From an uncultured Bacteroidales bacterium (GTDB lineage: Bacteria > Bacteroidota > Bacteroidia > Bacteroidales > Paludibacteraceae), in assembly GCA_900316995.1 (NCBI GenBank), contig ONEZ01000012.1, positions 1-64,000 of the forward strand: DNA of 64,000 nt, in the 5' to 3' direction. Below, piece by piece: positions 1 to 64,000 of the stretch. Each line of letters begins with the position of its first letter. Within the stretch, counting starts at the first letter, position 1. The position numbers and the translations under genes are program-made. Below the pieces are notes generated by a model that saw nothing but the letters and a program-made list of their open reading frames with translations, searched no databases and was not told the origin of the DNA.

Positions 1-2
1 AG

Positions 3-36
3 GAGGGTGACTAAAAAGTAAAATTTAGTCACTCTC
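3..36 (+). repeat. Left terminal inverted repeat of the IS
   Basis: Thirty-four bases match the reverse complement of 1872-1905 with one mismatch. The repeat contains an internal palindrome (GTGACTAAA / TTTAGTCAC) and is followed by a T-rich stretch, so it looks like an intrinsic terminator as well as a transposase binding site. Confidence 0.85.
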
Positions 37-164
37 TTTTTCTTATCTTTATTACTCCCCTAAAATCAATATCTTTCAGAAAATGTATCTGTATCTTCAA
101 AAAATCGGAACAAATTGGCTCTTTGAAGTCAAGATAGCCACCTAATGCTTCTCGCCGACCACTT

Positions 165-1700
165 CTATTGTGCACTCTTGCTTTTTATGTACTTTCTTAT
201 GTTATGAGCTGTCGCAATCAATCCAAACTCAACAGTTACTTTTTGCATAGATCTTAGTCTAAACCTTTTGAACCCGTGATTGTATTTTATATCTCCAAAT
301 GTGCTTTCCGGTTCAATAGGCCTTTTACTTCTATGTTTAAGACCTTGCTCACTTAGGAGCAGTCCCTTGACCAGTTGCTTATATTTTCTGTATTGTTCAT
401 TTACCTTTATGACCCTGTTCCCACTGCCTTTGTGACATAGCCCTTTCAGAGGACATCCGCTACAGTCTTTTGCCATATACAGTTTGTAGTGTTGAACGTA
501 CCCCCTGTCTGATGTTTCTGTCCTGCCGCCTGTGCAGGTGAGATGTTGTCCCATGACACATACATAGTAGTCGTCTGATTCATTGTAGAACATATTCTCT
601 GGCAGGAACGGGTTCTTGACGAAGTCACGCTTCTGTTCTCTGTGGAACATGTTGTACTTGACGTACGGGGTGATGCCCTTGCCTAACAGATATTCATAAT
701 TCTCCTCGCTCCCATATCCTGAGTCAGCCACCACATCCATGCTCTGCTTTCCGTATTTCTGCTCGAATGATTCAAGGTGAGGCTTAAGGGTGCCCTGGTC
801 TCCTGGCGTCTGGTATATTCCATAGTTGGTTATGTACTGGTTCTCTGTGGATATCTGGACATTGTACCCCGGCTTGGTCTGCCCGTTGTTCATAGCATCC
901 TCCTTCATTCTCATGAACGTGGCATCGTGATCTGTTTTGCTGTAACTGTTCCTCTCTCCAAGTATGTCCAGCTTGTCCTCGTACTCCTTGAGTTTCTCTA
1001 CTGACTCGTCCTTTACCTTTTTGACGGCCTTGTATTCGGCACTGTTTCTTGATATGCCTTTCTCGTCCATCGTTCTTAGTATCTTGTCCGTCTTTTCCGC
1101 CACGGCCTCCGATGTCATCTCTGGCAGTTCTGAAGACGTGTTCTCTGACTCGATTATCTTTTCCGCTTCAGACAACACTTTGCCGACCCGCTCCCTGAGC
1201 TTTCTTTGATTGGTCTCTGTGGACCGCTTCCATACAAATGTGTATTTGTTTGACGCCGACTCAATCTTAGTCCCGTCCACATACTGGACATTCAATGATA
1301 CCAACCCCTCCTTATGCAGAAGCTCAACTATCTGGGTGAACAGCCCTTCAAACACCCCTTTAAGGCGGCTGCCCCTAAAATTGTTGATGGTCCTGAAGTC
1401 TGGACGGTTCATGCCTGACAGCCACATGTACACAACATTCTCGCTCAGCATACGCTCCATGAGGCGGCCTGAGTAAACGTTGTTAAGATAACTGTACACT
1501 ATGACCTTTAATAGCATCCGTGGGTTGTAGCTGCTGGCCCCGCCTCCCTTGTAGCCTGACAACAGCTCGGATATGTCCAGCTTGTCTATGATTGCGCTTA
1601 CCAACCTCGCCTTGTGATTCTTCGGTATAAAATCTCCTATGCAGTTAGGAAAAAGAAGATTGTCGTTTGGATTGTAATCTTTAAATGTTATCTTTGCCAT
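165..1700 (-). CDS. IS1182-family transposase
   Basis: The 511-residue protein has the layout of IS1182/IS5-like DDE transposases. An N-terminal helical domain (DUF772-like, about residues 15-115) carries the motif NNFR. A catalytic core follows, with YVDGTKIES (about residue 140), a D-rich segment near DHDATFMRMKED, VADSGYGSEENY (about 325) and a C-terminal RPIEPESTFGDIKYNHGFKRFR segment that holds the likely catalytic glutamate. A Cys cluster (CSGCPLKGLCH, about residue 415) sits between them, as is usual in this family. Start and stop are clean and no frameshift is seen, so it is probably functional. Confidence 0.9.
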   Translation of the reverse strand: MAKITFKDYNPNDNLLFPNCIGDFIPKNHKARLVSAIIDKLDISELLSGYKGGGASSYNPRMLLKVIVYSYLNNVYSGRLMERMLSENVVYMWLSGMNRPDFRTINNFRGSRLKGVFEGLFTQIVELLHKEGLVSLNVQYVDGTKIESASNKYTFVWKRSTETNQRKLRERVGKVLSEAEKIIESENTSSELPEMTSEAVAEKTDKILRTMDEKGISRNSAEYKAVKKVKDESVEKLKEYEDKLDILGERNSYSKTDHDATFMRMKEDAMNNGQTKPGYNVQISTENQYITNYGIYQTPGDQGTLKPHLESFEQKYGKQSMDVVADSGYGSEENYEYLLGKGITPYVKYNMFHREQKRDFVKNPFLPENMFYNESDDYYVCVMGQHLTCTGGRTETSDRGYVQHYKLYMAKDCSGCPLKGLCHKGSGNRVIKVNEQYRKYKQLVKGLLLSEQGLKHRSKRPIEPESTFGDIKYNHGFKRFRLRSMQKVTVEFGLIATAHNIRKYIKSKSAQ

Positions 1701-1811
1701 AGTTTTGGGGTGCGGGGTTTGTCCGCGATTTATTTTTTTTGCAACACAAATTTAAGAAAAATCCCGCAATATTCCAAACATATTTAGTTGAAAATCAACT
1801 AAATAATCAAA

Positions 1812-1839
1812 GAAGAGGCCTGTAGCGACAGGTCTCTTC
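1812..1839. terminator. Hairpin inside the IS upstream of the transposase
   Basis: GAAGAGGCCTGT and ACAGGTCTCTTC form a 12-bp stem, including one G-T pair, around the loop AGCG. It lies between the right IS end and the transposase start. It could insulate the transposase from transcription arriving from res, but there is no strong T tract, so the role is inferred. Confidence 0.4.
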
Positions 1840-1871
1840 CCTTTATAATGACAAACTTTCTGCAAAAAGAA

Positions 1872-1905
1872 GAGAGTGACTAAATCTTACTTTTTAGTCA
1901 CCCTC
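1872..1905 (-). repeat. Right terminal inverted repeat of the IS
   Basis: This is the reverse complement of 3-36 with one mismatch and has the same internal hairpin. Read on the minus strand, it encodes the last residues (EGD) and stop codon of the truncated restriction gene, which places the insertion junction at about 1905/1906. Confidence 0.85.
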
Positions 1906-4485
1906 TGCCTTATTTGCCCACGTTGTGCCAAGTTCAAGCTTTAGACGGCTATCGCTATTGTCTCTGTCATCTCCTTTAGTCTCGAGCAAAACGACGTGAT
2001 CATTTTTTGTGCGAATGACAAAGTCCGGGTAATGATTGAGAAAACCATTGATGTAGAAACCCTGTCCTCTCTCAGGGTTACGATGCCAAAATAATACATT
2101 ATCAAGGTTTGCTACCGAATTTATTACTTTATACTCAAAATCATTCATATCGCCTTCTTCTGTGTATAATCCTTTTGATAGGCCTACTGACGTTTTCACC
2201 ACCGTCAACTTTTTTGGGAAAGAATATTGTGCAACATTCTTAATTTTACCTTTATCTAAAAGCGCCTTAAAATTTATGTGTTGATAGTCCGCTATTAACT
2301 TGTACATTTTTTGCTTGAACGCTTGAGCTACAACAATCTCCCTGTTGAACAAATCCATTAATTCTTCATCACTTTTATTCTCCAATACACCTTTTATGTA
2401 GTTACTGATATGTGGTTCGTTCACCTCGTCAAAATGCAAACTTTGAGCAATTCTACCAGTCAACTGTCTGCGTTTTGCTTCAACATCATAACCTGCAAAC
2501 ATTTGGCGGACTAAATGTGATTGCCTGTCACTCAATTTAAATTGTTTGGGCACATATTCATCATCGCCTCGCTTTTCAAGGTCAATACGCACTGCTTCCT
2601 GTTCCGCAGGGGAAAAGTTTATATTTTTATCAGCATTTTCTAATAAAAAACCTTTTGTAAGCATGGCCTTATTTAACAATATATCTTCTCCTTCCGGGTT
2701 AAATATTGAGTTGCTTTCTACCTTAATTGCAAACATTGGCAGTTTCATTTGCATTGCAACATCGCTGAAATCTTCTTTTATCGAGTATGTCATTATATTG
2801 TTTCTTATTTCGTTAGGAACATTGCTATCATCGTCTTCTTTTATAGACTCTTCATATTGAGAGTTTGCATCGTGTGCCTGCTGTAACACGTCATCCGTAT
2901 TATTGGCAGGAGTTGTAGAGTGAACACCACCATCCTCCAGCCGTTTTTTCAGGTTATCAGAGTCAATTTCATAATTGTTATCATGTTCATCTTCAACCTC
3001 CAATTGTGTTAAGAAATCTTGATGTTCGTCAAAAATGGTAACTTGTTTATGTTCAATGTTTTGACTCTCCAATGTTTCAGCCTCAGGCATGGCAAGACGT
3101 GTGTCTTTTGAAGAAAAGCCAGCATTGTTCAATCCTCTGATAACAGACTCAATAGTTTGGCGAAAATTTACCGACGATGTAAACACGTATGACAAATTGA
3201 GATATTCATCATGATGCTTGGTTGCGTATGGTAATCGGAGTACACGACCAACAATCTGCTCTACATCAATTTGTGATGTTTTATTGGCAAGCGATGCTAA
3301 AATATAGGCAAATGGGCAGTCCCAGCCCTCTTTTAAGGCATTCACAGTAATAATGTAGCGCACCTCACATTCTTCACTCATAAGGTCAAGACCTTTTAAT
3401 TCGTCCTTCTCGGCCGTTTTGATTTTAATATGAGAATCTGGAATGCCCGCCGCTATAAGTTTTTGCTTTACTTTATCAAATGTATCATTGTCACTATCGT
3501 TTCTTGGTTGCGCCTGAAAAAGCACAATTGGGCGTATAAATCTGCCTCCCGTTTTCCGCAAATTTATTGCTCGTTGCTCAAGGGTCCTTTGCAACTGTAT
3601 AGCATTAACAAGCACGTCTTCGGTTGAATCACGATTATAGAGCACCACGGGTAGTTTTACCATATTGGCATCTTTAAGTTTCTTTGCATCCACAAAACTT
3701 ATGATATTGCTCTTTTCTCGTGGCGTGGCGGTAAGGTCCAGAATAAAACTTGGGTTGATTTTTGTTAGAGCGTCAACCCTCATTTCTGATTTAAAATTGT
3801 GACTCTCATCAACAATCACAACTGGATTTAAGCATGCAATAGCCTGAATAAGCGAAGTGTCATCTGCATTTTCCACATGATTACCACCATTAACAAGTTT
3901 GGCATAATCAACCAGATTAGAGTTTTCTCGTAGTGAACGCAGCCCCTCATTTGTTAAATCTCCCTTTTTATTTTTTGCAGGAATAAATGACTGTACACTT
4001 AGTACAAAAATGGTTAGTTGTTCACGTATTTGGCCTGGCTGAATTCCAGTACCCATCAATGCTGTTTCCTTGTCAACAACAACTACTCTGTTATTAAAGT
4101 GTGTATTAATACGCTGACGGTATGGATGTTCTGGGTCACTCAGATTTTTGTATGTCTGTTTCAATATACTGTCGCTAGGTACAAACCATGCCACAACTTT
4201 AGGTTGCTCTGGTGGCAAATGGTCAAAAATAACCTTTATTGCATTAGCCGCAATAAAAGTTTTTCCACCGGCTGTCGGTACTTTGAACATTACACGGGCC
4301 ACACCTGGTACTGTAGTGTTGTCGTATGAATGGATAAAGCGGTTACTATCAATATTACTGATATCAATGCCTTTTTTGAGCCAGTAATTTTTATATGCCA
4401 CTTGCAGATTGTTATCCGCTTTTACCTGCTCCATATACAATGCAAGGTCTTTAAGCGTATCTTGTTGATATCTTTTTAATTCCAT
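1894..4485 (-). pseudogene. res: Type III restriction subunit Res, 3' end truncated by the IS
   Basis: ATP-dependent translocase and nuclease subunit of a type III restriction-modification system. Superfamily 2 helicase motifs are visible: KVPTAGGKT (Walker A, residues 69-76), VVIVDESHNF (motif II), LTATP (motif III) and QIVGRVLRLPYA (motif VI). Near the C-terminus YPDFVIRT followed by LLETKGD gives a PD-(D/E)xK nuclease site. After NKA the frame enters the IS end and stops (EGD), giving 863 residues where full-length Res proteins are usually well over 900. The lost tail follows the nuclease motif, so ATPase and catalytic residues remain but the end of the nuclease fold is missing. Mod lies 12 nt upstream in the same operon. 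Confidence 0.85.
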
Positions 4486-4497
4486 GGTGATTCTATT

Positions 4498-6072
4498 TTA
4501 TAGGCGATTGATGTCACGAGGTATCTTCTTGAAAATAATGTTGTGTACAGAGAGCCATTCCTTGTCAATTACACATTGGTCTGCATAAACAACGTATGTT
4601 TCCGCTTTCTCAACAATTATATTTAATGTATCGTGGCTGAGAGTTGTTATTTGCTCTGGCTCGTAATAAAAATAGTAGGCAGTGCCGTTATAATTGCCCA
4701 ATAGATATTGGCTTTTGTTAGAACTGCAATGGTACGGAGTACGTGTCTCGCTATACCAAATGTATTGGCGTATTTTCTCTACTCCAACAGACTCATTAAG
4801 GTTCGCATTATCATTGAACAATTGTTCTCCCAGTTCATAGTATGAAAAAGAACCACCAGTACCTTCCACTGCGTTTTTGCCATCGCCGTAACCGTTGATT
4901 ACCCGACGTACACGTTCTGCTGTGATGTTCTCTGCATAATCTTCCATCTCTACCAATATAAATTTACGGTTACCGCCATCTTGCTTGTTTAAATTTAAGA
5001 CCGCATGAGCCGTGGTACCTGAGCCGGCAAACGAATCGAGGATTATAGCATTTTTGTCTGTAGCTAAATGAAGAATTTTAGCTATCAACATATGAGGCTT
5101 GGGAGTATCGAAGGGGAACTTAACATCGTAAAAAATATCCTTCATTTGTTGTTTGGCATCTTGATTATGGCCGACCTCGTTATATTTCCAAATTGTCAAA
5201 GACGTAGTTCCCTGCTTAACCTCTGACAAGAATCTTTTAATTGACGGAACATTATTTCCATTTGCACCAAACCAAATTCTATCCTCAGACAACAGTTGTT
5301 CATATGTCTCTTTTGAAAACCTCCAACATCTACCTTGTGGAGGATTGACGACTCTTCCATTCGGTGTTATAATTGGGAAATCATACGTGGAACTATATGT
5401 TTTTACAGAACAATCACTAGGTTTCCACGGGCCTCTTGGATCATTGTCAATGTTTTTGTAACGAGAGTCCATTTCATCCGTTCGAGGCAATAAACCAGGT
5501 CTCCATAGTTTCTTGTTATTGGCATACACCAATATAAAATCGTGATTATCGCTGAAATATTTTGCGTCATTTTGTGGCGAGTATTTCTTTTCCCAAATTA
5601 CATTGTTTACAAAATTTCCTTCGCCAAAAACCTCATCACAAATTAGTTTGAGATTTGCCTGCTCGTTATCATCAATAGAGATAAAGATGGCACCATCATC
5701 TGAGAGTAGGCGTTGCAGTAGTTTGAGGCGTGGATACATCATGCAAAGCCATTTGTCGTGACGTGTGAGATCTTCTGCCTCTTTGCCTACCACTTGTCCA
5801 AGCCATTTCTTTATTTTAGGGCTGTTTACATTATCGTTATACACCCAGTTCTCATTGCCTGTGTTGTATGGTGGGTCTATGTAGATACATTTGATTTTGC
5901 CTTCATACTGCGGTAATAAAGCCTTGAGCGCTTCAAGATTATCACCATGAATAATCATATTGTCGCTTGACTCAGCATCACCAAATGTGTATTTCTTGTC
6001 TAATGTACGAAAGCGTACATCGTGATGGTGATTCACCACGGCATCCTTTCCAATCCAATTAAGTGTTGGCAT
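4498..6072 (-). CDS. mod: Type III adenine-specific DNA methyltransferase Mod
   Basis: Modification and specificity subunit partnering Res; it transfers a methyl group from S-adenosylmethionine to adenine. It is a beta-class enzyme: the catalytic motif DPPYNTG (residues 66-72) precedes the SAM-binding DSFAGSGTT motif (about residue 340). The variable region between them (about residues 130-310) is the likely target-recognition domain. The ATG at 6072 (MPTLNWIGKD) is preferred because Mod homologues typically begin like this. The frame is open to 6153, but that extension runs into a structured leader (6141-6280). Length is 524 residues. AT-rich composition suggests acquisition by transfer. Confidence 0.9.
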   Translation of the reverse strand: MPTLNWIGKDAVVNHHHDVRFRTLDKKYTFGDAESSDNMIIHGDNLEALKALLPQYEGKIKCIYIDPPYNTGNENWVYNDNVNSPKIKKWLGQVVGKEAEDLTRHDKWLCMMYPRLKLLQRLLSDDGAIFISIDDNEQANLKLICDEVFGEGNFVNNVIWEKKYSPQNDAKYFSDNHDFILVYANNKKLWRPGLLPRTDEMDSRYKNIDNDPRGPWKPSDCSVKTYSSTYDFPIITPNGRVVNPPQGRCWRFSKETYEQLLSEDRIWFGANGNNVPSIKRFLSEVKQGTTSLTIWKYNEVGHNQDAKQQMKDIFYDVKFPFDTPKPHMLIAKILHLATDKNAIILDSFAGSGTTAHAVLNLNKQDGGNRKFILVEMEDYAENITAERVRRVINGYGDGKNAVEGTGGSFSYYELGEQLFNDNANLNESVGVEKIRQYIWYSETRTPYHCSSNKSQYLLGNYNGTAYYFYYEPEQITTLSHDTLNIIVEKAETYVVYADQCVIDKEWLSVHNIIFKKIPRDINRL

Positions 6073-6140
6073 TGTTTGCGTTTTTGCTGGCGTATGCTTA
6101 TCATCAGAGGCAGGTAGCAGAGCACAAAAAACATGGACGG

Positions 6141-6280
6141 TATTCCTATCCATGTCCTAAAGGCTCTCGCATGCCTGCAAAACCAGATAAGTCACGTCCA
6201 TGCCTAAACGCATGGACGCTTGCGACTCATTCTTCGGTTTTGCTTTTGGAATTTGCGAGATTCTTAGGACTTTCCGAATA
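6141..6280 (-). other. Rod-like nested inverted repeat in the mod leader (copy 1 of a two-member family)
   Basis: On the minus strand five helices nest in order: TATTC/GAATA, GTCCTAA/TTAGGAC, TCTCGCA/TGCGAGA, GCAAAACC/GGTTTTGC, AGTC/GACT, capped by CGTCCATGC/GCATGGACG with a six-base loop. The 3'-side linkers between helices are GCC and AGGCA. The element at 22006-22138 has the same helix order, similar lengths and near-identical 3' linkers but different helix sequences. The element is downstream of a -7 box at 6379-6386 and about 69 nt before the mod start, so it would be transcribed as leader. It may be a structured RNA or a folded single-stranded DNA site; the function is unknown. Confidence 0.6.
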
Positions 6281-6378
6281 AATAGCAAACGCTATGATTA
6301 ATAATATGTTATAACTTAAATATCAGTTGCTTGTCAATATTTTCTTTATATAATTATATCGGTTTTATCTTCCATTTG

Positions 6379-6386
6379 CAAATATA
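6379..6386 (-). promoter_or_regulatory. -7 box of the mod-res promoter
   Basis: TATATTTG on the minus strand fits the Bacteroidetes -7 consensus TAnnTTTG. It would give a leader of about 300 nt containing the structured element. The rest of 6281-6463 is AT-rich and shows no gene. Confidence 0.5.
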
Positions 6387-6463
6387 TGGAAAATGTTTAA
6401 ACTTTTGCAGTGCTAACTATCACAATGTTTATCTTTTATGTTAGCTATTTTTAAGTGCTCTGC

Positions 6464-7804
6464 CTATAATTCAGTCAGCAGGAAGCCCATATAGAATGGG
6501 ATGGTCAATAGGGGACCATTACGTCCAACATTGTAATCACCAAGTTTTATTGCCTGGCTAACGTGATACTTCTCATAGTTGGCAAGGATAGTCTGCAATG
6601 ATTTGGCATTGCCTGTAGTGGCCTTACACTCTACTAACGTACACTTGCCTTTATACCTTATAACAAAATCAATCTCCAAACCGCTATCCTTGTGGAAGTA
6701 GTATGGCTTCCGCCCCATCTTGCAAAATATATCAGCCATAATATTTTCATATATGGCACCTTTATATGCACCAAGCTGTCCTTGCATCACACTCCAGGCC
6801 GTACCTTCTTCAAGCATACTTATAAACAGACCTGTATCTGCCATATATACTTTAAATTGCTCTTGGATTGCATTGCCGTCTAATGGTAGTTCCGTGATTT
6901 GCATATTATAGCATCGGCGAATTATTCCAGCATCCTCTATCCATTGCAAACTCCCTTGATAATCACGGCTTTTGCCTCCTTTGCGTACAACTGAATATGT
7001 AAACTTTTTATATTCGCGAGCCAGTTGGCGGGGAATGGACTCAAAGCATTCCCTAATACGTGGTTTGTCACTTCCAGGAGCATATTTCACCATGTCTGAC
7101 TTGTATTCATCTATAATATTTGCCTGGACCTTATGTGTCTTCCCCATATCATGGGTTCTTAGAAATGTGCTAACTGCTTCTGGCATACCACCAACAATAA
7201 TATACTGCAGCAGCAACTGTCTCATGCGGTTATGTATGGCATCATTAACTGGCGTCTCGTCTTGCAAATGTTGTCTCAATATGGCTATATGCTCTTCTGT
7301 AATACCATTTGCCCACAACCACTCCTCAAAATCCATTGGGAACATGTTTACTATATGTTCATATCCAACCGGGATGGAGAAATTCTCATCTTCTTTCTTC
7401 TTCTCCTCTTTTGTTTTATAGCCATTAACACCCAAGAGTGAGCCAGTACATATTACATCATACCTGCCGTCTAAATAGAAGAATTTAAGTGAGGCCCGTG
7501 CCCGTGGGCAATCCTGTATCTCATCAAATATCAAACAAGTTCTGCCAGCCACAAACTTAGTTCCCATTATTCCGATACTAATGTTTGTGGTAATGGTATC
7601 TGTATTCAACCCTCCAGAGAAGAAAGACTTATATTCTTCATGTTCATGAAAGTCCAGATAAACCACATTTGCATAGTGATGCGATGCAAAATTTTTCACC
7701 GAACTGGTCTTGCCACATTGACGGCATCCCTTGATTACAATAGGCTTCCTTTGTGGATCATTCTTCCACTCTGTAAGTATGGTGTCGATTTTACGTTTGT
7801 ACAT
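6464..7804 (-). CDS. AAA ATPase with DUF4143 C-terminal domain
   Basis: The 446-residue protein has an N-terminal AAA_14 nucleotide-binding domain with GCRQCGKT (Walker A, residues 26-33) and CLIFDEIQD (Walker B), then a C-terminal DUF4143 domain (about residues 215-400) ending in a restriction-endonuclease-like stretch (GLEIDFVIRYKGKCTLVECKA, split here as GLEIDFVIRYKG then KCTLVECKA) whose D-ExK pattern resembles PD-(D/E)xK folds. Such proteins are very common in Bacteroidales, often many per genome, and their role is not settled. It lies next to the type III system but has its own promoter, so a defence link is only inferred. Three 33-bp repeats occupy its leader. Confidence 0.85.
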   Translation of the reverse strand: MYKRKIDTILTEWKNDPQRKPIVIKGCRQCGKTSSVKNFASHHYANVVYLDFHEHEEYKSFFSGGLNTDTITTNISIGIMGTKFVAGRTCLIFDEIQDCPRARASLKFFYLDGRYDVICTGSLLGVNGYKTKEEKKKEDENFSIPVGYEHIVNMFPMDFEEWLWANGITEEHIAILRQHLQDETPVNDAIHNRMRQLLLQYIIVGGMPEAVSTFLRTHDMGKTHKVQANIIDEYKSDMVKYAPGSDKPRIRECFESIPRQLAREYKKFTYSVVRKGGKSRDYQGSLQWIEDAGIIRRCYNMQITELPLDGNAIQEQFKVYMADTGLFISMLEEGTAWSVMQGQLGAYKGAIYENIMADIFCKMGRKPYYFHKDSGLEIDFVIRYKGKCTLVECKATTGNAKSLQTILANYEKYHVSQAIKLGDYNVGRNGPLLTIPFYMGFLLTEL

Positions 7805-7838
7805 ATAGCTGATTATTATATATATATGTGTTTTTATG

Positions 7839-7926
7839 CACTTTTTTCAAGGGAGTTTTTGGTGAACTGTACACCTTTTTCAAGGGACTTTTTGCCAAAT
7901 TACGCACTTTTTCCAATGGAGTTTCG
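7839..7926 (-). repeat. Three tandem 33-bp repeats in the leader of the DUF4143 ATPase gene
   Basis: Imperfect copies begin at 7839, 7872 and 7905 (period exactly 33). On the minus strand each holds a core close to CTCCCTTGAAAAAGTG; the copy nearest the promoter has diverged most. They lie between the -7 box (7931-7938) and the ATPase start, so they are in the untranslated leader. The period is a multiple of three but no ATG-started minus-strand leader peptide is evident. Confidence 0.7.
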
Positions 7927-7930
7927 GGTG

Positions 7931-7938
7931 TAAAGGTA
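7931..7938 (-). promoter_or_regulatory. -7 box upstream of the DUF4143 ATPase
   Basis: TACCTTTA on the minus strand deviates by one base from TAnnTTTG, with a TTTTG-type -33 region about 20 nt further upstream. It sits just before the 33-bp repeats. Confidence 0.4.
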
Positions 7939-7965
7939 AAAAAGACCTGTCAAGATTGCAAAAAA

Positions 7966-9051
7966 TTAAGCCTCTTTTTTCTTTTTGCCAAAATTACTGG
8001 CTATCCACTTTGGCGCTAAGATTGCACCTATGATAAGGTAGTTGTAGTAGGTAAGCAGACGCCACATGGTGGTGATGAGAAGCATTACAACACCTGCGGC
8101 AGGGACATACTCGCCAAGGTAGTTTTCAAACAACACTTCTATGAAGCCGCTACCTCCAGGAGTAGGGGCTATCATCATGACAACCATGGTTATAACTTGG
8201 CGGCATACCACTATGATGTTGTCATAGAATGAGAGGAAGCTGACATCGCCGGAAGTGCTGAACGCCATGATGAGCACATTAACAATGCTGAAACGAGCTA
8301 TCCATAGGAGTGCGCTCAGACCGCCTGTCTTAAGCCAGAATGTGAATGGTTTTACACGCATACGGCGTGAGCATACCCGTATGTCAACAGCTGTACGCAT
8401 GGCTGCAAACTTCCATCGGCGTAGAAACTTTATTTTGAATATCTGCTTTATCATCCACGCAAGAGCCGTGGGCTTAATGAAGATGCCTACAAATAGTATC
8501 GCCACCCATACCACCTTAAATATATAGCCTATGAGGAATAGTGAGAGTATGCTTGCCATAAAAGTGCCGTTCACGTTGAAAAGGTCTTGTATGGGCAGTA
8601 TAAGAAGCATTATTGGGAATGAGAGCACAAAGAACAACTCGTCAAGAAAAAGTGACACTATGCAGATGGCTGTGCTCTCTCCAAATTTTACGCCTTCTTT
8701 GCTTATAAATAGCATCTCAAGGGTGGAACCACCTGCTGCTGACGGGGTTATGGCTGATGTGAACTCATATAGCATCCTTATGCGGAACAGCCCCCAGAAG
8801 CTAATTTTTTTGTCGCTTAAAAGGTAGAGCCTCCACATCCCGGCGCCGTCACGTATCATTACGGTAAGCAAGGCAAGCAAAAGAAAAAGTACTGTGTAGC
8901 CTGTTATGTAATCTGGAAGCCACACTTCACTAAAAGAACTGAACTCTGATGTGAACTGCCATACCACGCCTGCCAAGCCAAACATTATAGGAAGTATGAT
9001 GTGTTTGGTGTGGAGTTTGCTCGCTACTGTATGTTCTGTTTTCTGTGCCAA
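7966..9051 (-). CDS. Flippase-like membrane protein (LPG synthase TM / UPF0104 family)
   Basis: The 361-residue inner-membrane protein has about eight hydrophobic segments and belongs to the lysylphosphatidylglycerol-synthase transmembrane (AglD/UPF0104) superfamily. The hallmark PTPGGSGFIE occurs at about residue 300, and SAITPSAAGGSTLE lies near 120. Members are thought to move glycolipids or lipids across the membrane, but exact substrates are generally unknown. It starts 1 nt after the glycosyltransferase upstream, so the pair is an operon and probably acts on the same glycolipid (inference). The lysine-rich C-terminus (GKKKKEA) is cytoplasmic in character. Confidence 0.8.
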   Translation of the reverse strand: MAQKTEHTVASKLHTKHIILPIMFGLAGVVWQFTSEFSSFSEVWLPDYITGYTVLFLLLALLTVMIRDGAGMWRLYLLSDKKISFWGLFRIRMLYEFTSAITPSAAGGSTLEMLFISKEGVKFGESTAICIVSLFLDELFFVLSFPIMLLILPIQDLFNVNGTFMASILSLFLIGYIFKVVWVAILFVGIFIKPTALAWMIKQIFKIKFLRRWKFAAMRTAVDIRVCSRRMRVKPFTFWLKTGGLSALLWIARFSIVNVLIMAFSTSGDVSFLSFYDNIIVVCRQVITMVVMMIAPTPGGSGFIEVLFENYLGEYVPAAGVVMLLITTMWRLLTYYNYLIIGAILAPKWIASNFGKKKKEA

Positions 9052-9052
9052 T

Positions 9053-10231
9053 TTATTTGCTTTGTTTGCGCTTTATGAGAGACCTGTAGCGGTCCTCCAC
9101 CTCTGGCATAAGCTTTTTCCATGTGAGGGCAAGATCCTCCTCGGCGTGGTCACACACGCTGTTGTAGAGAGTCTTGTTGTCCATAATCTCTATTATTTTT
9201 AATGCGAACGCCTCTGGCGATGTGTCGTCAACCAAAAAGCCTGACACGTCTTCTTTGATCCCTTTTGCGCACAGTGCCTGGCGCATCATCAGTGAAGGCG
9301 TGCGGTGTACTGCCGCCTCACGTATAACCAGTCCGAATGTATCATAAAGTGACGGGAACAGGAACAGGTCTGCTGCAGCGTAGTATAGTTGCAGGGCTGA
9401 ACGGTCTGATATCTGCCCCTTGTATATCACGCAGTCACGCAAATGGCGTAACCGTATCTTCAGCTTAAGTTCTTCAACCCAATAGCCTGTGCCCACGTAG
9501 AACATCTTGAAACGGTAGCCTCTCTCATGCAGCGTTGTAAGCGCATCAAGTATGAAATCCACACGCTTCTCCTTGATAATCTGCCCTACAAAGAGAAAAC
9601 ACGGAGTGTCATCTTCAACATCAAGCATCTGGCGAGCCTGTTTGCGTAGCATCGGCAGGTCAAGGTCGCTCAAATCATAGTCAATGGCGTTTGACACCAC
9701 CTCAATAGGACCTCTGTAGCCATAGCTGCGCAGCACCTCCTTGACCCCCTCTTGTGGAACCCAGACTTCATCCGCTTCCTCAAAAACACCCACAATACGT
9801 TTTACCATAAGATCTGCCACTCTGTCTGACTTTACAGAACGCAGGAAATCATCGCGATATTTGGAGTGGAATGTGGCCACCACAGGGGCGTTGAATTTTT
9901 TGCCAAGTTTCAATGCTATTCTTCCAGATGTGAAGGGAGAATGGAGATGATAAATTTCAGCCTTGAAATTGAGTATGGGTTGAAACGGCGCCATCCAAAC
10001 TGGCAGCCCCACACGGTACGGAAGACGGAAAATGAGAGGTACGGAGGCTATGTTTTTTACGTGATATGTCACGGGGTAGTCAAAGAAAGGCACCTTTGCA
10101 GTGGCTACGGTAACATCGTGCCCCCTTTCAGAGAGGAGCTTGGCATAGTTTTCAACCACTTGAGCCACACCGTCCTGTATAGGTGGAAAACTCTCGTTGA
10201 AAAGTCCTATTTTAAGTTTGTTATTGTCCAC
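9053..10231 (-). CDS. Glycosyltransferase family 4
   Basis: GT-B fold glycosyltransferase, 392 residues from the GTG at 10231. The N-terminal domain begins IGLFNESFPPIQDGVAQVV, the usual nucleotide-sugar-enzyme opening. The C-terminal domain has LFVGQIIKEKRVDFILDAL and the signature PSLYDTFGLVIREAA (donor-binding region). Products of this family resemble diacylglycerol or phosphatidylinositol glycosyltransferases. The frame is open to a TTG at 10285, but a -7 box lies within that extension (10255-10262), so GTG at 10231 is preferred. It is coupled to the flippase-like gene, pointing to membrane glycolipid synthesis (inference). Confidence 0.82.
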   Translation of the reverse strand: MDNNKLKIGLFNESFPPIQDGVAQVVENYAKLLSERGHDVTVATAKVPFFDYPVTYHVKNIASVPLIFRLPYRVGLPVWMAPFQPILNFKAEIYHLHSPFTSGRIALKLGKKFNAPVVATFHSKYRDDFLRSVKSDRVADLMVKRIVGVFEEADEVWVPQEGVKEVLRSYGYRGPIEVVSNAIDYDLSDLDLPMLRKQARQMLDVEDDTPCFLFVGQIIKEKRVDFILDALTTLHERGYRFKMFYVGTGYWVEELKLKIRLRHLRDCVIYKGQISDRSALQLYYAAADLFLFPSLYDTFGLVIREAAVHRTPSLMMRQALCAKGIKEDVSGFLVDDTSPEAFALKIIEIMDNKTLYNSVCDHAEEDLALTWKKLMPEVEDRYRSLIKRKQSK

Positions 10232-10254
10232 GTGTGACTTGCTGTAGTATCTTG

Positions 10255-10262
10255 CAAAGATA
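10255..10262 (-). promoter_or_regulatory. -7 box of the glycosyltransferase-flippase operon
   Basis: TATCTTTG on the minus strand is a full match to TAnnTTTG and lies about 24 nt before the GTG chosen as start, which argues against the longer reading frame. Confidence 0.6.
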
Positions 10263-10319
10263 CAAAATTGAAAGTGTAATTGCAAATTTATTTGTTTTTG
10301 TCGTTAAGTAAAAAATAAC

Positions 10320-10327
10320 TAAATTTG
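10320..10327 (+). promoter_or_regulatory. -7 box of guaA
   Basis: TAAATTTG lies 31 nt before the ATG at 10358. An earlier in-frame ATG at 10325 overlaps this box, so the later start is favoured. Confidence 0.6.
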
Positions 10328-10357
10328 CAGTTCAAACTAAACACCGCATCTTACATT

Positions 10358-12151
10358 ATGCAGAAAATTGTGATTTTGGACTTTGGCGGGCAGTATGCTC
10401 ACCTTATTGCAAACAGAGTCCGCAGATTAGGAGTGTTTACTGAGATACATTCACCAGCCGCGCCTGTGAGCGAGCTGGAGGGCGCCGCTGGTATAATATA
10501 TAGTGGTGGCCCGTCAAGTGTGTATGATGAGAACGCACCTGAGTACAATCCTGAAATTATAAACATCCCTGTACCTAAGTTAGGTATCTGCTATGGTCAC
10601 CAGTTGATGGCCTCGCAGCTTGGCGGCACTGTAAGGCAGGGCAAGGTGAAGGAGTACGGTATTGCCATGCTTGAGGTTAAGGAGAGTACCCACCCTCTGC
10701 TTGAAGGCATCCCGGCTGAGAGCCAGATGTGGATGAGCCACGGCGATGTGGTGGATAATCTGCCTGAGGGATACCGTATAATTGCATCAACCAAGGATTG
10801 CCCAACCGCAGCTGTTGCTTTTGATGAAAGAAAGCTGTTTGGCATACAGTTCCATCCAGAGGTTACTCACAGTAAGTTTGGTTTGAAACTTCTTGATAAC
10901 TTTATAAATATATGTGGCTGCAAGAGGGAGTGGGATATGAAGAGCTATATGCCTGTAATTACTGAAAAAATCAGGCGTGAGGTAGGCGGCCGTAATGTGT
11001 TCCTTCTTGTCTCAGGTGGTGTTGACAGCACCGTGGCGTTTGTGCTGCTTAACCGTGTGCTTGGTCCAGACCGTGTGCTCGGTTTGCACATTGATAACGG
11101 TATGATGCGTTTGGGTGAGAGCAGCCAGATTATGGATTTCCTCAAGGCTGAGGGTATGAATAATCTGCGTGTGGTTGATGCGTCAGAGGAGTTTCTTGGT
11201 GATTTGAAGGGTATTACAGCTCCTGAACAGAAGCGTAAACTTATAGGCGCCCGTTTCCTCAAGGTTAAGGATGCCGAGATGCAGAAACTAAATCTTGATC
11301 CTCAGAAATGGATGATTGCTCAAGGTACCATCTACCCTGACACTATTGAGAGTGGCGGCACTAAGAACGCTGACCTTATAAAGACTCACCATAACCGTGT
11401 TAAAGAGGTTATGGATCTGATGGCTCAGGGGCTTTTGCTTGAGCCTCTTGCTGATTTGTACAAAGATGAGGTTCGTATGCTTGGTGAGGAGCTGGGCATA
11501 CCTAAGAGTCTTGTTTGGCGTCATCCGTTCCCTGGTCCGGGTTTGGGTGTGCGTCTGCTTTGCAGCGATGCGACCGGTACGTTTGCTTCAAATGGTGATA
11601 TCGCAGGACTTGATGCATATCTCAAGGATAACGGCATAGACGGAACTGCGCTGCCAATAAAGAGTGTGGGCGTGCAGGGTGATGGCAGAACATACGCCCA
11701 GCCGTTCCTTATCACTACTGGCAGTGTATCTTGGAAGGAGTGTGAGAAGTTCAGCACTGAGATTACCAACCGTTTCCGTGAACTTAACCGTGTTATATGG
11801 CAGGTGGGTGCTGTGAGTGCTGAGGCTCCTAAGGCGTGCGTGCAGTATGCGGAGCGCCAGAACTTTGACACTTTGCGCAAGTTTGACAATATATGTACGG
11901 AGTTCCTTCTCAAATATGATTTATACCAGTCTATATGGCAGATGCCGGTGGTGCTTCTTCCGCTAACTGTTGGTGGCAAGCCTGCTGTGGTTATGCGCCC
12001 TGTGAACAGTACTGAGGCTATGACTGCGAATTTTGCCTGCATAGACCGTGCGCTTCTATCTGAGCTTTGGTCCGCTCTTGAGCAGGATGGCGCCGGGGCC
12101 TTATGGTATGATATCACCCATAAACCTCCTGGCACAATAGAGTGGGAATGA
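10358..12151 (+). CDS. guaA: GMP synthase (glutamine-hydrolysing)
   Basis: Converts XMP to GMP using glutamine and ATP, the last step of guanine nucleotide synthesis. The N-terminal class I glutamine amidotransferase has the nucleophile motif GICYGHQ and the later FHPE pair (QFHPEVTH). The ATP pyrophosphatase domain carries the P-loop SGGVDST (about residue 220) and GTIYPDTIESGG. The C-terminal dimerisation domain ends in PPGTIEWE, as in true GMP synthases. Length is 597 residues, roughly 70 more than the common bacterial form; the extra sequence lies in the C-terminal half (around GTFASNGDIAGLDAYLKDNG), resembling long-form enzymes. It stands alone on its own promoter. Confidence 0.95.
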   Translation: MQKIVILDFGGQYAHLIANRVRRLGVFTEIHSPAAPVSELEGAAGIIYSGGPSSVYDENAPEYNPEIINIPVPKLGICYGHQLMASQLGGTVRQGKVKEYGIAMLEVKESTHPLLEGIPAESQMWMSHGDVVDNLPEGYRIIASTKDCPTAAVAFDERKLFGIQFHPEVTHSKFGLKLLDNFINICGCKREWDMKSYMPVITEKIRREVGGRNVFLLVSGGVDSTVAFVLLNRVLGPDRVLGLHIDNGMMRLGESSQIMDFLKAEGMNNLRVVDASEEFLGDLKGITAPEQKRKLIGARFLKVKDAEMQKLNLDPQKWMIAQGTIYPDTIESGGTKNADLIKTHHNRVKEVMDLMAQGLLLEPLADLYKDEVRMLGEELGIPKSLVWRHPFPGPGLGVRLLCSDATGTFASNGDIAGLDAYLKDNGIDGTALPIKSVGVQGDGRTYAQPFLITTGSVSWKECEKFSTEITNRFRELNRVIWQVGAVSAEAPKACVQYAERQNFDTLRKFDNICTEFLLKYDLYQSIWQMPVVLLPLTVGGKPAVVMRPVNSTEAMTANFACIDRALLSELWSALEQDGAGALWYDITHKPPGTIEWE

Positions 12152-12250
12152 TTTTGTAAGCGGACTGTAAGGAGGCTTTGCCGAGCGTAGCTAAATCCTC
12201 ATGACCGAACGAAGTGAGGGAATAGTGTACCAGTATTTAAACTTTTTACT

Positions 12251-12258
12251 TATCTTTG
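12251..12258 (+). promoter_or_regulatory. -7 box of the DUF1573 gene
   Basis: TATCTTTG lies about 50 nt before the coding start. The preceding 12152-12240 is non-coding and carries short imperfect hairpins and the 13-mer CGAACGAAGTGAG, which recurs inverted at 43056-43068. Confidence 0.6.
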
Positions 12259-12308
12259 CGTCCAATAAAGGAAAAACAAGGAAATATTAACATTAAAACA
12301 TGATAGAA

Positions 12309-12716
12309 ATGAAAGCTAAAGTATTCTTTTTGAGCATTCTTATGGCTGTTTCAGCTGCAGTCTTCGCTCAGGACAACCAGAACATTGAATTTGTAGAGCG
12401 TGTTCATGACTTTGGTCAGATTCAAGAAGATGGCGGTAGAGTAACCACCACATTTGAGTTTACTAACACAAGCAAGAAACCTGTAACTCTTGATAATGTT
12501 CAGGCTTCATGCGGTTGCACCACACCTCAATGGTCAAAAGAGGCTATCGCCCCTAAGAAGAAAGGTTTTATCAATGTAACCTATAACCCAGCCGGCCGTC
12601 CAGGTAGCTTCACTAAAAGCATCACTGTTAAATATCATGACGCTTCAGAGGAGACCAAGACTATTGTTCTTAACATCAAGGGTGAGGTTATACCTAAGGC
12701 AAAGCCTGCAAACTAA
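12309..12716 (+). CDS. Exported DUF1573 protein
   Basis: The 135-residue protein has a clear signal peptide (MKAKVFFLSILMAVSAAVFA, cleavage after AQ) and one DUF1573 domain, an Ig-like beta-sandwich related to ASH/MSP domains. The conserved features VHDFGQI, FTNTSKKPVTL and the ASCGCTTP cysteine pair are present. These proteins are abundant and periplasmic or cell-surface in Bacteroidetes, but their role is not established. A second in-frame ATG exists at 12300; the later one gives a better signal peptide. A strong terminator follows, so it is monocistronic. Confidence 0.85.
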   Translation: MKAKVFFLSILMAVSAAVFAQDNQNIEFVERVHDFGQIQEDGGRVTTTFEFTNTSKKPVTLDNVQASCGCTTPQWSKEAIAPKKKGFINVTYNPAGRPGSFTKSITVKYHDASEETKTIVLNIKGEVIPKAKPAN

Positions 12717-12741
12717 ACTTGCTTAAAACGACGTTAAATTA

Positions 12742-12773
12742 AGAGAATGGCTTTTTAGTCATTCTCTTTTTTT
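12742..12773 (+). terminator. Intrinsic terminator after the DUF1573 gene
   Basis: AGAGAATGGCT pairs with AGTCATTCTCT around a short T loop and is followed by seven T. The sequence is close to the pfp terminator and to the ends of the IS at 3-1905. Confidence 0.85.
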
Positions 12774-12827
12774 GTGGGTTCGGTAAAAATATGTAAATTT
12801 ACGGAGTAAAGTAAAACATATTGTGCC

Positions 12828-13913
12828 ATGGAGCATGTAGAGAATAATAGTGAATATAAGGGACTCACTGTAAATAAGGGTATTACACAACCACCTACAG
12901 TGAATCCGTATCTTGTAAAGAGACGTAAGAAACAGCAGTACAGTGTGTCTGAGTTTGTGGAGGGTATTGAGAAGGGGAATGTATCCATTCTCTCACAGGC
13001 TGTGACTATGGTTGAAAGCACTAATCCTGATCACTACAAGATTGCGCAGGAAATTATTGAGAAGTGTCTGCCTCTGGCGGGTCACTCTATAAGAATAGGT
13101 ATAACAGGTGTGCCTGGGGCTGGCAAGAGTACATTTATTGAGGCTCTTGGTATGCAGCTGGTTAATCAGGGTAAGAAACTTGCGGTGCTTGCCATAGACC
13201 CGAGCAGCGGCCTTTCAAAGGGTAGTATATTGGGTGACAAGACCAGAATGGAGTCACTCTCTGTAAGTCAGGATGCTTTCATCCGCCCTTCTCCATCGGC
13301 GGGCTCACTTGGCGGTGTGGCACGTAAGACTCGTGAAACCATTGTGCTGTGCGAGGCTGCCGGTTATAATAATGTGTTTATTGAGACAGTGGGTGTTGGA
13401 CAGTCAGAAACAGCTGTACACTCCATGGTTGATTTCTTTCTGCTTATTCAGATTACTGGCGCCGGCGATGAGCTGCAGGGCATAAAACGCGGCATTATGG
13501 AGATGGCTGACGCTATCATAATTAACAAGGCTGAAGGTAATAATCTGGAGAAGGCCAAATTATCACAGGCTCAGTACAGGAACGCCCTTCATCTTTTCCC
13601 TGCTCATGAGAGCGGCTGGAATCCTGAGGTTATGCTTTGCTCTGCATTCCACAATACTGGTATTACCGAGATATGGGAGATGATAGACCGCTATTTCAAC
13701 CATACAAGGGGTAACGGCTACTTTGACATCAAGCGTCGTCGCCAGACTCAGTACTGGATGACAGAGACCATTGATGAGGCTCTTAAGAACCATTTTTACC
13801 GTGATCCTGAGATTGAGGTTCTCCTTGAAGAGTACCGCAAGAAGGTGATTAATGATGAGATAAGCTCCTTTGTGGCTGCTAACAGACTACTGGATAAATA
13901 CTTTAATAAATAA
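12828..13913 (+). CDS. meaB: Methylmalonyl-CoA mutase-associated GTPase MeaB
   Basis: G3E-family GTPase that protects and reloads cobalamin-dependent methylmalonyl-CoA mutase, supporting propionate/succinate metabolism. GVPGAGKST (Walker A, residues 94-102), AIDPSSGLSKGSILGDKTRM, ETVGVGQSE and NKAEG (NKxD position) are all visible. A C-terminal helical extension (about residues 300-361) serves dimerisation in the family. Length is 361 residues, slightly longer than typical because of an N-terminal tail. The mutase genes are not in the window. A weak -7 box (TAAATTTA, 12794-12801) lies upstream, and an Lrp regulator follows after 6 nt in the same operon. Confidence 0.92.
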   Translation: MEHVENNSEYKGLTVNKGITQPPTVNPYLVKRRKKQQYSVSEFVEGIEKGNVSILSQAVTMVESTNPDHYKIAQEIIEKCLPLAGHSIRIGITGVPGAGKSTFIEALGMQLVNQGKKLAVLAIDPSSGLSKGSILGDKTRMESLSVSQDAFIRPSPSAGSLGGVARKTRETIVLCEAAGYNNVFIETVGVGQSETAVHSMVDFFLLIQITGAGDELQGIKRGIMEMADAIIINKAEGNNLEKAKLSQAQYRNALHLFPAHESGWNPEVMLCSAFHNTGITEIWEMIDRYFNHTRGNGYFDIKRRRQTQYWMTETIDEALKNHFYRDPEIEVLLEEYRKKVINDEISSFVAANRLLDKYFNK

Positions 13914-13919
13914 CTGGTT

Positions 13920-14378
13920 ATGGCAAAGGCTAATTTGGATGAACTTGATTACAAGATACTTAGTATACTTTCTAAAAACGCAAAGACTCCGTATCTTGAG
14001 ATAGCGCGTATGTGTAATGTGTCTGGAGCCGCCATACACCAGCATATCCAGCAGCTTACTCAGACTGGAGTGATAAAGGGTAGTGAGTTCATTCTCTCAC
14101 CTGTGAAGGTGGGCTTCAATACGTGTGCCTTCATAGGCGTCATGCTGAACGGCGAGAGCACTCCGCAGGAGGTTATAGAGGAGTTCAAAAAGGTTCCTGA
14201 GGTGGTGGAGTGTCACTTCACCTCAGGCAAGTACTCCTTGTTCATGAAGGTGTACGCAGAGGATAATGTGGAGCTCCTTACCCTTATTCAAACCAAGATC
14301 CAGACCATCAAGGGCGTAAGCCACACAGAGACCCTCATCTCCCTTAATGAGGAGTTCCGCAGAACAATCAAATTATAA
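13920..14378 (+). CDS. Lrp/AsnC family transcriptional regulator
   Basis: The 152-residue protein has an N-terminal winged helix (LDELDYKILSILSKNAKTPY, then EIARMCNVSGAAIHQHIQQL as recognition helix) and a C-terminal AsnC/RAM ligand-binding domain (about residues 70-145). Members are octameric regulators responding to amino acids or related small molecules. It is cotranscribed with meaB (6-nt gap), so it may respond to metabolites of branched-chain amino acid or propionate metabolism (inference). No autoregulatory operator is evident. Confidence 0.9.
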   Translation: MAKANLDELDYKILSILSKNAKTPYLEIARMCNVSGAAIHQHIQQLTQTGVIKGSEFILSPVKVGFNTCAFIGVMLNGESTPQEVIEEFKKVPEVVECHFTSGKYSLFMKVYAEDNVELLTLIQTKIQTIKGVSHTETLISLNEEFRRTIKL

Positions 14379-14402
14379 TTTGATTATGGAGCTTTAGCGA
14401 CA

Positions 14403-14448
14403 GTGCGCTTCTGCGCACCGTGCGAAGCACGAAAGGCATCGAAGATGC
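14403..14448. repeat. Three consecutive mini-hairpins in the lrp/DUF5686 intergenic region
   Basis: GTGCGC-ttct-GCGCAC (14403-14418), CGTGC-gaa-GCACG (14419-14431) and GCATC-gaa-GATGC (14436-14448) follow one another almost without spacing. There is no T tract. The region resembles small palindromic intergenic repeats. Confidence 0.6.
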
Positions 14449-14464
14449 TATAAAACATGGAATA

Positions 14465-14508
14465 GTATCATTGAACTTCCAGTTTTAGAACTGGAAGTTC
14501 AATGATAC
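14465..14508. repeat. Perfect 18-bp inverted repeat across the stop codon of the DUF5686 gene
   Basis: Arms 14465-14482 and 14491-14508 are exactly complementary around an 8-nt loop that contains the stop codon (14485-14487). One arm encodes the last residues VSLNFQF. No T tract follows on either strand. It lies between two convergent genes and could act as a bidirectional transcript end. Confidence 0.8.
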
Positions 14509-17013
14509 GCGTACACCGTTCTTCCAGATGTTAGGGTGGTCAAGGAAGTTGATACGGCGCACGTAGTCTACACGTAGAATCTTGAAGATATTGTCAATAC
14601 CTACGCTAAACTCCATATACGGCTCATGCCAGTCCATGGCGTAAGTGCCTTCCGGGAATGCAAGCAAGTCTGAATTGTACATAGGGTTGTTCTTGGGAGA
14701 GAGGTGCCCCCAGAACATCTTGAATCCAAATACTTCTCGTAGTCCAAGTTTCTTTATCCCAGGTATAAAGTTAAATAGTATGCTTGTATTAAGACCAAGG
14801 TCTATAGATGCATAGTTGTCTGCCACAAACTCAAGCGGGTTCACCTGGCTGAATGACTCCTCCATAACTGTGAATGATGTGTTAGAATTTGGCATCATGA
14901 GGTATGGGTATGCCGTGCCGCCAGTCCATATCTTACCAGCTTTAACGTAAAGGTCAATACGTCCGTATGCATTTAGGAAGAAACGTTGCAAGTATTTGAA
15001 CTCTGTTTTCTGGTATCCGTACTCCGCTCCAAGCCAACCAGCAAAACATGCCTTGTGCGTAAGCTCAAATACGGGGTGTGGGTTCTTTATGTTAAAGCGG
15101 TATATGCGGCCTTGAACAATCTTCTCATGCGGAGCATAGCGTAGCTTTATGCCAAGTTCATGGTTATGCAGCATATTGTAGTTCTGATACAGCCCGTCTC
15201 CAACCGTCTTCCTAAATACAAGGCTCCCTGTAGATTCCTGCAGTTCATACAAAACCCATGGTTGCACAGAGAAACCGCTACGGCTCTCAAATGTATAAGT
15301 GAGTTTACCTTGGGTGTAGTACATCATGTTATAAACAGACATACGCTTTATGGAGTAGAAGAGGTTGTCGGCCAGTGTCCCTGCCGGCTGCTCGCCCACT
15401 GTTCTTATATCAGATTCAGCTGAAAGCTGTATAGAGTGTATGGGATATTCACGTGGATGATATTTCTTCTCATTGAAAGAGTACTCCATCCAGCCACCGT
15501 ATTTCATTCTCTGGTCTCCAAAACCGTATGCCATATATCCTCCCACAAAGAAGTGTGGGTTCAGGTTAGCAGTGGTCTCGCCGCACATTTTCAGGCGGAA
15601 TCCCTCAATGGCGCTACCGCTAAACATTGAATAAACAGGGCCTATGTCAAACTTGCTTACCTTATCGGTTCTTATGTATCCCTTTATAAGGGTCTCGGCT
15701 ATCCACATAATGCCTTTAACCACTGGATTCTTTTGTAGTTTGCTTATGAGAGTGGTCATCTTGCTCTCATTAAAGGAGAGTGAGTCTGTACGATGCGCCT
15801 GCCAGTAGGTGCTGTCTCGTGTCTCTGCATCGCGCAGTACAAGTTCAGATCCCACAATCTTACGCATAATGGAGTCATTAGGCTCGTTGAATTTGTAGTT
15901 AGAGAATGTGCGGTTACGCTGAACGTAGAAACTCTGTGTGCCTCTTACTGCTGCAAGCTCTGAGATTAGTTTGTCATCGGTGAGCTCCATTATACCCTGC
16001 TCATTCTTCTTGAATGTCTGTTCAATATGCAGGCCGTCAATATAGTTTATGTTTGTATTGCGAGGTATGTCAATATTAACATCTTTTACTGCGAGTGTGG
16101 CTGAATCTACTGTGACAAACCCCATGAAGCCGTAGTTGGCAGAGTTGAACGGTGTGAACCCAAGTGTAATGTACTTGGTGCTGTCAACAGCCACCGTGTC
16201 TTTTATAAAAAATTTGTAGAAGTCAGGAGCCATGGGGGAGAGAGGTCCCACAAATGGCTTGAAACCTATCATTACGCTGTTATTGTATATGTCAACTTCA
16301 CCGAACAATTCTGTCATGTAAGAGTCCATCCACTCGTCGCCAAATATGGTTTCGTCAAGCCCCTGATTACTCTTGCCGTTGACAATCTGCTTCCTGTCCT
16401 TAGGGTTCTGACGGTAGTACTGAGTCATGGTCTTCTCCTTCATAGATACGAGCAATGTCTTCTTTCCGCTTAGAATTGACGTGTCAGACTGTTGTGTGAT
16501 GTCTGTTATTCCCAATGATTTAGAAAGTTTGGGGGAGAAGTCTGTGAGTCCGAGTACAGTTTTTTCGTATGCGTCGCGCTGATAGTATTTATTGCTCTCA
16601 ATGCGGTTGTCTTTCTTTTCAGCTATTATACGGCGTATTAGATCAACTGCGGGATTATTCTTTTTTGAGTATGATTTTTTTGCTGTAACCTGAACTTCTG
16701 CCAGTTGGTAGTCTGCCGGCTTCATTTTCACGTTTATGCTTCTGCCTGATGCGTAATTGCGCAGGTGTACGGTCTTGGTCTCATATCCCAGATAGTTGAA
16801 TATAAGGCTCTGATTAGATTCCGCATTGATGGAGAAGCGCCCGTCAATATCTGTTTCATCGCCGTAAAGCGTACCCTCTATCTGTATGGAGATAAACGGA
16901 AGTTCTTCTCCTGTTATGGAGTCGGTGACCAAGCCTGTGTAGGTATCGGCGAATGAGACGCCTGCACAGATACAGCAAAATACAATTAACAGAAGAAATT
17001 TTAGCTTGTTCAA
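14485..17013 (-). CDS. DUF5686 outer-membrane protein with carboxypeptidase-like regulatory domain
   Basis: The roughly 842-residue protein has a signal peptide (NKLKFLLLIVFCCICAGVSFA), then a CarboxypepD_reg-like beta-sandwich (about 20-105: YTGLVTDSITGEELPFISI) and a long DUF5686 region (about 115-842) rich in alternating aromatic beta-strands. The C-terminal phenylalanine (LNFQF) is the usual barrel-assembly signal. It is probably an outer-membrane barrel linked to transport or assembly, but the role is unknown. The frame is open to an ATG at 17070, which lies upstream of the -7 box at 17036-17043, so the TTG at 17013 is the likely start. It is divergent from the DUF748 gene. Confidence 0.82.
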   Translation of the reverse strand: MNKLKFLLLIVFCCICAGVSFADTYTGLVTDSITGEELPFISIQIEGTLYGDETDIDGRFSINAESNQSLIFNYLGYETKTVHLRNYASGRSINVKMKPADYQLAEVQVTAKKSYSKKNNPAVDLIRRIIAEKKDNRIESNKYYQRDAYEKTVLGLTDFSPKLSKSLGITDITQQSDTSILSGKKTLLVSMKEKTMTQYYRQNPKDRKQIVNGKSNQGLDETIFGDEWMDSYMTELFGEVDIYNNSVMIGFKPFVGPLSPMAPDFYKFFIKDTVAVDSTKYITLGFTPFNSANYGFMGFVTVDSATLAVKDVNIDIPRNTNINYIDGLHIEQTFKKNEQGIMELTDDKLISELAAVRGTQSFYVQRNRTFSNYKFNEPNDSIMRKIVGSELVLRDAETRDSTYWQAHRTDSLSFNESKMTTLISKLQKNPVVKGIMWIAETLIKGYIRTDKVSKFDIGPVYSMFSGSAIEGFRLKMCGETTANLNPHFFVGGYMAYGFGDQRMKYGGWMEYSFNEKKYHPREYPIHSIQLSAESDIRTVGEQPAGTLADNLFYSIKRMSVYNMMYYTQGKLTYTFESRSGFSVQPWVLYELQESTGSLVFRKTVGDGLYQNYNMLHNHELGIKLRYAPHEKIVQGRIYRFNIKNPHPVFELTHKACFAGWLGAEYGYQKTEFKYLQRFFLNAYGRIDLYVKAGKIWTGGTAYPYLMMPNSNTSFTVMEESFSQVNPLEFVADNYASIDLGLNTSILFNFIPGIKKLGLREVFGFKMFWGHLSPKNNPMYNSDLLAFPEGTYAMDWHEPYMEFSVGIDNIFKILRVDYVRRINFLDHPNIWKNGVRVSLNFQF

Positions 17014-17035
17014 AACGGGTACGTTTAATTGAGTG

Positions 17036-17066
17036 CAAAAATAACATTTTTTTTTCACTATCTTTG
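17036..17066. promoter_or_regulatory. Divergent promoters for the DUF5686 and DUF748 genes
   Basis: TATTTTTG on the minus strand (17036-17043) serves the DUF5686 gene and TATCTTTG on the plus strand (17059-17066) serves the DUF748 gene. The two boxes are only 15 bp apart, so each promoter's -33 region overlaps the other's transcribed start. Confidence 0.6.
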
Positions 17067-17085
17067 TCACCTAAATAAAAACATT

Positions 17086-19353
17086 ATGCTAAAATTTATA
17101 AAAATACTGAAACCGCCGTTTCTTATCATATTGGCGGTACTGTCAGTTGTTTCAATTTTATTGCTAATTGTGAACGTAATAGCACCTCCGATAGCCAAAT
17201 CCTACATTCAAGACCACGATGCGGAGCTTATAGGAAGGAAGATAACCATTGAAGATATTGATGTTGATGTTTTCCGTGGAATATTGGTTGTGAAAAACGC
17301 ATTCCTGTATGAACAGGATGACAGCACGGTGATGGCATCGCTGAAAGAGTTGTATGCTGATATCCAAATGCGCCAGCTGCTCAGCAGACGTGTGGTGGCT
17401 GACTCCATAAAACTTTCAGGATTCAGGGTTGAGATTCTTCAAGACGGAGACCGTTTTAATTTTTCTGATATTGTGGAGCGTTTTTCCACGCCGGATAGTG
17501 TTCCTGCCGACACCACTCCCAGTGCATGGGGCGTGATTCTCAAGAACATACTCATAGAACGTAGCTATATTCACTACACCGATGTGCAGGTGCGCAGTGA
17601 GTTTGGGTTTACAGACTTGTCACTTGCTATCCCTATAATAGATTTGGCTGATATAAAGTCAAAGATGGGATTGCACTTTGATTTTATGAACGGCGGCTCT
17701 CTTGACACAAGGCTTCTTATTGACGCTAATAAGAAACTCTATAACCTTTGGTTTGACCTTACTGACTTCCAGCTCACTGGTGCGCATCCGTACGTGCGTC
17801 AGTTTATACATAGTAACTCTATGACAGGCTCGCTTACTACACGTCTTAACCTTAAAGGGCGTACAGACCATATCTTGGACCTTAGCATAGGAGGACAGAT
17901 AGGTGTAAGGAATTTTGAACTTGTTGATAATGAGAATCGTACTATAGCTGCGCTTGACACGGTGGGCATGGAGGCTGCAAATATTTATGTGAAAAACAAC
18001 ACGGCCTCCCTTAACTCTCTCTATCTTTCAGGTCTTAAGGTAAAGTATGAGGTGCTGGGTGACACTATTACAAATTTCACCGGCCTGATGGTGGAACGCT
18101 CCGCCGATGCTGACACTACTGCCGTCAAGACAGCGGATGAGGCTGAGAAACCTTGGATTGTAACAGCCAAAAAGGTTAGTGTGGCCAATTTGGAGTTTAC
18201 CTACTCCGATGCAACCCTGCCTGAGCCGTTTGAGTTCAGGGTTCACAATATTTTCGGTTCCATTGACGGATATGATTCACGCCGCCGTAACACTGCACGC
18301 CTTAACGCTCATTTGCAGAACAAGGGAAGCTTGAAGGTGATATGGGACGGCCGCCTGAGTGATATGAAAAACCAAAAGTTTAGCATCGGGGTGGCAAACC
18401 TGCCGCTTGAAACATTCACGCCATACACTCTTGAATACACAGGATATCCGCTTACAGGCGGAACCATTACGCTTGATGACCGCACCACTATTGAAAACAA
18501 CCGTATAAGCAGTCAGAATCATATTCTCATATACCATCCTGAGGCTGGTGAAAAAGACGCGTCTGTGCATCCTGAGTTCAGAGTGCCTTTGAAAACCTGT
18601 TTGTACCTTCTTACCGATATGAATAATAAAATATCTGTGAATCTGCCCGTTACAGGTAATCTTGATGACCCTAAGTTCTCTTATCGTAAGTTTGTGGTGA
18701 AGGCGGTGTTCAATGTGCTTCTAAAGGCTCTGGCGTCACCTATTACAGCTATTGCAAATGCTGCAAACAGCGGGCGCGGAACTGATATATCAGATATGCT
18801 TATTGAGGTTAACCAGTTTGAACTTACGGCAGGGCAGTATGAACAGCTTGACGCTGTGGCGGAACTGTTAAAGTCTAAACCAGAGTTGAAGATAAAGTTT
18901 GCACAGTCAATAAACTATCCTAAGGCATACGAAACTTTCTGTCTTTTTGCTCTAAAACGTGATTATCTGGTAAGTACGGGTGTGCAAAAACCGTCAATTA
19001 AGGATATTCAGCGTTTGGACGCTAATTCTGAGAAGGTTAAGATGTTCCTTTGGGACAAGGTTAAGAAGAGCGGAGCCGCTTATCACGCCGATGTTAACAA
19101 GGATGCCTCCACTATATACGGAGAGCCTGCCGAGCACCTTATTTTGCGTGGCGTGGCTGTGAGAGACTCACTTGTAGATTCATATTTGAGCCGTATGGGT
19201 GTGCCAGACAGTAATTATGATGTGTTGCGCCTTGCCCCTGACAGTGTTAAGCACAGCATGGGCGCTAACAAGTACCGCATAAGCATTGACCTTATAGACA
19301 ATGATGTGGAGAGCATTGATGAGATTGACAAAGTGATAGACGGAATGAATTGA
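17086..19353 (+). CDS. DUF748 / AsmA-like membrane-anchored protein
   Basis: The 755-residue protein has an N-terminal transmembrane anchor (FLIILAVLSVVSILLLIVNV) followed by a long periplasmic region of DUF748 type (ITIEDIDVDVFRGILVVKN; LSLAIPIIDLADIKSKM; LPVTGNLDDPKFSY). AsmA/DUF748 proteins are elongated beta-rich structures thought to help move lipids between membranes. A C-terminal stretch (about 590-680: LIEVNQFELTAGQYEQLDAV) resembles OmpA-like sequence in some relatives. The ATG at 17086 is chosen because an upstream in-frame ATG (17029) precedes the -7 box. It is divergent from the DUF5686 outer-membrane protein, consistent with an envelope role. Confidence 0.75.
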   Translation: MLKFIKILKPPFLIILAVLSVVSILLLIVNVIAPPIAKSYIQDHDAELIGRKITIEDIDVDVFRGILVVKNAFLYEQDDSTVMASLKELYADIQMRQLLSRRVVADSIKLSGFRVEILQDGDRFNFSDIVERFSTPDSVPADTTPSAWGVILKNILIERSYIHYTDVQVRSEFGFTDLSLAIPIIDLADIKSKMGLHFDFMNGGSLDTRLLIDANKKLYNLWFDLTDFQLTGAHPYVRQFIHSNSMTGSLTTRLNLKGRTDHILDLSIGGQIGVRNFELVDNENRTIAALDTVGMEAANIYVKNNTASLNSLYLSGLKVKYEVLGDTITNFTGLMVERSADADTTAVKTADEAEKPWIVTAKKVSVANLEFTYSDATLPEPFEFRVHNIFGSIDGYDSRRRNTARLNAHLQNKGSLKVIWDGRLSDMKNQKFSIGVANLPLETFTPYTLEYTGYPLTGGTITLDDRTTIENNRISSQNHILIYHPEAGEKDASVHPEFRVPLKTCLYLLTDMNNKISVNLPVTGNLDDPKFSYRKFVVKAVFNVLLKALASPITAIANAANSGRGTDISDMLIEVNQFELTAGQYEQLDAVAELLKSKPELKIKFAQSINYPKAYETFCLFALKRDYLVSTGVQKPSIKDIQRLDANSEKVKMFLWDKVKKSGAAYHADVNKDASTIYGEPAEHLILRGVAVRDSLVDSYLSRMGVPDSNYDVLRLAPDSVKHSMGANKYRISIDLIDNDVESIDEIDKVIDGMN

Positions 19354-19360
19354 GAATTAT

Positions 19361-19444
19361 ACGTCACTCTGAGTGGAGTAAAACGGAACGAAGAGTCTCA
19401 TAATGATTATGAGATCCTTCGGCTAAAGCCTCAGGATGACGTGC
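19361..19444. repeat. REP-like imperfect palindrome
   Basis: About 84 bp that reads as a long imperfect palindrome: ACGTCACTCTGAG at the left pairs with CTCAGGATGACGT at the right, and the centre is CTCATAATGATTATGAG. It lies between the DUF748 gene and the permease gene. Half of a closely related sequence is found inside mtaB at 58100-58140. Confidence 0.8.
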
Positions 19445-19454
19445 GTATTAAATT

Positions 19455-20402
19455 ATGAAAGCCATTCTTAAATATATAAAGCCGTATTCGTTGCCTATTT
19501 CCATTGCAGTGGGGGTGTGCGGCTATTTCATATATCACAGCCTGCCGCTTGAGCCTTATATGCGTCATGTCACGGCCGATGCGGTGAGCATTATTCAGCC
19601 TGTGCTGCTGTTTCTCATGCTTTTTTTCTCATTTTGCAGAGTGGAGCCGCAGCAGATGAAACCACGTATTTGGCATTTGTGGCTTGGCCTTTTGCAGATA
19701 GTATGTTGCGCCACATTCGCCCTGATAGCCATTTTTACCTCTGGCGATGAAAAGATAGTGGCGGAAGTGGCGATGTGCTGTCTTGTGTGTCCTCCTGCCA
19801 CCGCATCGGTAGTGATAATTGGGAAACTCGGCGGAAATATTTCAAGTGGCTCAACATACATTGTCATAAGCAATTTAATTGTGTCTGTAATAACTCCGCT
19901 CTTTATCCCGTTTATGCACCCTGAGAGCGGCTCTACTTTTTTTGCCACCTTTCTGGCCATGATTGGAAAACTCTTTCCGCTGATGCTTGGCCCTCTGCTG
20001 CTTGCCTGGCTTGTACGTTATCTGTTGCCAGCGCTTCACGCTAAGATAGTTACATACCCCAACATTTCATTCTTTTTGTGGCTCATAGCGCTGTCGCTTG
20101 CCATGGTTACTGCAAGCAGGGCGCTGATGAACAGCAATGTGGCTGGCGGAACCCTTGCCGTGATGGCTGCTGTGTCTCTTGGTAGCTGCGTGTTCCAGTT
20201 TTGGATTGGACGGCGCATCGGGGCGTCAGACTCAGACGCTATAGCCGCAGGGCAGACCCTCGGCCAAAAGAACACAGTGTTCCTTATATGGATGTCATAC
20301 ACATTCCTAACCCCCGTAACCGCCATTGCCGGCGGGCTCTACAGCATCTGGCACAATGTCATAAACACCTGGCAGCTGGCGAGGCGTGACCACAGTGACT
20401 AA
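19455..20402 (+). CDS. BASS-like permease (bile acid:sodium symporter superfamily)
   Basis: The 315-residue integral membrane protein has about ten hydrophobic segments. The segments CLVCPPATASVVIIGKLGG and GQTLGQKNTVFLIWMSY fit the two crossover regions of the BASS fold, where a broken helix binds substrate. Substrate is not predictable: family members carry bile acids, pyruvate or other organic anions. It follows a REP-like palindrome and has no clear promoter of its own beyond the shared upstream region. The 3' end overlaps by 4 nt a convergent remnant gene. Confidence 0.65.
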   Translation: MKAILKYIKPYSLPISIAVGVCGYFIYHSLPLEPYMRHVTADAVSIIQPVLLFLMLFFSFCRVEPQQMKPRIWHLWLGLLQIVCCATFALIAIFTSGDEKIVAEVAMCCLVCPPATASVVIIGKLGGNISSGSTYIVISNLIVSVITPLFIPFMHPESGSTFFATFLAMIGKLFPLMLGPLLLAWLVRYLLPALHAKIVTYPNISFFLWLIALSLAMVTASRALMNSNVAGGTLAVMAAVSLGSCVFQFWIGRRIGASDSDAIAAGQTLGQKNTVFLIWMSYTFLTPVTAIAGGLYSIWHNVINTWQLARRDHSD

Positions 20403-20692
20403 AACACATATCCTATACCTAACCCATCTTGGCACAGCTGTAAATTGATATACCTATCAGGGGCATTCTTTTTTCTTTCGTTTCGCTCCATTGCGCTCTT
20501 GTTATATACTTTGTATGCATTTGTACGTAGATGAAATCCTATTAAGGTGACAATACCTCCTCCTACTAAGATTGGGATCCCGGCACAGAGCACTGCAACA
20601 CCTGCATAATAGGTGTCCTCTCCATTTATTTTTGTGACACCATTGCGTTGCGCGGAAGAACCAATTCCTGCACATATTCCGCCACTAATCAT
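20399..20692 (-). pseudogene. Remnant of a small membrane protein, 5' end missing
   Basis: From the first ATG the frame encodes 97 residues with two hydrophobic segments (VAVLCAGIPILVGGGIVTLIG) and a C-terminus ending in LGIGYVF, a pattern common in small Bacteroidales membrane proteins. The same frame stays open upstream to about 20855 and encodes plausible protein there (DIKTCYLGEKALTRQEYKDI, then HNNKCIGVGIALGCIGGALM) but with no ATG or GTG start. The gene therefore appears to have lost its promoter, start and signal peptide, probably in the same deletion that removed the end of the protease upstream. Confidence 0.55.
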
Positions 20693-20831
20693 TAATGCAC
20701 CTCCTATACAACCTAATGCAATTCCAACTCCTATACACTTGTTGTTGTGACGTCTCCAAGCTGATTTGTCGGTCTTAAGAATGTCCTTGTACTCTTGTCT
20801 TGTTAATGCTTTTTCGCCTAAATAACAAGTT

Positions 20832-21746
20832 TTAATATCTAGTGTCGTTTGTTTTTAAGTTTTCACCGTCAGAAGAAGATCCTGATAGAGAACTGATCTC
20901 TCCCTTTGTATATTTTATTTCCTCACCTAGTAAATGTGTCATCGGGTATCCCATTGTCCATACGGCCTCTCCGATTTCTGCGTCTTCATTGGCTATGGTA
21001 TACGGGATGTCTTTTAATTCAGAAAAATCTTCATCTCTAATCTGAAATATTGCAATATCATTAGATTCATCGCCAGTTACATAATAGGCTCGGTAGAATT
21101 TGTTATCAGAAGCTTTTACCATGCTATATTTATTGCCACCATAGACGTGATAATTTGTAACTATGTAGTTGTCTCTTAGTGCAAATGCTGTGCCTTGGCT
21201 GCTCTCTGAAGCAGAACCGCTTTCTACATACATATCATGTGTTGGATATGACTTTATGAAATTAAATTGAATGGTGGTCTGTGTCCCCATACCATAACTA
21301 TTGTTTTGTGCAATTTTACCGTTGTCTATGATAGCTGTAAATTGACCACTTTTGCTTAGAGTTGTTTGACAAGATGCAATAACATTATGTTTTGCATCAA
21401 ATATCATGAATTTATAAGCATTGCTATTACCGATATTTTCAAGTACTACATATGATTCCCAGTCATTTTCAGCTGTATTGCCAAAACATACCAAATATCT
21501 TCCATCACGTTTATCGCTCATTTTAACAATATAAACGTCTGGAAGTATGCTCGTCTTTGATTCTTTGACCCACGCATTATTAAGAATTGTAGCACCGTTC
21601 CCCCTAAACTCAACAGAATAAACTCCTTCAATAGGGTCAAGATTTGCGATGCACTTTTTGTAGTATTCTCTAGCCTCTTGTTCTGTGACCGCGAATGTAG
21701 AAGTAAAGAGAAATAGAGAAAAAAATAGTGTAATTGTTTTTTTCAT
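20832..21746 (-). pseudogene. Trypsin-like serine protease truncated before the catalytic serine
   Basis: The 304-residue product has a signal peptide (MKKTITLFFSLFLFTSTFA), a beta-rich N-terminal region of unknown type (about 20-165) and the first two-thirds of a trypsin-like domain: YIVTNYHV supplies the catalytic His (about residue 200), SNDIAIFQI the Asp (about 235), and VWTMGYP the following strand. The protein stops after SLSGSSSDGENL, just where the oxyanion loop and GNSGGP serine motif should follow. No such motif occurs in any frame downstream; a fragment of another gene begins instead. It is best explained by an internal deletion and would be proteolytically inactive. A strong -7 box remains. 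Confidence 0.65.
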
Positions 21747-21789
21747 AAAAATAGTCATAGTATTTGTATGTTTTTTGTTTTTCGTTTTA

Positions 21790-21797
21790 CAAAGATA
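21790..21797 (-). promoter_or_regulatory. -7 box of the truncated protease gene
   Basis: TATCTTTG on the minus strand, about 45 nt before the ATG at 21746. Confidence 0.55.
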
Positions 21798-21832
21798 AAC
21801 AACTTTGCATTTGATTATTTTTAGTGTGTGTG

Positions 21833-21940
21833 AACCGATAGTTCACAGTGAACAATTAGTTTTCAATCCTAACCGATATTTTAGCGGTTCGGCAAAGATT
21901 ATAGTGGGTTATGATGTGATTTGTAAAATAACTACTTTTG
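21833..21940 (+). promoter_or_regulatory. Operator-like palindrome and promoter upstream of the HTH gene
   Basis: GTTCAC-a-GTGAAC (21841-21853) is a perfect 13-bp palindrome and is flanked by two copies of AACCGATA (21833-21840 and 21871-21878). A -7 box TACTTTTG (21933-21940) follows. Transcription from it would read through the structured element at 22006-22138 into the HTH gene at 22164. Confidence 0.5.
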
Positions 21941-22005
21941 CAAAAACCATATAATCAAACGGAATAGAATAAATAGAAATTTCTTGTTAAATTGAGTATT
22001 GCGCT

Positions 22006-22138
22006 CTTATTCTCTACACCGTAAACGACCAATTTGTATGTAGCCAGAATAAGCAGTAAGTGATGTTCACGTCTTGTGGCGTGAACTGTCACGTGTTTAT
22101 TGGCTACAAGGCTTTGGTCGGCCCACGGTGTGAATAAG
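22006..22138 (+). other. Rod-like nested inverted repeat in the HTH-gene leader (copy 2 of a two-member family)
   Basis: Nested helices in order: CTTATTC/GAATAAG (22006, 22132), ACACCGT/ACGGTGT (22016, 22125), CGACCAA/TTGGTCG (22026, 22114), TGTAGCCA/TGGCTACA (22039, 22101), GTGA/TCAC, and apical GTTCACG/CGTGAAC with an 8-nt loop. The 3' linkers between the second to fourth helices are AGGCT and GCCC. Copy 1 at 6141-6280 has AGGCA and GCC in the same places, and both begin TTGC-n3/4-TTATTC. It would lie within a roughly 200-nt leader ending 26 nt before the HTH start. A structured RNA or a folded DNA recombination site are both possible. Confidence 0.65.
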
Positions 22139-22163
22139 CAAACGGATAGTTGACGCCATTTTT

Positions 22164-22394
22164 ATGCAAGCACCAAAGCTACACATCGGACGTATCATAA
22201 ATGAGGAACTGTACGCACAAGGGCACACCACTGTGTGGCCTGCACAGCAGCTTAACTGCACAAGGCGTAATGTCTATAAAATTTACCAAAGGTCTTGGAT
22301 TCAGACTGACCTACTTTTAAAAATCTCTGTGATTTTACGTAGGAACTTTTTCGTGGAGTATGCTAAGGAGTATGAGAGACTCACACAGTTTTAA
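22164..22394 (+). CDS. Small helix-turn-helix DNA-binding protein
   Basis: The 76-residue protein has a lambda-repressor-like (XRE) helix-turn-helix: LHIGRIINEELYAQGHTTVW then AQQLNCTRRNVYKIYQ as the turn and recognition helix. Small proteins of this type are common in Bacteroidales genomes, usually as solo genes, and their targets are unknown. The gene is preceded by a long structured leader and, further up, by the palindrome GTTCAC-a-GTGAAC, a plausible autoregulatory operator (inference). The apical helix of the leader element contains the same GTTCAC/GTGAAC halves. Confidence 0.75.
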   Translation: MQAPKLHIGRIINEELYAQGHTTVWPAQQLNCTRRNVYKIYQRSWIQTDLLLKISVILRRNFFVEYAKEYERLTQF

Positions 22395-22453
22395 GGTTTA
22401 AGAAATTCTTTGATGTAAAATAGGGTATCATGTGCATCTATGTAAATTTTTCT

Positions 22454-22514
22454 GTTGTAATTGACAAAAATTATAATTTCTGCAGTTATAATTGACAAAA
22501 TTTGTATATTTGCA
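22454..22514 (+). promoter_or_regulatory. Tandemly duplicated promoter of the nucleotidyltransferase gene
   Basis: Two direct repeats of 31 and 30 bp (22454-22484 and 22485-22514) each contain TAATTGACAAAA and end near TGCAG. The second has a full -7 box TATATTTG; the first has the weaker TATAATTT. The duplication may give two start points or reflect replication slippage. Confidence 0.6.
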
Positions 22515-22553
22515 GAACTTAGTCTACAAAATTTGTTAGCCGTGGATGTGTAA

Positions 22554-22850
22554 GTGAAAACTACAGGAGAATATATTAACATTATAAACGCCCACTCTGA
22601 TGAACTTAAATCAAAGTTTGGGGTGAAATCGTTACGTTTGTTTGGTTCTACTGCGCGCAATCAGCATAATGAAAAAAGTGATGTTGATGTTTTTGTTGAT
22701 ATGCCTCCAAGAATATTTAAAATTGTGGGGTTAGGTATTTATCTGGAAGATTTACTTGGATGCCATGTTGATGTGGTGAGGAATCACAGTAATATGAATG
22801 TTTTCTTAAGAAATGAAATAGAAAGAGATGGAATCACTGTCTTCAACTAA
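22554..22850 (+). CDS. MNT-type nucleotidyltransferase domain protein (orphan MntA-like)
   Basis: The 98-residue single-domain protein of the minimal nucleotidyltransferase family carries GSTARNQHNEKSDVDVFVD (residues about 31-49), the GSx10DxD catalytic signature, with a third acidic residue at CHVDVV. MntA antitoxins of this type AMPylate a HEPN (HepT) toxin encoded immediately beside them, but no HEPN gene is adjacent here: a terminator follows 38 nt after the stop. Start is a GTG. It may be a relic of a lost toxin pair or act alone. Confidence 0.85.
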   Translation: MKTTGEYINIINAHSDELKSKFGVKSLRLFGSTARNQHNEKSDVDVFVDMPPRIFKIVGLGIYLEDLLGCHVDVVRNHSNMNVFLRNEIERDGITVFN

Positions 22851-22887
22851 TATTATCGAGCATCTTAATGGTTGCTTGTAATTCCCT

Positions 22888-22913
22888 CCTCCTTATCACA
22901 AAGGAGGTTTTTT
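22888..22913 (+). terminator. Intrinsic terminator after the nucleotidyltransferase gene
   Basis: CCTCCTT pairs with AAGGAGG around a short loop, followed by six T. Confidence 0.85.
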
Positions 22914-22961
22914 ATTGCGAACACACGTTGCCCTAAATTTGGAGAGTTGTCACTTTTTACG

Positions 22962-22969
22962 TAAATTTG
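22962..22969 (+). promoter_or_regulatory. -7 box of pfp
   Basis: TAAATTTG about 57 nt before the ATG at 23026. Confidence 0.55.
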
Positions 22970-23025
22970 CACTCTCTATGGGATGAAAATTTTTGATTAA
23001 AAAACATAAATATTTTTTTTGAATT

Positions 23026-24639
23026 ATGAACAAGAGCGCGCTTCAAATCGCAAGGGCTGCATATCAGCCTAAACTGCCTCAGGCACTTAAGGGTGCGGTG
23101 GCTATTACTGAGGGTGAGGCTACACAGTCTGTAGCAGACCAGGAAGAGATTAAGAAACTGTTCCCTAACACTTACGGAATGCCGGTTGTAAAATTTGTGG
23201 CAGCCTCCAAGGCTGAGACTCTGCCAGCTATGAACGTTGGTGTTATACTTTCAGGTGGTCAGGCTCCTGGCGGACACAATGTTATCTCTGGTATTTTTGA
23301 TGGTCTCAAGGCTCTTAACAAGGATTGCAAGCTTTACGGTTTCCTTGGTGGCCCAAGCGGACTTATAGACCACAAGTACATGGAGCTTACAGCTGATATT
23401 ATAGATGAGTACCGTAACACTGGCGGTTTTGACATCATAGGCTCAGGCCGTACAAAACTTGAGAAGCAGGACCAGTTTGACAGCGGTATTGAGATTTGCA
23501 ACAAGCTTGGTATCAAGGCCCTTATTATTATAGGCGGCGATGATTCAAACACTAACGCATGTGTTCTTGCTGAGTACTATCTGCAGAAGAAGTGCGGCAT
23601 ACAGGTTATAGGCTGCCCTAAGACCATTGACGGTGACCTTAAGAACTCAATGATTGAGACATCATTTGGTTTTGACACCGCTTGCAAGGTATATTCAGAG
23701 GTTATTGGTAACATCATGCGTGACGCCAACTCTGCTAAGAAATATTGGCACTTCATTAAGCTTATGGGCCGTAGTGCTTCTCACATTGCGCTTGAGTGCG
23801 GACTCCAGACACAGCCTAACGTATGTATAGTTTCTGAGGAAGTTGAGGCTAAGAAGATGACTCTCTCTCAGATAGTTAATGATATTGCTGACAAGGTTGC
23901 AGCACGTGCTGCACAGGGCAATAACTTTGGTGTGGTTCTTATCCCAGAGGGTCTTATTGAGTTCATTCCTGAGATGAAGGTTCTTATCTCTGAGCTCAAC
24001 GATGCATTAGCTAAGGAGAGCGATGTGGCTAAGGCTCTTAAGATGATTTCTGCTCAGAGTCTTTCTGTATATAACTCACTCCCAGAGGCTATTGCAAAAC
24101 AGCTTACTCTTGAGCGTGACCCACACGGAAACGTTCAGGTATCTCTGATTGAGACTGAGAAGCTTCTTATTGAAATGGTTAAGACTCGTCTTGCAGCAAT
24201 GAAGGCTGAGGGTAAATACTGCGGTAAGTTCTCCGCTCTTGGTCACTTCTTTGGTTATGAGGGCCGCTGCGCAGCTCCTTCAAACTTTGATGCAGACTAC
24301 TGCTACAGCCTTGGTTACAATGCCGCTCATCTTATTGCAAACGGCAAGACTGGTTATATGTCACTTATCCAGAACACTACAAAGCCTGCATCTGAGTGGG
24401 TTGCCGCCGGTGTTCCTATCACTATGATGATGAACATGGAGCGTCGCCACGGAGAGATGAAACCTGTTATCCGCAAGGCTCTTGTGGAGCTTGACGGTGC
24501 TCCTTTCAAGGCTCTTGCCGCTAACCGTGACAAGTGGGCTATAGAAACTGCATACGTATATCCAGGCCCAATCCAATACTTTGGTCCATCAGAGGTATGC
24601 GATCAACCGACAAAGACTCTTATGCTTGAAAAAGCATAA
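23026..24639 (+). CDS. pfp: Pyrophosphate--fructose 6-phosphate 1-phosphotransferase
   Basis: Reversible PPi-dependent phosphofructokinase of glycolysis and gluconeogenesis, the long (plant/spirochaete-type) form common in Bacteroidetes. At 537 residues the length fits. [11 protein letters not shown] (about residue 84) is the phosphate-binding loop, and GGDDSNTNA (about 173) is the PPi-type motif, where ATP enzymes have [15 protein letters not shown] contains the catalytic Asp, followed by [14 protein letters not shown] for fructose 6-phosphate binding. Codon use is biased as in highly expressed genes. It is monocistronic, between its own promoter and a strong terminator. Confidence 0.95.
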
Positions 24640-24668
24640 TGTGTTTAGTTGGTTCGTACTTATTTTAT

Positions 24669-24702
24669 GAGAGTGACTTTTTTATAGTCACTCTCTTTTT
24701 TT
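24669..24702 (+). terminator. Intrinsic terminator after pfp
   Basis: GAGAGTGACT pairs with AGTCACTCTC, followed by seven T. The stem is nearly the same as the stem formed by each end of the IS at 3-1905. Confidence 0.9.
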
Positions 24703-24779
24703 ATAATATTCGCAATGTTTCTGATTTAGAAAAAGTGTTAAAAACGCAACATCCCTATCTTGGGGAAGTGTAAAATCAT

Positions 24780-24787
24780 TACCTTTG
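24780..24787 (+). promoter_or_regulatory. -7 box of topB
   Basis: TACCTTTG about 37 nt before the ATG at 24824. Confidence 0.6.
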
Positions 24788-24823
24788 CACTCCGTTATAT
24801 GCACATACGTCATTTAATTAGTT

Positions 24824-26632
24824 ATGATTGTTTGTATTGCAGAAAAGCCCAGTGTGGCAAGAGACATAGCAGCTGTACTTGGCGCCACCAAGCGCAAGGA
24901 TGGCTATATTGAGGGAAACGGCTATTGTGTTACGTGGACCTACGGGCATCTGTGCTCGCTGAAGGAGCCACATGATTATGACAGCCACCTGAAGGCATGG
25001 CGCATGGGCGATATACCTATCATTCCTGATAAGTTTGGCATCAAAGTGATGGATGATGACGGTGTAAAGAAACAGTTTGCAGTAATAGAAAAACTCTTTA
25101 ATGAAGCTGATGAGATTGTGAATTGCGGTGATGCCGGCCAGGAGGGAGAGGTTATACAGCGCTGGGTTATGCAGTGCGCCAAGTGCAAAAAGCCGGTTAA
25201 ACGCCTGTGGATATCATCCCTTACAGAAGAGGCTATACGTGAGGGTTTTAACAACTTATATGATGCTTCAAAATTTGACACCCTTTATGCGGCAGGCTGC
25301 GCCCGTGCCATTGGAGACTGGCTTCTTGGTATAAACGCCACGCGCTTATATACCATAAAATATGCAAATGGCAAGGGCGTGCTAAGCGTGGGACGTGTGC
25401 AGACCCCTACACTTGCCTTGGTGGTGAAGCGCCAGAAGGAGATTGAAAACTTTGTGCCGCAGCCGTATTGGGAGCTGAAAACTGTGTATCGCGATGTGAC
25501 CTTTAGTGTAAAACAGGGCAGGTTTGATAAGAAAGAGGATGCGGAAAAGGCCTTGACCAACATAGAAGGCAAACCGTTTGAAGTTACAAGTGTGGAAACC
25601 AAGGACGGCAAGGAGAACTGTCCTAAACTATTTGACCTCACAAGCCTCCAAGTGGAGTGTAACAAGCGTTTTGGCTATAGTGCGGAGCAGACCCTCAAGA
25701 TAATACAGAGCCTGTATGAGAAAAAACTGACCACCTATCCAAGGGTTGACACCACTTTTCTGCCCAACGATATATATCCTAAAGTGCCTCAGATACTTGC
25801 TGGGATTACTCCTTACAAAAAGTTCACCGAGCCGCTGATGGGTAAGAAACTGCGCAAGCAGACATCGGTGTTTAATGACAAGAAGGTTACTGACCACCAT
25901 GCCATTATTCCCACAGGCAAATTTTTTAACAATTTCACGCCAGAGGAGAAGTGGGTTTATGACTTGGTGACCCGCAGGTTTATAGCCGCTTTTTATCCTG
26001 ATTGTAAAGTGGCGAACACTGTGGTTGAGGGCAAGAGCGCCGATGTGGAGTTCCGTGTCTCAGGTAAAGTTATCTTAGAGCCTGGCTGGAGAGTTCTCTT
26101 CCCCAATGATAAGAATGATAAGAAAGATGACGGCGATGCAGTGCTTCCGCCGTTTGAAAAAGGCGAAAGCGGGCCGCACTCACCATCGCTGGCGGAAAAG
26201 ATGACACAGCCGCCAAAGTATTACACAGAGGCAAGTCTGCTTAGAGCAATGGAGACCGCTGGAAAAACAGTTGATGATGAGGAACTTAGAGATCTTATGA
26301 AAGAGAACGGCATAGGCCGTCCGTCAACTCGTGCCGCTATTATTGAGACATTGTTTAAGCGTAACTACATAGTTAGAGACAAAAAGAGAATACTTGCAAC
26401 ACCCACTGGAATTGAACTGATAGACACCATTGATAATGAGCTGCTTAAAAGTGCAACGCTTACCGGAATGTGGGAGAAGAAGATGCGTGACATAGAGCAT
26501 GGCACATATTCCATGGAGACTTTTATGGGAGAACTTAAGGATATGGTGAGGGAGGTGACATCGGCGGTGAAGGCGTCAAAAGGCAAGGCGATTATAAGCA
26601 GTTTAGAGGCTCAACCTAAAAAACAGACGTAA
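24824..26632 (+). CDS. topB: DNA topoisomerase III
   Basis: Type IA topoisomerase that relaxes and decatenates DNA by single-strand passage. The TOPRIM domain opens IVCIAEKPSVARDIA and carries CGDAGQEGE (the acidic metal-binding motif; E. coli-type enzymes have DxDxEGE). The active-site tyrosine lies in LTTYPRVDTTFL (about residue 309), and ENGIGRPSTRAAII is conserved downstream. The protein ends at 602 residues with a lysine-rich tail and lacks the additional C-terminal domain seen in longer TopB proteins. TopB-like enzymes are often carried by conjugative elements, but no conjugation gene is present here, so it is taken as chromosomal. Confidence 0.92.
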   Translation: MIVCIAEKPSVARDIAAVLGATKRKDGYIEGNGYCVTWTYGHLCSLKEPHDYDSHLKAWRMGDIPIIPDKFGIKVMDDDGVKKQFAVIEKLFNEADEIVNCGDAGQEGEVIQRWVMQCAKCKKPVKRLWISSLTEEAIREGFNNLYDASKFDTLYAAGCARAIGDWLLGINATRLYTIKYANGKGVLSVGRVQTPTLALVVKRQKEIENFVPQPYWELKTVYRDVTFSVKQGRFDKKEDAEKALTNIEGKPFEVTSVETKDGKENCPKLFDLTSLQVECNKRFGYSAEQTLKIIQSLYEKKLTTYPRVDTTFLPNDIYPKVPQILAGITPYKKFTEPLMGKKLRKQTSVFNDKKVTDHHAIIPTGKFFNNFTPEEKWVYDLVTRRFIAAFYPDCKVANTVVEGKSADVEFRVSGKVILEPGWRVLFPNDKNDKKDDGDAVLPPFEKGESGPHSPSLAEKMTQPPKYYTEASLLRAMETAGKTVDDEELRDLMKENGIGRPSTRAAIIETLFKRNYIVRDKKRILATPTGIELIDTIDNELLKSATLTGMWEKKMRDIEHGTYSMETFMGELKDMVREVTSAVKASKGKAIISSLEAQPKKQT

Positions 26633-26659
26633 ACGTTTGGCGTGTAATAAAAATTTCAT

Positions 26660-26667
26660 TACCTTTG
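26660..26667 (+). promoter_or_regulatory. -7 box of the Big2/FISUMP lipoprotein gene
   Basis: TACCTTTG about 54 nt before the ATG at 26721. Confidence 0.55.
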
Positions 26668-26720
26668 AATTTTAATGTGTTAGTCGTTATAAATAAAAAC
26701 AATCACTAAATATTTTTGCT

Positions 26721-28253
26721 ATGAAGAAGTTTCTTTTACTAAGTTGTGCAGTTCTATTTGCTTTGAGTGGATGTAAAAAGGAGGGCGCAAACACCAAAAT
26801 AACGAGTCTTGAGTTTAAGAAAGGCTTGTATGAAATATTTGAGAATGATGGTGATATGAATATGAAGAAAGAGTTAGTTGCAGCTCCTGACGGCATCTTA
26901 GATAAAGAGAAGATAGTTTGGAAAGTATCTGACGAAGAGGTGGCTGAAATGAGTGGAAATTTCATTGTTCCAATCATGCCGGGCGATGTAAAGGTGACTG
27001 CCACCGTGCAGGGTATGAGCGCTACTTGCAAAGTAAGTGTGTTGCCAGTGCAGGTGGAGAGCATAACTCTAAAAAATATGGAAGTGCCATTGTATGGCTC
27101 TAAAATGATAGCTTGCACCACAGAGCCTACTGTGTCCATGAAGCGTATCTCATTCTCCAGCACTGATGATGATGTGGCTTATGTGGATACTGACGGCACC
27201 GTGTATGGTAAAGGAGTTGGTAAGGCTACTATAACAGCAGAAGTTGATGGTAAAAAGGCGACATGTCAAGTTGAGGTTAAGAAGATTAATGTAACTAAAG
27301 TGGAGGTGTCCCCATCTGCTTACAGGATGGTGGAAATTGGAGCTCAGTTACAACTGACTGCTGTGATAACCCCTGCTGACGCATCCGTAAAGAATGTTAG
27401 TTGGACATCAGATAATGAAAGTGTGGCAACGGTTGATGAAAATGGTTTGGTTACGACCCATGAAGAGGGAAATGCAATTATTACCGCTACAGCTGAGGGT
27501 GTTAAGGGTATATGCTCTATTTCTATGATAAATTATGGATCGTTGACTGATATTGAGGGACATACATATAGAACAGTTAAAATTGGCAATCAGGTGTGGA
27601 TGGCTGATAACCTGAAATGTAAACAATACACCCCGAATTCTGGTGTTTCCTGCACAATGAGCCATTATACAGAATGCCCCAAAGATGATTACTCAAAATT
27701 TAACCCTTATTATATAGATCCGTCAGATAAAAGTATATGGGAGTCAACTTTAAATAATAAATTGAGTGACGAGCAGTTGTCTCGTGCCGGTTATCTGTAC
27801 AATTGGGCGGCTGCAATGGGTCTGTCTAATGGTTTAGGGGACATCCCGGAATCTTCAGGTAATCGTCAGGGTATATGTCCTGACGGCTGGCACTTGCCAA
27901 AGATGTCAGAACTTACCGCCCTTGAGAATTACATTGACAATAAATATGGTAAAAATTCATATAGCAGACATCTTTACTCCTCATCAGGTTGGATTGAAAT
28001 GTACATAGACGGTGAGTGGATTAAAGAGCAGGGCTATGATACGTTTGGTTTTGACGCTATGCCTATCGGATGGAGTAATGCCACCTATGATGCTGGAGGG
28101 TTAATGAAAGTACATAGCTCTGGCCGTTATTTTAATATCTGGACTGCTACGCAATCAAGCCCAGATGCTACAAGACGGTATGCAGAATCATTCCGTACTG
28201 ACTCTTCAAATACAAGGGACTCGGCCTATAGTGTACGCTGTGTAAAAAATTAA
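26721..28253 (+). CDS. Surface lipoprotein with Ig-like (Big2) repeats and a FISUMP domain
   Basis: The 510-residue protein has a lipoprotein signal peptide (MKKFLLLSCAVLFALSGC). Three Ig-like modules follow, about residues 30-110, 112-192 (TATITAEVDGKKATCQVEV) and 193-270, the last a clear Big_2 (SVATVDENGLVTTHEEGNA). The C-terminal half (about 275-510) is a Fibrobacter succinogenes major paralogous (FISUMP) domain: GHTYRTVKIGNQVWMADNLK, GICPDGWHLPKMSEL and the ending SAYSVRCVKN. Such domains are expected outside the cell and may bind glycans or protein ligands. The N-terminal architecture resembles the five lipoproteins at 44312-60620. A secreted pullulanase gene follows after 20 nt, probably in the same operon. 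Confidence 0.85.
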   Translation: MKKFLLLSCAVLFALSGCKKEGANTKITSLEFKKGLYEIFENDGDMNMKKELVAAPDGILDKEKIVWKVSDEEVAEMSGNFIVPIMPGDVKVTATVQGMSATCKVSVLPVQVESITLKNMEVPLYGSKMIACTTEPTVSMKRISFSSTDDDVAYVDTDGTVYGKGVGKATITAEVDGKKATCQVEVKKINVTKVEVSPSAYRMVEIGAQLQLTAVITPADASVKNVSWTSDNESVATVDENGLVTTHEEGNAIITATAEGVKGICSISMINYGSLTDIEGHTYRTVKIGNQVWMADNLKCKQYTPNSGVSCTMSHYTECPKDDYSKFNPYYIDPSDKSIWESTLNNKLSDEQLSRAGYLYNWAAAMGLSNGLGDIPESSGNRQGICPDGWHLPKMSELTALENYIDNKYGKNSYSRHLYSSSGWIEMYIDGEWIKEQGYDTFGFDAMPIGWSNATYDAGGLMKVHSSGRYFNIWTATQSSPDATRRYAESFRTDSSNTRDSAYSVRCVKN

Positions 28254-28273
28254 AAACCTAAACTTAAAATACT

Positions 28274-30946
28274 ATGAAGAAAACTCTATTAACTCTGGCT
28301 GTGGCGCTTGCCTCTCTGGCTGTGTGGGCGCAGTCTTTTACTCCTGACCAGGTGGCTCAGGGTTACAGTGACTTTGGCAATAAAGTTACATTTATCTTTG
28401 ATGAGCTGCTCTACAATGTGGAGCCTCAGCGTGTATATGTAACAGGTGAGTTCCGTAATTGGGACGCATCTACAGAGGTTGGCCCGTGGGAACTGAAACG
28501 CATGGGGCAGCAGTGGGTTGTGGAGTTTGATAATACAGACGATGCTGTAATAAAACCTAACCAGCAGTTTAAGTTCCGCACTGATAATGGTAACTGGATT
28601 GACCCGTGGAGCGGAGCACCAAACCAGAAGGAAGGCAATCTTGTCTTTAAGCCGCAGGCTGAGGTGTTCCAACTTAGAGCTGAACTGCGTAAGCCAAACC
28701 TTATATGGGCTGAGGTGGGCGAGCCAAGGCCTCTTAACCCGGAGGCTTATAAACTCACCGATGCGGAGGGCAACGAGATAAGGGTTGCAGGTGTTCTGCC
28801 AAACGGACAGCACTCCACGCTCATAGTGCCTGCCATACCTATTGATATACGCAGGGTATATTATCTTGAGGTTCCTTCACTTAACCAGAAGACCGTTTGC
28901 AGCTATGACGGCTGGTTCAGGGAACTTTACTCTGTTAAAGAGTTAGGAGCAAATGTGGATAATGGTAACACAGTATTCCGTGTGTTTGCTCCACGAGCCA
29001 CAAATGTTATTCTGTATCTATATAACGGCAAGGATGACAAGACTGCCACACGAGGCTCTTTCCCTATGATAAAGGACGAAGACGGTGTTTGGGAATATAC
29101 GGCATACGAGGATTTGGCTGGTGTGTATTATGATTTCACCGTGCATGGCTTTAAGGAGCCAGGCAATCGTTTCTACGAGAGCGAACCTGTTCACGTAAAT
29201 GACCCTTATGCCCGTGTCAGTGATGACACCTTTGGCAAGTGCCGTGTATGGCATCGCACCAAGCCTGCCACACCGCTTAAAAACGGCATACCTGCCATGA
29301 AAGACCTTATAGCATACGAGGTTCATGTACAGGATTTTACAGATAAACTCCCGTTACCTGATAGCTTGAAAGGCACCATGAAGGGTATGATTACTCCGGG
29401 CCTTAAAAACAAGCGTGGTGAAAAGGTTGGTTTTGACTATCTTGTGGATTTAGGTGTAAATTGTATTCACTTGCAGCCAATGCAGGAGTATCTTCATATT
29501 CCTGATTCTCTCTGGAAACCAGCATTCAAAGATGACCCTTATATGATAGAGCAAGGTATAGCGGAGGAGAATTACCAGTGGGGGTATCGCACATCATTCG
29601 CCATGGCTGTTGAGAGCCGTTACCGTGTTAAAGGCTCGGAGCTTGGCAGTGAGCGTGACCAGTTCAGAGATCTTGTTCAGGCGTTCCACGATAAGGGCAT
29701 AGCCGTAATCATAGATATTGTGCCTAACCATACCGCTGAAGATATGGAGGGTCACAGCTGGATATTTAACTTTAACGGCTTTGACAAGCAATACTACTAC
29801 CGTACCAAGAATTTTGAGCATATAGGTGGTTACGGCAATGAGGTTAAGACAGAGAACCGCCCAATGACACAGCGTTGGCTGATTGACCAGTGCCTCTACT
29901 TTATAAATGAATTTGGAATAGATGGTTTCCGTATAGACCTTGCCGGCCAGATGGATAAGCAGACATTGGGTATCCTCAGAGATGAAATAGGTTATGATAA
30001 AATTCTGTATGGAGAGCCTTGGATAGGTTCCAATGACCCCGACTATGAAAACAATCCTGATTGGAACTGGTACAAGGAGGATGCTCCTATAACCTACTTC
30101 CAAGATGAGAGCCGCAATGCTTACAAGGGCCCTACATTTGAACTTAACAATCCAAAGACAGACCGTGGCTGGGCAGGTGGCAAATTCTCTGAACGCGCCA
30201 CTGTTATGAAGGGTTTGAATTGTACTTATAAAGAAGATAAGACACCATGCAGCGGTATATCTTACCTTGATATCCATGATAACTTTGCTCTTGCAGACCA
30301 GTTTGGTGGTGCCGATTTTGACGGACGCAAGCACGTTGACCAGCGTGAGTATAAGATAGCTGTAACTCTGCTTTATACCACTCTTGGACCTATTGTGCTG
30401 CACGGAGGCTCTGAGATTATGCGCTCTAAGGCTCACGCTCCGCTTAAAGAAGTGGTAAAGAAGATAGGTAATGAGTATAATATTTACATACACGGATATC
30501 GTGACTCCTACAATACACGTGAGGCTAATGATTACCAGTGGGAGCAGGTGGGACAGAAGCCTACAAAGGACAACAAAAACAATTATGACGCCATGTATAA
30601 ATTCTGGCGTGGCATGAACCGTTTCCGTATGTCAGACTATGGTAAGGTGTTCCGTGTGGATTACGCAGTGCCGGAGGATTATTACAAATGGTTTGCACCA
30701 GCCGATGATGAGAGTATGCTCGGCTACCTTGTAGATGACAAGGTGCTTGTACTTCTTAATGCCGGCGATACAGAGAAAACATTCAAGGATGTGGTTCTAC
30801 CTGAAGGCAACTGGCAGCTTATTGCCACACAAGATGGTGTTGACATCAAGGGTGTCAAGTCTAAGAATAAAACAGCCAAGGTAAAGGCCGGCAGTAACGA
30901 CATTACTGTTGAGGCTACTGGGTTGTATATATGGGTTAAAAAGTAA
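28274..30946 (+). CDS. pulA: Secreted type I pullulanase (GH13)
   Basis: The 890-residue exported enzyme for alpha-1,6 linkages of pullulan and branched starch has a signal peptide MKKTLLTLAVALASLAVWA. An N-terminal carbohydrate-binding region with KVTFIFDELLYN precedes a CBM48-like module (about 235-320: NTVFRVFAPRATNVILYLYN). The GH13 barrel carries VIIDIVPNHT (region I), GFRIDLAG (nucleophile Asp about 554), YGEPWIG (acid/base Glu about 581) and YLDIHDNF (region IV), plus YQWGYRTSFAM, the form of the pullulanase YNWGYD motif seen here. It is downstream of the Big2/FISUMP lipoprotein and probably cotranscribed, suggesting extracellular starch degradation. Confidence 0.92.
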   Translation: MKKTLLTLAVALASLAVWAQSFTPDQVAQGYSDFGNKVTFIFDELLYNVEPQRVYVTGEFRNWDASTEVGPWELKRMGQQWVVEFDNTDDAVIKPNQQFKFRTDNGNWIDPWSGAPNQKEGNLVFKPQAEVFQLRAELRKPNLIWAEVGEPRPLNPEAYKLTDAEGNEIRVAGVLPNGQHSTLIVPAIPIDIRRVYYLEVPSLNQKTVCSYDGWFRELYSVKELGANVDNGNTVFRVFAPRATNVILYLYNGKDDKTATRGSFPMIKDEDGVWEYTAYEDLAGVYYDFTVHGFKEPGNRFYESEPVHVNDPYARVSDDTFGKCRVWHRTKPATPLKNGIPAMKDLIAYEVHVQDFTDKLPLPDSLKGTMKGMITPGLKNKRGEKVGFDYLVDLGVNCIHLQPMQEYLHIPDSLWKPAFKDDPYMIEQGIAEENYQWGYRTSFAMAVESRYRVKGSELGSERDQFRDLVQAFHDKGIAVIIDIVPNHTAEDMEGHSWIFNFNGFDKQYYYRTKNFEHIGGYGNEVKTENRPMTQRWLIDQCLYFINEFGIDGFRIDLAGQMDKQTLGILRDEIGYDKILYGEPWIGSNDPDYENNPDWNWYKEDAPITYFQDESRNAYKGPTFELNNPKTDRGWAGGKFSERATVMKGLNCTYKEDKTPCSGISYLDIHDNFALADQFGGADFDGRKHVDQREYKIAVTLLYTTLGPIVLHGGSEIMRSKAHAPLKEVVKKIGNEYNIYIHGYRDSYNTREANDYQWEQVGQKPTKDNKNNYDAMYKFWRGMNRFRMSDYGKVFRVDYAVPEDYYKWFAPADDESMLGYLVDDKVLVLLNAGDTEKTFKDVVLPEGNWQLIATQDGVDIKGVKSKNKTAKVKAGSNDITVEATGLYIWVKK

Positions 30947-30957
30947 AATAATTAAGT

Positions 30958-32001
30958 ATGACTAAAATTATTTTAACAGGTGACCGCCCTACGGGGCGGT
31001 TGCATATAGGGCACTATGTGGGTTCACTGCGTCGTAGAGTGCAGTTGCAGAACTCGGGCGAGTTTGATAAGGTGTTAATAATGATTGCGGATGCTCAGGC
31101 TCTTACAGATAATGCTGACAATCCTGAAAAGGTGCGCAGTAATATCCTTGAGGTGGCGCTTGACTATCTTGCCTGCGGGCTGGACCCGTCAAAGAGCACC
31201 CTTTTTATACAGTCCCAGATTCCTGAACTGTGTGAGCTAAGTTTTTATTATATGAACTTAGTAACGGTTTCAAGGCTTCAGCGTAACCCTACGGTGAAGA
31301 CTGAGATTAAGATGCGTAACTTTGAGGCTAACATTCCTGTGGGCTTTTTTACCTATCCTATATCACAGGCGGCTGATATCACTGCTTTTAAGGCTACTAC
31401 GGTTCCAGTGGGGGAGGATCAGGCTCCAATGCTGGAGCAGTGTGTGGAGATTGTGCGCCGATTCAATAACATATATGGTGAAACTCTTGTAGAACCTAAG
31501 ATACTGCTTCCTGAAAATCAGGCTTGCATGCGCCTCCCTGGTATAGACGGCAAGGCCAAGATGAGTAAGTCACTTGGCAACTGCATCTATCTGAGTGAAG
31601 AGGCTGATGAACTGGCCAAGAAGGTTCGCATAATGTACACAGATCCTAATCACTTGAAGGTATCAGACCCTGGGACGGTGGAGGGTAATGTTGTGTTCAC
31701 ATATCTTGATGCGTTCTGCCGCGATGAGCATTTTGCTGCCTATCTGCCGGAATATTCTAATTTGGAAGAACTGAAGGCGCATTATCGCCGTGGAGGTTTG
31801 GGTGATGTAAAGGTAAAAAAACTGCTTAATGCAATTCTTGAAGAGGAACTGGCTCCAATACGTGAGCGTAGGAAGGAGTTTGCAAAAGATCCGGCTGCGG
31901 TTTATGATATTCTGCGTAAGGGAAGCATCGCCGCTCGTGAAATAGCAGCTAAAACACTTGACGAGGTACGTGATGCAATGCAAATTAACTACTTTAAGTA
32001 A
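30958..32001 (+). CDS. trpS: Tryptophan--tRNA ligase
   Basis: Class I aminoacyl-tRNA synthetase charging tRNA-Trp. The HIGH-type motif is [12 protein letters not shown] (residues about 13-24) and the KMSKS loop is [11 protein letters not shown] (about 198-208). The Rossmann core and helical anticodon region are complete at 347 residues. It follows pulA by 11 nt without a visible promoter, so it may be cotranscribed with the starch genes or use a promoter inside pulA. Confidence 0.95.
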
Positions 32002-32017
32002 TAACACAGCGTTCTAT

Positions 32018-33418
32018 ATGACTATGGCTTTTTTTGCCATAGTCTATTTGTTTCTGCCGTCAAATAATATGTCGGGTGACGCCGTATGTTACGCTGCTGA
32101 TATAAAATATGGTTATGAACTGCTGCATTGGCACCACTTGCTGTATAACGGCTTTATGTGGCTGCTCTACAGGCCTGTTGAGGCGCTTGGTGTTAGTATA
32201 GGCATCACTGCTTTTATATGCTGTATAAATGCGCTTTTCTCTTTATCTACGCTTGCAGTGCTCTATGCCACTATAAAACGTATAGCCTCAGAGCAGACAG
32301 CACTTGCTCTAACTGTTTTTGCAGGCTCATGCTTCGGCTTTCTGAGATATACGTTGGAGTCTGAGGTTTATATTCCGCCTTTGTTCTTCTCTATTGTTTC
32401 ATCATACTTTTTTGTACGTTACAGTACAGAAAACAGGCTCTCTCAGCTGTTATTTATGGCTTTGGCTGCATCGCTCGCCTGTCTGTTCCATCAGATACAC
32501 CTTTTCTGGGGCATTGCGCTGTTTATTGGTATAGCCTTTCTCAAACGCTACCGTGACCTCTGCATCTATGCTGCCGTTACTCTTATTGTGCCAGCCACGT
32601 ACGCTTTAGTAGTGTTCTTGCAGGATGGATATCTTACGTTTGATAATTTTTCGCATTATATAGCCTATTATTACTATACACCAGCATCAGATGTAAGCGG
32701 TATAGGTCTTAAAAACCTTATAATGTCACCTATAAGTTTTGTCAGGAGCTTTATACAATTGCATGGTGATATAGCCATACAACTATCCCTTAAACCTTAT
32801 CTATATGTGCTTGCCGTAGTACTACCTATAGCGGCCATATATTTGCTTGTAAGGCTTGTAAGGAGTTCCTCTGCAAGGCGAGACGGTAACAGGGCTGTAA
32901 TAATTGCTCATCTGGCTGCGTTTCTACTTCAGCTACTGTTTGCAATATATAGTGACGGCAATACGGAGTTTATGGTTATGCTGCCGTTTGCCTTGGTAAT
33001 AATGCTGTCACAGTGCTGTAACCTAAGCAACAGATATGTGGTATGGTTAGCAAGTGTGATGCTTGCCTGGAATCTGACATTTTCCGTGCTTCCTAACCAT
33101 TTTTATAATCAGTATGCCACTGATAAGTTTTCTGAATATGTGCATGATCACCCCGATGCTGAATTTGTGGCCTATGACGCTGGGTCCGTGCAAGCATTAT
33201 GTTTCCTAAAGTATGGAGAACCTGAAATTGATAATGTATTTTATCTTTGTGACGTCTCTGACGGTGAGTTTATAACTGATATAATAGACCGTCCAACGCC
33301 TTTTAACCGTATGCGGTTTGTTAAAGATATACAGAAGAACTACATTGTGCTTGACACACTACAAACAATAGAGGCTGACTATGGAAACTATCACCTCTGT
33401 AAAATAAGAGTCCGCTAA
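32018..33418 (+). CDS. Polytopic membrane protein, glycosyltransferase-39-like (function uncertain)
   Basis: About 466 residues with roughly ten to eleven hydrophobic segments and a soluble C-terminal region (about 385-466). The first loop contains NMSGDAVCYAADIKYGYELL, followed by HWHHLLYNGFMWLL. A large acidic first periplasmic loop is typical of GT-C glycosyltransferases such as the PMT/ArnT superfamily, but the usual DE motif is not clear here. The frame extends upstream into trpS; the ATG at 32018, 16 nt after the trpS stop, is preferred. It is probably cotranscribed with trpS. No specific substrate can be proposed. Confidence 0.6.
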   Translation: MTMAFFAIVYLFLPSNNMSGDAVCYAADIKYGYELLHWHHLLYNGFMWLLYRPVEALGVSIGITAFICCINALFSLSTLAVLYATIKRIASEQTALALTVFAGSCFGFLRYTLESEVYIPPLFFSIVSSYFFVRYSTENRLSQLLFMALAASLACLFHQIHLFWGIALFIGIAFLKRYRDLCIYAAVTLIVPATYALVVFLQDGYLTFDNFSHYIAYYYYTPASDVSGIGLKNLIMSPISFVRSFIQLHGDIAIQLSLKPYLYVLAVVLPIAAIYLLVRLVRSSSARRDGNRAVIIAHLAAFLLQLLFAIYSDGNTEFMVMLPFALVIMLSQCCNLSNRYVVWLASVMLAWNLTFSVLPNHFYNQYATDKFSEYVHDHPDAEFVAYDAGSVQALCFLKYGEPEIDNVFYLCDVSDGEFITDIIDRPTPFNRMRFVKDIQKNYIVLDTLQTIEADYGNYHLCKIRVR

Positions 33419-33441
33419 AGCTTTAGCCTTAACGGACCCTC
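33407..33441. terminator. Possible bidirectional terminator hairpin
   Basis: AGAGTCCG and CGGACCCT form an eight-base stem with one mismatch around a loop that contains the palindrome CTAAAGCTTTAG. It separates two convergent genes. There is no T tract, so the assignment is weak. Confidence 0.4.
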
Positions 33442-33475
33442 CCAACAATTATTACACTAACACTATACTATGGTT

Positions 33476-33916
33476 CTACTTTGATGCCATAGCTGCGCCT
33501 AAAAGCCCTGCCACTACTGCTACTCCCGCTACTGTGGCGGCTGTTGTTACCGGCGATGCCACATATACCACTTTTCTTGGCGCTGGTGCGGGTGGAGGAG
33601 GTACAGGCACTGGTCTGTGGCTTATGCAATATGCGCAGCTTGCATGGTGTCCATGGTGAGCATGATGACGTGGCGCTGGCGGTGGAGGAGGCACTGGAGC
33701 AGGACGATGATGTGCATGATGACGTGGTGCTGGCGGTGGAGGCACTGGTGCCGGCTTGTGATTAACTTTTGCGATTGGCTTAGGTGCTGGTGCCGGTGAG
33801 TGATGAATCTCTGAACGTGTGTGTCCTGAACTACGCCCCTCACGTGGCTGAGCGTTTGCGATACCTACTGAAAGAATTACGCTGCAAATAGCTGCTAATA
33901 ACATTCTCTTTTTCAT
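33476..33916 (-). CDS. Exported His/Pro-rich low-complexity protein
   Basis: The 146-residue protein has a signal peptide (MKKRMLLAAICSVILSVGIANA). About 85 residues of His/Pro repeats follow: two near-identical units of the form PAPVPPPPAPRHHAHH and a third PVPVPPPPAP. A hydrophobic alanine/glycine-rich C-terminus (about 123-146) looks like a membrane segment. HH/HxH clusters suggest metal binding and the Pro-rich part an extended spacer, both by inference. It is encoded next to and codirectionally with the feo operon, but 156 bp downstream of it. No family was recognised. Confidence 0.7.
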   Translation of the reverse strand: MKKRMLLAAICSVILSVGIANAQPREGRSSGHTRSEIHHSPAPAPKPIAKVNHKPAPVPPPPAPRHHAHHRPAPVPPPPPAPRHHAHHGHHASCAYCISHRPVPVPPPPAPAPRKVVYVASPVTTAATVAGVAVVAGLLGAAMASK

Positions 33917-34072
33917 AACTGTAATTTTTTTTGTTCCTTACGAAACTGTTTGACTTCAATTTTCTTAAACTTGGAAACTTTGAAAGTTTTTGCGTTTCCT
34001 TTGTCTCTTTGACGGAGATGTCAAATGCAAGGTTTAACCAGTCATGAAATTTTTTTCAAAAAAAGGAGAATA

Positions 34073-36451
34073 TTAAATGATAGAGCCTATCTGGTATATA
34101 AGGAAGCATACTATCCATGCAAGTGCTGTGGAGTATATTGCTTGAAATATAGCCCATTTCCAGCTGCCGCTCTCATTTTTAATTGCAATAAGAGTGGCTA
34201 TGCAAGGGAAACATAGCAGTACAAACACCATAAAGTTGAAGCCTACGAGCGGAGTGTATAGCGGAGTCCCGTCCTTTTTTACTTGAGACAACATGATGTC
34301 TCCAAGGTCATCACTCTCCTCATTGCCTGTATATAGTACAGATAGTGTGCTCACAACCACCTCCTTTGCTGGCAAGCCGGAGGCTATGCTCACACTCATT
34401 TTCCAGTCAAATCCCAGCGGTGCCATGACTGGCTCCAATGCTTTCCCTATGCGCCCTATATAACTGTACTCCATCTGCTCCTGGTCTGTTACGTTGTCGC
34501 CTGGAGCCGTTGGAAAATATCCTAAAGCCCAAATAATAATGGATGCAAGCAGAATTACCGTACCCATCTTCTTCAGGTACTGTTTTGATTTCTCCCACAT
34601 GTGGTGCAGCGCTGACTTTAGGGTAGGTACACGGTATGGTGGAAGCTCCATAACAAATGGTATGTCATCATCTTTGAATATGAAGCGTTTAAGAACCTTT
34701 GCCATAATTACTGCCATGCAGATGCCAATAAGGTATATTGACAGCATTATAAGTCCTGCATGCTTAGGAAAGAATATGGCTGTGAATATAAGATACACCG
34801 GAAGCCTTGCGCTACAACTCATAAACGGAGTAACAAGCATGGTTATGATGCGGCTGTTCTTGCTCTCAAGTGTTCTGGTTGACATAACCGCAGGTACTGA
34901 GCAGCCAAAACCCATAAGCATGGGTACAAATGACTTGCCGTGCAACCCTATACGGTGCATTATCTTGTCCATTATGAATGCGGCGCGTGACAGATAGCCT
35001 GAATCCTCCATTAGTGATATGAAGAAGTAGAGTATAAGTATGTTTGGCAGGAACACTATCACACCGCCTACGCCTCGTATTATTCCGTCAATGAGCAAAT
35101 CTTTAAGCGACCCGTCTGCCAGATGCTCTTCTACAAACTCCGCAATCCATTCAACTCCCATATCTATCCAGTCCATAGGGTACTGCCCGAGCACAAACGT
35201 ACACTCAAACATAATCCACATGAAGAGTATGAATATTGGGAATCCCCACAGTTTATGCGTTACAAACTTATCTATTATTTTGGTTGTCTTGAATGTGTCA
35301 TTGCTACCACCATGATATGTTTCTGCAAGCGCACCCTGTATGTATCCGTATTTGGCGTTGATAATAGCGCCCTCGCAGTCATCTTGCAGCTCATTTTCAA
35401 TGTGCCCTATAACGCTGTCTCTGTAGGAGAATATCTCATCGGCGTTAGAGAGGCTGCGTATGTATTTCTCTGCATCAGCATCACGCTCCATAAGTTTAAC
35501 AGCAAAGAAACGGCTTGATATTGTGCCACTGAAATTATCTGAACGGTTAATGAGAATGTTCAGCTTGTCAATTGCCTCCTGAAGCTCCCCGCAATGGTTT
35601 ATATGTATATGACGTGATGTTGGCTCATTCTGATTGAATACCTTTACAACGGTTTTGAAAAGCTCTTTTAAGCCACTCTCCCCGCTGAACCCCTCGCTTG
35701 CTATTGTAGGAACAATGGGCATTCCAAGCATCACTCCTAATGACTTGTAATCAAGCGTGGCACCGCTTTTCTCAAGCTCATCATACATATTAAGGGCTAT
35801 GACAGTGGGTATGTTCATGTCAATAAGCTGTGTGGTGAGGTAAAGGTTACGCTCTAAGTTTGATGCACTGACTATGTTTATGATGACATCGGGGGTGTTG
35901 TCAAAAAGATGACGGCGCACATAAATCTCCTCAGGAGTGTAAGTGGAGAGGGAGTATGTGCCTGGCAGATCGTAGATAATGAAGTGGTAGCCTTCAAAGT
36001 CAAAGTGACCCTCTTTGGCGTCAACGGTGACGCCTGTGTAGTTCCCTACGTGCTCATGTGAGCCTGATGCTATATTGAACAGCGATGTCTTGCCTGAGTT
36101 AGGGTTGCCAACTAATGCAACGTTAATAGTCTTGCCCTTCTCCGCCACTATATGACGTATTATTTCATTAGGGTCTTCAACAGTATGAGGAAGGTCTGTG
36201 TGCTCTGCACGCTGCTGCATTGCCTCCTTTTCTGTAATGACCTCAATTAGTTCAGCCTCCTTGCGACGCAGTGAGACTTCATAATTCATTACTTTGTACT
36301 TGATAGGGTCACGCAGAGGGGCGTTAAGAATAACTTCTACGGTCTGACCTCCTATAAAACCCATCTCAATGATGCGCTTACGGAATTTTCCTGAACCGGC
36401 AACTTTTACAATAACACCTTTGTCGCCGCTCTGTAGCTCACTTAGCTTCAT
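34073..36451 (-). CDS. feoB: Ferrous iron transporter, FeoA-FeoB fusion
   Basis: The 792-residue inner-membrane Fe(II) transporter begins with an SH3-like FeoA domain (residues 1-72: LSELQSGDKGVIVKV) that is fused to FeoB. The GTPase domain has GNPNSGKTSLFN (G1), DLPGTYSLS (G3) and NMYD in the NKxD position, as is usual in FeoB. The helical regulatory region is followed by two Gate/nucleoside-recognition membrane modules (about 415-790) with GFGCSVPAVMSTR and GLPAKEVVVSTLSVLY. A Cys-rich partner overlaps it by 14 nt upstream, forming a feo operon from the promoter at 36636-36643. Confidence 0.95.
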   Translation of the reverse strand: MKLSELQSGDKGVIVKVAGSGKFRKRIIEMGFIGGQTVEVILNAPLRDPIKYKVMNYEVSLRRKEAELIEVITEKEAMQQRAEHTDLPHTVEDPNEIIRHIVAEKGKTINVALVGNPNSGKTSLFNIASGSHEHVGNYTGVTVDAKEGHFDFEGYHFIIYDLPGTYSLSTYTPEEIYVRRHLFDNTPDVIINIVSASNLERNLYLTTQLIDMNIPTVIALNMYDELEKSGATLDYKSLGVMLGMPIVPTIASEGFSGESGLKELFKTVVKVFNQNEPTSRHIHINHCGELQEAIDKLNILINRSDNFSGTISSRFFAVKLMERDADAEKYIRSLSNADEIFSYRDSVIGHIENELQDDCEGAIINAKYGYIQGALAETYHGGSNDTFKTTKIIDKFVTHKLWGFPIFILFMWIMFECTFVLGQYPMDWIDMGVEWIAEFVEEHLADGSLKDLLIDGIIRGVGGVIVFLPNILILYFFISLMEDSGYLSRAAFIMDKIMHRIGLHGKSFVPMLMGFGCSVPAVMSTRTLESKNSRIITMLVTPFMSCSARLPVYLIFTAIFFPKHAGLIMLSIYLIGICMAVIMAKVLKRFIFKDDDIPFVMELPPYRVPTLKSALHHMWEKSKQYLKKMGTVILLASIIIWALGYFPTAPGDNVTDQEQMEYSYIGRIGKALEPVMAPLGFDWKMSVSIASGLPAKEVVVSTLSVLYTGNEESDDLGDIMLSQVKKDGTPLYTPLVGFNFMVFVLLCFPCIATLIAIKNESGSWKWAIFQAIYSTALAWIVCFLIYQIGSII

Positions 36452-36620
36452 CTTTCACCTCCTTTTGCGGCTTGTTGCAATTCCCGGCCATGCCGCATGA
36501 CTGACACCCGCAACCGCAGCCGCCTTTACTTTTGCCTGTAAAAGCTCTGTATGTGTGAACTGCCACTGCTATAAGAGCGGCGGCCACAATAAGCGCTGTA
36601 ATAATGGTTTGAAGGTTCAT
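36438..36620 (-). CDS. FeoB-associated Cys-rich membrane protein
   Basis: The 60-residue protein has one N-terminal transmembrane helix (TIITALIVAAALIAVAV) and a cysteine-rich tail (GGCGCGCQSCGMAGNC), the pattern of the FeoB-associated Cys-rich family. It probably handles iron or assists FeoB at the membrane. The frame is open to an ATG at 36638, but that codon overlaps the promoter box (36636-36643), so the ATG at 36620 is the start. Its 3' end overlaps the feoAB start by 14 nt, consistent with translational coupling. Confidence 0.9.
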   Translation of the reverse strand: MNLQTIITALIVAAALIAVAVHTYRAFTGKSKGGCGCGCQSCGMAGNCNKPQKEVKDEAK

Positions 36621-36635
36621 TTCTATATCCGAGTG

Positions 36636-36643
36636 CAAAGGTA
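36636..36643 (-). promoter_or_regulatory. -7 box of the feo operon
   Basis: TACCTTTG on the minus strand lies about 16 nt before the ATG at 36620, so the leader would be very short. No Fur-like palindrome was recognised by eye. Confidence 0.6.
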
Positions 36644-36683
36644 TAAATTATGTTAATTGCTGTCAATCATTAGAAATGGTGAT

Positions 36684-37532
36684 TTATTTAACACCAGTGT
36701 ATTTACGGAATATCTTATTGTATTCCTTGCTTTCCAGATAAACATCAAGCCAGCTGTTCAGGCTGTCAAGCAGCTCTGTTGAATTTGGATTAACTCCCCA
36801 TGAGTAGTTTTGGGTGAAGCTGACAGCGGTTGACATATCCACATTAGGGTAGTCTTTTTGCAGAACTCTTGCCACAAACTCATCACATACGGAGTAGTCT
36901 ATAATTGTGTCTGACACCATTTGAAAAAGCATATTGTCATTTGACTCCGGTATTTCATGCAGGTAAATTGTGTCTCCAATCTCCTTTTGCAGATGTTCCA
37001 GACGCTGCTTAAATATGGAACCTGGCGCTACATATATGTGCTTTTCTGCAAGGTCCAGCTGGTTGGCAATGAATTGTGTGGTGTCAGCTTTTCTGGGATT
37101 ACGCTTACGCTGTATAAGTTTCTGTCGGCTGGTGAATACAGGATGAGTGTATGAGATAACATCTTTCATTTCACTATAGACAGGTATATGCCACGCTAAA
37201 ATATCAACATCGTTGTTATTCAGCATTTCAATTGCTTTACTCAGGTCTCGCTCCTCTATGAACCGTATTCTAAAACCATATTTTTGGGCAAAAGCCTCCA
37301 CCATCCTGACCTGTAGCCCGTCCAGACTGTCACACTCCGCCAGACTGTCACACTGCACGGTTATGTAACTCATTTTATTATCTTCAACTATAACTTTAAG
37401 TAAGCTGTCTTCCTCTGTTCTGTTAAAATTACATATTCCGTTGCAGGGCTTTGTATGCTTGATGAAAGACATTAGTGCCACAATGCCCAATACGGCTGCA
37501 AAAATCAATATGTATGTTAATCTTTTAGTCAT
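36684..37532 (-). CDS. Periplasmic solute-binding (SBP_bac_3, MltF-N-like) protein
   Basis: The 282-residue protein has an N-terminal membrane anchor (LTYILIFAAVLGIVALMSFI) and a type II periplasmic binding-protein fold: GLQVRMVEAFAQKYGFRIRF in lobe 1, then VDILAWHIPVYSE and a C-terminal YNKIFRKYTGVK. It resembles the substrate-binding half of membrane-bound lytic transglycosylase F but lacks the transglycosylase domain. No ABC transporter genes are nearby. The ATG at 37532 overlaps the last codons of the upstream porin gene by 8 nt (ATGACTAA), suggesting coupled translation and a shared function with the porin (inference). Confidence 0.75.
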   Translation of the reverse strand: MTKRLTYILIFAAVLGIVALMSFIKHTKPCNGICNFNRTEEDSLLKVIVEDNKMSYITVQCDSLAECDSLDGLQVRMVEAFAQKYGFRIRFIEERDLSKAIEMLNNNDVDILAWHIPVYSEMKDVISYTHPVFTSRQKLIQRKRNPRKADTTQFIANQLDLAEKHIYVAPGSIFKQRLEHLQKEIGDTIYLHEIPESNDNMLFQMVSDTIIDYSVCDEFVARVLQKDYPNVDMSTAVSFTQNYSWGVNPNSTELLDSLNSWLDVYLESKEYNKIFRKYTGVK

Positions 37533-39603
37533 AGAAATTCCAAGATAATCCAATCTTAACCATGCTTGGGTTAAGCGGGTAGTGAGGTACGGTAAAATAT
37601 GTGGGTTGCATAAACAAACTTGAGAAGTTGTACCACATTACAAAGAACCGGAACTGCTTAAGGTGCATGTTCAGGTATGCGTTCATTTCAGGATAGTTTC
37701 CGCACATCACCTTGTTCTGTACGTAGAACTGGCCTGTGGCAGGCATGTAGGCGTTTGCATAGTACGCCGTATTGTAGCGGCAGTCAACACCTATTTGTAC
37801 GTTTAGAACCTTGAATATACGGAATGTGGCATAGAGATTTGAGAATGCTGTTACTAAAGGCAGCGGCAGTACGTCTTGTTTTGAAGAGTACTGTATCACA
37901 GCCTTGTTCTCCCAGCGTAACCACCACAGTTTGAGGTTAAGCTTCGCCTCGCCGCTCACTATCTGTATAAAATCATGGCTTTGTGCCGGTAATGCTAATG
38001 TGTCAAAGTAAATATACTCCTTTAAGCCCTGCCAGCCTGCGCCCACCTCAAAGTCACACCATTTATTTGGTATGCCTATCTTGCCGTAGCCGCGTGCATC
38101 CCATGTGTTGTTGAATGTGTTTTCCCACCTGAAGTGGTTTGAGTAGTAATGTTCATGGAAATAGCTTGGATTCAGACTTTTAATGTGCCCCTCCGCATCT
38201 ATGGTGAGACTGCATGTTTTCAGCGGCACCACAGTATGGAAATCCCCCTTCACACTAAAGGCAAACCGTTTGTCATAACCTAACAAAAGTGCCTCGCCAA
38301 GCACTCCGAACGTGGTGTTGCCGGTGCGTTTGAAAATTTCGCCGCCCACGTTAACCTTGCCCTCTGTACGCCAAGTGTACATGGAGTCTGCTATAAGGCG
38401 CATGTTCTCCTCAATGTCGGCCTCTGCAAAAGCTCTGAGTGAGAACACAGCCCAGGGCTTGAACCCTTCACGGAATGTTACAGAAAGTATGTTCTTGACT
38501 ATGTTCTGTGAAATGGTGTCACGTGTACGAGTGTCAGAATAGTAGTTGTGCTCATAAAATCCTGCCGTGAGGCTTTTCTCAAAGTAACGCTTACGTCGTC
38601 CTTCATATTTAAGGGTGTATGAGATGGTTGTTACAGGTACAAACGTGAACTTCTCACTATCGTCGGAGTCCTGTTTCTTATATCCTAAATGCACCTGATG
38701 GTCTGTCCAGAAATAGAGAGAGCGGAAAGTTGACATGGCTCCGTTAGTAAGGTTTGTAGTAACATTGTAACTGTCTGTCATCGTCTCCAAATCAGCGTCG
38801 TTCTTAATACCGCCATTCTCAAAATTCCTAAAATTATTTATGCCGGCAATAAAATATGCGCTGTACCGCTCGCCACGGTAGCTGAGATTAAAAGCTCCGT
38901 TAAGGCCGTCAGAAGATTGATTGTAGAACGAGCCACGCCCGTACAGGTAGTCAAAACAAAGTCCGAAGTTAAGGCGTTGGTTTGCGTTAATGGTGAAAAG
39001 TCCCTTTAGGCGGTCCTCACCATGCTGTGTGTATCCGCCAGTATAGAATGATATGTTTGTATATGGAACTCTGGTGTTGTAGAAATATACATCCTCCACT
39101 CCAAGATAATAGGGGCGGTATGGATTCAGAAACATATTGTCTCCCACCAACTCTAACGAGGGGCGCTCAGAAAAGACTGTTGACTGTGCCGGAAGCCCTA
39201 AGTTGCCAAGCCATTCAGCTCCTAAATGGTTTATATACACGGGGGTGGTGGCTATTTGGTAGTTCAGGTGCAATGTGTCTGGCTGAGTTGGCCTTTCTAT
39301 GGCAGACGCCTCTTGCACATGCCAGGTCTGAACAGCTTCACCTGACGTTAGCTTCCTTTTCTTCTCCGGAGTCTTCTTCTCTTTGTCTTTCACAGCCTCC
39401 GTCGATGCTACCTGTGCAGAGTCTGTTGCTGCCTTAATGGTATGAACCTGTGCGGAATCTGTTGCCGCCGTAGTGGTGCGGACTTGCACTGAGTCAGTCT
39501 GAAGAGGCTGCTCTTTAACCTGTGCTCTGCTTCTGTGTGTGGCATTTGCCGCCATTGAGAGCAGACAAGTGATGACCAGTATGGCTAATCTCAGTTTGTT
39601 CAC
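37525..39603 (-). CDS. Putative outer-membrane porin (Porin_10 family)
   Basis: The 692-residue protein has a signal peptide (NKLRLAILVITCLLSMAANA). A repetitive Thr/Ala/Asp/Ser segment follows (about 35-75) with three ATDSAQV-like units, then a lysine-rich stretch KKTPEKKRK. The rest (about 95-692) is a beta-barrel of Porin_10 type, with YRPYYLGVEDVYFYNTRVPY near the start and an aromatic C-terminal strand (VKIGLSWNFYD). The start is a GTG at 39603, just downstream of a -7 box. The solute-binding gene overlaps its end. The pair probably imports a small solute, identity unknown. Confidence 0.8.
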   Translation of the reverse strand: MNKLRLAILVITCLLSMAANATHRSRAQVKEQPLQTDSVQVRTTTAATDSAQVHTIKAATDSAQVASTEAVKDKEKKTPEKKRKLTSGEAVQTWHVQEASAIERPTQPDTLHLNYQIATTPVYINHLGAEWLGNLGLPAQSTVFSERPSLELVGDNMFLNPYRPYYLGVEDVYFYNTRVPYTNISFYTGGYTQHGEDRLKGLFTINANQRLNFGLCFDYLYGRGSFYNQSSDGLNGAFNLSYRGERYSAYFIAGINNFRNFENGGIKNDADLETMTDSYNVTTNLTNGAMSTFRSLYFWTDHQVHLGYKKQDSDDSEKFTFVPVTTISYTLKYEGRRKRYFEKSLTAGFYEHNYYSDTRTRDTISQNIVKNILSVTFREGFKPWAVFSLRAFAEADIEENMRLIADSMYTWRTEGKVNVGGEIFKRTGNTTFGVLGEALLLGYDKRFAFSVKGDFHTVVPLKTCSLTIDAEGHIKSLNPSYFHEHYYSNHFRWENTFNNTWDARGYGKIGIPNKWCDFEVGAGWQGLKEYIYFDTLALPAQSHDFIQIVSGEAKLNLKLWWLRWENKAVIQYSSKQDVLPLPLVTAFSNLYATFRIFKVLNVQIGVDCRYNTAYYANAYMPATGQFYVQNKVMCGNYPEMNAYLNMHLKQFRFFVMWYNFSSLFMQPTYFTVPHYPLNPSMVKIGLSWNFYD

Positions 39604-39626
39604 GTACTACCTTCCTAATAAAACTA

Positions 39627-39676
39627 CAAAGTTATGAATTTTTTAGTAGATTTAATCTATTTTTTACGTATCTTTG
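39627..39676. promoter_or_regulatory. Divergent promoters for the porin operon and the MFS gene
   Basis: TAACTTTG on the minus strand (39627-39634) drives the porin operon. TATCTTTG on the plus strand (39669-39676) drives the MFS gene, with its ATG at 39706. Confidence 0.6.
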
Positions 39677-39705
39677 CGTTGAGCACCTAAAATCAAAAAA
39701 TTGAA

Positions 39706-40980
39706 ATGGAACAAAAAAAACACAAATACACTATCACCATATTGGTAATGTTCCTGCTATACTTCCTTATAGCGTTTGTCACAAACTTTGCAGGAACAAT
39801 GGGCGTGGTTGTTAAAAACCAGTTTGGAGCCTCAAATTCCCTCTCCCAGTTAGGCACGCTTGCAAACTTCATTGCATACGCCTGTATGGGCATACCAGCC
39901 GGCCTGATTCTCAAACATAGAGGCTATAAGTTCACATCATTATGTGCGGTGACAATAGGAATGCTGGGAGTCTCTATCCAGTGGCTTGCCGCGCCTCTTT
40001 CATCGTTTGGCGTCTATATATTGGGAGCGTTTGTGGCAGGTTTTTCAATGTGCATGCTCAATATTGTTGTGAACCCTATGCTGAATACGCTTGGAGGCGG
40101 TGGCAAAAAGGGTAATCAGCTGAATCTGCTTGGCAGTTCAATAAACTCCATAGGCGGAACATTGGCACCTGTGGTTCTTGGGTACTACATTGGTGGTAAT
40201 GTGGCAGACGCAGACCTTAGCGACGCTTCGTCTGTTATGACTATGGCAGTTTGTATGTTCCTCTTTGCATTCATAGTGATTATTCTTACTGATATTCCAG
40301 AACCTCATATTGAGAGTGATGCTGAGAAGACGCTTCGTTTGCCAACTGACAGTAAGTATGGGCCGCTGTCATTCCGTCATTTTGTGCTTGGTGCAGTGGC
40401 TGTGTTCTTCTATGTGGGAATTGAGGTGGGTATTCCAAATACTGCAAATTTGTTTATGTCAGAAGACCCCGATGTGGGACCTGCGCTCGCAGGCGGGCTT
40501 ATAGGAGCCTATTGGTTTATGATGATGATTGGAAGGCTTATTGGCGGCGCCATTGGTGGTAGCGTCAGACCCAAAAACATGCTTTTAGTTGTAAGTTTTG
40601 TGGCGTTAATACTTGTGCATGGCATTGCCTATATACCAGAAGAGGTGGAGGTGGCTGTCAACCTGCCTCACTTAGGTATTAGCGGATTAGTTCCGGTTGC
40701 CATGCTGTGTATGGTTTTTTGCGGGTTATGTACATCTGTTATGTGGGGTTGTATATTTAATCTTTCCACAGAGGGAATAGGAAAATACACTCCTATGGCT
40801 ACTGGCATTTTTATGGCACTTGTGTGCGGAGGCGGCATAATACCGTTTGTTCAAGGCCTTGTTGCTGATGTTATAGGCGCACAGGCAAGCTATATTGTGC
40901 TTGCCTGCGGACTATTCTATATATTCTGCTATGCCTTGTGGGGCTCTAAAAACGTTAATGTGGATATAAAAATTGATTAG
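39706..40980 (+). CDS. MFS transporter, FucP/GluP-like sugar permease
   Basis: The 424-residue protein has twelve predicted membrane segments. Its opening (YFLIAFVTNFAGTMGVVVKNQFG) and the segment NPMLNTLGGGGKKGNQLNLLGSS, split here as NPMLNTLGGGGKK then GNQLNLLGSS, match the fucose/glucose-galactose permease branch common in Bacteroidetes. GVEVGIPNTANLFM in the second half is also characteristic. Such carriers import hexoses by proton or sodium symport. It is probably monocistronic; the gene downstream is convergent and decayed. Confidence 0.82.
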   Translation: MEQKKHKYTITILVMFLLYFLIAFVTNFAGTMGVVVKNQFGASNSLSQLGTLANFIAYACMGIPAGLILKHRGYKFTSLCAVTIGMLGVSIQWLAAPLSSFGVYILGAFVAGFSMCMLNIVVNPMLNTLGGGGKKGNQLNLLGSSINSIGGTLAPVVLGYYIGGNVADADLSDASSVMTMAVCMFLFAFIVIILTDIPEPHIESDAEKTLRLPTDSKYGPLSFRHFVLGAVAVFFYVGIEVGIPNTANLFMSEDPDVGPALAGGLIGAYWFMMMIGRLIGGAIGGSVRPKNMLLVVSFVALILVHGIAYIPEEVEVAVNLPHLGISGLVPVAMLCMVFCGLCTSVMWGCIFNLSTEGIGKYTPMATGIFMALVCGGGIIPFVQGLVADVIGAQASYIVLACGLFYIFCYALWGSKNVNVDIKID

Positions 40981-40987
40981 CGTCTGA

Positions 40988-42228
40988 TTATCTGCCGCCA
41001 GGCCCGCCGCCTTGGCTTGAAGAGTAAGCGTTAAGCGTAACACTGCTGCCACCGCTCACCGTGCAGCCAAAGTTGGCCATACCGTTAAAATACTCTGTGC
41101 CACCAGAAACGGTTACTTCTGATGTCATTGTAGGAGTGGATGCAGTGGAAACTATTATGTTTGACCCAGTTGAAGGTGTTTTGAAAGCTAAGGCAAGTGT
41201 GCCGTCGCTGTACAGCGCATACCAAGTGTTTGCAATGTAACCGCCCTTTACATAGAGGTGGCTTGAGGCGTTAAGGGCGTCATCGTGGGTGTTAAGTGTG
41301 ATGTTGCCGTCTGTAATGGTCATAATGTTTTTACTCTCAATGCCTTCACCGTTATTGCCAGAGGTGCTTATGTTGAATGTGCCACCAGTAATCTCATATC
41401 GCCGGTGTTTGTGGTTCCGTCAAGGTCACATTGTATGCCGTCATCGCCTAAGTTGCTCATATTAAGAGTACCGCTCTCCATAAGAAAATATTCATTGCAG
41501 CTTATGCCATCTTTCACAGATGAAAGAACGTTAATGGTGCAGTTCTTAATCTCCATGTAGTCTCCGCTCTTTATGGCGTGTGATGTGTTGCCATATACGT
41601 TAAGTGTGCCTTGCCCTTTAAACTCAGGGTGTCCTTTAACGTAAAGGGAGCCTTTCTGGCTTCAGCCCGCCGCATCGGTGAGGGTGTTTACAGTACTTTT
41701 TTTCACGCTAATCTTAACTCGCTTGCCATTCATAATGTTTATGGCTGCTCCAGAATAGACTGGTGCTGTGTTTGTGAGCGTAAGACCGTTAAGGTCAACC
41801 TCGCATTTGTATGCTCCTTCCATGTATAATTCACCGTCAGATGATGAACCGGAAAGGGAGTATGCAATCTCTCCCACGGCATCGTCAACGTCAGCACTCT
41901 GAATTATGCTAAGATGTGCGCCGCTATTAGTGAATGAAACGTATTTGGCAATATTTCCTGCCACAGTAATGGCAACATCGCTCTGGGAGAATACAACATC
42001 CACGCTGTTGTCTGTAACTGCGGTGTCATCAATGTACATATTATCTATGTCTGCAACTCTAAACTCCTTGCCCATGATGGTAAGGGTGGTGCCGTCAGTA
42101 TATGGCATTGCCCCTGTCTGTGATGCAGGAAATTGGTATAAAATGTTGTCAACCGCCACATTAAGTGTCTGTGCCACTGCCGATGCTGCTATCGCAAGGG
42201 TGTATATGAATGTTGCTAATTTTTTCAT
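40988..42228 (-). pseudogene. Carbohydrate-binding beta-helix protein (DUF4353/Cthe_2159-like), decayed
   Basis: Signal peptide and N-terminal region are intact (MKKLATFIYTLAIAASAVAQ; about 188 codons), then an in-frame TGA at 41662-41664 interrupts AAG-stop-SQKGSLYVKG. The same frame continues with good similarity (TSHAIKSGDYMEIKNCTINV) until about 41395, where a one-base loss shifts into the frame of GGTFNISTSGNNGEG and on to a glycine-rich C-terminus (SSSQGGGPGGR). Joined, the product would be about 413 residues of repetitive beta-helix, a secreted polysaccharide-binding type. Two independent lesions indicate a pseudogene. TGA is used as a normal stop elsewhere (guaA, DUF748 gene). Confidence 0.8.
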
Positions 42229-42258
42229 CTTACTGCAATTTTATAGGTTTACCACTTG

Positions 42259-42362
42259 CAAAGATATGGCTTTTTGGATTGTAAAAAAGTGTTAAAATTT
42301 CCGAATGGTTTTGCAAAAAGTCGGATTTTTTGTTTTGCCGCCATGTTTTTTTACTACATTTG
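42259..42362. promoter_or_regulatory. Divergent promoters for the two pseudogenes
   Basis: TATCTTTG on the minus strand (42259-42266) would drive the carbohydrate-binding pseudogene and TACATTTG on the plus strand (42355-42362) the AraC pseudogene. The promoters look intact although both genes are broken. Confidence 0.5.
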
Positions 42363-42378
42363 CAGAAAAGGTGGAGTT

Positions 42379-43037
42379 ATGCATCAGTTAGAGAAGTTTG
42401 CAAATGATATAAAAGACAGCGGAGTTTACGTTATTAGGAATGTTACATCCATGCCACGCTTGTTGTTATTTCCGCAAAACGTTTTGATGAATTAAAATCA
42501 ACATCGGCATACTATGGGAGCTACGTTTATCATAATACTCCAGCTTTTCATCTTAACGATTTCCAGTATAATATGGTATGCCAAACCATTGATGTGATAG
42601 AATCAGTGGCATCGTCAGATTTGAGCTCCAAGCAAAGTCTTTTTAAGAGGCTGTTTGAGTTGCTGTCACAAATGTTTAATGATATAAGGGGCTCAATTGA
42701 CGCTGGTAAGAAAAAGCGCTCAACTCTATTTAACCTTTTTTATCAACTGCTTGCACAGCACTACACGGAGTCAAGAGAGGTGAGTTATTATGCGGAAAAA
42801 TTGTGTCTCTCCCCCAAATACTTTGGCACTCTTATCAAAAAGGAGGCGGGTGTCACGGCAAACAAATGTATAGCAAACTACGTAGTGCTTCAGGCCAAGT
42901 CTTTTTTAGTGATACATGATGACCTGACCATTCAGCAGATAAGCTCAATGATGGGGTTCCCTGATCAGGCAGCATTTTCACGCTACTTCAAGGCTGAAGC
43001 TGGAATCTCTCCGGTTCAGTACAGGCTCACAAGATAA
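42379..43037 (+). pseudogene. AraC family regulator with internal deletion
   Basis: The start (MHQLEKFANDIKDSGVYVIRNV) leads to a premature stop at 42493-42495. In another frame the protein resumes as VVISAKRFDELKS from about 42456 and continues through SSKQSLFKRLFELLSQMF to an intact C-terminal AraC helix-turn-helix pair (SREVSYYAEKLCLSPKYFGT; DDLTIQQISSMMGFPDQAAF; RYFKAEAGISPVQYR). Full-length regulators of this type carry roughly 70 more residues between these two parts, so an internal deletion that also shifted frame is the simplest explanation. It is divergent from another pseudogene that it may once have controlled. Confidence 0.75.
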
Positions 43038-43086
43038 GTGACCTGTGTAACTTTACTCACTTCGTTCGTGAAATTACGTGCACTCA

Positions 43087-43111
43087 GCAGAAGAAATTTT
43101 TTTTCTTCTGC
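43087..43111. repeat. 10-bp inverted repeat in the tgt promoter region
   Basis: GCAGAAGAAA pairs with TTTCTTCTGC around five T. It lies 12 nt before the tgt -7 box and could be the AraC terminator, an operator, or both. Confidence 0.55.
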
Positions 43112-43122
43112 CTTCGTTTTTG

Positions 43123-43130
43123 TAACTTTG
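43123..43130 (+). promoter_or_regulatory. -7 box of tgt, immediately before the start codon
   Basis: TAACTTTG ends 4 nt before the GTG at 43135. With the usual distance from this box to +1, transcription would begin at or next to the start codon, giving a leaderless mRNA. Confidence 0.6.
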
Positions 43131-43134
43131 CATC

Positions 43135-44265
43135 GTGAAATTTGAAGTGATACATAAAGATACATCAAGTAGCGCCCGTGCAGGGCTGCTGACTACTGAC
43201 CACGGTGTAATTGAAACGCCTATATTCATGCCTGTAGGCACTGTGGGCAGCGTGAAGGCTGTTCACCAGAGAGAACTGGCTGACGATATTAAGGCTCAGA
43301 TAATTCTTGGTAACACATACCACCTTTACTTGCGTCCCGGACTGGATATTCTGCATCAGGCCGGAGGTCTGCATAAGTTCATAGGGTGGGAGAGACCGAT
43401 ACTTACTGATAGTGGCGGTTTTCAAGTGTTCTCCCTTGCTCAAACGCGCAAGCTCAAACCGGAGGGAGTGACCTTCAGTTCTCATATTGATGGTAGCAAA
43501 CATCTTTTCACTCCTGAAAATGTGGTTGACACCCAGCGTATTATAGGTTCGGATATTATGATGGTGCTTGATGAGTGCTGTCCTGGCGATGCGGATTACA
43601 GTTACGCTAAAAAATCACTTGATTTAACATTGCATTGGCTCGAAAGAGGTGTTAAGCACTATAAGGAGACATCTCCGCTTTACGGTTACCACCAAAGCTA
43701 TTTTCCTATAGTTCAAGGTTGCGTATATCCTGATTTAAGACGGGAGTCTGCATATCGTGTGGCTGAGACTGAGATGGACGGCTACGCAATAGGCGGCCTG
43801 GCTGTGGGTGAACCTACAGAAAAGATGTATGAAATGACGGAAATTGTCAATGAAATACTTCCTAAAGACCATCCTCGATACCTTATGGGAGTGGGCACGC
43901 CTGCAAACCTGCTTGAATCAATTGAGAGAGGCGTGGATATGTTTGACTGCGTTATGCCCACGCGTAACGGCCGTAACGGTATGCTTTTTACTAAGAACGG
44001 AACTATTAACATCCGCAACAAAAAGTGGGCTGACTGTTTTGAACCAATTGAAGCGGACGGCGCATCGTATGTTGACACTGCATATACCAAGGCGTACCTG
44101 CGCCACCTTACAATAAGCGGAGAGCTTTTAGGTCTGCAAATAGCATCCATACATAATCTTGCCTTCTACTTGTGGCTTGTAAAAGAGGCCCGTAAACATA
44201 TAATTGCGGGTGACTATACATTCTGGAAGAGCTCCATTCTTAAACAATTGAGCCAAAGACTGTAG
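43135..44265 (+). CDS. tgt: tRNA-guanine transglycosylase (queuine tRNA-ribosyltransferase)
   Basis: Exchanges guanine-34 for preQ1 in GUN-anticodon tRNAs. At 376 residues the length is typical. LTDSGGFQVFSLA contains the general acid/base Asp, YAIGGLAVGE is the substrate-binding loop, and MFDCVMPTRNGRNG contains the nucleophile Asp region. Where most bacterial enzymes have zinc ligands (CxCxxC about 25 residues before HL), this protein has EADGASYVDTAYTKAYLRHL without the cysteines, a substitution I also associate with Bacteroidetes homologues. The start is GTG, with the -7 box only 4 nt upstream. Confidence 0.93.
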   Translation: MKFEVIHKDTSSSARAGLLTTDHGVIETPIFMPVGTVGSVKAVHQRELADDIKAQIILGNTYHLYLRPGLDILHQAGGLHKFIGWERPILTDSGGFQVFSLAQTRKLKPEGVTFSSHIDGSKHLFTPENVVDTQRIIGSDIMMVLDECCPGDADYSYAKKSLDLTLHWLERGVKHYKETSPLYGYHQSYFPIVQGCVYPDLRRESAYRVAETEMDGYAIGGLAVGEPTEKMYEMTEIVNEILPKDHPRYLMGVGTPANLLESIERGVDMFDCVMPTRNGRNGMLFTKNGTINIRNKKWADCFEPIEADGASYVDTAYTKAYLRHLTISGELLGLQIASIHNLAFYLWLVKEARKHIIAGDYTFWKSSILKQLSQRL

Positions 44266-44280
44266 TCTCTAAAAAAATGT

Positions 44281-44288
44281 TAACTTTG
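44281..44288 (+). promoter_or_regulatory. -7 box of lipoprotein paralogue 1
   Basis: TAACTTTG lies 23 nt before the ATG at 44312. Confidence 0.6.
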
Positions 44289-44311
44289 CATCTCAAAATT
44301 ATATTTGTTAT

Positions 44312-46423
44312 ATGAAAAGGTTTTTCTACATTATTACAGCCATGTTTTTGGGCATGATTTTCACTCAGTGCAAAAAAGACAAGGCGGAGGATCTCTCTTT
44401 GCAGTTTACACAGAGCCGTGTGGAGATAGAAGAGGGTGGTGATTTCAATCTTAAGAAATTGCTGAATATTGAACCAAAGAGTGCGGCAGACAAAATTAAA
44501 CTGAACTGGTCAACAGCCGATGCTGAAATTGCCGTTATTGAAGGTAATGGATGGGTTGTGGGTGTGGCAATGGGTGAAACCACCGTTACGGTGGAGGCAA
44601 ATGGCAAGAGTGCCAAGATAAAGGTTGCTGTAACAGAACTGAGTGTTACAAGTTTCTCTGTCCCAGCTACTTTCAAAGGCATCGCCGTAAATATTCCATA
44701 CGCGCTGAGTGGTGTGGAGATTGAGCCATCGGGGGTAAATCCATATCGTATAAACTGGAAATCCACGTCAGACAAGCTCTCTTTTAATTACAACAGCGAT
44801 GAGAGGTTGTGGTATCTAACCGCTACTGAGGCAGGTGAATACAGTGTGGGAGCCGTTATAGGTGAATTGGAGGAGCAGAAATCTGTATGCTCTGTTTCTG
44901 TAAAGAAGATTACAAGCCTTAACCTAAGCCAGACGTCAATAGCACTACTGAGCACAGGCTCTGAGAAGCGCATCGCAACTCTTACTTATAATATTGAGCC
45001 TGAGGACGCCTCATACAAGGATGTGGAGTGGAGTGTTACTGGCGATGACTGCATTGAGTTCAACGATGGTGAAATCACTGCAAAAGATGATAAAGAGGGT
45101 ACATCAGTTATTACTTTAAGGCATAAAGCTACTGCCAAGGGCGATGCTGACATAGAGGAGAAGTGTACAGTTACTGTTACAAAGAGCTCTCCAGTGGAGA
45201 CGTTCAATCTCTCTTTAAGCAGCAAGAGCGTGAAGTCTGGTGAGAGTTTTGAGATAAGTGTAAAGGATGTAACCCCTTCTACCGCAAGCACTGAGTATAT
45301 ACGCTGGGAGTGTGACTCTCCAGATGATGTGCAGCTGAGTGCGACAAGTGGCGCCTCATGTACGGTAAAGGCTACTGCTAAAGAGAATAAAACAGTGAAT
45401 GTCAAGGCTATAGCACCAAATGGGTTTGAAAAGGCTTGCGCTGTAACCATTAGCGTTATACCGGTTGTAGATGTCATATTTAACAATGAGTCTGAACTTG
45501 TTGCCATCGCCGGCAAAACATATAGTCTTCCTAAGGTTACTGTTAAGCCAAGTAACGCCACGCTTGCAGGTGATGTGGAGTATAAGGTGTCTGACGCATC
45601 GGTGGTTGTAACGGTAAATAAGGAGAATGTCTCTTACGAGATTCCATCAGGGCTCTCTAATGTGAAGACATACACGGTAACCGCCACCTGCGGAGGGAAG
45701 AGTGCTCAGTTTGTAATGTACGGCGTGCCGTCAAATTTCATGAGCCTCATTACTCCGGAGAGCGCCTACTCTGAATTTGGTACGTTTGGTATGGGTGAGA
45801 ATGTGCTTAAACCTACTCAACTTATTAAAAGTGAGTATAAAAACTCACCTGTGGCATCAAAACTTATGCTGCGCTACGGTAGCACAGGCGGTACTACAGT
45901 CAAAGCTATAATTGAGACTGAAACATATAGTGCAGGTTCTGAATTTAGTGAGTATAAGTATGACTACAATTACAATATTGCAAGCGCCACACCTTCAGTT
46001 AACAGAACAAATGTGGTGTTCAAACTTGTTCTTGGTGATATGAACGGTGATAAGTTAGTGTCTGGAAGTATGAATACTTATTTTTACAATTCAGCAGTGA
46101 AATACACTTATGAGACAGTACAAAAGAAAGATAACAAGATTGTTAAAGTCAGTGGTGATATAAGCCCAAACGAGACTCTGAATCTTAATATAGTGAAAGA
46201 TGGCAGTGCACAGAAAATTTACGCTCCCGCCGTTACTATCTACGCAAAGTATTACACTAACAGCGGTAAATCAGAGACTAAATCTTTCAACGCATCTTAT
46301 TCTGCTAGGACGGACTATTCTAATGTCTATGAAGACGTAATAAGTAATATGCAAATCTTTAGCAGTGACGCCACCAAATCTAAGACAGGCACTGTTGATT
46401 TTACTGTGAAGTTTAAAAAATAA
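44312..46423 (+). CDS. Ig-like surface lipoprotein, paralogue 1 of 5
   Basis: The 703-residue protein has a lipoprotein signal peptide (KRFFYIITAMFLGMIFTQC) and a charged sequence after the Cys (CKKDKAED). About five Ig-like/Big2-type modules follow (about 30-120, 120-205, 205-300, 300-385, 385-470), recognisable by VTVEANGKSAKIKV, WKSTSDKLSF, VEWSVTGDDCIEF and WECDSPDD. The roughly 230-residue C-terminal domain is unrecognised and ends in a beta-strand (TGTVDFTVKFKK). Four paralogues lie at 48599, 52998, 55110 and 58563; this is the most divergent. It is likely outer-membrane-anchored and surface-exposed; adhesion or glycan binding is possible but not shown. Confidence 0.8.
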   Translation: MKRFFYIITAMFLGMIFTQCKKDKAEDLSLQFTQSRVEIEEGGDFNLKKLLNIEPKSAADKIKLNWSTADAEIAVIEGNGWVVGVAMGETTVTVEANGKSAKIKVAVTELSVTSFSVPATFKGIAVNIPYALSGVEIEPSGVNPYRINWKSTSDKLSFNYNSDERLWYLTATEAGEYSVGAVIGELEEQKSVCSVSVKKITSLNLSQTSIALLSTGSEKRIATLTYNIEPEDASYKDVEWSVTGDDCIEFNDGEITAKDDKEGTSVITLRHKATAKGDADIEEKCTVTVTKSSPVETFNLSLSSKSVKSGESFEISVKDVTPSTASTEYIRWECDSPDDVQLSATSGASCTVKATAKENKTVNVKAIAPNGFEKACAVTISVIPVVDVIFNNESELVAIAGKTYSLPKVTVKPSNATLAGDVEYKVSDASVVVTVNKENVSYEIPSGLSNVKTYTVTATCGGKSAQFVMYGVPSNFMSLITPESAYSEFGTFGMGENVLKPTQLIKSEYKNSPVASKLMLRYGSTGGTTVKAIIETETYSAGSEFSEYKYDYNYNIASATPSVNRTNVVFKLVLGDMNGDKLVSGSMNTYFYNSAVKYTYETVQKKDNKIVKVSGDISPNETLNLNIVKDGSAQKIYAPAVTIYAKYYTNSGKSETKSFNASYSARTDYSNVYEDVISNMQIFSSDATKSKTGTVDFTVKFKK

Positions 46424-46437
46424 GAAGGGCTTTATGT

Positions 46438-46462
46438 AGGGCGTAATATTCCATTACGCCCT
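46438..46462. terminator. Bidirectional hairpin between paralogue 1 and the metal ATPase
   Basis: AGGGCGTAA and TTACGCCCT form a perfect 9-bp stem around a 7-nt loop between two convergent genes. One arm includes the stop codon of the ATPase gene. Confidence 0.65.
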
Positions 46463-48412
46463 CAAGGCTCTCATTGAGTTAAGCACTGCCAGTACTGTTA
46501 CGCCTACGTCTGCAAAGGCGGCCATCCACATGGTGGCAAGGCCAAAGCTTGCAAGCACAAGCACTGCCACTTTAATGCCTATGGCAAACCATACGTTCTC
46601 ACGGGCTATCAGTACTGTATTACGTGCTACTGACACAGCAGCAGCCACCTTTGAGGGCTCATCGTTCATAATGACAACATCGGCCGCCTCAATGGCTGCG
46701 TCAGAACCAAGAGAGCCCATTGCAATGCCCACATCAGAGAGGGCGAGCACAGGTGCGTCATTTATGCCGTCACCCACAAACGCCACATATTTGCCAGACT
46801 CTTTTTGAGCAAGCAGCTTCTCCATCTGCTCCACCTTGCCTGTAGGCAGAAGTTCAGCATGATATTCACTCATTCCAAGTTTCTCAGCCACGCTCTGAGC
46901 CACCTCACGGCGGTCTCCAGTAAGCATAACTGTATTTTTCACACCTAAACGTTTAAGCTCCGATATGGCGTTTGCGCTGTCTTCTTTTATCTTGTCATTT
47001 ATAACTATATGACCAGCGTACACACCGTTTATAGCCACGTGAATTATAGTGCCCACATGGTGGCAGTCATGCCATTTGGCGCCTACGGAATCCATCATAC
47101 GGGTGTTGCCCACACAAACCTCCTCACTGCCAACCTTGGCTTTTACGCCGTGACCTGCAACCTCCTCCACATCGGTGATTTCACAACCGTCAGTGGCCTC
47201 ATCTGGGAATGCGTCACGCAGAGCCGCACCTATGGGGTGGGTTGAATAACGCTCCACATGGGCTGCAAGGTGTAGCAGACGCCACTCACTGCACTGGTCA
47301 GGGTGGACAGCCTCCACCACAAACTTACCGTGTGTAAGAGTGCCTGTCTTGTCAAAAACCACAGTTGAAAGTTTTGACAGCACATCCATGTAGTTAGCCC
47401 CTTTTATGAGCACGCCTTTACGCGATGCGCCGCCCAGTCCGCCAAAGAATGCGAGCGGTACTGATATTACAAGGGCGCACGGGCATGACACTACAAGGAA
47501 TATCAAGGCTCTATGCAGCCATTTTGTAAACTCCCCGCTGAGGTCTCCAAGCACAAGTGGCGGAATAAACGCCACGGCAATGGCAAGGAACACCACTATT
47601 GGGGTGTATATGCGGGCGAACCTTGTGATAAACGCCTCGCTCTTTGATTTGCGCTCTCCTGCGTTCTCCACAAGGTTTATTATCTTTGATACGGTGCTCT
47701 CACCAAACACTTTGGTTGTTCGTATTCTAAGTACTCCGCCAATGTTTATACAGCCTGAGAGTATCTCATCGCCGGCTACCACATTTTTAGGAAGGCTCTC
47801 ACCTGTGAGAGCGGCTGTATTAAGTGATGACGAGCCCTCCAGAACCACACCGTCAAGAGGAATCTTGTCTCCAGGGCGCACAACTATAACCTCTCCAACT
47901 TGCACGTTGTCTGGTGAAACTTGCTGAATAGTGCCGCCGCGCTCCACATTGGCCACATCGGGGCGGATATCCATAAGGTGAGATATGCTGTCACGGCTCT
48001 TGCCTTCTGCATAGCCTTCAAACAGTTCTCCCACTTGATAGAATAGCATTACAAACACTGACTCTGCAAACTCCACGCTGCCGCCAGGCATAAAAGCTAT
48101 GGCAAAGGCGCCCATTGTGGCTATTGACATTAGAAAGTGCTCGTTGAACAGGTTGCCGTGGAAAATACCCTCTGCGGCCTCTTTAAGTGTATCATGACCT
48201 ACTAACAGATAAGGAACCAGATATACAAGCAGAAGCCCCCATACTGGCAGTTCCACTGTGTGTTCAACTACAGCCGCAGCTATAAGCAGAACCACCGTGG
48301 CTGCAATAATTATTATCTGTTTCTTACCGCCATGCTCATGATGGTGGTGCTCATGTTCATGATGATGCTCGTGCTCATGTTCGTGTTCGTGATGATGATG
48401 TTCGTGTGACAT
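46454..48412 (-). CDS. zntA: Zn/Cd/Pb-exporting P1B-type ATPase
   Basis: The 652-residue heavy-metal efflux ATPase has a first 27 residues of almost pure His/Glu (a metal-binding tail replacing the usual CxxC domain). Membrane segments follow, then the actuator TGES motif (AALTGESLPK), the transmembrane CPC motif (SCPCALVISVP), phosphorylation site FDKTGTLTHG, HP locus (YSTHPIGAAL) and hinge GDGINDAPVLA. FADVGVT in the last helix supplies the Asp typical of zinc-type (P1B-2) pumps. The ATG at 48412 is preferred because an upstream ATG (48436) lies between the -7 box (48438-48445) and the expected transcript start. Symbol assigned by subtype. Confidence 0.88.
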   Translation of the reverse strand: MSHEHHHHEHEHEHEHHHEHEHHHHEHGGKKQIIIIAATVVLLIAAAVVEHTVELPVWGLLLVYLVPYLLVGHDTLKEAAEGIFHGNLFNEHFLMSIATMGAFAIAFMPGGSVEFAESVFVMLFYQVGELFEGYAEGKSRDSISHLMDIRPDVANVERGGTIQQVSPDNVQVGEVIVVRPGDKIPLDGVVLEGSSSLNTAALTGESLPKNVVAGDEILSGCINIGGVLRIRTTKVFGESTVSKIINLVENAGERKSKSEAFITRFARIYTPIVVFLAIAVAFIPPLVLGDLSGEFTKWLHRALIFLVVSCPCALVISVPLAFFGGLGGASRKGVLIKGANYMDVLSKLSTVVFDKTGTLTHGKFVVEAVHPDQCSEWRLLHLAAHVERYSTHPIGAALRDAFPDEATDGCEITDVEEVAGHGVKAKVGSEEVCVGNTRMMDSVGAKWHDCHHVGTIIHVAINGVYAGHIVINDKIKEDSANAISELKRLGVKNTVMLTGDRREVAQSVAEKLGMSEYHAELLPTGKVEQMEKLLAQKESGKYVAFVGDGINDAPVLALSDVGIAMGSLGSDAAIEAADVVIMNDEPSKVAAAVSVARNTVLIARENVWFAIGIKVAVLVLASFGLATMWMAAFADVGVTVLAVLNSMRALRA

Positions 48413-48437
48413 ATCTATGCTCTTGTAAAATTTCACG

Positions 48438-48445
48438 CAAAAGTA
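48438..48445 (-). promoter_or_regulatory. -7 box of the metal ATPase gene
   Basis: TACTTTTG on the minus strand, 26 nt before the ATG at 48412. Confidence 0.55.
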
Positions 48446-48553
48446 ACACTAATTTTCTCATCATGGAAATGGAAACAACTACTTTGTCTGTTTAATAGCC
48501 TCAAAATCACCATTTATTGGGATTAAAAAGTTGCATCGTTGTAAAAAAAACAC

Positions 48554-48561
48554 TATCTTTG
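48554..48561 (+). promoter_or_regulatory. -7 box of lipoprotein paralogue 2
   Basis: TATCTTTG with TTG about 20 nt upstream. The leader after the box (GCTTTTTGTAAACCTTAATA) resembles that of paralogue 5 (GCAGTTTGTAAACCTGAGTA). Confidence 0.65.
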
Positions 48562-48598
48562 CTTTTTGTAAACCTTAATAACAAATACTTAGGAAAAT

Positions 48599-50638
48599 AT
48601 GAGAACCAAAACTTTACTTTTTGTCTCAGTAATTCTTGCTACTGTTTTTTCTGCCTGCAAGAAAGATGAATTTAAAAATTTGGAGCTTTCCTTTACAAAA
48701 AGCGGTGTCCAGGTTGAAGTTGGGGGAGTGGAGAACTTAAAAGAACTTCTTGTAATAAACCCTCAGAGTCTGGATACTGTTACAGTGCAGTGGAGCGTGG
48801 AGGACCCTGCAATAGCAGAGGTCAAAGATGGTTCCATTAAAGGTCTTAAAAAAGGGAAAACCATAGTAACAGCGGCATCACACGGTAAGAGCGCGTCAAT
48901 TAGTGTGGATGTCACAGAGATACGCATTAAAAGCATTACATTGCCTTCATCTTATCCTAATGCGAATGTCAATGCCCCGTTCGCCCTCTCGGGTATAGAG
49001 ATTGATCCAAGCGGTGTGAGTCCCAAACGTCTTGTCTGGTCTTGCGAATCTGATAAAGTCACCTTCGAATATAATGAAGAAGACCATTTATGGTATGTGA
49101 CAGCTACTGAGAGCGGAGATTACACATTGCAAGTCTCTGCTGATGACGTAGAGTCTCAAAGTGTGGTGCTTACTGTTAAGAGAGAAACTAAAGTTATAAA
49201 AGAAATAAGACTTAGTGATACGGAACTGACACTCTATAGCGTAGGTACGGAGAAGCGCTCAGCTCCACTTACTTATACCATTTACCCTGAGGATGCCGTT
49301 TATAAGGATGTGTTGGTGTCTTATGAAGGTGTTATGACATGTGCTCGCTACTCTGATGGGAAGGTTACCTCCAGGGATGAAGGTGAGGGCGTGGTAACTA
49401 TAATTTTTCAGCACAGGCAAGCTGACGAAGATGATGTTACAGTAGAAGCGCGGTGCAAGGTTACAGTAGTTAAGTCACCTATAGAAGAGTACCAGGTTCA
49501 GCTATCATCCAGTACAGTTACGTACGGAGGTTCTGTTAACGCCAGTATTACAAGCGTAAAGCCTTCTGGAGCACCTACTGGAGATATTACATGGTCTGTA
49601 AGCGACCGGTCGTTGGTTACGCTATCCACTACAAAAGGCTCGTCTTGTGTAATAACGAGCAAGGCAAAACAGTCTGGAAAAGTTACAATAACAGCCACCG
49701 CACCAAATGGATATAAACAAACAGCTGAACTTACGCTGGCATTCACACCTGTTACGTCAATTAAATTTGCCGATGGTGTTGATAAACAAGATTTGCTCGG
49801 TTATGCAGGCAACTCATACTATATCTTTAATGCTGAGGTAACTCCATCTACCGCAACCCTCAATAAGGTGGTTTACACTTCATCGCCGTCAGGACTTACA
49901 ATTACCGAACAAAGTACCAGAATTAAGATAGACATCCCAGCCGTTTCAACTCTTACAAAATATAAGGTTACTGCAACAGTTGAAGGAGATAACAGTAATA
50001 GTACATATTTTTATTTGTATGCAGTGCCCAATGGCTATCTTAATACTATTAAAGTAAATGATCAGACACGATTTGAGTATTTTGGTAAGAGAGACATAAT
50101 AGAGGCAAAAGATCTCCATACTGGCACGCTGCCGAGTAAGTTCATAAAAATGATATATGTGAGCAGACAGTCTGCTGGCGCCAGGGCTGCCGTTGTGCCG
50201 TATGAGACATACAAAGAACTAAAAGAGTATAAGGCTTACGAGTTTGATTATAACAAAATGACTGCTCGTGATCAGATGTGTCATGATATCTTGAACTTGC
50301 AGCTGCTTATCTCAGATATGAACGGATTAAAAACAACATCTGATGTGATTAAATGGGATCTGTATTCATCTTTGCAATGTTACGCATATGTTTCAACTGC
50401 TGATATAGGGAATAGGTATGTCGTTAATGAGGGAGGAACAATAAATGTTCCTGCAGGGGAGAATGTGTCACTTTACGTGGGATATTATACAAATACCAGT
50501 ATGGGTGCTTCCGAGTATGAACGGGTCAAGCTTGTGGAAGGTCGTAGCAAGGGAAGCACGTATGTAGTAACTCATTATGGCAGTGATGTAACAAAAGCTG
50601 TTACAGGAGATGTAAGGTTTACTATTAAATGGAAATAG
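48599..50638 (+). CDS. Ig-like surface lipoprotein, paralogue 2 of 5
   Basis: The 679-residue lipoprotein (RTKTLLFVSVILATVFSAC, then KKDEF after the Cys, which resembles the Lys/acidic export signals of surface lipoproteins in Bacteroidetes) has the same plan as paralogue 1: Ig-like modules (LDTVTVQWSVEDPAIAEV; HGKSASISVDV; YPEDAVYKDV; ITATAPNGYKQTAELT) and an unrecognised C-terminal domain ending TGDVRFTIKWK. It is closest to paralogue 5, sharing the signal peptide, N-terminal module, C-terminus and promoter leader. The unknown 252-residue gene starts 17 nt downstream, so the two are one operon. Confidence 0.82.
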   Translation: MRTKTLLFVSVILATVFSACKKDEFKNLELSFTKSGVQVEVGGVENLKELLVINPQSLDTVTVQWSVEDPAIAEVKDGSIKGLKKGKTIVTAASHGKSASISVDVTEIRIKSITLPSSYPNANVNAPFALSGIEIDPSGVSPKRLVWSCESDKVTFEYNEEDHLWYVTATESGDYTLQVSADDVESQSVVLTVKRETKVIKEIRLSDTELTLYSVGTEKRSAPLTYTIYPEDAVYKDVLVSYEGVMTCARYSDGKVTSRDEGEGVVTIIFQHRQADEDDVTVEARCKVTVVKSPIEEYQVQLSSSTVTYGGSVNASITSVKPSGAPTGDITWSVSDRSLVTLSTTKGSSCVITSKAKQSGKVTITATAPNGYKQTAELTLAFTPVTSIKFADGVDKQDLLGYAGNSYYIFNAEVTPSTATLNKVVYTSSPSGLTITEQSTRIKIDIPAVSTLTKYKVTATVEGDNSNSTYFYLYAVPNGYLNTIKVNDQTRFEYFGKRDIIEAKDLHTGTLPSKFIKMIYVSRQSAGARAAVVPYETYKELKEYKAYEFDYNKMTARDQMCHDILNLQLLISDMNGLKTTSDVIKWDLYSSLQCYAYVSTADIGNRYVVNEGGTINVPAGENVSLYVGYYTNTSMGASEYERVKLVEGRSKGSTYVVTHYGSDVTKAVTGDVRFTIKWK

Positions 50639-50655
50639 CTGGGATTTATTGAATA

Positions 50656-51414
50656 ATGACAATTCAGGACAATGTGGTTTGGGAGGATGGCGAGCGCAGG
50701 CTGCACTTTGACGGCGATGTGCTCAAACTGCATTACAAAGATGAGGATTACACCTTTAGCAGCCATGGCTATGAACCAATGGCAATAATATTGAAAGACG
50801 GCACGGAGGTGGCGTACATACATAATTCTTTCATCGTGGAGGATGTATGCAAAGCGTTCATTGAGAACCCTAAGTATCTTTGTAGCACTATAACAGACCA
50901 TAACTATAATGCCAAGCACTTCTGTATGCTGCTCACCACCGCATTGGACTATGGTTTCGAATGGGATATTGACACTCTGGAGAGTAAACTCCGCTTTCAG
51001 GAGCGTGAAGTGTGGTACAGTGCAGACGGTATTGAGTTTGGAAAGTACGGCGATGAGATAGATGACAGCATAGATGCTTCAGAACTTGATGAAGATGATG
51101 ATTTAGAAAACTGCGTTTATGATATTATCTACATAATGGTTGACGGTAAGGAGTACCGCCTTAAAGACGCCACAATGGACAAGATGAACCAGCTCGGTAT
51201 TTTTGAACCAGGTAGACGCAAACCAAAGATACGCATCAATGGCACTAAAGGCTCAGTTATTGCCGCATACGCCGCATACTGGCGCAGCGGTAATACATTC
51301 ACGCCTTTTGGATTCACATGCAATACCAAACAGTTCTGTGATATGATAGCCTACGTCATACGTGACGGCAGGAACTGCTATGAGATGAGTACGCTACGCA
51401 AAACATTGTTCTAA
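50656..51414 (+). CDS. Unknown acidic protein with an internal repeat
   Basis: The 252-residue cytoplasmic-looking protein (no signal peptide or membrane segment) has a strongly acidic centre (DEIDDSIDASELDEDDDLEN, about 135-154). The two halves share a motif: AKHFCMLLTTALDYG with DTLESKL (about 95-118) and TKQFCDMIAYVIRDG with STLRKTL (about 225-251), suggesting domain duplication. I do not recognise a family. It is cotranscribed with lipoprotein paralogue 2, and a chimeric remnant of a second copy lies at 52742-52892 just upstream of paralogue 3, so it appears to be a satellite of the lipoprotein family. Confidence 0.75.
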   Translation: MTIQDNVVWEDGERRLHFDGDVLKLHYKDEDYTFSSHGYEPMAIILKDGTEVAYIHNSFIVEDVCKAFIENPKYLCSTITDHNYNAKHFCMLLTTALDYGFEWDIDTLESKLRFQEREVWYSADGIEFGKYGDEIDDSIDASELDEDDDLENCVYDIIYIMVDGKEYRLKDATMDKMNQLGIFEPGRRKPKIRINGTKGSVIAAYAAYWRSGNTFTPFGFTCNTKQFCDMIAYVIRDGRNCYEMSTLRKTLF

Positions 51415-51434
51415 ATGGAAATTGTTTTACAAAT

Positions 51435-51530
51435 GAAAATAGAAGACACATACATGTTGTTAAGCGTGGGGTAATGGCTGTGTGTCTTACTGATGGCAGG
51501 GAGGTTTTAGTGCCTCTTGGACACAAGTAA
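51435..51530 (+). pseudogene. Possible remnant of a DUF2442-like gene
   Basis: A short frame encodes HVVKRGVMAVCLTDGREVLV then PLGHK before a stop. The pattern of hydrophobic strand, TDGRE and VPL resembles the core of DUF2442 proteins, and the residues after the stop (DIFREG) could be its continuation. With only about 30 codons the assignment is tentative. The rest of 51531-51600 shows no gene. Confidence 0.25.
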
Positions 51531-51600
51531 GATATATTCCGTGAAGGATGTCCTTCATTACTGATTTGCATTATTTACCATAGGCATACATGTAAATATT

Positions 51601-51636
51601 AACAAGAACGAGGACTGTGCATAGCCCTCGTTCTTG
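51601..51636 (+). terminator. Terminator hairpin after the 252-residue gene; one of two inverted identical copies
   Basis: CAAGAACGAGG and CCTCGTTCTTG form the stem and T residues follow. The 36-bp sequence is the exact reverse complement of 52704-52739, so the flavodoxin-DUF2023 operon is bracketed by inverted copies. Confidence 0.75.
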
Positions 51637-51727
51637 TTTTCGGTGACGTTACTCATAACCATTTCTTATGATTCTGCAAACTGACTTTTCATTATAAAAA
51701 GGGATTGCCATAAGGGGTGGCGCAGCG

Positions 51728-51735
51728 TAATTTTG
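51728..51735 (+). promoter_or_regulatory. -7 box of the flavodoxin operon
   Basis: TAATTTTG lies 22 nt before the ATG at 51758. Confidence 0.6.
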
Positions 51736-51757
51736 CGTTCGTAAAATTTATGCGAAT

Positions 51758-52252
51758 ATGAGAAGTACAATTGTAATTTACGGTTCCACAACTGGAACGT
51801 GTGAGGCTATAGCAGAGAAAATAGCCTCTAAAATAGGAGCAAGCATACTCAATGTACAAAACCTTGATAGTGATGTTATTTCAAGATATGATAATCTGAT
51901 ACTTGGAACATCAACATGGGGGTGCGGAGAGATGCAGGATGACTGGTATGACGGACTGCCGAAACTCAAAAGCGCAAATCTTAGCGGCAAGACCATAGCC
52001 CTCTTTGGCTGCGGCGATGCAGACTCATACGGAGATACGTTTGTGGGCGGTATGGCTGAGATTTATAACGGCGTTAAAGATAGTGGCGCCAAGGTAATAG
52101 GCGCAGTTAGCGTTGACGGCTACACGTTCGACGGTTCAGAGGCCGTAATAGACGGCAAGTTCGTGGGCCTGCCGCTTGATGACGTAAATGAGTGTGAAAA
52201 GACAGACAGCCGTATAGATGCATGGTTGGAGCAGATTAAACCAAACTTGTAG
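51758..52252 (+). CDS. fldA: Flavodoxin
   Basis: The 164-residue long-chain flavodoxin is a soluble FMN-binding electron carrier. The phosphate-binding loop YGSTTGTCEAIAEKI (residues about 8-22) and the FMN loops STWGCGEMQDDWYDGLP and FGCGDADSYGDTF are all present, as is the long-chain insertion. It is cotranscribed with the DUF2023 gene, which starts 4 nt after its stop, an arrangement I associate with Bacteroidales. Confidence 0.93.
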   Translation: MRSTIVIYGSTTGTCEAIAEKIASKIGASILNVQNLDSDVISRYDNLILGTSTWGCGEMQDDWYDGLPKLKSANLSGKTIALFGCGDADSYGDTFVGGMAEIYNGVKDSGAKVIGAVSVDGYTFDGSEAVIDGKFVGLPLDDVNECEKTDSRIDAWLEQIKPNL

Positions 52253-52256
52253 CAGA

Positions 52257-52652
52257 ATGTCACATAAATCACTTATTGCAGATGATATGGAGGTTCAAGG
52301 AGCATTCTCACCAGAGATGAGGGTGCTCATGAACCACATATACGAGTATAAGAAGGGAGTGAGGAACATGATAATCTTCACCTGCCGCAAACGCTATGAG
52401 AAATTTGCCACCGAGAGACTAAAAAAACAGGACATAGAATACGTGGTGATGCCTGCAGGCAAGGAGAATATCAATATCTATTTTGGCAGACGTGAGTGTA
52501 TAGGGGCTGTGCGTATGTTTGTTAACCGTCCTCTGCATGAACTCTCCCCTGAGGAGGATTTCATACTTGGCACCTTGCTCGGCTATGACCTTTGCGCCCA
52601 ATGTGAGCGCTACTGCACACGCAAGTGTAAATGCGGACAAGGGGTGGCATAA
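52257..52652 (+). CDS. DUF2023 protein
   Basis: The 131-residue soluble protein matches DUF2023: LMNHIYEYKKGVRNMIIFT and INIYFGRRECIGAVR are conserved cores, and the C-terminus carries a Cys cluster (CAQCERYCTRKCKCG) that could hold a metal centre. Its position 4 nt behind flavodoxin suggests a role in the same redox path, but the function is unknown. The ATG at 52257 is chosen over an upstream in-frame ATG inside flavodoxin. Confidence 0.85.
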   Translation: MSHKSLIADDMEVQGAFSPEMRVLMNHIYEYKKGVRNMIIFTCRKRYEKFATERLKKQDIEYVVMPAGKENINIYFGRRECIGAVRMFVNRPLHELSPEEDFILGTLLGYDLCAQCERYCTRKCKCGQGVA

Positions 52653-52655
52653 TAG

Positions 52656-52693
52656 AAAAGGCTGGCAAGTAATCAAACGTTGCCAGCCTTTTA
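52656..52693 (+). terminator. Intrinsic terminator after the DUF2023 gene
   Basis: AAAGGCTGGCAA pairs with TTGCCAGCCTTT, followed by T residues. Confidence 0.88.
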
Positions 52694-52703
52694 TTATTCT
52701 ATT

Positions 52704-52739
52704 CAAGAACGAGGGCTATGCACAGTCCTCGTTCTTGTT
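52704..52739 (-). terminator. Second copy of the GAACGAGG hairpin, inverted
   Basis: Exact reverse complement of 51601-51636 over 36 bp. It lies 10 nt after the DUF2023 terminator and only 2 nt before the remnant of the 252-residue gene, where it terminates no intact gene. Confidence 0.7.
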
Positions 52740-52741
52740 TG

Positions 52742-52892
52742 AATTTGGTTTGGGAGGATGGCGAGCGCAGGCTGTACTTTGACGGCGATGTGCTCAAACT
52801 GCATTACAAAGGTGAGGATTACACCTTTAGCAGCCTACGCTATACGCAATGGCAAGAATTGCTATGAGATGAGCTCGCTGCTTAAAAAATAG
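52742..52892 (+). pseudogene. Chimeric remnant of the 252-residue gene
   Basis: Bases 52742-52835 match 50671-50764 of the intact gene without gaps and with about three mismatches, covering codons for WEDGERRLHFDGDVLKLHY. From 52832 the sequence matches the last part of the gene (51348-51414) with clearly lower identity, encoding AYAIRNGKNCYEMSSLLKK and a stop. The parts join at a shared AGCC. About 590 bp between them is absent and the halves are out of frame. It lies immediately upstream of the paralogue 3 promoter. Confidence 0.85.
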
Positions 52893-52943
52893 TGTTTTAA
52901 CATTATTTATAAAAATTTAAGTGGTATAAATAAGAAATATACA

Positions 52944-52951
52944 TACCTTTG
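52944..52951 (+). promoter_or_regulatory. -7 box of the paralogue 3-4 operon
   Basis: TACCTTTG about 47 nt before the ATG at 52998. Confidence 0.6.
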
Positions 52952-52997
52952 CACTCGATGCCATTTGCGTGGTAATAATAACTTTAATCAATTAGAT

Positions 52998-55067
52998 ATG
53001 AAAAAATTGTACTTGAAAAGTGTTTTGCTACTTGTGTTAACACTATTGGTAGGTCTTACATCTTGTAAGAAAGACGAGTTTAAGAACCTAAGTCTATCAT
53101 TTTCTACATCTAAGGTTGAACTTGATGAGGGTGGCTATGTGAGCCTGAAAAAATATCTGGTAATTCAGCCGTCAAATCTTGATACTATAACTTTGGCATG
53201 GAGCAGCTCAGATGAGAGTGTTGTTACAGTAACTCCCAGACGTGGTGACGCAGAAGCTGTTAGTGACGGCACTGCCACCATTACAGTGTCAGCTTACGGT
53301 AAATCCGCCTCTGTTAAAGTTGAGGTTTTGCCACTGGCTGTAACTGATTTCAAAATTCCAGGAGCAATAAAAGATATTTTCGTTAATGTACCTCGCCCTA
53401 TAGAGGGCATTGAGATTACCCCGGGAGGAGTTAACCCTGCACGTATAAGCTGGAGCTGTAAAGATGGTAAGGAGTCTAAAGTTGTATTCCAATATAATCA
53501 GGAGGAACATTTATGGTACTTTACCGCAACAGAGGCTGGCACTTACAAGGTAGAAGCAACAATAGATGAGTTTACCGTTTCTTCTGAGTTCACTGTATCT
53601 GTAAAGCCTATCACATCGCTTAAACTTAGCGAGGAGTCTATTTCACTTTTAAGTCAAGGAGAGGAGAGACGTACCGCAGATCTTACATATACATTAGAGC
53701 CGGAGGATGCCTCATATCAGGAGGTGGAGTGGAGTGCTACTCCAAGTGGTATAATAAACCTTGATAAAGGAAAAATTACAACGATAGATGGCAAGGAGGG
53801 AACCGTAACAGTCACCCTCAAACATAAGGCAAAAGCTACAGGTGATAAGGATATAGAAGCCACCTGCAAGGTAGTGGTTACAAAAACGGTTGCTGTTGAG
53901 AGTTTTACGTTGTCTGAATCAGAGGTGACATTTGACATAGGCAAAACTTATACATTAAAAGTAAAAGATTTTAAACCCGCTAATGGTGATGTTTCAAAAA
54001 TTCACTGGGAATCAGACGACTGGAATGTGGTGAGTTTGCATAATGTAGCAGGTTCGTCATGTACGTTGGAAAGTCTTGGAACTGAAACTAAAACTGTTTA
54101 TGTTACTGCCACAGCACCAAACGGATATGCCCAGAAAGTCAAGGTTACAGTACAAAAGGTTCCATCCACTCTTACTTGGGATGTACCAAATGATATATTA
54201 TTCTTCACAGGAAAAACATACAAATTACCTGATGCAGTAGTGAACAAAGGTGCTACGATAAATAAAATTGTGTACACAGTGTACACAAAAGATGGCAATG
54301 TGGCCTCAGATATGAAGGTAAATGTTGTTTGGGATGGAGTGGAAATAGTAGCTCCTACAAGCATTGCATCCACGTATCCGTACAGAGAATATAAGGTGGT
54401 GGCAAAGTGTGATAATTATGAAAAAACTAAAAAAATTACAGTTGTATCAACATCTTATCTTAGCAATTACGTTGAACTTACTGAATATGATACAAACATA
54501 TTTGGTACGTATAAAACAAAATTGAATATATTTAGTAGTCGTTATTTAAAAGATTATAAATATAATGACTGTATACTTAGTAGTATATACTTCTCTCCTG
54601 ACAAGCAGGGGTATTACATATTAGAGGGAAATGATTATAAGCCCAATGAAGAATATAGTAAATTGGAATACTACTTTGATGATTTAGATAAGTCTGAAAA
54701 AGAGACGGATATGATAAAGGTTATGATGCGATTATATGATTACAATAGAAACAACTATCAAAGTTACAGGATTGACATAAATCTCACGTATTCATTTTTA
54801 GGATATGAATATCGATATTCTAATAAAAGTGGTAATATAAAGGCTGGAGAGACAATTACAGTGAATTATATAAACGAGGGATATCTAAAATATTTTGCTC
54901 CTGGTGTTAATATTTATCAAATTTATTACTCTGATAATAATAAAACAAAAGATTACCTATCGTCGGGGAGTGTGGGGGGAGAAACATATACTTCAAGTGC
55001 AGAACGTACAATGCAGATTAAGATAAGAGATTATGAATCACCGATATATGTAAAATACAAAAAATAG
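52998..55067 (+). CDS. Ig-like surface lipoprotein, paralogue 3 of 5
   Basis: The 689-residue protein starts at the ATG at 52998; an in-frame ATG at 52965 precedes it but gives a poor signal peptide. Signal peptide KKLYLKSVLLLVLTLLVGLTSC, then KKDEFKNLSLSF. Ig-like modules carry SSSDESVVTV, SAYGKSASVKVEV, WSCKDGKES, LEPEDASYQEVEWSAT and VTATAPNGYAQKV. The C-terminal domain (about 470-689) is AT-rich at DNA level, tyrosine-rich, and ends SPIYVKYKK. It is near-identical to paralogue 4 over the first hundred residues, which points to recent tandem duplication with faster change at the C-terminus. Confidence 0.82.
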   Translation: MKKLYLKSVLLLVLTLLVGLTSCKKDEFKNLSLSFSTSKVELDEGGYVSLKKYLVIQPSNLDTITLAWSSSDESVVTVTPRRGDAEAVSDGTATITVSAYGKSASVKVEVLPLAVTDFKIPGAIKDIFVNVPRPIEGIEITPGGVNPARISWSCKDGKESKVVFQYNQEEHLWYFTATEAGTYKVEATIDEFTVSSEFTVSVKPITSLKLSEESISLLSQGEERRTADLTYTLEPEDASYQEVEWSATPSGIINLDKGKITTIDGKEGTVTVTLKHKAKATGDKDIEATCKVVVTKTVAVESFTLSESEVTFDIGKTYTLKVKDFKPANGDVSKIHWESDDWNVVSLHNVAGSSCTLESLGTETKTVYVTATAPNGYAQKVKVTVQKVPSTLTWDVPNDILFFTGKTYKLPDAVVNKGATINKIVYTVYTKDGNVASDMKVNVVWDGVEIVAPTSIASTYPYREYKVVAKCDNYEKTKKITVVSTSYLSNYVELTEYDTNIFGTYKTKLNIFSSRYLKDYKYNDCILSSIYFSPDKQGYYILEGNDYKPNEEYSKLEYYFDDLDKSEKETDMIKVMMRLYDYNRNNYQSYRIDINLTYSFLGYEYRYSNKSGNIKAGETITVNYINEGYLKYFAPGVNIYQIYYSDNNKTKDYLSSGSVGGETYTSSAERTMQIKIRDYESPIYVKYKK

Positions 55068-55109
55068 TACAGCGCTTTGAATTAATCCTCAATCACTAAT
55101 CAATTAGAT

Positions 55110-57176
55110 ATGAAGAAATTGTACTTGAAAGGTGTTTTGCTACTTGTTTTAACACTATTGTTAGGAATTACATCTTGTAAGAAAGACGAATTTAAAAACT
55201 TGAGCCTCTCATTCTCCATATCTAAGGTTGAGGTTGATGAAGGGGGCTTTGTAAACCTAAAAAACTATCTGGTTATACAGCCGTCAAATCTTGACACCAT
55301 AACCGTTGAGTGGAGCAGTTCAGATGGAAGTATCGCCACTGTTACTAAAAATGGTGAGGTGGAAGGCATAGAGGGTGGCGCAGTCACCATTACAGCATCT
55401 GCCTATGGAAAGTCTGCATCGGTTGAGGTGGTGGTCAAGCCGTTGCCTGTTACTGCCATTAAAATACCAGAAGCAGTGGCTACTATCCATGTGAATGTGC
55501 CACACCGTATAGAGGGGGTTGTGATTACTCCGGAAGCGGTGAACCCTAAGCGTATAAACTGGAGCTGCAAAGAGGATGACTCCAAAATCTCATTTCAGTA
55601 CAATACGGAGGACCATTCATGGTACGTTACCATAACTGAGGGTGGTGACTACAATGTGGAGGCGTCTATAGGCGATATCAAAGCATCTTCTGTATTCACG
55701 GCAACCGTTAATCCTGTAAAATCATTAAGATTTAGTAAAACAAACATATACCTGCTAAGTCAGGGAGAGGATAACCGTACGGCTGAACTAACTTATGAAA
55801 TAGAGCCGGAGAATGCCTCATACAGGGATGTGGAGTGGAGTGTGACACCAAGCGGCATCATAAATTTTGACAACGGTAAAATTTCAACCATAGATGGTAA
55901 AGAAGGTACTGTATATGTAACCATTAAGCATAAGGCGGCTTCGCCTCGTGATAAGTCTGCAGAGGCCACCTGCAGAGTGATAGTCACACAAAAGGTTCCT
56001 ATAACGTTTTTTACCCTTACAGATAAAGAGCTTTCACTTGACATAGGCAAGGATGCTTATATAAGTGTTAAGGAATTTCAGCCAGTTAATGGTGATGTGT
56101 CTGCAATAAAATGGTCTGTAGATAACAAAACTATGCTATGGTTATCCAGTGATAAAGGCCCCAATTGTAAGATAACTGCTATTGGAACATGGGCTGGAAC
56201 CGCCACTGTAACAGCTACCGCACCTAACGGTTACGGCTGGAACGTAACGGTTACAGTGAATAAAATAAAGCCTCAGATGGCGTGGGACATGCCTAAAAAT
56301 CAAATATTTTTTACTGGCAAGACTTACTCTCTGCCTGCAGCCAGAGTAGTAAACAAAGATGCTACAATTAAGGACATATATTATTTTGTCTATGAAGGTA
56401 GCGAGGGATATAGGTTATCCACAGATATAAACATTACCAAGACATCTGACAATAAACTGAAATTCACCTCCTCTGCTATTAGTGGCTGCAAAGACTATAG
56501 ATTGGTAGCCATTTGTGATGACTCTGAAGTGGCTATTCCTATAACCCTTGTGGCGTCAGATTTCCTACAAAAAAATCTAAACCTCGATGAAACCAATTCG
56601 GCTTATTATGGTACTTCCCCTATGGAGCGTACGTTTAAGCCAACTACATATTTGAATACTAAAAATACAGTTGTAAGGGATTTAGTGCGGATTTCTCCAA
56701 ACAAGAGTTCATATTACGCTATCGGCTCTAAAGAAAATTATGATATAAATAAAGAATATAAAGAGTTGACGTACGTATTCAGACCCCTTGCGTCTGGCAA
56801 GGATATTACTGAAGCCCTGAAGTTCACCTTGATCCTATATGATTATAATAAAGAGGCTCAAAAGGGAGTGTTTGAAGTAAATATGAGGAACTCCTTTTTA
56901 GGCTACCATTATAAAGTGTATGATTATTACACTCCAAATCATGATGCTGGAATGGTGAATGCTGGAGATGTACTTCCTGTTCGTTATGCTAAAAAAGATT
57001 GGCAATTTTATGCGCCAAGTGTTGAGTTCTCTCTATTGTATTATGGCGCAGGTGATACTCAATATCTTAAATCTATTAAAACAATAGAAGCTGAAACATA
57101 CAAAAATGATGAGGCTCGGACTGTTGAAGCCGATGTCAGAGCCGGAGAGGTTATATACGTGTTATATTATCCTTAA
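55110..57176 (+). CDS. Ig-like surface lipoprotein, paralogue 4 of 5
   Basis: The 688-residue lipoprotein (KKLYLKGVLLLVLTLLLGITSC, KKDEF) lies 42 nt behind paralogue 3 with no -7 box between, so the two are an operon. The sequence just before the ATG (AATCAATTAGAT) is shared with paralogue 3. The N-terminal Ig-like modules are very similar to paralogue 3; the C-terminal domain has diverged (ending GEVIYVLYYP). The 3' end overlaps convergent mtaB by 4 nt. Confidence 0.82.
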   Translation: MKKLYLKGVLLLVLTLLLGITSCKKDEFKNLSLSFSISKVEVDEGGFVNLKNYLVIQPSNLDTITVEWSSSDGSIATVTKNGEVEGIEGGAVTITASAYGKSASVEVVVKPLPVTAIKIPEAVATIHVNVPHRIEGVVITPEAVNPKRINWSCKEDDSKISFQYNTEDHSWYVTITEGGDYNVEASIGDIKASSVFTATVNPVKSLRFSKTNIYLLSQGEDNRTAELTYEIEPENASYRDVEWSVTPSGIINFDNGKISTIDGKEGTVYVTIKHKAASPRDKSAEATCRVIVTQKVPITFFTLTDKELSLDIGKDAYISVKEFQPVNGDVSAIKWSVDNKTMLWLSSDKGPNCKITAIGTWAGTATVTATAPNGYGWNVTVTVNKIKPQMAWDMPKNQIFFTGKTYSLPAARVVNKDATIKDIYYFVYEGSEGYRLSTDINITKTSDNKLKFTSSAISGCKDYRLVAICDDSEVAIPITLVASDFLQKNLNLDETNSAYYGTSPMERTFKPTTYLNTKNTVVRDLVRISPNKSSYYAIGSKENYDINKEYKELTYVFRPLASGKDITEALKFTLILYDYNKEAQKGVFEVNMRNSFLGYHYKVYDYYTPNHDAGMVNAGDVLPVRYAKKDWQFYAPSVEFSLLYYGAGDTQYLKSIKTIEAETYKNDEARTVEADVRAGEVIYVLYYP

Positions 57177-58459
57177 TCTTCTATCACTATATTACCTTCA
57201 GTAAGAGTGACAGCCTCTATAGTGTTTATAGAGGCTTTGTTATATAGTTTGCATACACGTATGTAGTTGTCTGTGAAGCCAAACATCTTTCCGCCTTTCT
57301 GGGTGGCCTCCCAAAGCACATTGTGTGTGGTGTCTATGAAACTGTTGCAGAACTCTTTCAGCCTGACTGCTGACCAGTCCATTAGAACTTTTACTCGCCT
57401 CTGTTTTTCTGCGGGGGTGTTGCTGTATGGGATTTTTAGCGCAAGTGTGCCGGTGCGCTCAGAGTAGGGGAATACATGGAGCCTTGTTACTGGCAGCGAT
57501 GTTATAAAGCGGTAACTCTCTTCAAACAGTTCTGGTGTCTCACCTCTCATTCCGGCTATCATATCCACGCCTATGAACGCATCGGGCATCAGCTGTTTTA
57601 TCTTGTATATGCGTTCTGCAAACAGAGCTGTGTCATAACGTCGATGCATAAGTTTGAGCACCTCATCACTGCCGCACTGGAGCGGTATATGGAAGTGAGG
57701 CGCAAAGCGTTTGCTCAGAGCCACAAACTCAATTATCTCATCAGTGAGCAGGTCTGGCTCAATGGAAGATATACGGAAGCGCTCAATACCTTCAACCTTG
57801 TCAAGCTGCTGTATGAGCTGGAGGAAGGTCTCTCCTGTATGTTTGCCAAAGTCTCCGATGTTAACACCCGTTAGAATTATCTCCTTTCCTCCGTGATGTG
57901 CCACATCTTCTGCCATTTTCACCACTTCTGCTATGGTTCCGCTGCGGCTGCGGCCACGGGCGAACGGTATGGCGCAGTATGTGCAGAAGCAATCACAGCC
58001 GTCCTGAATTTTAAGAAAATGGCGTGTGCGCCCCTCGCTCGACACGGCAGGGTGGAATGGGGTGAGGCGTTTTGTATCTGAAACAATGATTCTGTTGCTG
58101 TCATTATGAGATTCTTCGGCCAAGGCCTCAGAATGACGAAGGGATGATAACAGAAACTTGTCATTTGCTCCTAAAACCAAATCCACACCTTCAATTTGTG
58201 AAATCTCCTCAGATTTCAGCTGGGCGTAACAGCCGGTCACTATAATGTAGGCATCGGGGTATTTACGGTGAATCTTATGTATGAGCTGACGCCCCTTGCG
58301 GTCTGCTGCGTCGGTTACCGTACAGGTGTTTATTACGCACATATCGGGCACATCGGAGGCTGAGGCTTTGGTATAACCTGCCTCATAAAGCCTCTTTGCC
58401 AGATAAGATGACTCCGCAAAGTTCAGCTTACAACCCAATGTGTAAAACGCTACTTTCAT
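57173..58459 (-). CDS. mtaB: tRNA t6A37 methylthiotransferase MtaB
   Basis: Radical-SAM methylthiotransferase converting t6A37 to ms2t6A37 in tRNA. The N-terminal UPF0004 domain has three cluster-binding cysteines (LGCKLN, NTCTV, GCYAQ). The radical-SAM CxxxCxxC is CDCFCTYC (about residues 149-158). A C-terminal TRAM-like end is present. Total length is 428 residues. Between the two domains lies an insertion encoded by a REP-like sequence (58100-58140), read as RHSEALAEESHN (about residues 107-118), and it keeps the frame open. A -7 box TAAGTTTG is at 58479-58486. Confidence 0.92.
   Translation of the reverse strand: MKVAFYTLGCKLNFAESSYLAKRLYEAGYTKASASDVPDMCVINTCTVTDAADRKGRQLIHKIHRKYPDAYIIVTGCYAQLKSEEISQIEGVDLVLGANDKFLLSSLRHSEALAEESHNDSNRIIVSDTKRLTPFHPAVSSEGRTRHFLKIQDGCDCFCTYCAIPFARGRSRSGTIAEVVKMAEDVAHHGGKEIILTGVNIGDFGKHTGETFLQLIQQLDKVEGIERFRISSIEPDLLTDEIIEFVALSKRFAPHFHIPLQCGSDEVLKLMHRRYDTALFAERIYKIKQLMPDAFIGVDMIAGMRGETPELFEESYRFITSLPVTRLHVFPYSERTGTLALKIPYSNTPAEKQRRVKVLMDWSAVRLKEFCNSFIDTTHNVLWEATQKGGKMFGFTDNYIRVCKLYNKASINTIEAVTLTEGNIVIED
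58100..58140. repeat. REP-like half-element inserted in the mtaB coding sequence
   Basis: It matches the right half of the palindrome at 19361-19444, sharing ATTATGAGAT, CTTCGGC, GCCTCAG and ATGACG in the same order and spacing with about five differences over 37 bases. On the minus strand it is translated as RHSEALAEESHN between the UPF0004 and radical-SAM domains of MtaB. Confidence 0.8.
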
Positions 58460-58517
58460 CTCAGTTGTAAATTCACTGCAAACTTACAACTTTTGTACCA
58501 CCAATACAAATTTTTAC

Positions 58518-58525
58518 TAATTTTG
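58518..58525 (+). promoter_or_regulatory. -7 box of lipoprotein paralogue 5
   Basis: TAATTTTG with a following leader similar to that of paralogue 2. Confidence 0.6.
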
Positions 58526-58562
58526 CAGTTTGTAAACCTGAGTAACCAATATTATGAATAAT

Positions 58563-60620
58563 ATGAGAACTAAAACTTTACTTCTTATCACTATCATTCT
58601 TGCCACTGTTTTCTCCGCGTGCAAGAAGGATGAGTTTAAGAATCTGGAACTTTCCTTTACAAAAGGCAGCGTGCAAGTAGAGGAGGGCTGGGATGTGAGT
58701 TTGAAGAAACTTCTTGTGATTAACCCTCAGAATCTGGACACTATAACGGTGCAGTGGAGTGTTGAGAACCCGGAGATTGCAGAGATAACAAAAAACGGCC
58801 TCCTTACCGGATTGGCATCTGGCAGTACAACTGTCACCGCCTCATCACACGGTAAAAGCGCCTCTATAACTGTTGAGGTTACGGAAATTGATATTACTGA
58901 TATCACTGTGCCGGAATCATATCCTGATGTTATTGTAAATGATCCATTCGCCCTTACTGATGTTACTATTGAACCTTATGGTGTAAGCCAGAAACGTCTT
59001 GTATGGAGTTGTGAGTCAGACAAGGTAAGTTTCAACTATGATGAGGAGAAACATCAGTGGTATGCTACAGTAACTGCGAGTGGCAACTATACTCTTAAAG
59101 TGGGTGCTAATGGTATTGAGCCTAAAAGTGTGGAGTTGACAGCTAAAGTGGTGTTGATGAATACGCTTTCAATTACTAATGGTTCATCATTATCACTTCT
59201 TAGCACAGGCCGTGAGAAACGTTCCGTTGCGCTGGGCTATACCTATAAGCCTATAATTGTTTCATATTACACTGTGGAGTGGAGTGTTTCAGGTGATGAC
59301 TGCATAGATTTTGATGAAGGTCGGGTTTTTACTAAAGAGGGTAAGGAGGGTGTTGCAATTGTGACTCTCAAGCACAAGAAGGAGGCTCCGGAAGATGTTG
59401 AGAGAACTGCGCAGTGCAAGATTATTGTTACTAAGAAAACACAGGTGGAGTCATTTGATATTCAAATGTCAAGCACTTCTGTTAAGCCAGGTAACTCAGT
59501 TACCGCTACTATTGTTAAAATACAACCGTCAGGAGCGCAAGCTGATAATGTGGCATGGTCTGTTGACAAGCCTGCGTTGGTCACACTGTCCAGTTCAACG
59601 GGAGCATCTTGTAAAATAACGGCTAAGAATAGTAAGGCTGAAACGGTTAAACTGAAAGCGGTAGCTCCAAATGGATTTAAGAAGGAGGTGGAAATTACGC
59701 TGACGTATACACCTGTTACATCAATTAATTTCCCTGAGAGCATAGACAAGAAGGAGGTGCTTTGTTACGCTGGCCGTACGTATACTTTCAGCAAGGCTGA
59801 AATAAAACCAGAAGATGCAACATTGAATAAGGTTATATATTCTTCATCGCCTGAAGGGGTGTCAATTACGGAAAAAGGGAATGGTCTACAGTTTATAATC
59901 CCAAATGTTACGTCTCTGACAAAGTATACTATTAATGCTAAAGTTGATGGTGACAACACCAAGAGTACATACTTTACAATCTACGCTGTGCCAAACAACT
60001 ATTTGGAGTCCATTAAAAAGAGTAGTTATTCTACGTTTGGTTACTTTGGGGCTAGTGAGAGTATAAAACCTAAGGATTTATATAAAAGTACTACACTACC
60101 TTCAAAATTCTTTCAACTGATTTACTCAGGTAAAAGTTCTGATGCCACTACAGCCGCTACGGTGCCAGTGAAAAGTTATACTAGCGGAGTGTTCTATGAC
60201 TCTTATGAGGTTGATTACAACAAGGTGCCGAAGGGTAATAAATTGTATAAGGATGTGGTGTACCTGCAGTTGGTGATTTCTGATGTTAACGGAGTTAAGA
60301 CAACGTCATCTGTTATTGACTGCTATTTGCATTGTTCTTTAGTTTCTTATGTATATACCAAGTCTTATGAGGATTATAAAACCGAACATGAGACAAAAGA
60401 CGGAGCCACTATAAATGTAAAGGGTTACGATAGTTACGGAGAGGCTCTTCATCTTATTCTTTACTATTATGTAGATAGTTCTGGCGCTAGTACTACACAT
60501 CGAACTTTTGAGTCAATTACTGGACACAAAAAGGGTTCCACATATACTGTGACACTTTACGGTAGTGACGCAACTAAGTCTGTTACCGGACAAACCAAGT
60601 TTACAATTAAATGGAAATAG
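58563..60620 (+). CDS. Ig-like surface lipoprotein, paralogue 5 of 5
   Basis: The 685-residue protein starts at the ATG at 58563, chosen because it matches the start of paralogue 2 (an in-frame ATG is at 58554). Signal peptide RTKTLLLITIILATVFSAC, then KKDEFKNLELSF. Ig-like modules carry LDTITVQWSVENPEIAEI, HGKSASITVEV, CESDKVSFNY, VEWSVSGDDCIDF and VAPNGFKKEV. The C-terminal domain ends TGQTKFTIKWK, nearly as in paralogue 2. It has its own promoter and a strong terminator, with no satellite gene behind it. Confidence 0.82.
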   Translation: MRTKTLLLITIILATVFSACKKDEFKNLELSFTKGSVQVEEGWDVSLKKLLVINPQNLDTITVQWSVENPEIAEITKNGLLTGLASGSTTVTASSHGKSASITVEVTEIDITDITVPESYPDVIVNDPFALTDVTIEPYGVSQKRLVWSCESDKVSFNYDEEKHQWYATVTASGNYTLKVGANGIEPKSVELTAKVVLMNTLSITNGSSLSLLSTGREKRSVALGYTYKPIIVSYYTVEWSVSGDDCIDFDEGRVFTKEGKEGVAIVTLKHKKEAPEDVERTAQCKIIVTKKTQVESFDIQMSSTSVKPGNSVTATIVKIQPSGAQADNVAWSVDKPALVTLSSSTGASCKITAKNSKAETVKLKAVAPNGFKKEVEITLTYTPVTSINFPESIDKKEVLCYAGRTYTFSKAEIKPEDATLNKVIYSSSPEGVSITEKGNGLQFIIPNVTSLTKYTINAKVDGDNTKSTYFTIYAVPNNYLESIKKSSYSTFGYFGASESIKPKDLYKSTTLPSKFFQLIYSGKSSDATTAATVPVKSYTSGVFYDSYEVDYNKVPKGNKLYKDVVYLQLVISDVNGVKTTSSVIDCYLHCSLVSYVYTKSYEDYKTEHETKDGATINVKGYDSYGEALHLILYYYVDSSGASTTHRTFESITGHKKGSTYTVTLYGSDATKSVTGQTKFTIKWK

Positions 60621-60625
60621 TAAAA

Positions 60626-60657
60626 AGAGGCCCACTTCACTGTGGGCTTCTTTTTTT
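60626..60657 (+). terminator. Terminator after paralogue 5
   Basis: GAGGCCCAC pairs with GTGGGCTTC (one G-T pair) and is followed by seven T. It overlaps the end of the convergent PAP2 gene by two bases and may serve both directions. Confidence 0.88.
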
Positions 60658-61375
60658 ACCTTTGTTTTAATTTGTATATCGGTCTGTCACCCCATTCACT
60701 CTTGTACATAAAGCCGTATGTGATGGCGGCTGCTATAGTACCTATCAAGGCGCCTAAAAGTGTGTCTTCCAGGAAATGGCAGGATAGGTATATGCGTGAA
60801 TACGCCACGCCTATGCCAATGATTAGGAACGCAATCTGCCAGCCTTTGTGTTTTGGTGGAAGCAGGGCTGCAAGGCACGCCATAAAGGCGAACGCCGCTG
60901 ATGTATGTCCGCTTGGGAAGGAGTTATATCCGCCAGGGATTTGATACCCGATGGAGGCTGCAGTGTCTGTCCACCAAGTCATATAGGCGTTGAACCTGTC
61001 ATATAAATCAAGGTTTGATGCGAATGCGCTCTGGTCCCAGTCTGTCCAATGGCTAAGAGGGCGAGGATGAGCATGCAGGTATTTAAGTGGCTGGGTTATA
61101 AGAGCTGCCACACCCTGTGATATCAGAATGTATAGTCCTGAACGAAACCTGAATACCATTAGCCCCGCAGCAAATAAGCATGGTATGGCGCCTCCGGTGT
61201 GAGTGAAATAGCTAAGCACAACGTCAGCCCAGTACTCATGAGATGCGTTAAGCATAAGGTGCGCCTCAATCTTACCGTTCTCAAAATAGAACAGCCCCAT
61301 AATAAATACAAAGAGCAAAGTCCCTGACAGAAACAGAATATTCTCACGAAGATATTTTTGCAGCGCTGATTTCAT
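60656..61375 (-). CDS. PAP2-family membrane phosphatase
   Basis: The 239-residue integral membrane phosphatase of the PAP2 superfamily is likely to act on undecaprenyl pyrophosphate, phosphatidate or lipid A. The three signature motifs are present: KYLHAHPRP (KxxxxxxRP), PSGHTSAAF (PSGH) and SRIYLSCHFLEDTLLG (SRxxxxxHxxxD). About five to six membrane segments. The ATG at 61375 is chosen; a GTG at 61387 would overlap the upstream hydrolase gene. The hydrolase stop lies 1 nt upstream of this ATG, so the two are an operon. Confidence 0.88.
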   Translation of the reverse strand: MKSALQKYLRENILFLSGTLLFVFIMGLFYFENGKIEAHLMLNASHEYWADVVLSYFTHTGGAIPCLFAAGLMVFRFRSGLYILISQGVAALITQPLKYLHAHPRPLSHWTDWDQSAFASNLDLYDRFNAYMTWWTDTAASIGYQIPGGYNSFPSGHTSAAFAFMACLAALLPPKHKGWQIAFLIIGIGVAYSRIYLSCHFLEDTLLGALIGTIAAAITYGFMYKSEWGDRPIYKLKQR

Positions 61376-61376
61376 A

Positions 61377-62252
61377 TTAATCCTCACGTGTTAAGAACTT
61401 AACCACAATTTCAGCAACATCTTTGTAGTGCCCGTAGAACAGATGTTCGCAGTTGCTTAGCTTATGATACTCGCTCTGTGGAAGCAGAAGATGATACGTT
61501 TCTGAGTCTGTGTATGGTATTAGCCAGTCATCATCGCCGTGGATTAAGCATACACGTCCTTTGTATGGCATTGCAAGCTCATAGAGTGGCATATCGCGGA
61601 GCGTGGTTATAAACTCACCTCCAAGGATAGAGTTGTTCCATACGGCCATCTCTTTTGGCGGGTTATGGGAGTCAAACTCCGCTCCCCAGAATTTTCCGCT
61701 TAGAATCATATTCCTGACAGAAGGGGCTGGAGCCAGCATAACTACGTTCTGTATGCTGTCTTTGCCTAATTCAGCAGCCAGCATTGGTGCTTCAGCACCA
61801 CCAAGCGAGTGCCCTATTAGAGTATAGTCTAGTGCATAATCAAATCTTTTTCTTACCCAGCGATACACACATCTGAGGTCATCCATCTCCTTGGGTACGG
61901 TCATGTCTTTAAACTCGCCGTCACTGCCGCCTTGTCCGTTAAAGTCAAAACGGATAACAGTGAAGCCGTCATGACACAGGGTGTCAGCGAGCATGCGGTG
62001 CAGGCTGCTATCCTTTGAGCCCTGGAATCCGTGGACTATAATTGCCACTCGGCAAGGCATTTGTCCAACGGACACAGGACGGTCCACTATTGTATGCAGT
62101 CTGCCTACTGCTCCCTGAATGTAAAGTGTGTCTGATGAACCTCCGAAATAGGTTCCTGTGCCGGTCCAGTCCATGTCATCAGACTCTTGATTGCTTGTGC
62201 AGGCGGTGAACGCCAATGCCGCAATTAGTGCAATAATTGAAAACTTTTTCAT
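61377..62252 (-). CDS. Alpha/beta hydrolase lipoprotein
   Basis: The 291-residue lipoprotein has signal peptide KKFSIIALIAALAFTAC. The alpha/beta-hydrolase fold has oxyanion-hole region IIVHGFQGSKDS, nucleophile elbow GHSLGGAEA (Ser), acid HGDDDWLIP (Asp) and NCEHLFYGH (His). It resembles acyl esterases and feruloyl-esterase-like enzymes of Bacteroidetes; the substrate is unknown. The ATG at 62252 is preferred for its signal peptide over 62276. It is cotranscribed with the PAP2 gene. Confidence 0.82.
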   Translation of the reverse strand: MKKFSIIALIAALAFTACTSNQESDDMDWTGTGTYFGGSSDTLYIQGAVGRLHTIVDRPVSVGQMPCRVAIIVHGFQGSKDSSLHRMLADTLCHDGFTVIRFDFNGQGGSDGEFKDMTVPKEMDDLRCVYRWVRKRFDYALDYTLIGHSLGGAEAPMLAAELGKDSIQNVVMLAPAPSVRNMILSGKFWGAEFDSHNPPKEMAVWNNSILGGEFITTLRDMPLYELAMPYKGRVCLIHGDDDWLIPYTDSETYHLLLPQSEYHKLSNCEHLFYGHYKDVAEIVVKFLTRED

Positions 62253-62312
62253 GAATAATAGTTGGAATGATTCCAATGTATAGATGTATAAATGTATGAT
62301 GTATGTTAACTT

Positions 62313-62354
62313 TCAACTGTCAAATGTCAAATGTCAACTGTCAAATGTCAACTA
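62313..62354 (+). repeat. Six-unit heptanucleotide tandem repeat
   Basis: Units TCAACTG, TCAAATG, TCAAATG, TCAACTG, TCAAATG, TCAACTA follow without interruption. They lie between the hydrolase gene and the 3' end of the RNase H gene. Confidence 0.8.
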
Positions 62355-62426
62355 CTTTCTCCCGAAATCCGCTGGAATGTGGCTTGCGCCCAATTCCAGC
62401 TACTTTCTCCCGAAATCCGCTGGAAT
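62352..62426 (-). repeat. Duplicated 3' end of the RNase H gene
   Basis: Twenty-seven identical bases occur at 62352-62378 and 62400-62426, 48 bp apart. The second copy is the end of the RNase H gene (encoding IPADFGRK and the stop); the first is a non-coding duplicate immediately after the heptamer array. Confidence 0.85.
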
Positions 62427-63050
62427 TTCCCCCCAAGCATCAGTGTCCCACTTACGGATGGGGGTGGTGTAGGTGTTCTCCTGGAGCCACTTCTCTGCAG
62501 CGGCTATGCGCTCAAACACCTGCTGGTTGTTCGGACCAGGGATTATTTTTGTGTTACATTTCTTTTTTTTCACCCAGTTCTGAGCCGTCATGGAGTCAGA
62601 GTATATTATAATATCGGTGAGGCCTTGCTTTTTTATAAGCGCAAGACCGTGCACTATGGCAAGAAACTCTCCAATGTTGTTAGTGCCGCATTTGTAAACC
62701 GGGCTTTGAAAAATAACCTCGCCCGTTTTCACATAAACGCCTCGATACTCCATATCGCCGGGGTTACCGCTGCATGCTGCGTCAACAGCAAGGGCGTTCT
62801 CCTCAAACTTGCCTGCAGGCTGCTTGGCTTTTTTTGCGGCTGAATGTGCTGCGCCTCCGTGCAGGTGTTTCTTATAGTCATCATGATAGGCCGCCTCGGC
62901 ACTCTCCCTGTCAGGAAAAGATTTGTACTTGGCTCCTTCAAATCCATCAACCTGCTCTTTGCAGGCATCCCATGTGCCAAACACGCCAGTGGAGCGTCCA
63001 ACCCATACCACGTAGTATTTTGGATGTTTGCTGTATGTCTTGCCTGCCAT
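62400..63050 (-). CDS. Ribonuclease HI with N-terminal viroplasmin/RHBD domain
   Basis: The 216-residue enzyme cleaves the RNA strand of RNA-DNA hybrids. The N-terminal hybrid-binding domain (YYVVWVGRSTGVFGTWDACK, about 11-30) is the caulimovirus-viroplasmin type. A linker (about 65-80) leads to the RNase H fold with catalytic residues in AVDAACSGNPG (Asp), NNIGEFLAIVHGL (Glu) and IIYSDSMTAQNWV (Asp). The ATG at 63050 is chosen because the longer open frame crosses a -7 box (63077-63084). The C-terminal coding end is duplicated just downstream. Confidence 0.92.
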   Translation of the reverse strand: MAGKTYSKHPKYYVVWVGRSTGVFGTWDACKEQVDGFEGAKYKSFPDRESAEAAYHDDYKKHLHGGAAHSAAKKAKQPAGKFEENALAVDAACSGNPGDMEYRGVYVKTGEVIFQSPVYKCGTNNIGEFLAIVHGLALIKKQGLTDIIIYSDSMTAQNWVKKKKCNTKIIPGPNNQQVFERIAAAEKWLQENTYTTPIRKWDTDAWGEIPADFGRK

Positions 63051-63076
63051 ATAAAGTATGTTTAAGAATTCAGCTG

Positions 63077-63138
63077 CAAAAATATTAAAAATTTTAACAT
63101 TTTCAAGCGTGTAGTAAGCAAAATTTTTCGTAATTTTG
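63077..63138. promoter_or_regulatory. Divergent promoters for the RNase H and alpha-amylase genes
   Basis: TATTTTTG on the minus strand (63077-63084) serves the RNase H gene. TAATTTTG on the plus strand (63131-63138) serves the amylase gene, 47 nt before its ATG. Confidence 0.6.
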
Positions 63139-63185
63139 CGGTTGTATTTGATAATCATCTTAATAAAACTTAAAAACTTAATCGT

Positions 63186-64000
63186 ATGAAAAAATTACAC
63201 TTGCCCTTGGGTGTGGTTAAAGCTCTGTGTATAGGGCTTGTTACAGCACTCACAATTCCATTATGGGCTACTACGGAGTTTGAGAATAACCGTACGGACT
63301 TCCGTGATGAGTCTATCTATTTTGCCATGACCACCCGTTTCTATGACGGTGATCCAAGTAACAACACACAGTGCTGGGATGCCCAGAACTATAATACGGG
63401 AGATCCCGCATGGCGTGGTGATTTCAAGGGTCTTATTGAAAAACTTGACTATATTAAGGCTTTGGGTTTCACCGCTATATGGATCACACCTATAGTTGAG
63501 AACGCTTCTGGCTATGACTATCACGGCTATCATGCTCATGATTTCTCAAAGGTTGACCACCGTTATGAGAGCGCCGACGTAACACTTGAAACACTTGTTA
63601 ACGCCTGCCACGCCAAAGGTATTAAACTCATTGTTGATATTGTGCTTCAGCATACAGGTAACTTTGGCGAGGCTAACCTCTGCAAGGAGTTCACCCGTAA
63701 CTGGAACAAGTCACAGTGTATGATAGATGAGTGTATGGAGCCATACACCAAATCGCAAGGCGGCAAACTTCCAGACAACTATCTGAGCCTGCCCGGCGGA
63801 CAGCAGTACTCCGCACGTCTCTCCTTAATGAAGAACACCACAGGCACTAACCTTGATACTAAGAACTACTGGCACCACTATGGCAACTTTAACTGGGATG
63901 ACAACTCACGCTGGTTTGCCCAGATTGCAGGTGACTGTGTGGACCTTAACACAGAGAACCCTGATGTTTATAACTACATAGCAAATTGCTACAAGAGCTT
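63186..64000 (+). CDS. Secreted alpha-amylase (GH13), 5' part
   Basis: The frame is open from the ATG at 63186 to the end of the window (271 codons), so the gene continues outside. The signal peptide (LGVVKALCIGLVTALTIPLWA) is followed by the opening of a GH13 barrel: ESIYFAMTTRFYDGDPSNN, RGDFKGLIEKLDYIKALGFTAIW, HGYHAHDFSKVD and region I as IVDIVLQHTGNFGE. The catalytic Asp and Glu lie beyond the window edge. It probably hydrolyses alpha-1,4 glucans outside the cytoplasm, complementing the pullulanase at 28274-30946. Confidence 0.88.
   Translation, partial: MKKLHLPLGVVKALCIGLVTALTIPLWATTEFENNRTDFRDESIYFAMTTRFYDGDPSNNTQCWDAQNYNTGDPAWRGDFKGLIEKLDYIKALGFTAIWITPIVENASGYDYHGYHAHDFSKVDHRYESADVTLETLVNACHAKGIKLIVDIVLQHTGNFGEANLCKEFTRNWNKSQCMIDECMEPYTKSQGGKLPDNYLSLPGGQQYSARLSLMKNTTGTNLDTKNYWHHYGNFNWDDNSRWFAQIAGDCVDLNTENPDVYNYIANCYKS

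Follow-up and report, generated by a model that had tools for sequence, protein, structure and literature searches.

A widespread two-state leader RNA of Bacteroidota, probably a transcription attenuator, ahead of restriction, HTH and surface-protein genes

The window analysed here is the whole stretch of 64,000 nucleotides at the start of contig ONEZ01000012.1 (assembly GCA_900316995.1), from an uncultured Bacteroidales bacterium of the family Paludibacteraceae. Ahead of its type III mod gene lies a long rod-like hairpin, described in the initial annotation as the second copy of an element found elsewhere in the window, and this raises the question of what a structure that is kept in form and not in sequence does in front of a gene. 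Our study suggests that the element is probably the 5′ leader RNA of the gene downstream, working as a transcription attenuator, and that the rod competes with a second predicted fold, which corrects the earlier reading. The sequence evidence comprises two mutually exclusive predicted folds, self-specific complementarity, a T-run, a promoter motif, and the position and strand of the element relative to its gene; that transcription terminates there, and that the rod is the ON state, is what we infer.

Both rods are far more stable than shuffled sequence. Copy A (6141–6280, minus strand, ahead of mod) has a minimum free energy (MFE) of −64.4 kcal/mol over 6131–6290, compared to a shuffle mean of −37.6 (z −6.59), and copy B, on the plus strand, has −63.5 kcal/mol over 21996–22148, compared to −38.0 (z −6.85); in neither case was any of 200 shuffles as good. 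The two share one architecture, as had been claimed. The rod of copy A (6154–6270) is built of helices H1 (6270–6263/6162–6154), H2 (6260–6254/6171–6165) and H3 (6244–6236/6184–6177) and an apical half closed by a loop at 6209–6204, and that of copy B (22017–22130) of H1 (22017–22023/22124–22130), H2 (22026–22032/22114–22120), H3 (22039–22045/22102–22108) and an apical half at 22047–22101. The 3′-side linkers are AGGCA and GCC in copy A and AGGCT and GCCC in copy B, and the arm sequences are unrelated between the copies, yet paired in each. The outer TATTC/GAATA pair of the initial annotation forms only in some of the predicted folds.

When copy B was used for a DNA search of 41 genomes, its own genome yielded a second copy, 81 % identical, and six others had matches. 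Fifteen related leaders, copy A not among them, were aligned for a covariance model, R1, with a consensus structure derived from their individual folds. Copy B, a training member, scores 153 bits with R1, and copy A was found from outside the training set (46.5 bits, E 5e-6, in 139,566 bases); the genome holds three strong R1 matches plus copy A. The search of related genomes proposed in the initial annotation found relatives in samples of the family, the order and the phylum. R1 matches were present in 128 of 200 same-family genomes (E≤0.001; up to 13 candidates scored per genome, with at least 13 in one genome), in 102 of 295 genomes drawn from the order and in 26 of 296 drawn from the phylum, the last being the window's own genome, 23 of the same class and other orders, and two weak matches (E 1e-4 to 2e-4) from other classes. 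One genome carries two leaders of near-equal score 1.1 kb apart on the same strand (G275:C66:1253–1417 and 2378–2542), possibly a tandem array of leader plus gene. Several of the distant-family matches (G040, G268, G371 and G345) are no more than a few hundred bases from a contig end, as would be expected if the assemblies broke at these repeats.

A second set, of named species genomes, was collected with a pattern of 20 fixed bases and one free base for segment 1, a conserved stretch 5′ of the rod. It yielded 77 loci, of which 76 have record titles naming a Bacteroidota lineage and one reads ‘uncultured bacterium’. They are mostly from ruminant-gut Bacteroidales and include Paludibacteraceae, Salinivirgaceae, Bacteroidaceae and Tannerella. 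R1 placed the rod in 76 of the 77 (one truncated at a contig end), the Tannerella locus being without it. Rfam 15 gave no match at gathering score in the 64-kb window, and searches with a relaxed E-value over sets of 9 and 13 loci matched the element to no plausible bacterial leader family.

This wider set supports the earlier claim of a selected structure with covarying helices. Among 75 distinct named elements in the model alignment, 93.7 % of cells are standard pairs, compared to 76.0 % in shuffles, with 652 double-changed cells (196 in shuffles) and double changes in 31 of 47 pairs (25.6 in shuffles). Further pair types are in slight excess (105 against 98, with 12 of 500 shuffles as high), and sliding the partner by 1–3 columns lowers pairing to 34–44 %. 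As the model alignment is fitted to structure, the count was repeated after 68 of the 75 elements, with near-duplicates removed, had been aligned by MAFFT from sequence alone; 83 % of cells were paired, with 451 double changes, compared to 36–49 % and 130–240 when slid. H2 in particular occurs in many versions (TCTGGT, TCCGCC, CGACC, CCTAGG and TTCCCC among others), each of them paired within its own rod.

The rod does not account for all that is conserved. On its 3′ side, segment 4 is similar to the apical hairpin's 5′ arm and leads into a T-run ahead of the gene; in many relatives the GTTCACG–TTTTTT that follows the rod matches an apical GTTCACG, and in copy A CCGTCCATG–TTTTTT matches GCGTCCATGC in the apex. 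A T-run of at least six within bases 139–195 is present in 75 % of 217 elements, compared to 14 % of shuffled sequences, and one of at least four in 99 %, compared to 59 %. Four segments are proposed along copy A on the minus strand. Segment 1, ATAGCGTTTGCTATTTATTCGG (6274–6295), would form a small 5′ hairpin in the rod state and pair with segment 2 in the other; segment 2 (6210–6238, ending in GAAGAATGAGTCGCAAGCGTCCATGC) forms the 5′ arm of the rod's apical half; segment 3, GCATGGACGTGACTTATC (6186–6203), is its 3′ arm, with segment 2 or segment 4 as partner; and segment 4, GGATAGGAATACCGTCCATG, occupies 6126–6151 together with its T-run, a T6 at 6131–6126. In copy B, on the plus strand, segment 1, GAGTATTGCGCTCTTATTCTC, lies at 21994–22014, segment 3 at 22078–22101 and segment 4, with a T5, at 22132–22163. 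The conserved 5′ approach of the initial annotation is better explained as segment 1, which in the alternative fold is predicted to pair with the apical 5′ arm.

The complementarity between these segments is specific to each element. With segment 4 defined as the bases preceding the T-run, the 3:4 duplex averaged −21.2 kcal/mol for own partners and −16.8 for partners crossed between elements, and none of 10,000 permutations did as well (126 elements; of 127, one without a T-run was dropped, and 125 have at least four T). For 26 divergent elements the values were −20.7 and −14.8 kcal/mol, with none of 20,000 permutations as good. In 91 divergent elements with a variant segment 1, that is, one not beginning GAGC, both proposed pairings stood out, 1:2 with −17.1 own and −12.9 crossed and 3:4 with −25.5 and −19.2 kcal/mol (0 of 5000 permutations each). 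Pairings that had not been proposed gave nothing in the same 91 elements: 1:3 had −8.1 against −8.5 (4966 of 5000 as good) and 2:4 had −9.3 against −9.3 (2521 of 5000). The outer TATTC/GAATA pairing, 1:4 in these terms, likewise failed this comparison (−9.25 own, −9.36 crossed; 3264 of 5000 as good). Such permutation tests are inflated somewhat by relatedness, and the unproposed pairs are null under the same test. Since segment 3 has either segment 2, within the rod, or segment 4 as its partner, the two folds are mutually exclusive, and 1:2 plus 3:4 versus 2:3 is likely to be an attenuator layout in which the rod would be the antiterminator and 3:4 with its U-run the terminator.

Each half was also folded alone. 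The 3′ half had a mean z of −4.7, with 98 % of 126 elements below −2, and the 5′ half a mean z of −2.8, with 77 % below −2. In copy A the 3′ half (6203–6126) reaches −30.4 kcal/mol (z −4.1), and in copy B (22078–22163) −36.6 kcal/mol (z −4.4); their 5′ halves are not significant (z −1.3 and −1.1). By eye, many segment 4 sequences leave a few mismatches midway along the 3:4 helix. A terminator-pattern scan found none at 3:4, where the pattern's loop limit of 8 excludes such a hairpin, and two matches elsewhere in copy B, within 22075–22094.

Whether this leader belongs to the gene that follows was addressed through position, strand and promoter. Of the 75 named loci examined, 73 have a downstream ORF and two end too soon. 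In 69 of the 73, the next 80 nt contain the start of an ORF of at least 60 aa on the same strand, compared to 10 of 73 in the opposite-strand control, so that, on the question of orientation raised by the initial annotation, the element is nearly always on the strand of its gene. The motif TAnnTTTG, which we take to be the Bacteroidota −7 promoter motif, occurs within 200 nt upstream in 45 of the 73, mostly at 50–100 nt, compared to 11.2 % of 5584 control windows. Both window copies have it: copy A as TATATTTG at 6379–6386 on the minus strand, some 85–90 nt 5′ of segment 1, and copy B as TACTTTTG at 21933–21940 on the plus strand.

These observations bear on the possibility that the rod is a mobile or single-stranded DNA element (integron attC-like, MITE or REP-like) standing ahead of cargo genes by chance, for which we see very little likelihood. 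Genomes do carry many divergent copies, and partial blastn matches, over 54 % and 67 % of the query, were found on plasmids of Phocaeicola massiliensis and Rhizosphaericola mali (Chitinophagales). Moreover, one genome (L277) encodes a pfk protein that is 100 % identical, and the 1.4 kb ahead of its pfk contain nothing of window positions 21500–22936; its DNA differs upstream of ~22937 and is without the leader, the HTH gene and a further ORF (nucleotidyltransferase-like by eye). Because this missing stretch includes a gene and flanks, it does not establish the rod itself as the mobile unit, and against mobility stand the fixed strand and distance to the gene start, the promoter motif upstream and the T-run at one end. 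The difference between L277 and window positions 21500–23080 may be a site of gain or loss, and in another genome of the genus the leader and HTH gene adjoin pfk. The R. mali plasmid, pB3-10, is typed as mobilizable and has its partial match (L302:2501–2640) flanked by a replication initiation gene on one side and a hypothetical gene on the other. A third plasmid query had no match in plasmid records, two queries found no copies in phage records, and one exact pattern found none in viral contigs.

In the window, both copies precede genes whose products modify or, by resemblance, bind DNA, as the initial annotation had it. Copy A stands before the type III mod gene (N6_N4_Mtase; 4498–6072, minus strand), whose likely start, MPTLNWIGK at 6072, is the start common to relatives. 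The ORF as listed (4498–6153, minus strand) begins at an ATG at 6153, inside the leader, so that automated annotation would probably extend mod into the RNA element. On the upstream side, an AAA_14/DUF4143 ATPase gene (6464–7804, minus strand) adjoins the mod leader on the same strand. The restriction island is edged by a DDE transposase gene (DUF772/DDE_Tnp_1_6; 165–1700, minus strand), which lies just downstream of type III res. Copy B precedes a small HTH (XRE-like) gene of 76 aa (22164–22394, plus strand), with the start codon directly 3′ of its T-run; the XRE-like label of these HTH proteins rests on weak matches. Copy B's listed neighbours, a trypsin-like gene and pfk, are not restriction-modification genes.

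The wider question put by the initial annotation, whether copies always sit ahead of HTH or restriction genes, was answered in the negative. In the 73 named loci, which were picked by the exact segment 1 pattern and classed by similarity and motifs, 28 downstream genes encode small HTH proteins, 39 DNA-modification, restriction or helicase proteins and 6 other proteins, three of which are BspA-like LRR proteins. Pfam searches of ten representatives returned N6_Mtase, HSDR_N_2, N6_N4_Mtase, DNA_methylase, ResIII, SNF2 and LRR_5, with no match for the putative methylase of L093. The link is strong in this pattern-picked set (67 of 73), and it is weaker, and not general, in 99 genome-sampled loci, where blastp against the named proteins assigned 37 genes to HTH, 9 to restriction, 3 to others and 50 to none (own-family subset, n=53: 15, 7, 2 and 29, respectively). 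By eye, the genes that resemble no named protein include several methylases and helicases and many secreted proteins. Leaders of other families stand before genes for lipoproteins and secreted proteins, and those of another order before genes for SusC-like receptors and others. An HTH protein is unlikely to be the universal partner of the leader, as one distant genome (G040) has many leaders, at least nine, with no HTH match in a single-protein search.

The distance to the gene bears on another possibility, namely that the leader acts on translation or stability, the rod shielding or exposing the start codon or serving as an RNase III substrate, and the T-run being merely part of an A/U-rich start region. 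The rods are indeed long double strands, and in 16 of the 73 named loci no more than 5 nt separate the element's end from the start of the ORF, copy B being such a case. In 49 of the 73, however, it starts 30–70 nt beyond, with the T-run still adjoining segment 4, and self-specific 3:4 complementarity is not needed for such a role; we regard this explanation as unlikely.

A ribosome-controlled attenuator of the trp-leader kind would have the same four-segment topology and would call for a leader peptide. An ATG-started short ORF overlapping segment 1 was found at just 1 of the 73 named loci, and on this ground the leader peptide was rejected and such control appears highly improbable. Any short ORF starting with ATG, GTG or TTG overlaps segment 1 in 28 of the 73; among 25 loci inspected, the start of these is mostly a TTG at one common position, from the conserved TTGAGC.

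An attenuator remains the preferred reading, and how it could switch is suggested by the energies of its two states. The rod is the more stable by 10.9 kcal/mol on average over 215 elements; 10 of these have the two-hairpin state as their MFE, and 42 have it within 5 kcal/mol. The two-hairpin state is also the MFE in L292 and L298, two of nine other-order elements inspected. Compared to two hairpins without kissing, the rod is more stable by 21 kcal/mol in copy A and 12 kcal/mol in copy B, a difference so large that something must hold the rod open for the other state to form. When copies A and B were lengthened stepwise, the 1:2 hairpin was the MFE at ~75–105 nt and the rod later.

We propose that transcription would begin some tens of bases upstream, making the four segments in order. 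Segment 2 would first pair with segment 1; as segment 3 emerges, segment 2 could swap to it and, with H1–H3, complete the rod. In the ON state the rod would hide segment 3, no terminator would form and the gene would be read. If the rod were prevented, segment 3 would pair with segment 4, with the U-run directly after, and transcription would stop before the gene. The order of energies and of synthesis together suggest a gene that is ON by default and is turned off by a factor holding the 5′ half open; the trigger may be a protein or RNA on the 5′ half, or polymerase pausing. As modelled, the antiterminator is unusually long for an attenuator.

In the OFF state the H2 arms would lie in or near the loops of the two hairpins, where they could kiss and would be a likely nucleus of switching. 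Inner stems (AAAU/AUUU and AGGY/RCCU) would hold the arms as complementary loops, and in copy A small stems flanking the H2 arms are GAAU/AUUC and AGGC/GCCU. Support for the inner stems across the family is modest. The 5′ stem with a 7-nt loop has 3.01 of 4 pairs against 2.91 (5/3000), and the 3′ stem has 2.67 against 2.44 with a 6-nt loop (0/3000) and 1.89 against 1.74 with an 8-nt loop (4/3000). Other loop lengths were null or reversed (3′ loop of 7, 2.07 against 2.21; 5′ loop of 8, 2.41 against 2.50).

Exposed complementary loops of ~7 nt (H2 words such as CTGGTAA and CGACCAA) could give each leader an address, and one speculative extension, to which we assign a low probability, is a self-kissing switch, in which terminated leaders would accumulate, pair with nascent leaders of the same word, block the rod and shut the gene off. 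If true, this would provide dose-dependent feedback for each restriction or surface gene, and genes with a common word would be a co-regulated set across the genome. If each leader answered to its own RNA alone, loop words should be orthogonal between the copies within a genome; this was not supported. Pairs with identical words within genomes numbered 13, compared to 8.0 expected, in the group of the window's own family (n=55), and 16, compared to 10.5, in another (n=36); two smaller groups had 1 against 1.4 (n=10) and 1 against 2.8 (n=15, P 0.14). As the words are not kept different within a genome, this argues against strict one-leader-one-RNA control, and not against shared words.

Among known systems, trp attenuators combine 1:2 and 3:4 versus 2:3 segments with a leader peptide and biosynthesis targets. 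The leader family has the same exclusive pairings and a terminator-like hairpin with U-run before the gene, and it differs in being without a leader peptide, in an antiterminator with three extra helices whose strands lie inside the loops of the other state, and in its targets, which are restriction, HTH and surface genes where trp leaders control biosynthesis. Variable, well-compensated arms with complementary loops typify antisense and kissing specificity systems. The family would share these features with the antisense-controlled plasmid rep attenuators of the pT181/pIP501 type and with kissing-loop systems. From the sequence no antisense RNA was identified, and in the group of the window's own family the loop words are no more diverse within genomes than expected.

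Within the phylum, one report describes FopS of Bacteroides as paralogous sRNAs with a single-stranded 5′ stretch and a terminator hairpin, which act in trans on SusC-like transporter mRNAs (PMC11697453). Like the leaders, FopS is a multicopy Bacteroidota RNA family linked to surface-protein genes; unlike them, it has been deposited in Rfam (PMC11697453), where the leader family has no match. Palindromic Bacteroidetes candidate RNAs of human microbiomes include HMP2_4205 (132 bp, near TPR genes, predicted as a terminator) and HMP_4078 (109 bp, near phage genes) (PMC8040213), which are similar in length to the leader when compared by description only. The portions of that article consulted mention no two-state fold, and ‘restriction’ and ‘methyl’ occur 0 times in its main text (PMC8040213). 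Parts of the leader family may already be catalogued there as candidates. No earlier description of the leader was found in literature titles and abstracts. Attenuators are well known, and this leader family differs by its architecture, targets and breadth.

The safe switch-on of restriction-modification genes, especially in a newly entered cell, is an old question, and controller proteins are the usual answer. An RNA attenuator that is widespread ahead of type III, type I/IIG-like, C5-methylase, HTH and surface genes would, if confirmed, add a further layer of control, one common to defence and surface genes across a major gut-bacterial phylum. The covariance model can be used to annotate hundreds of such leaders.
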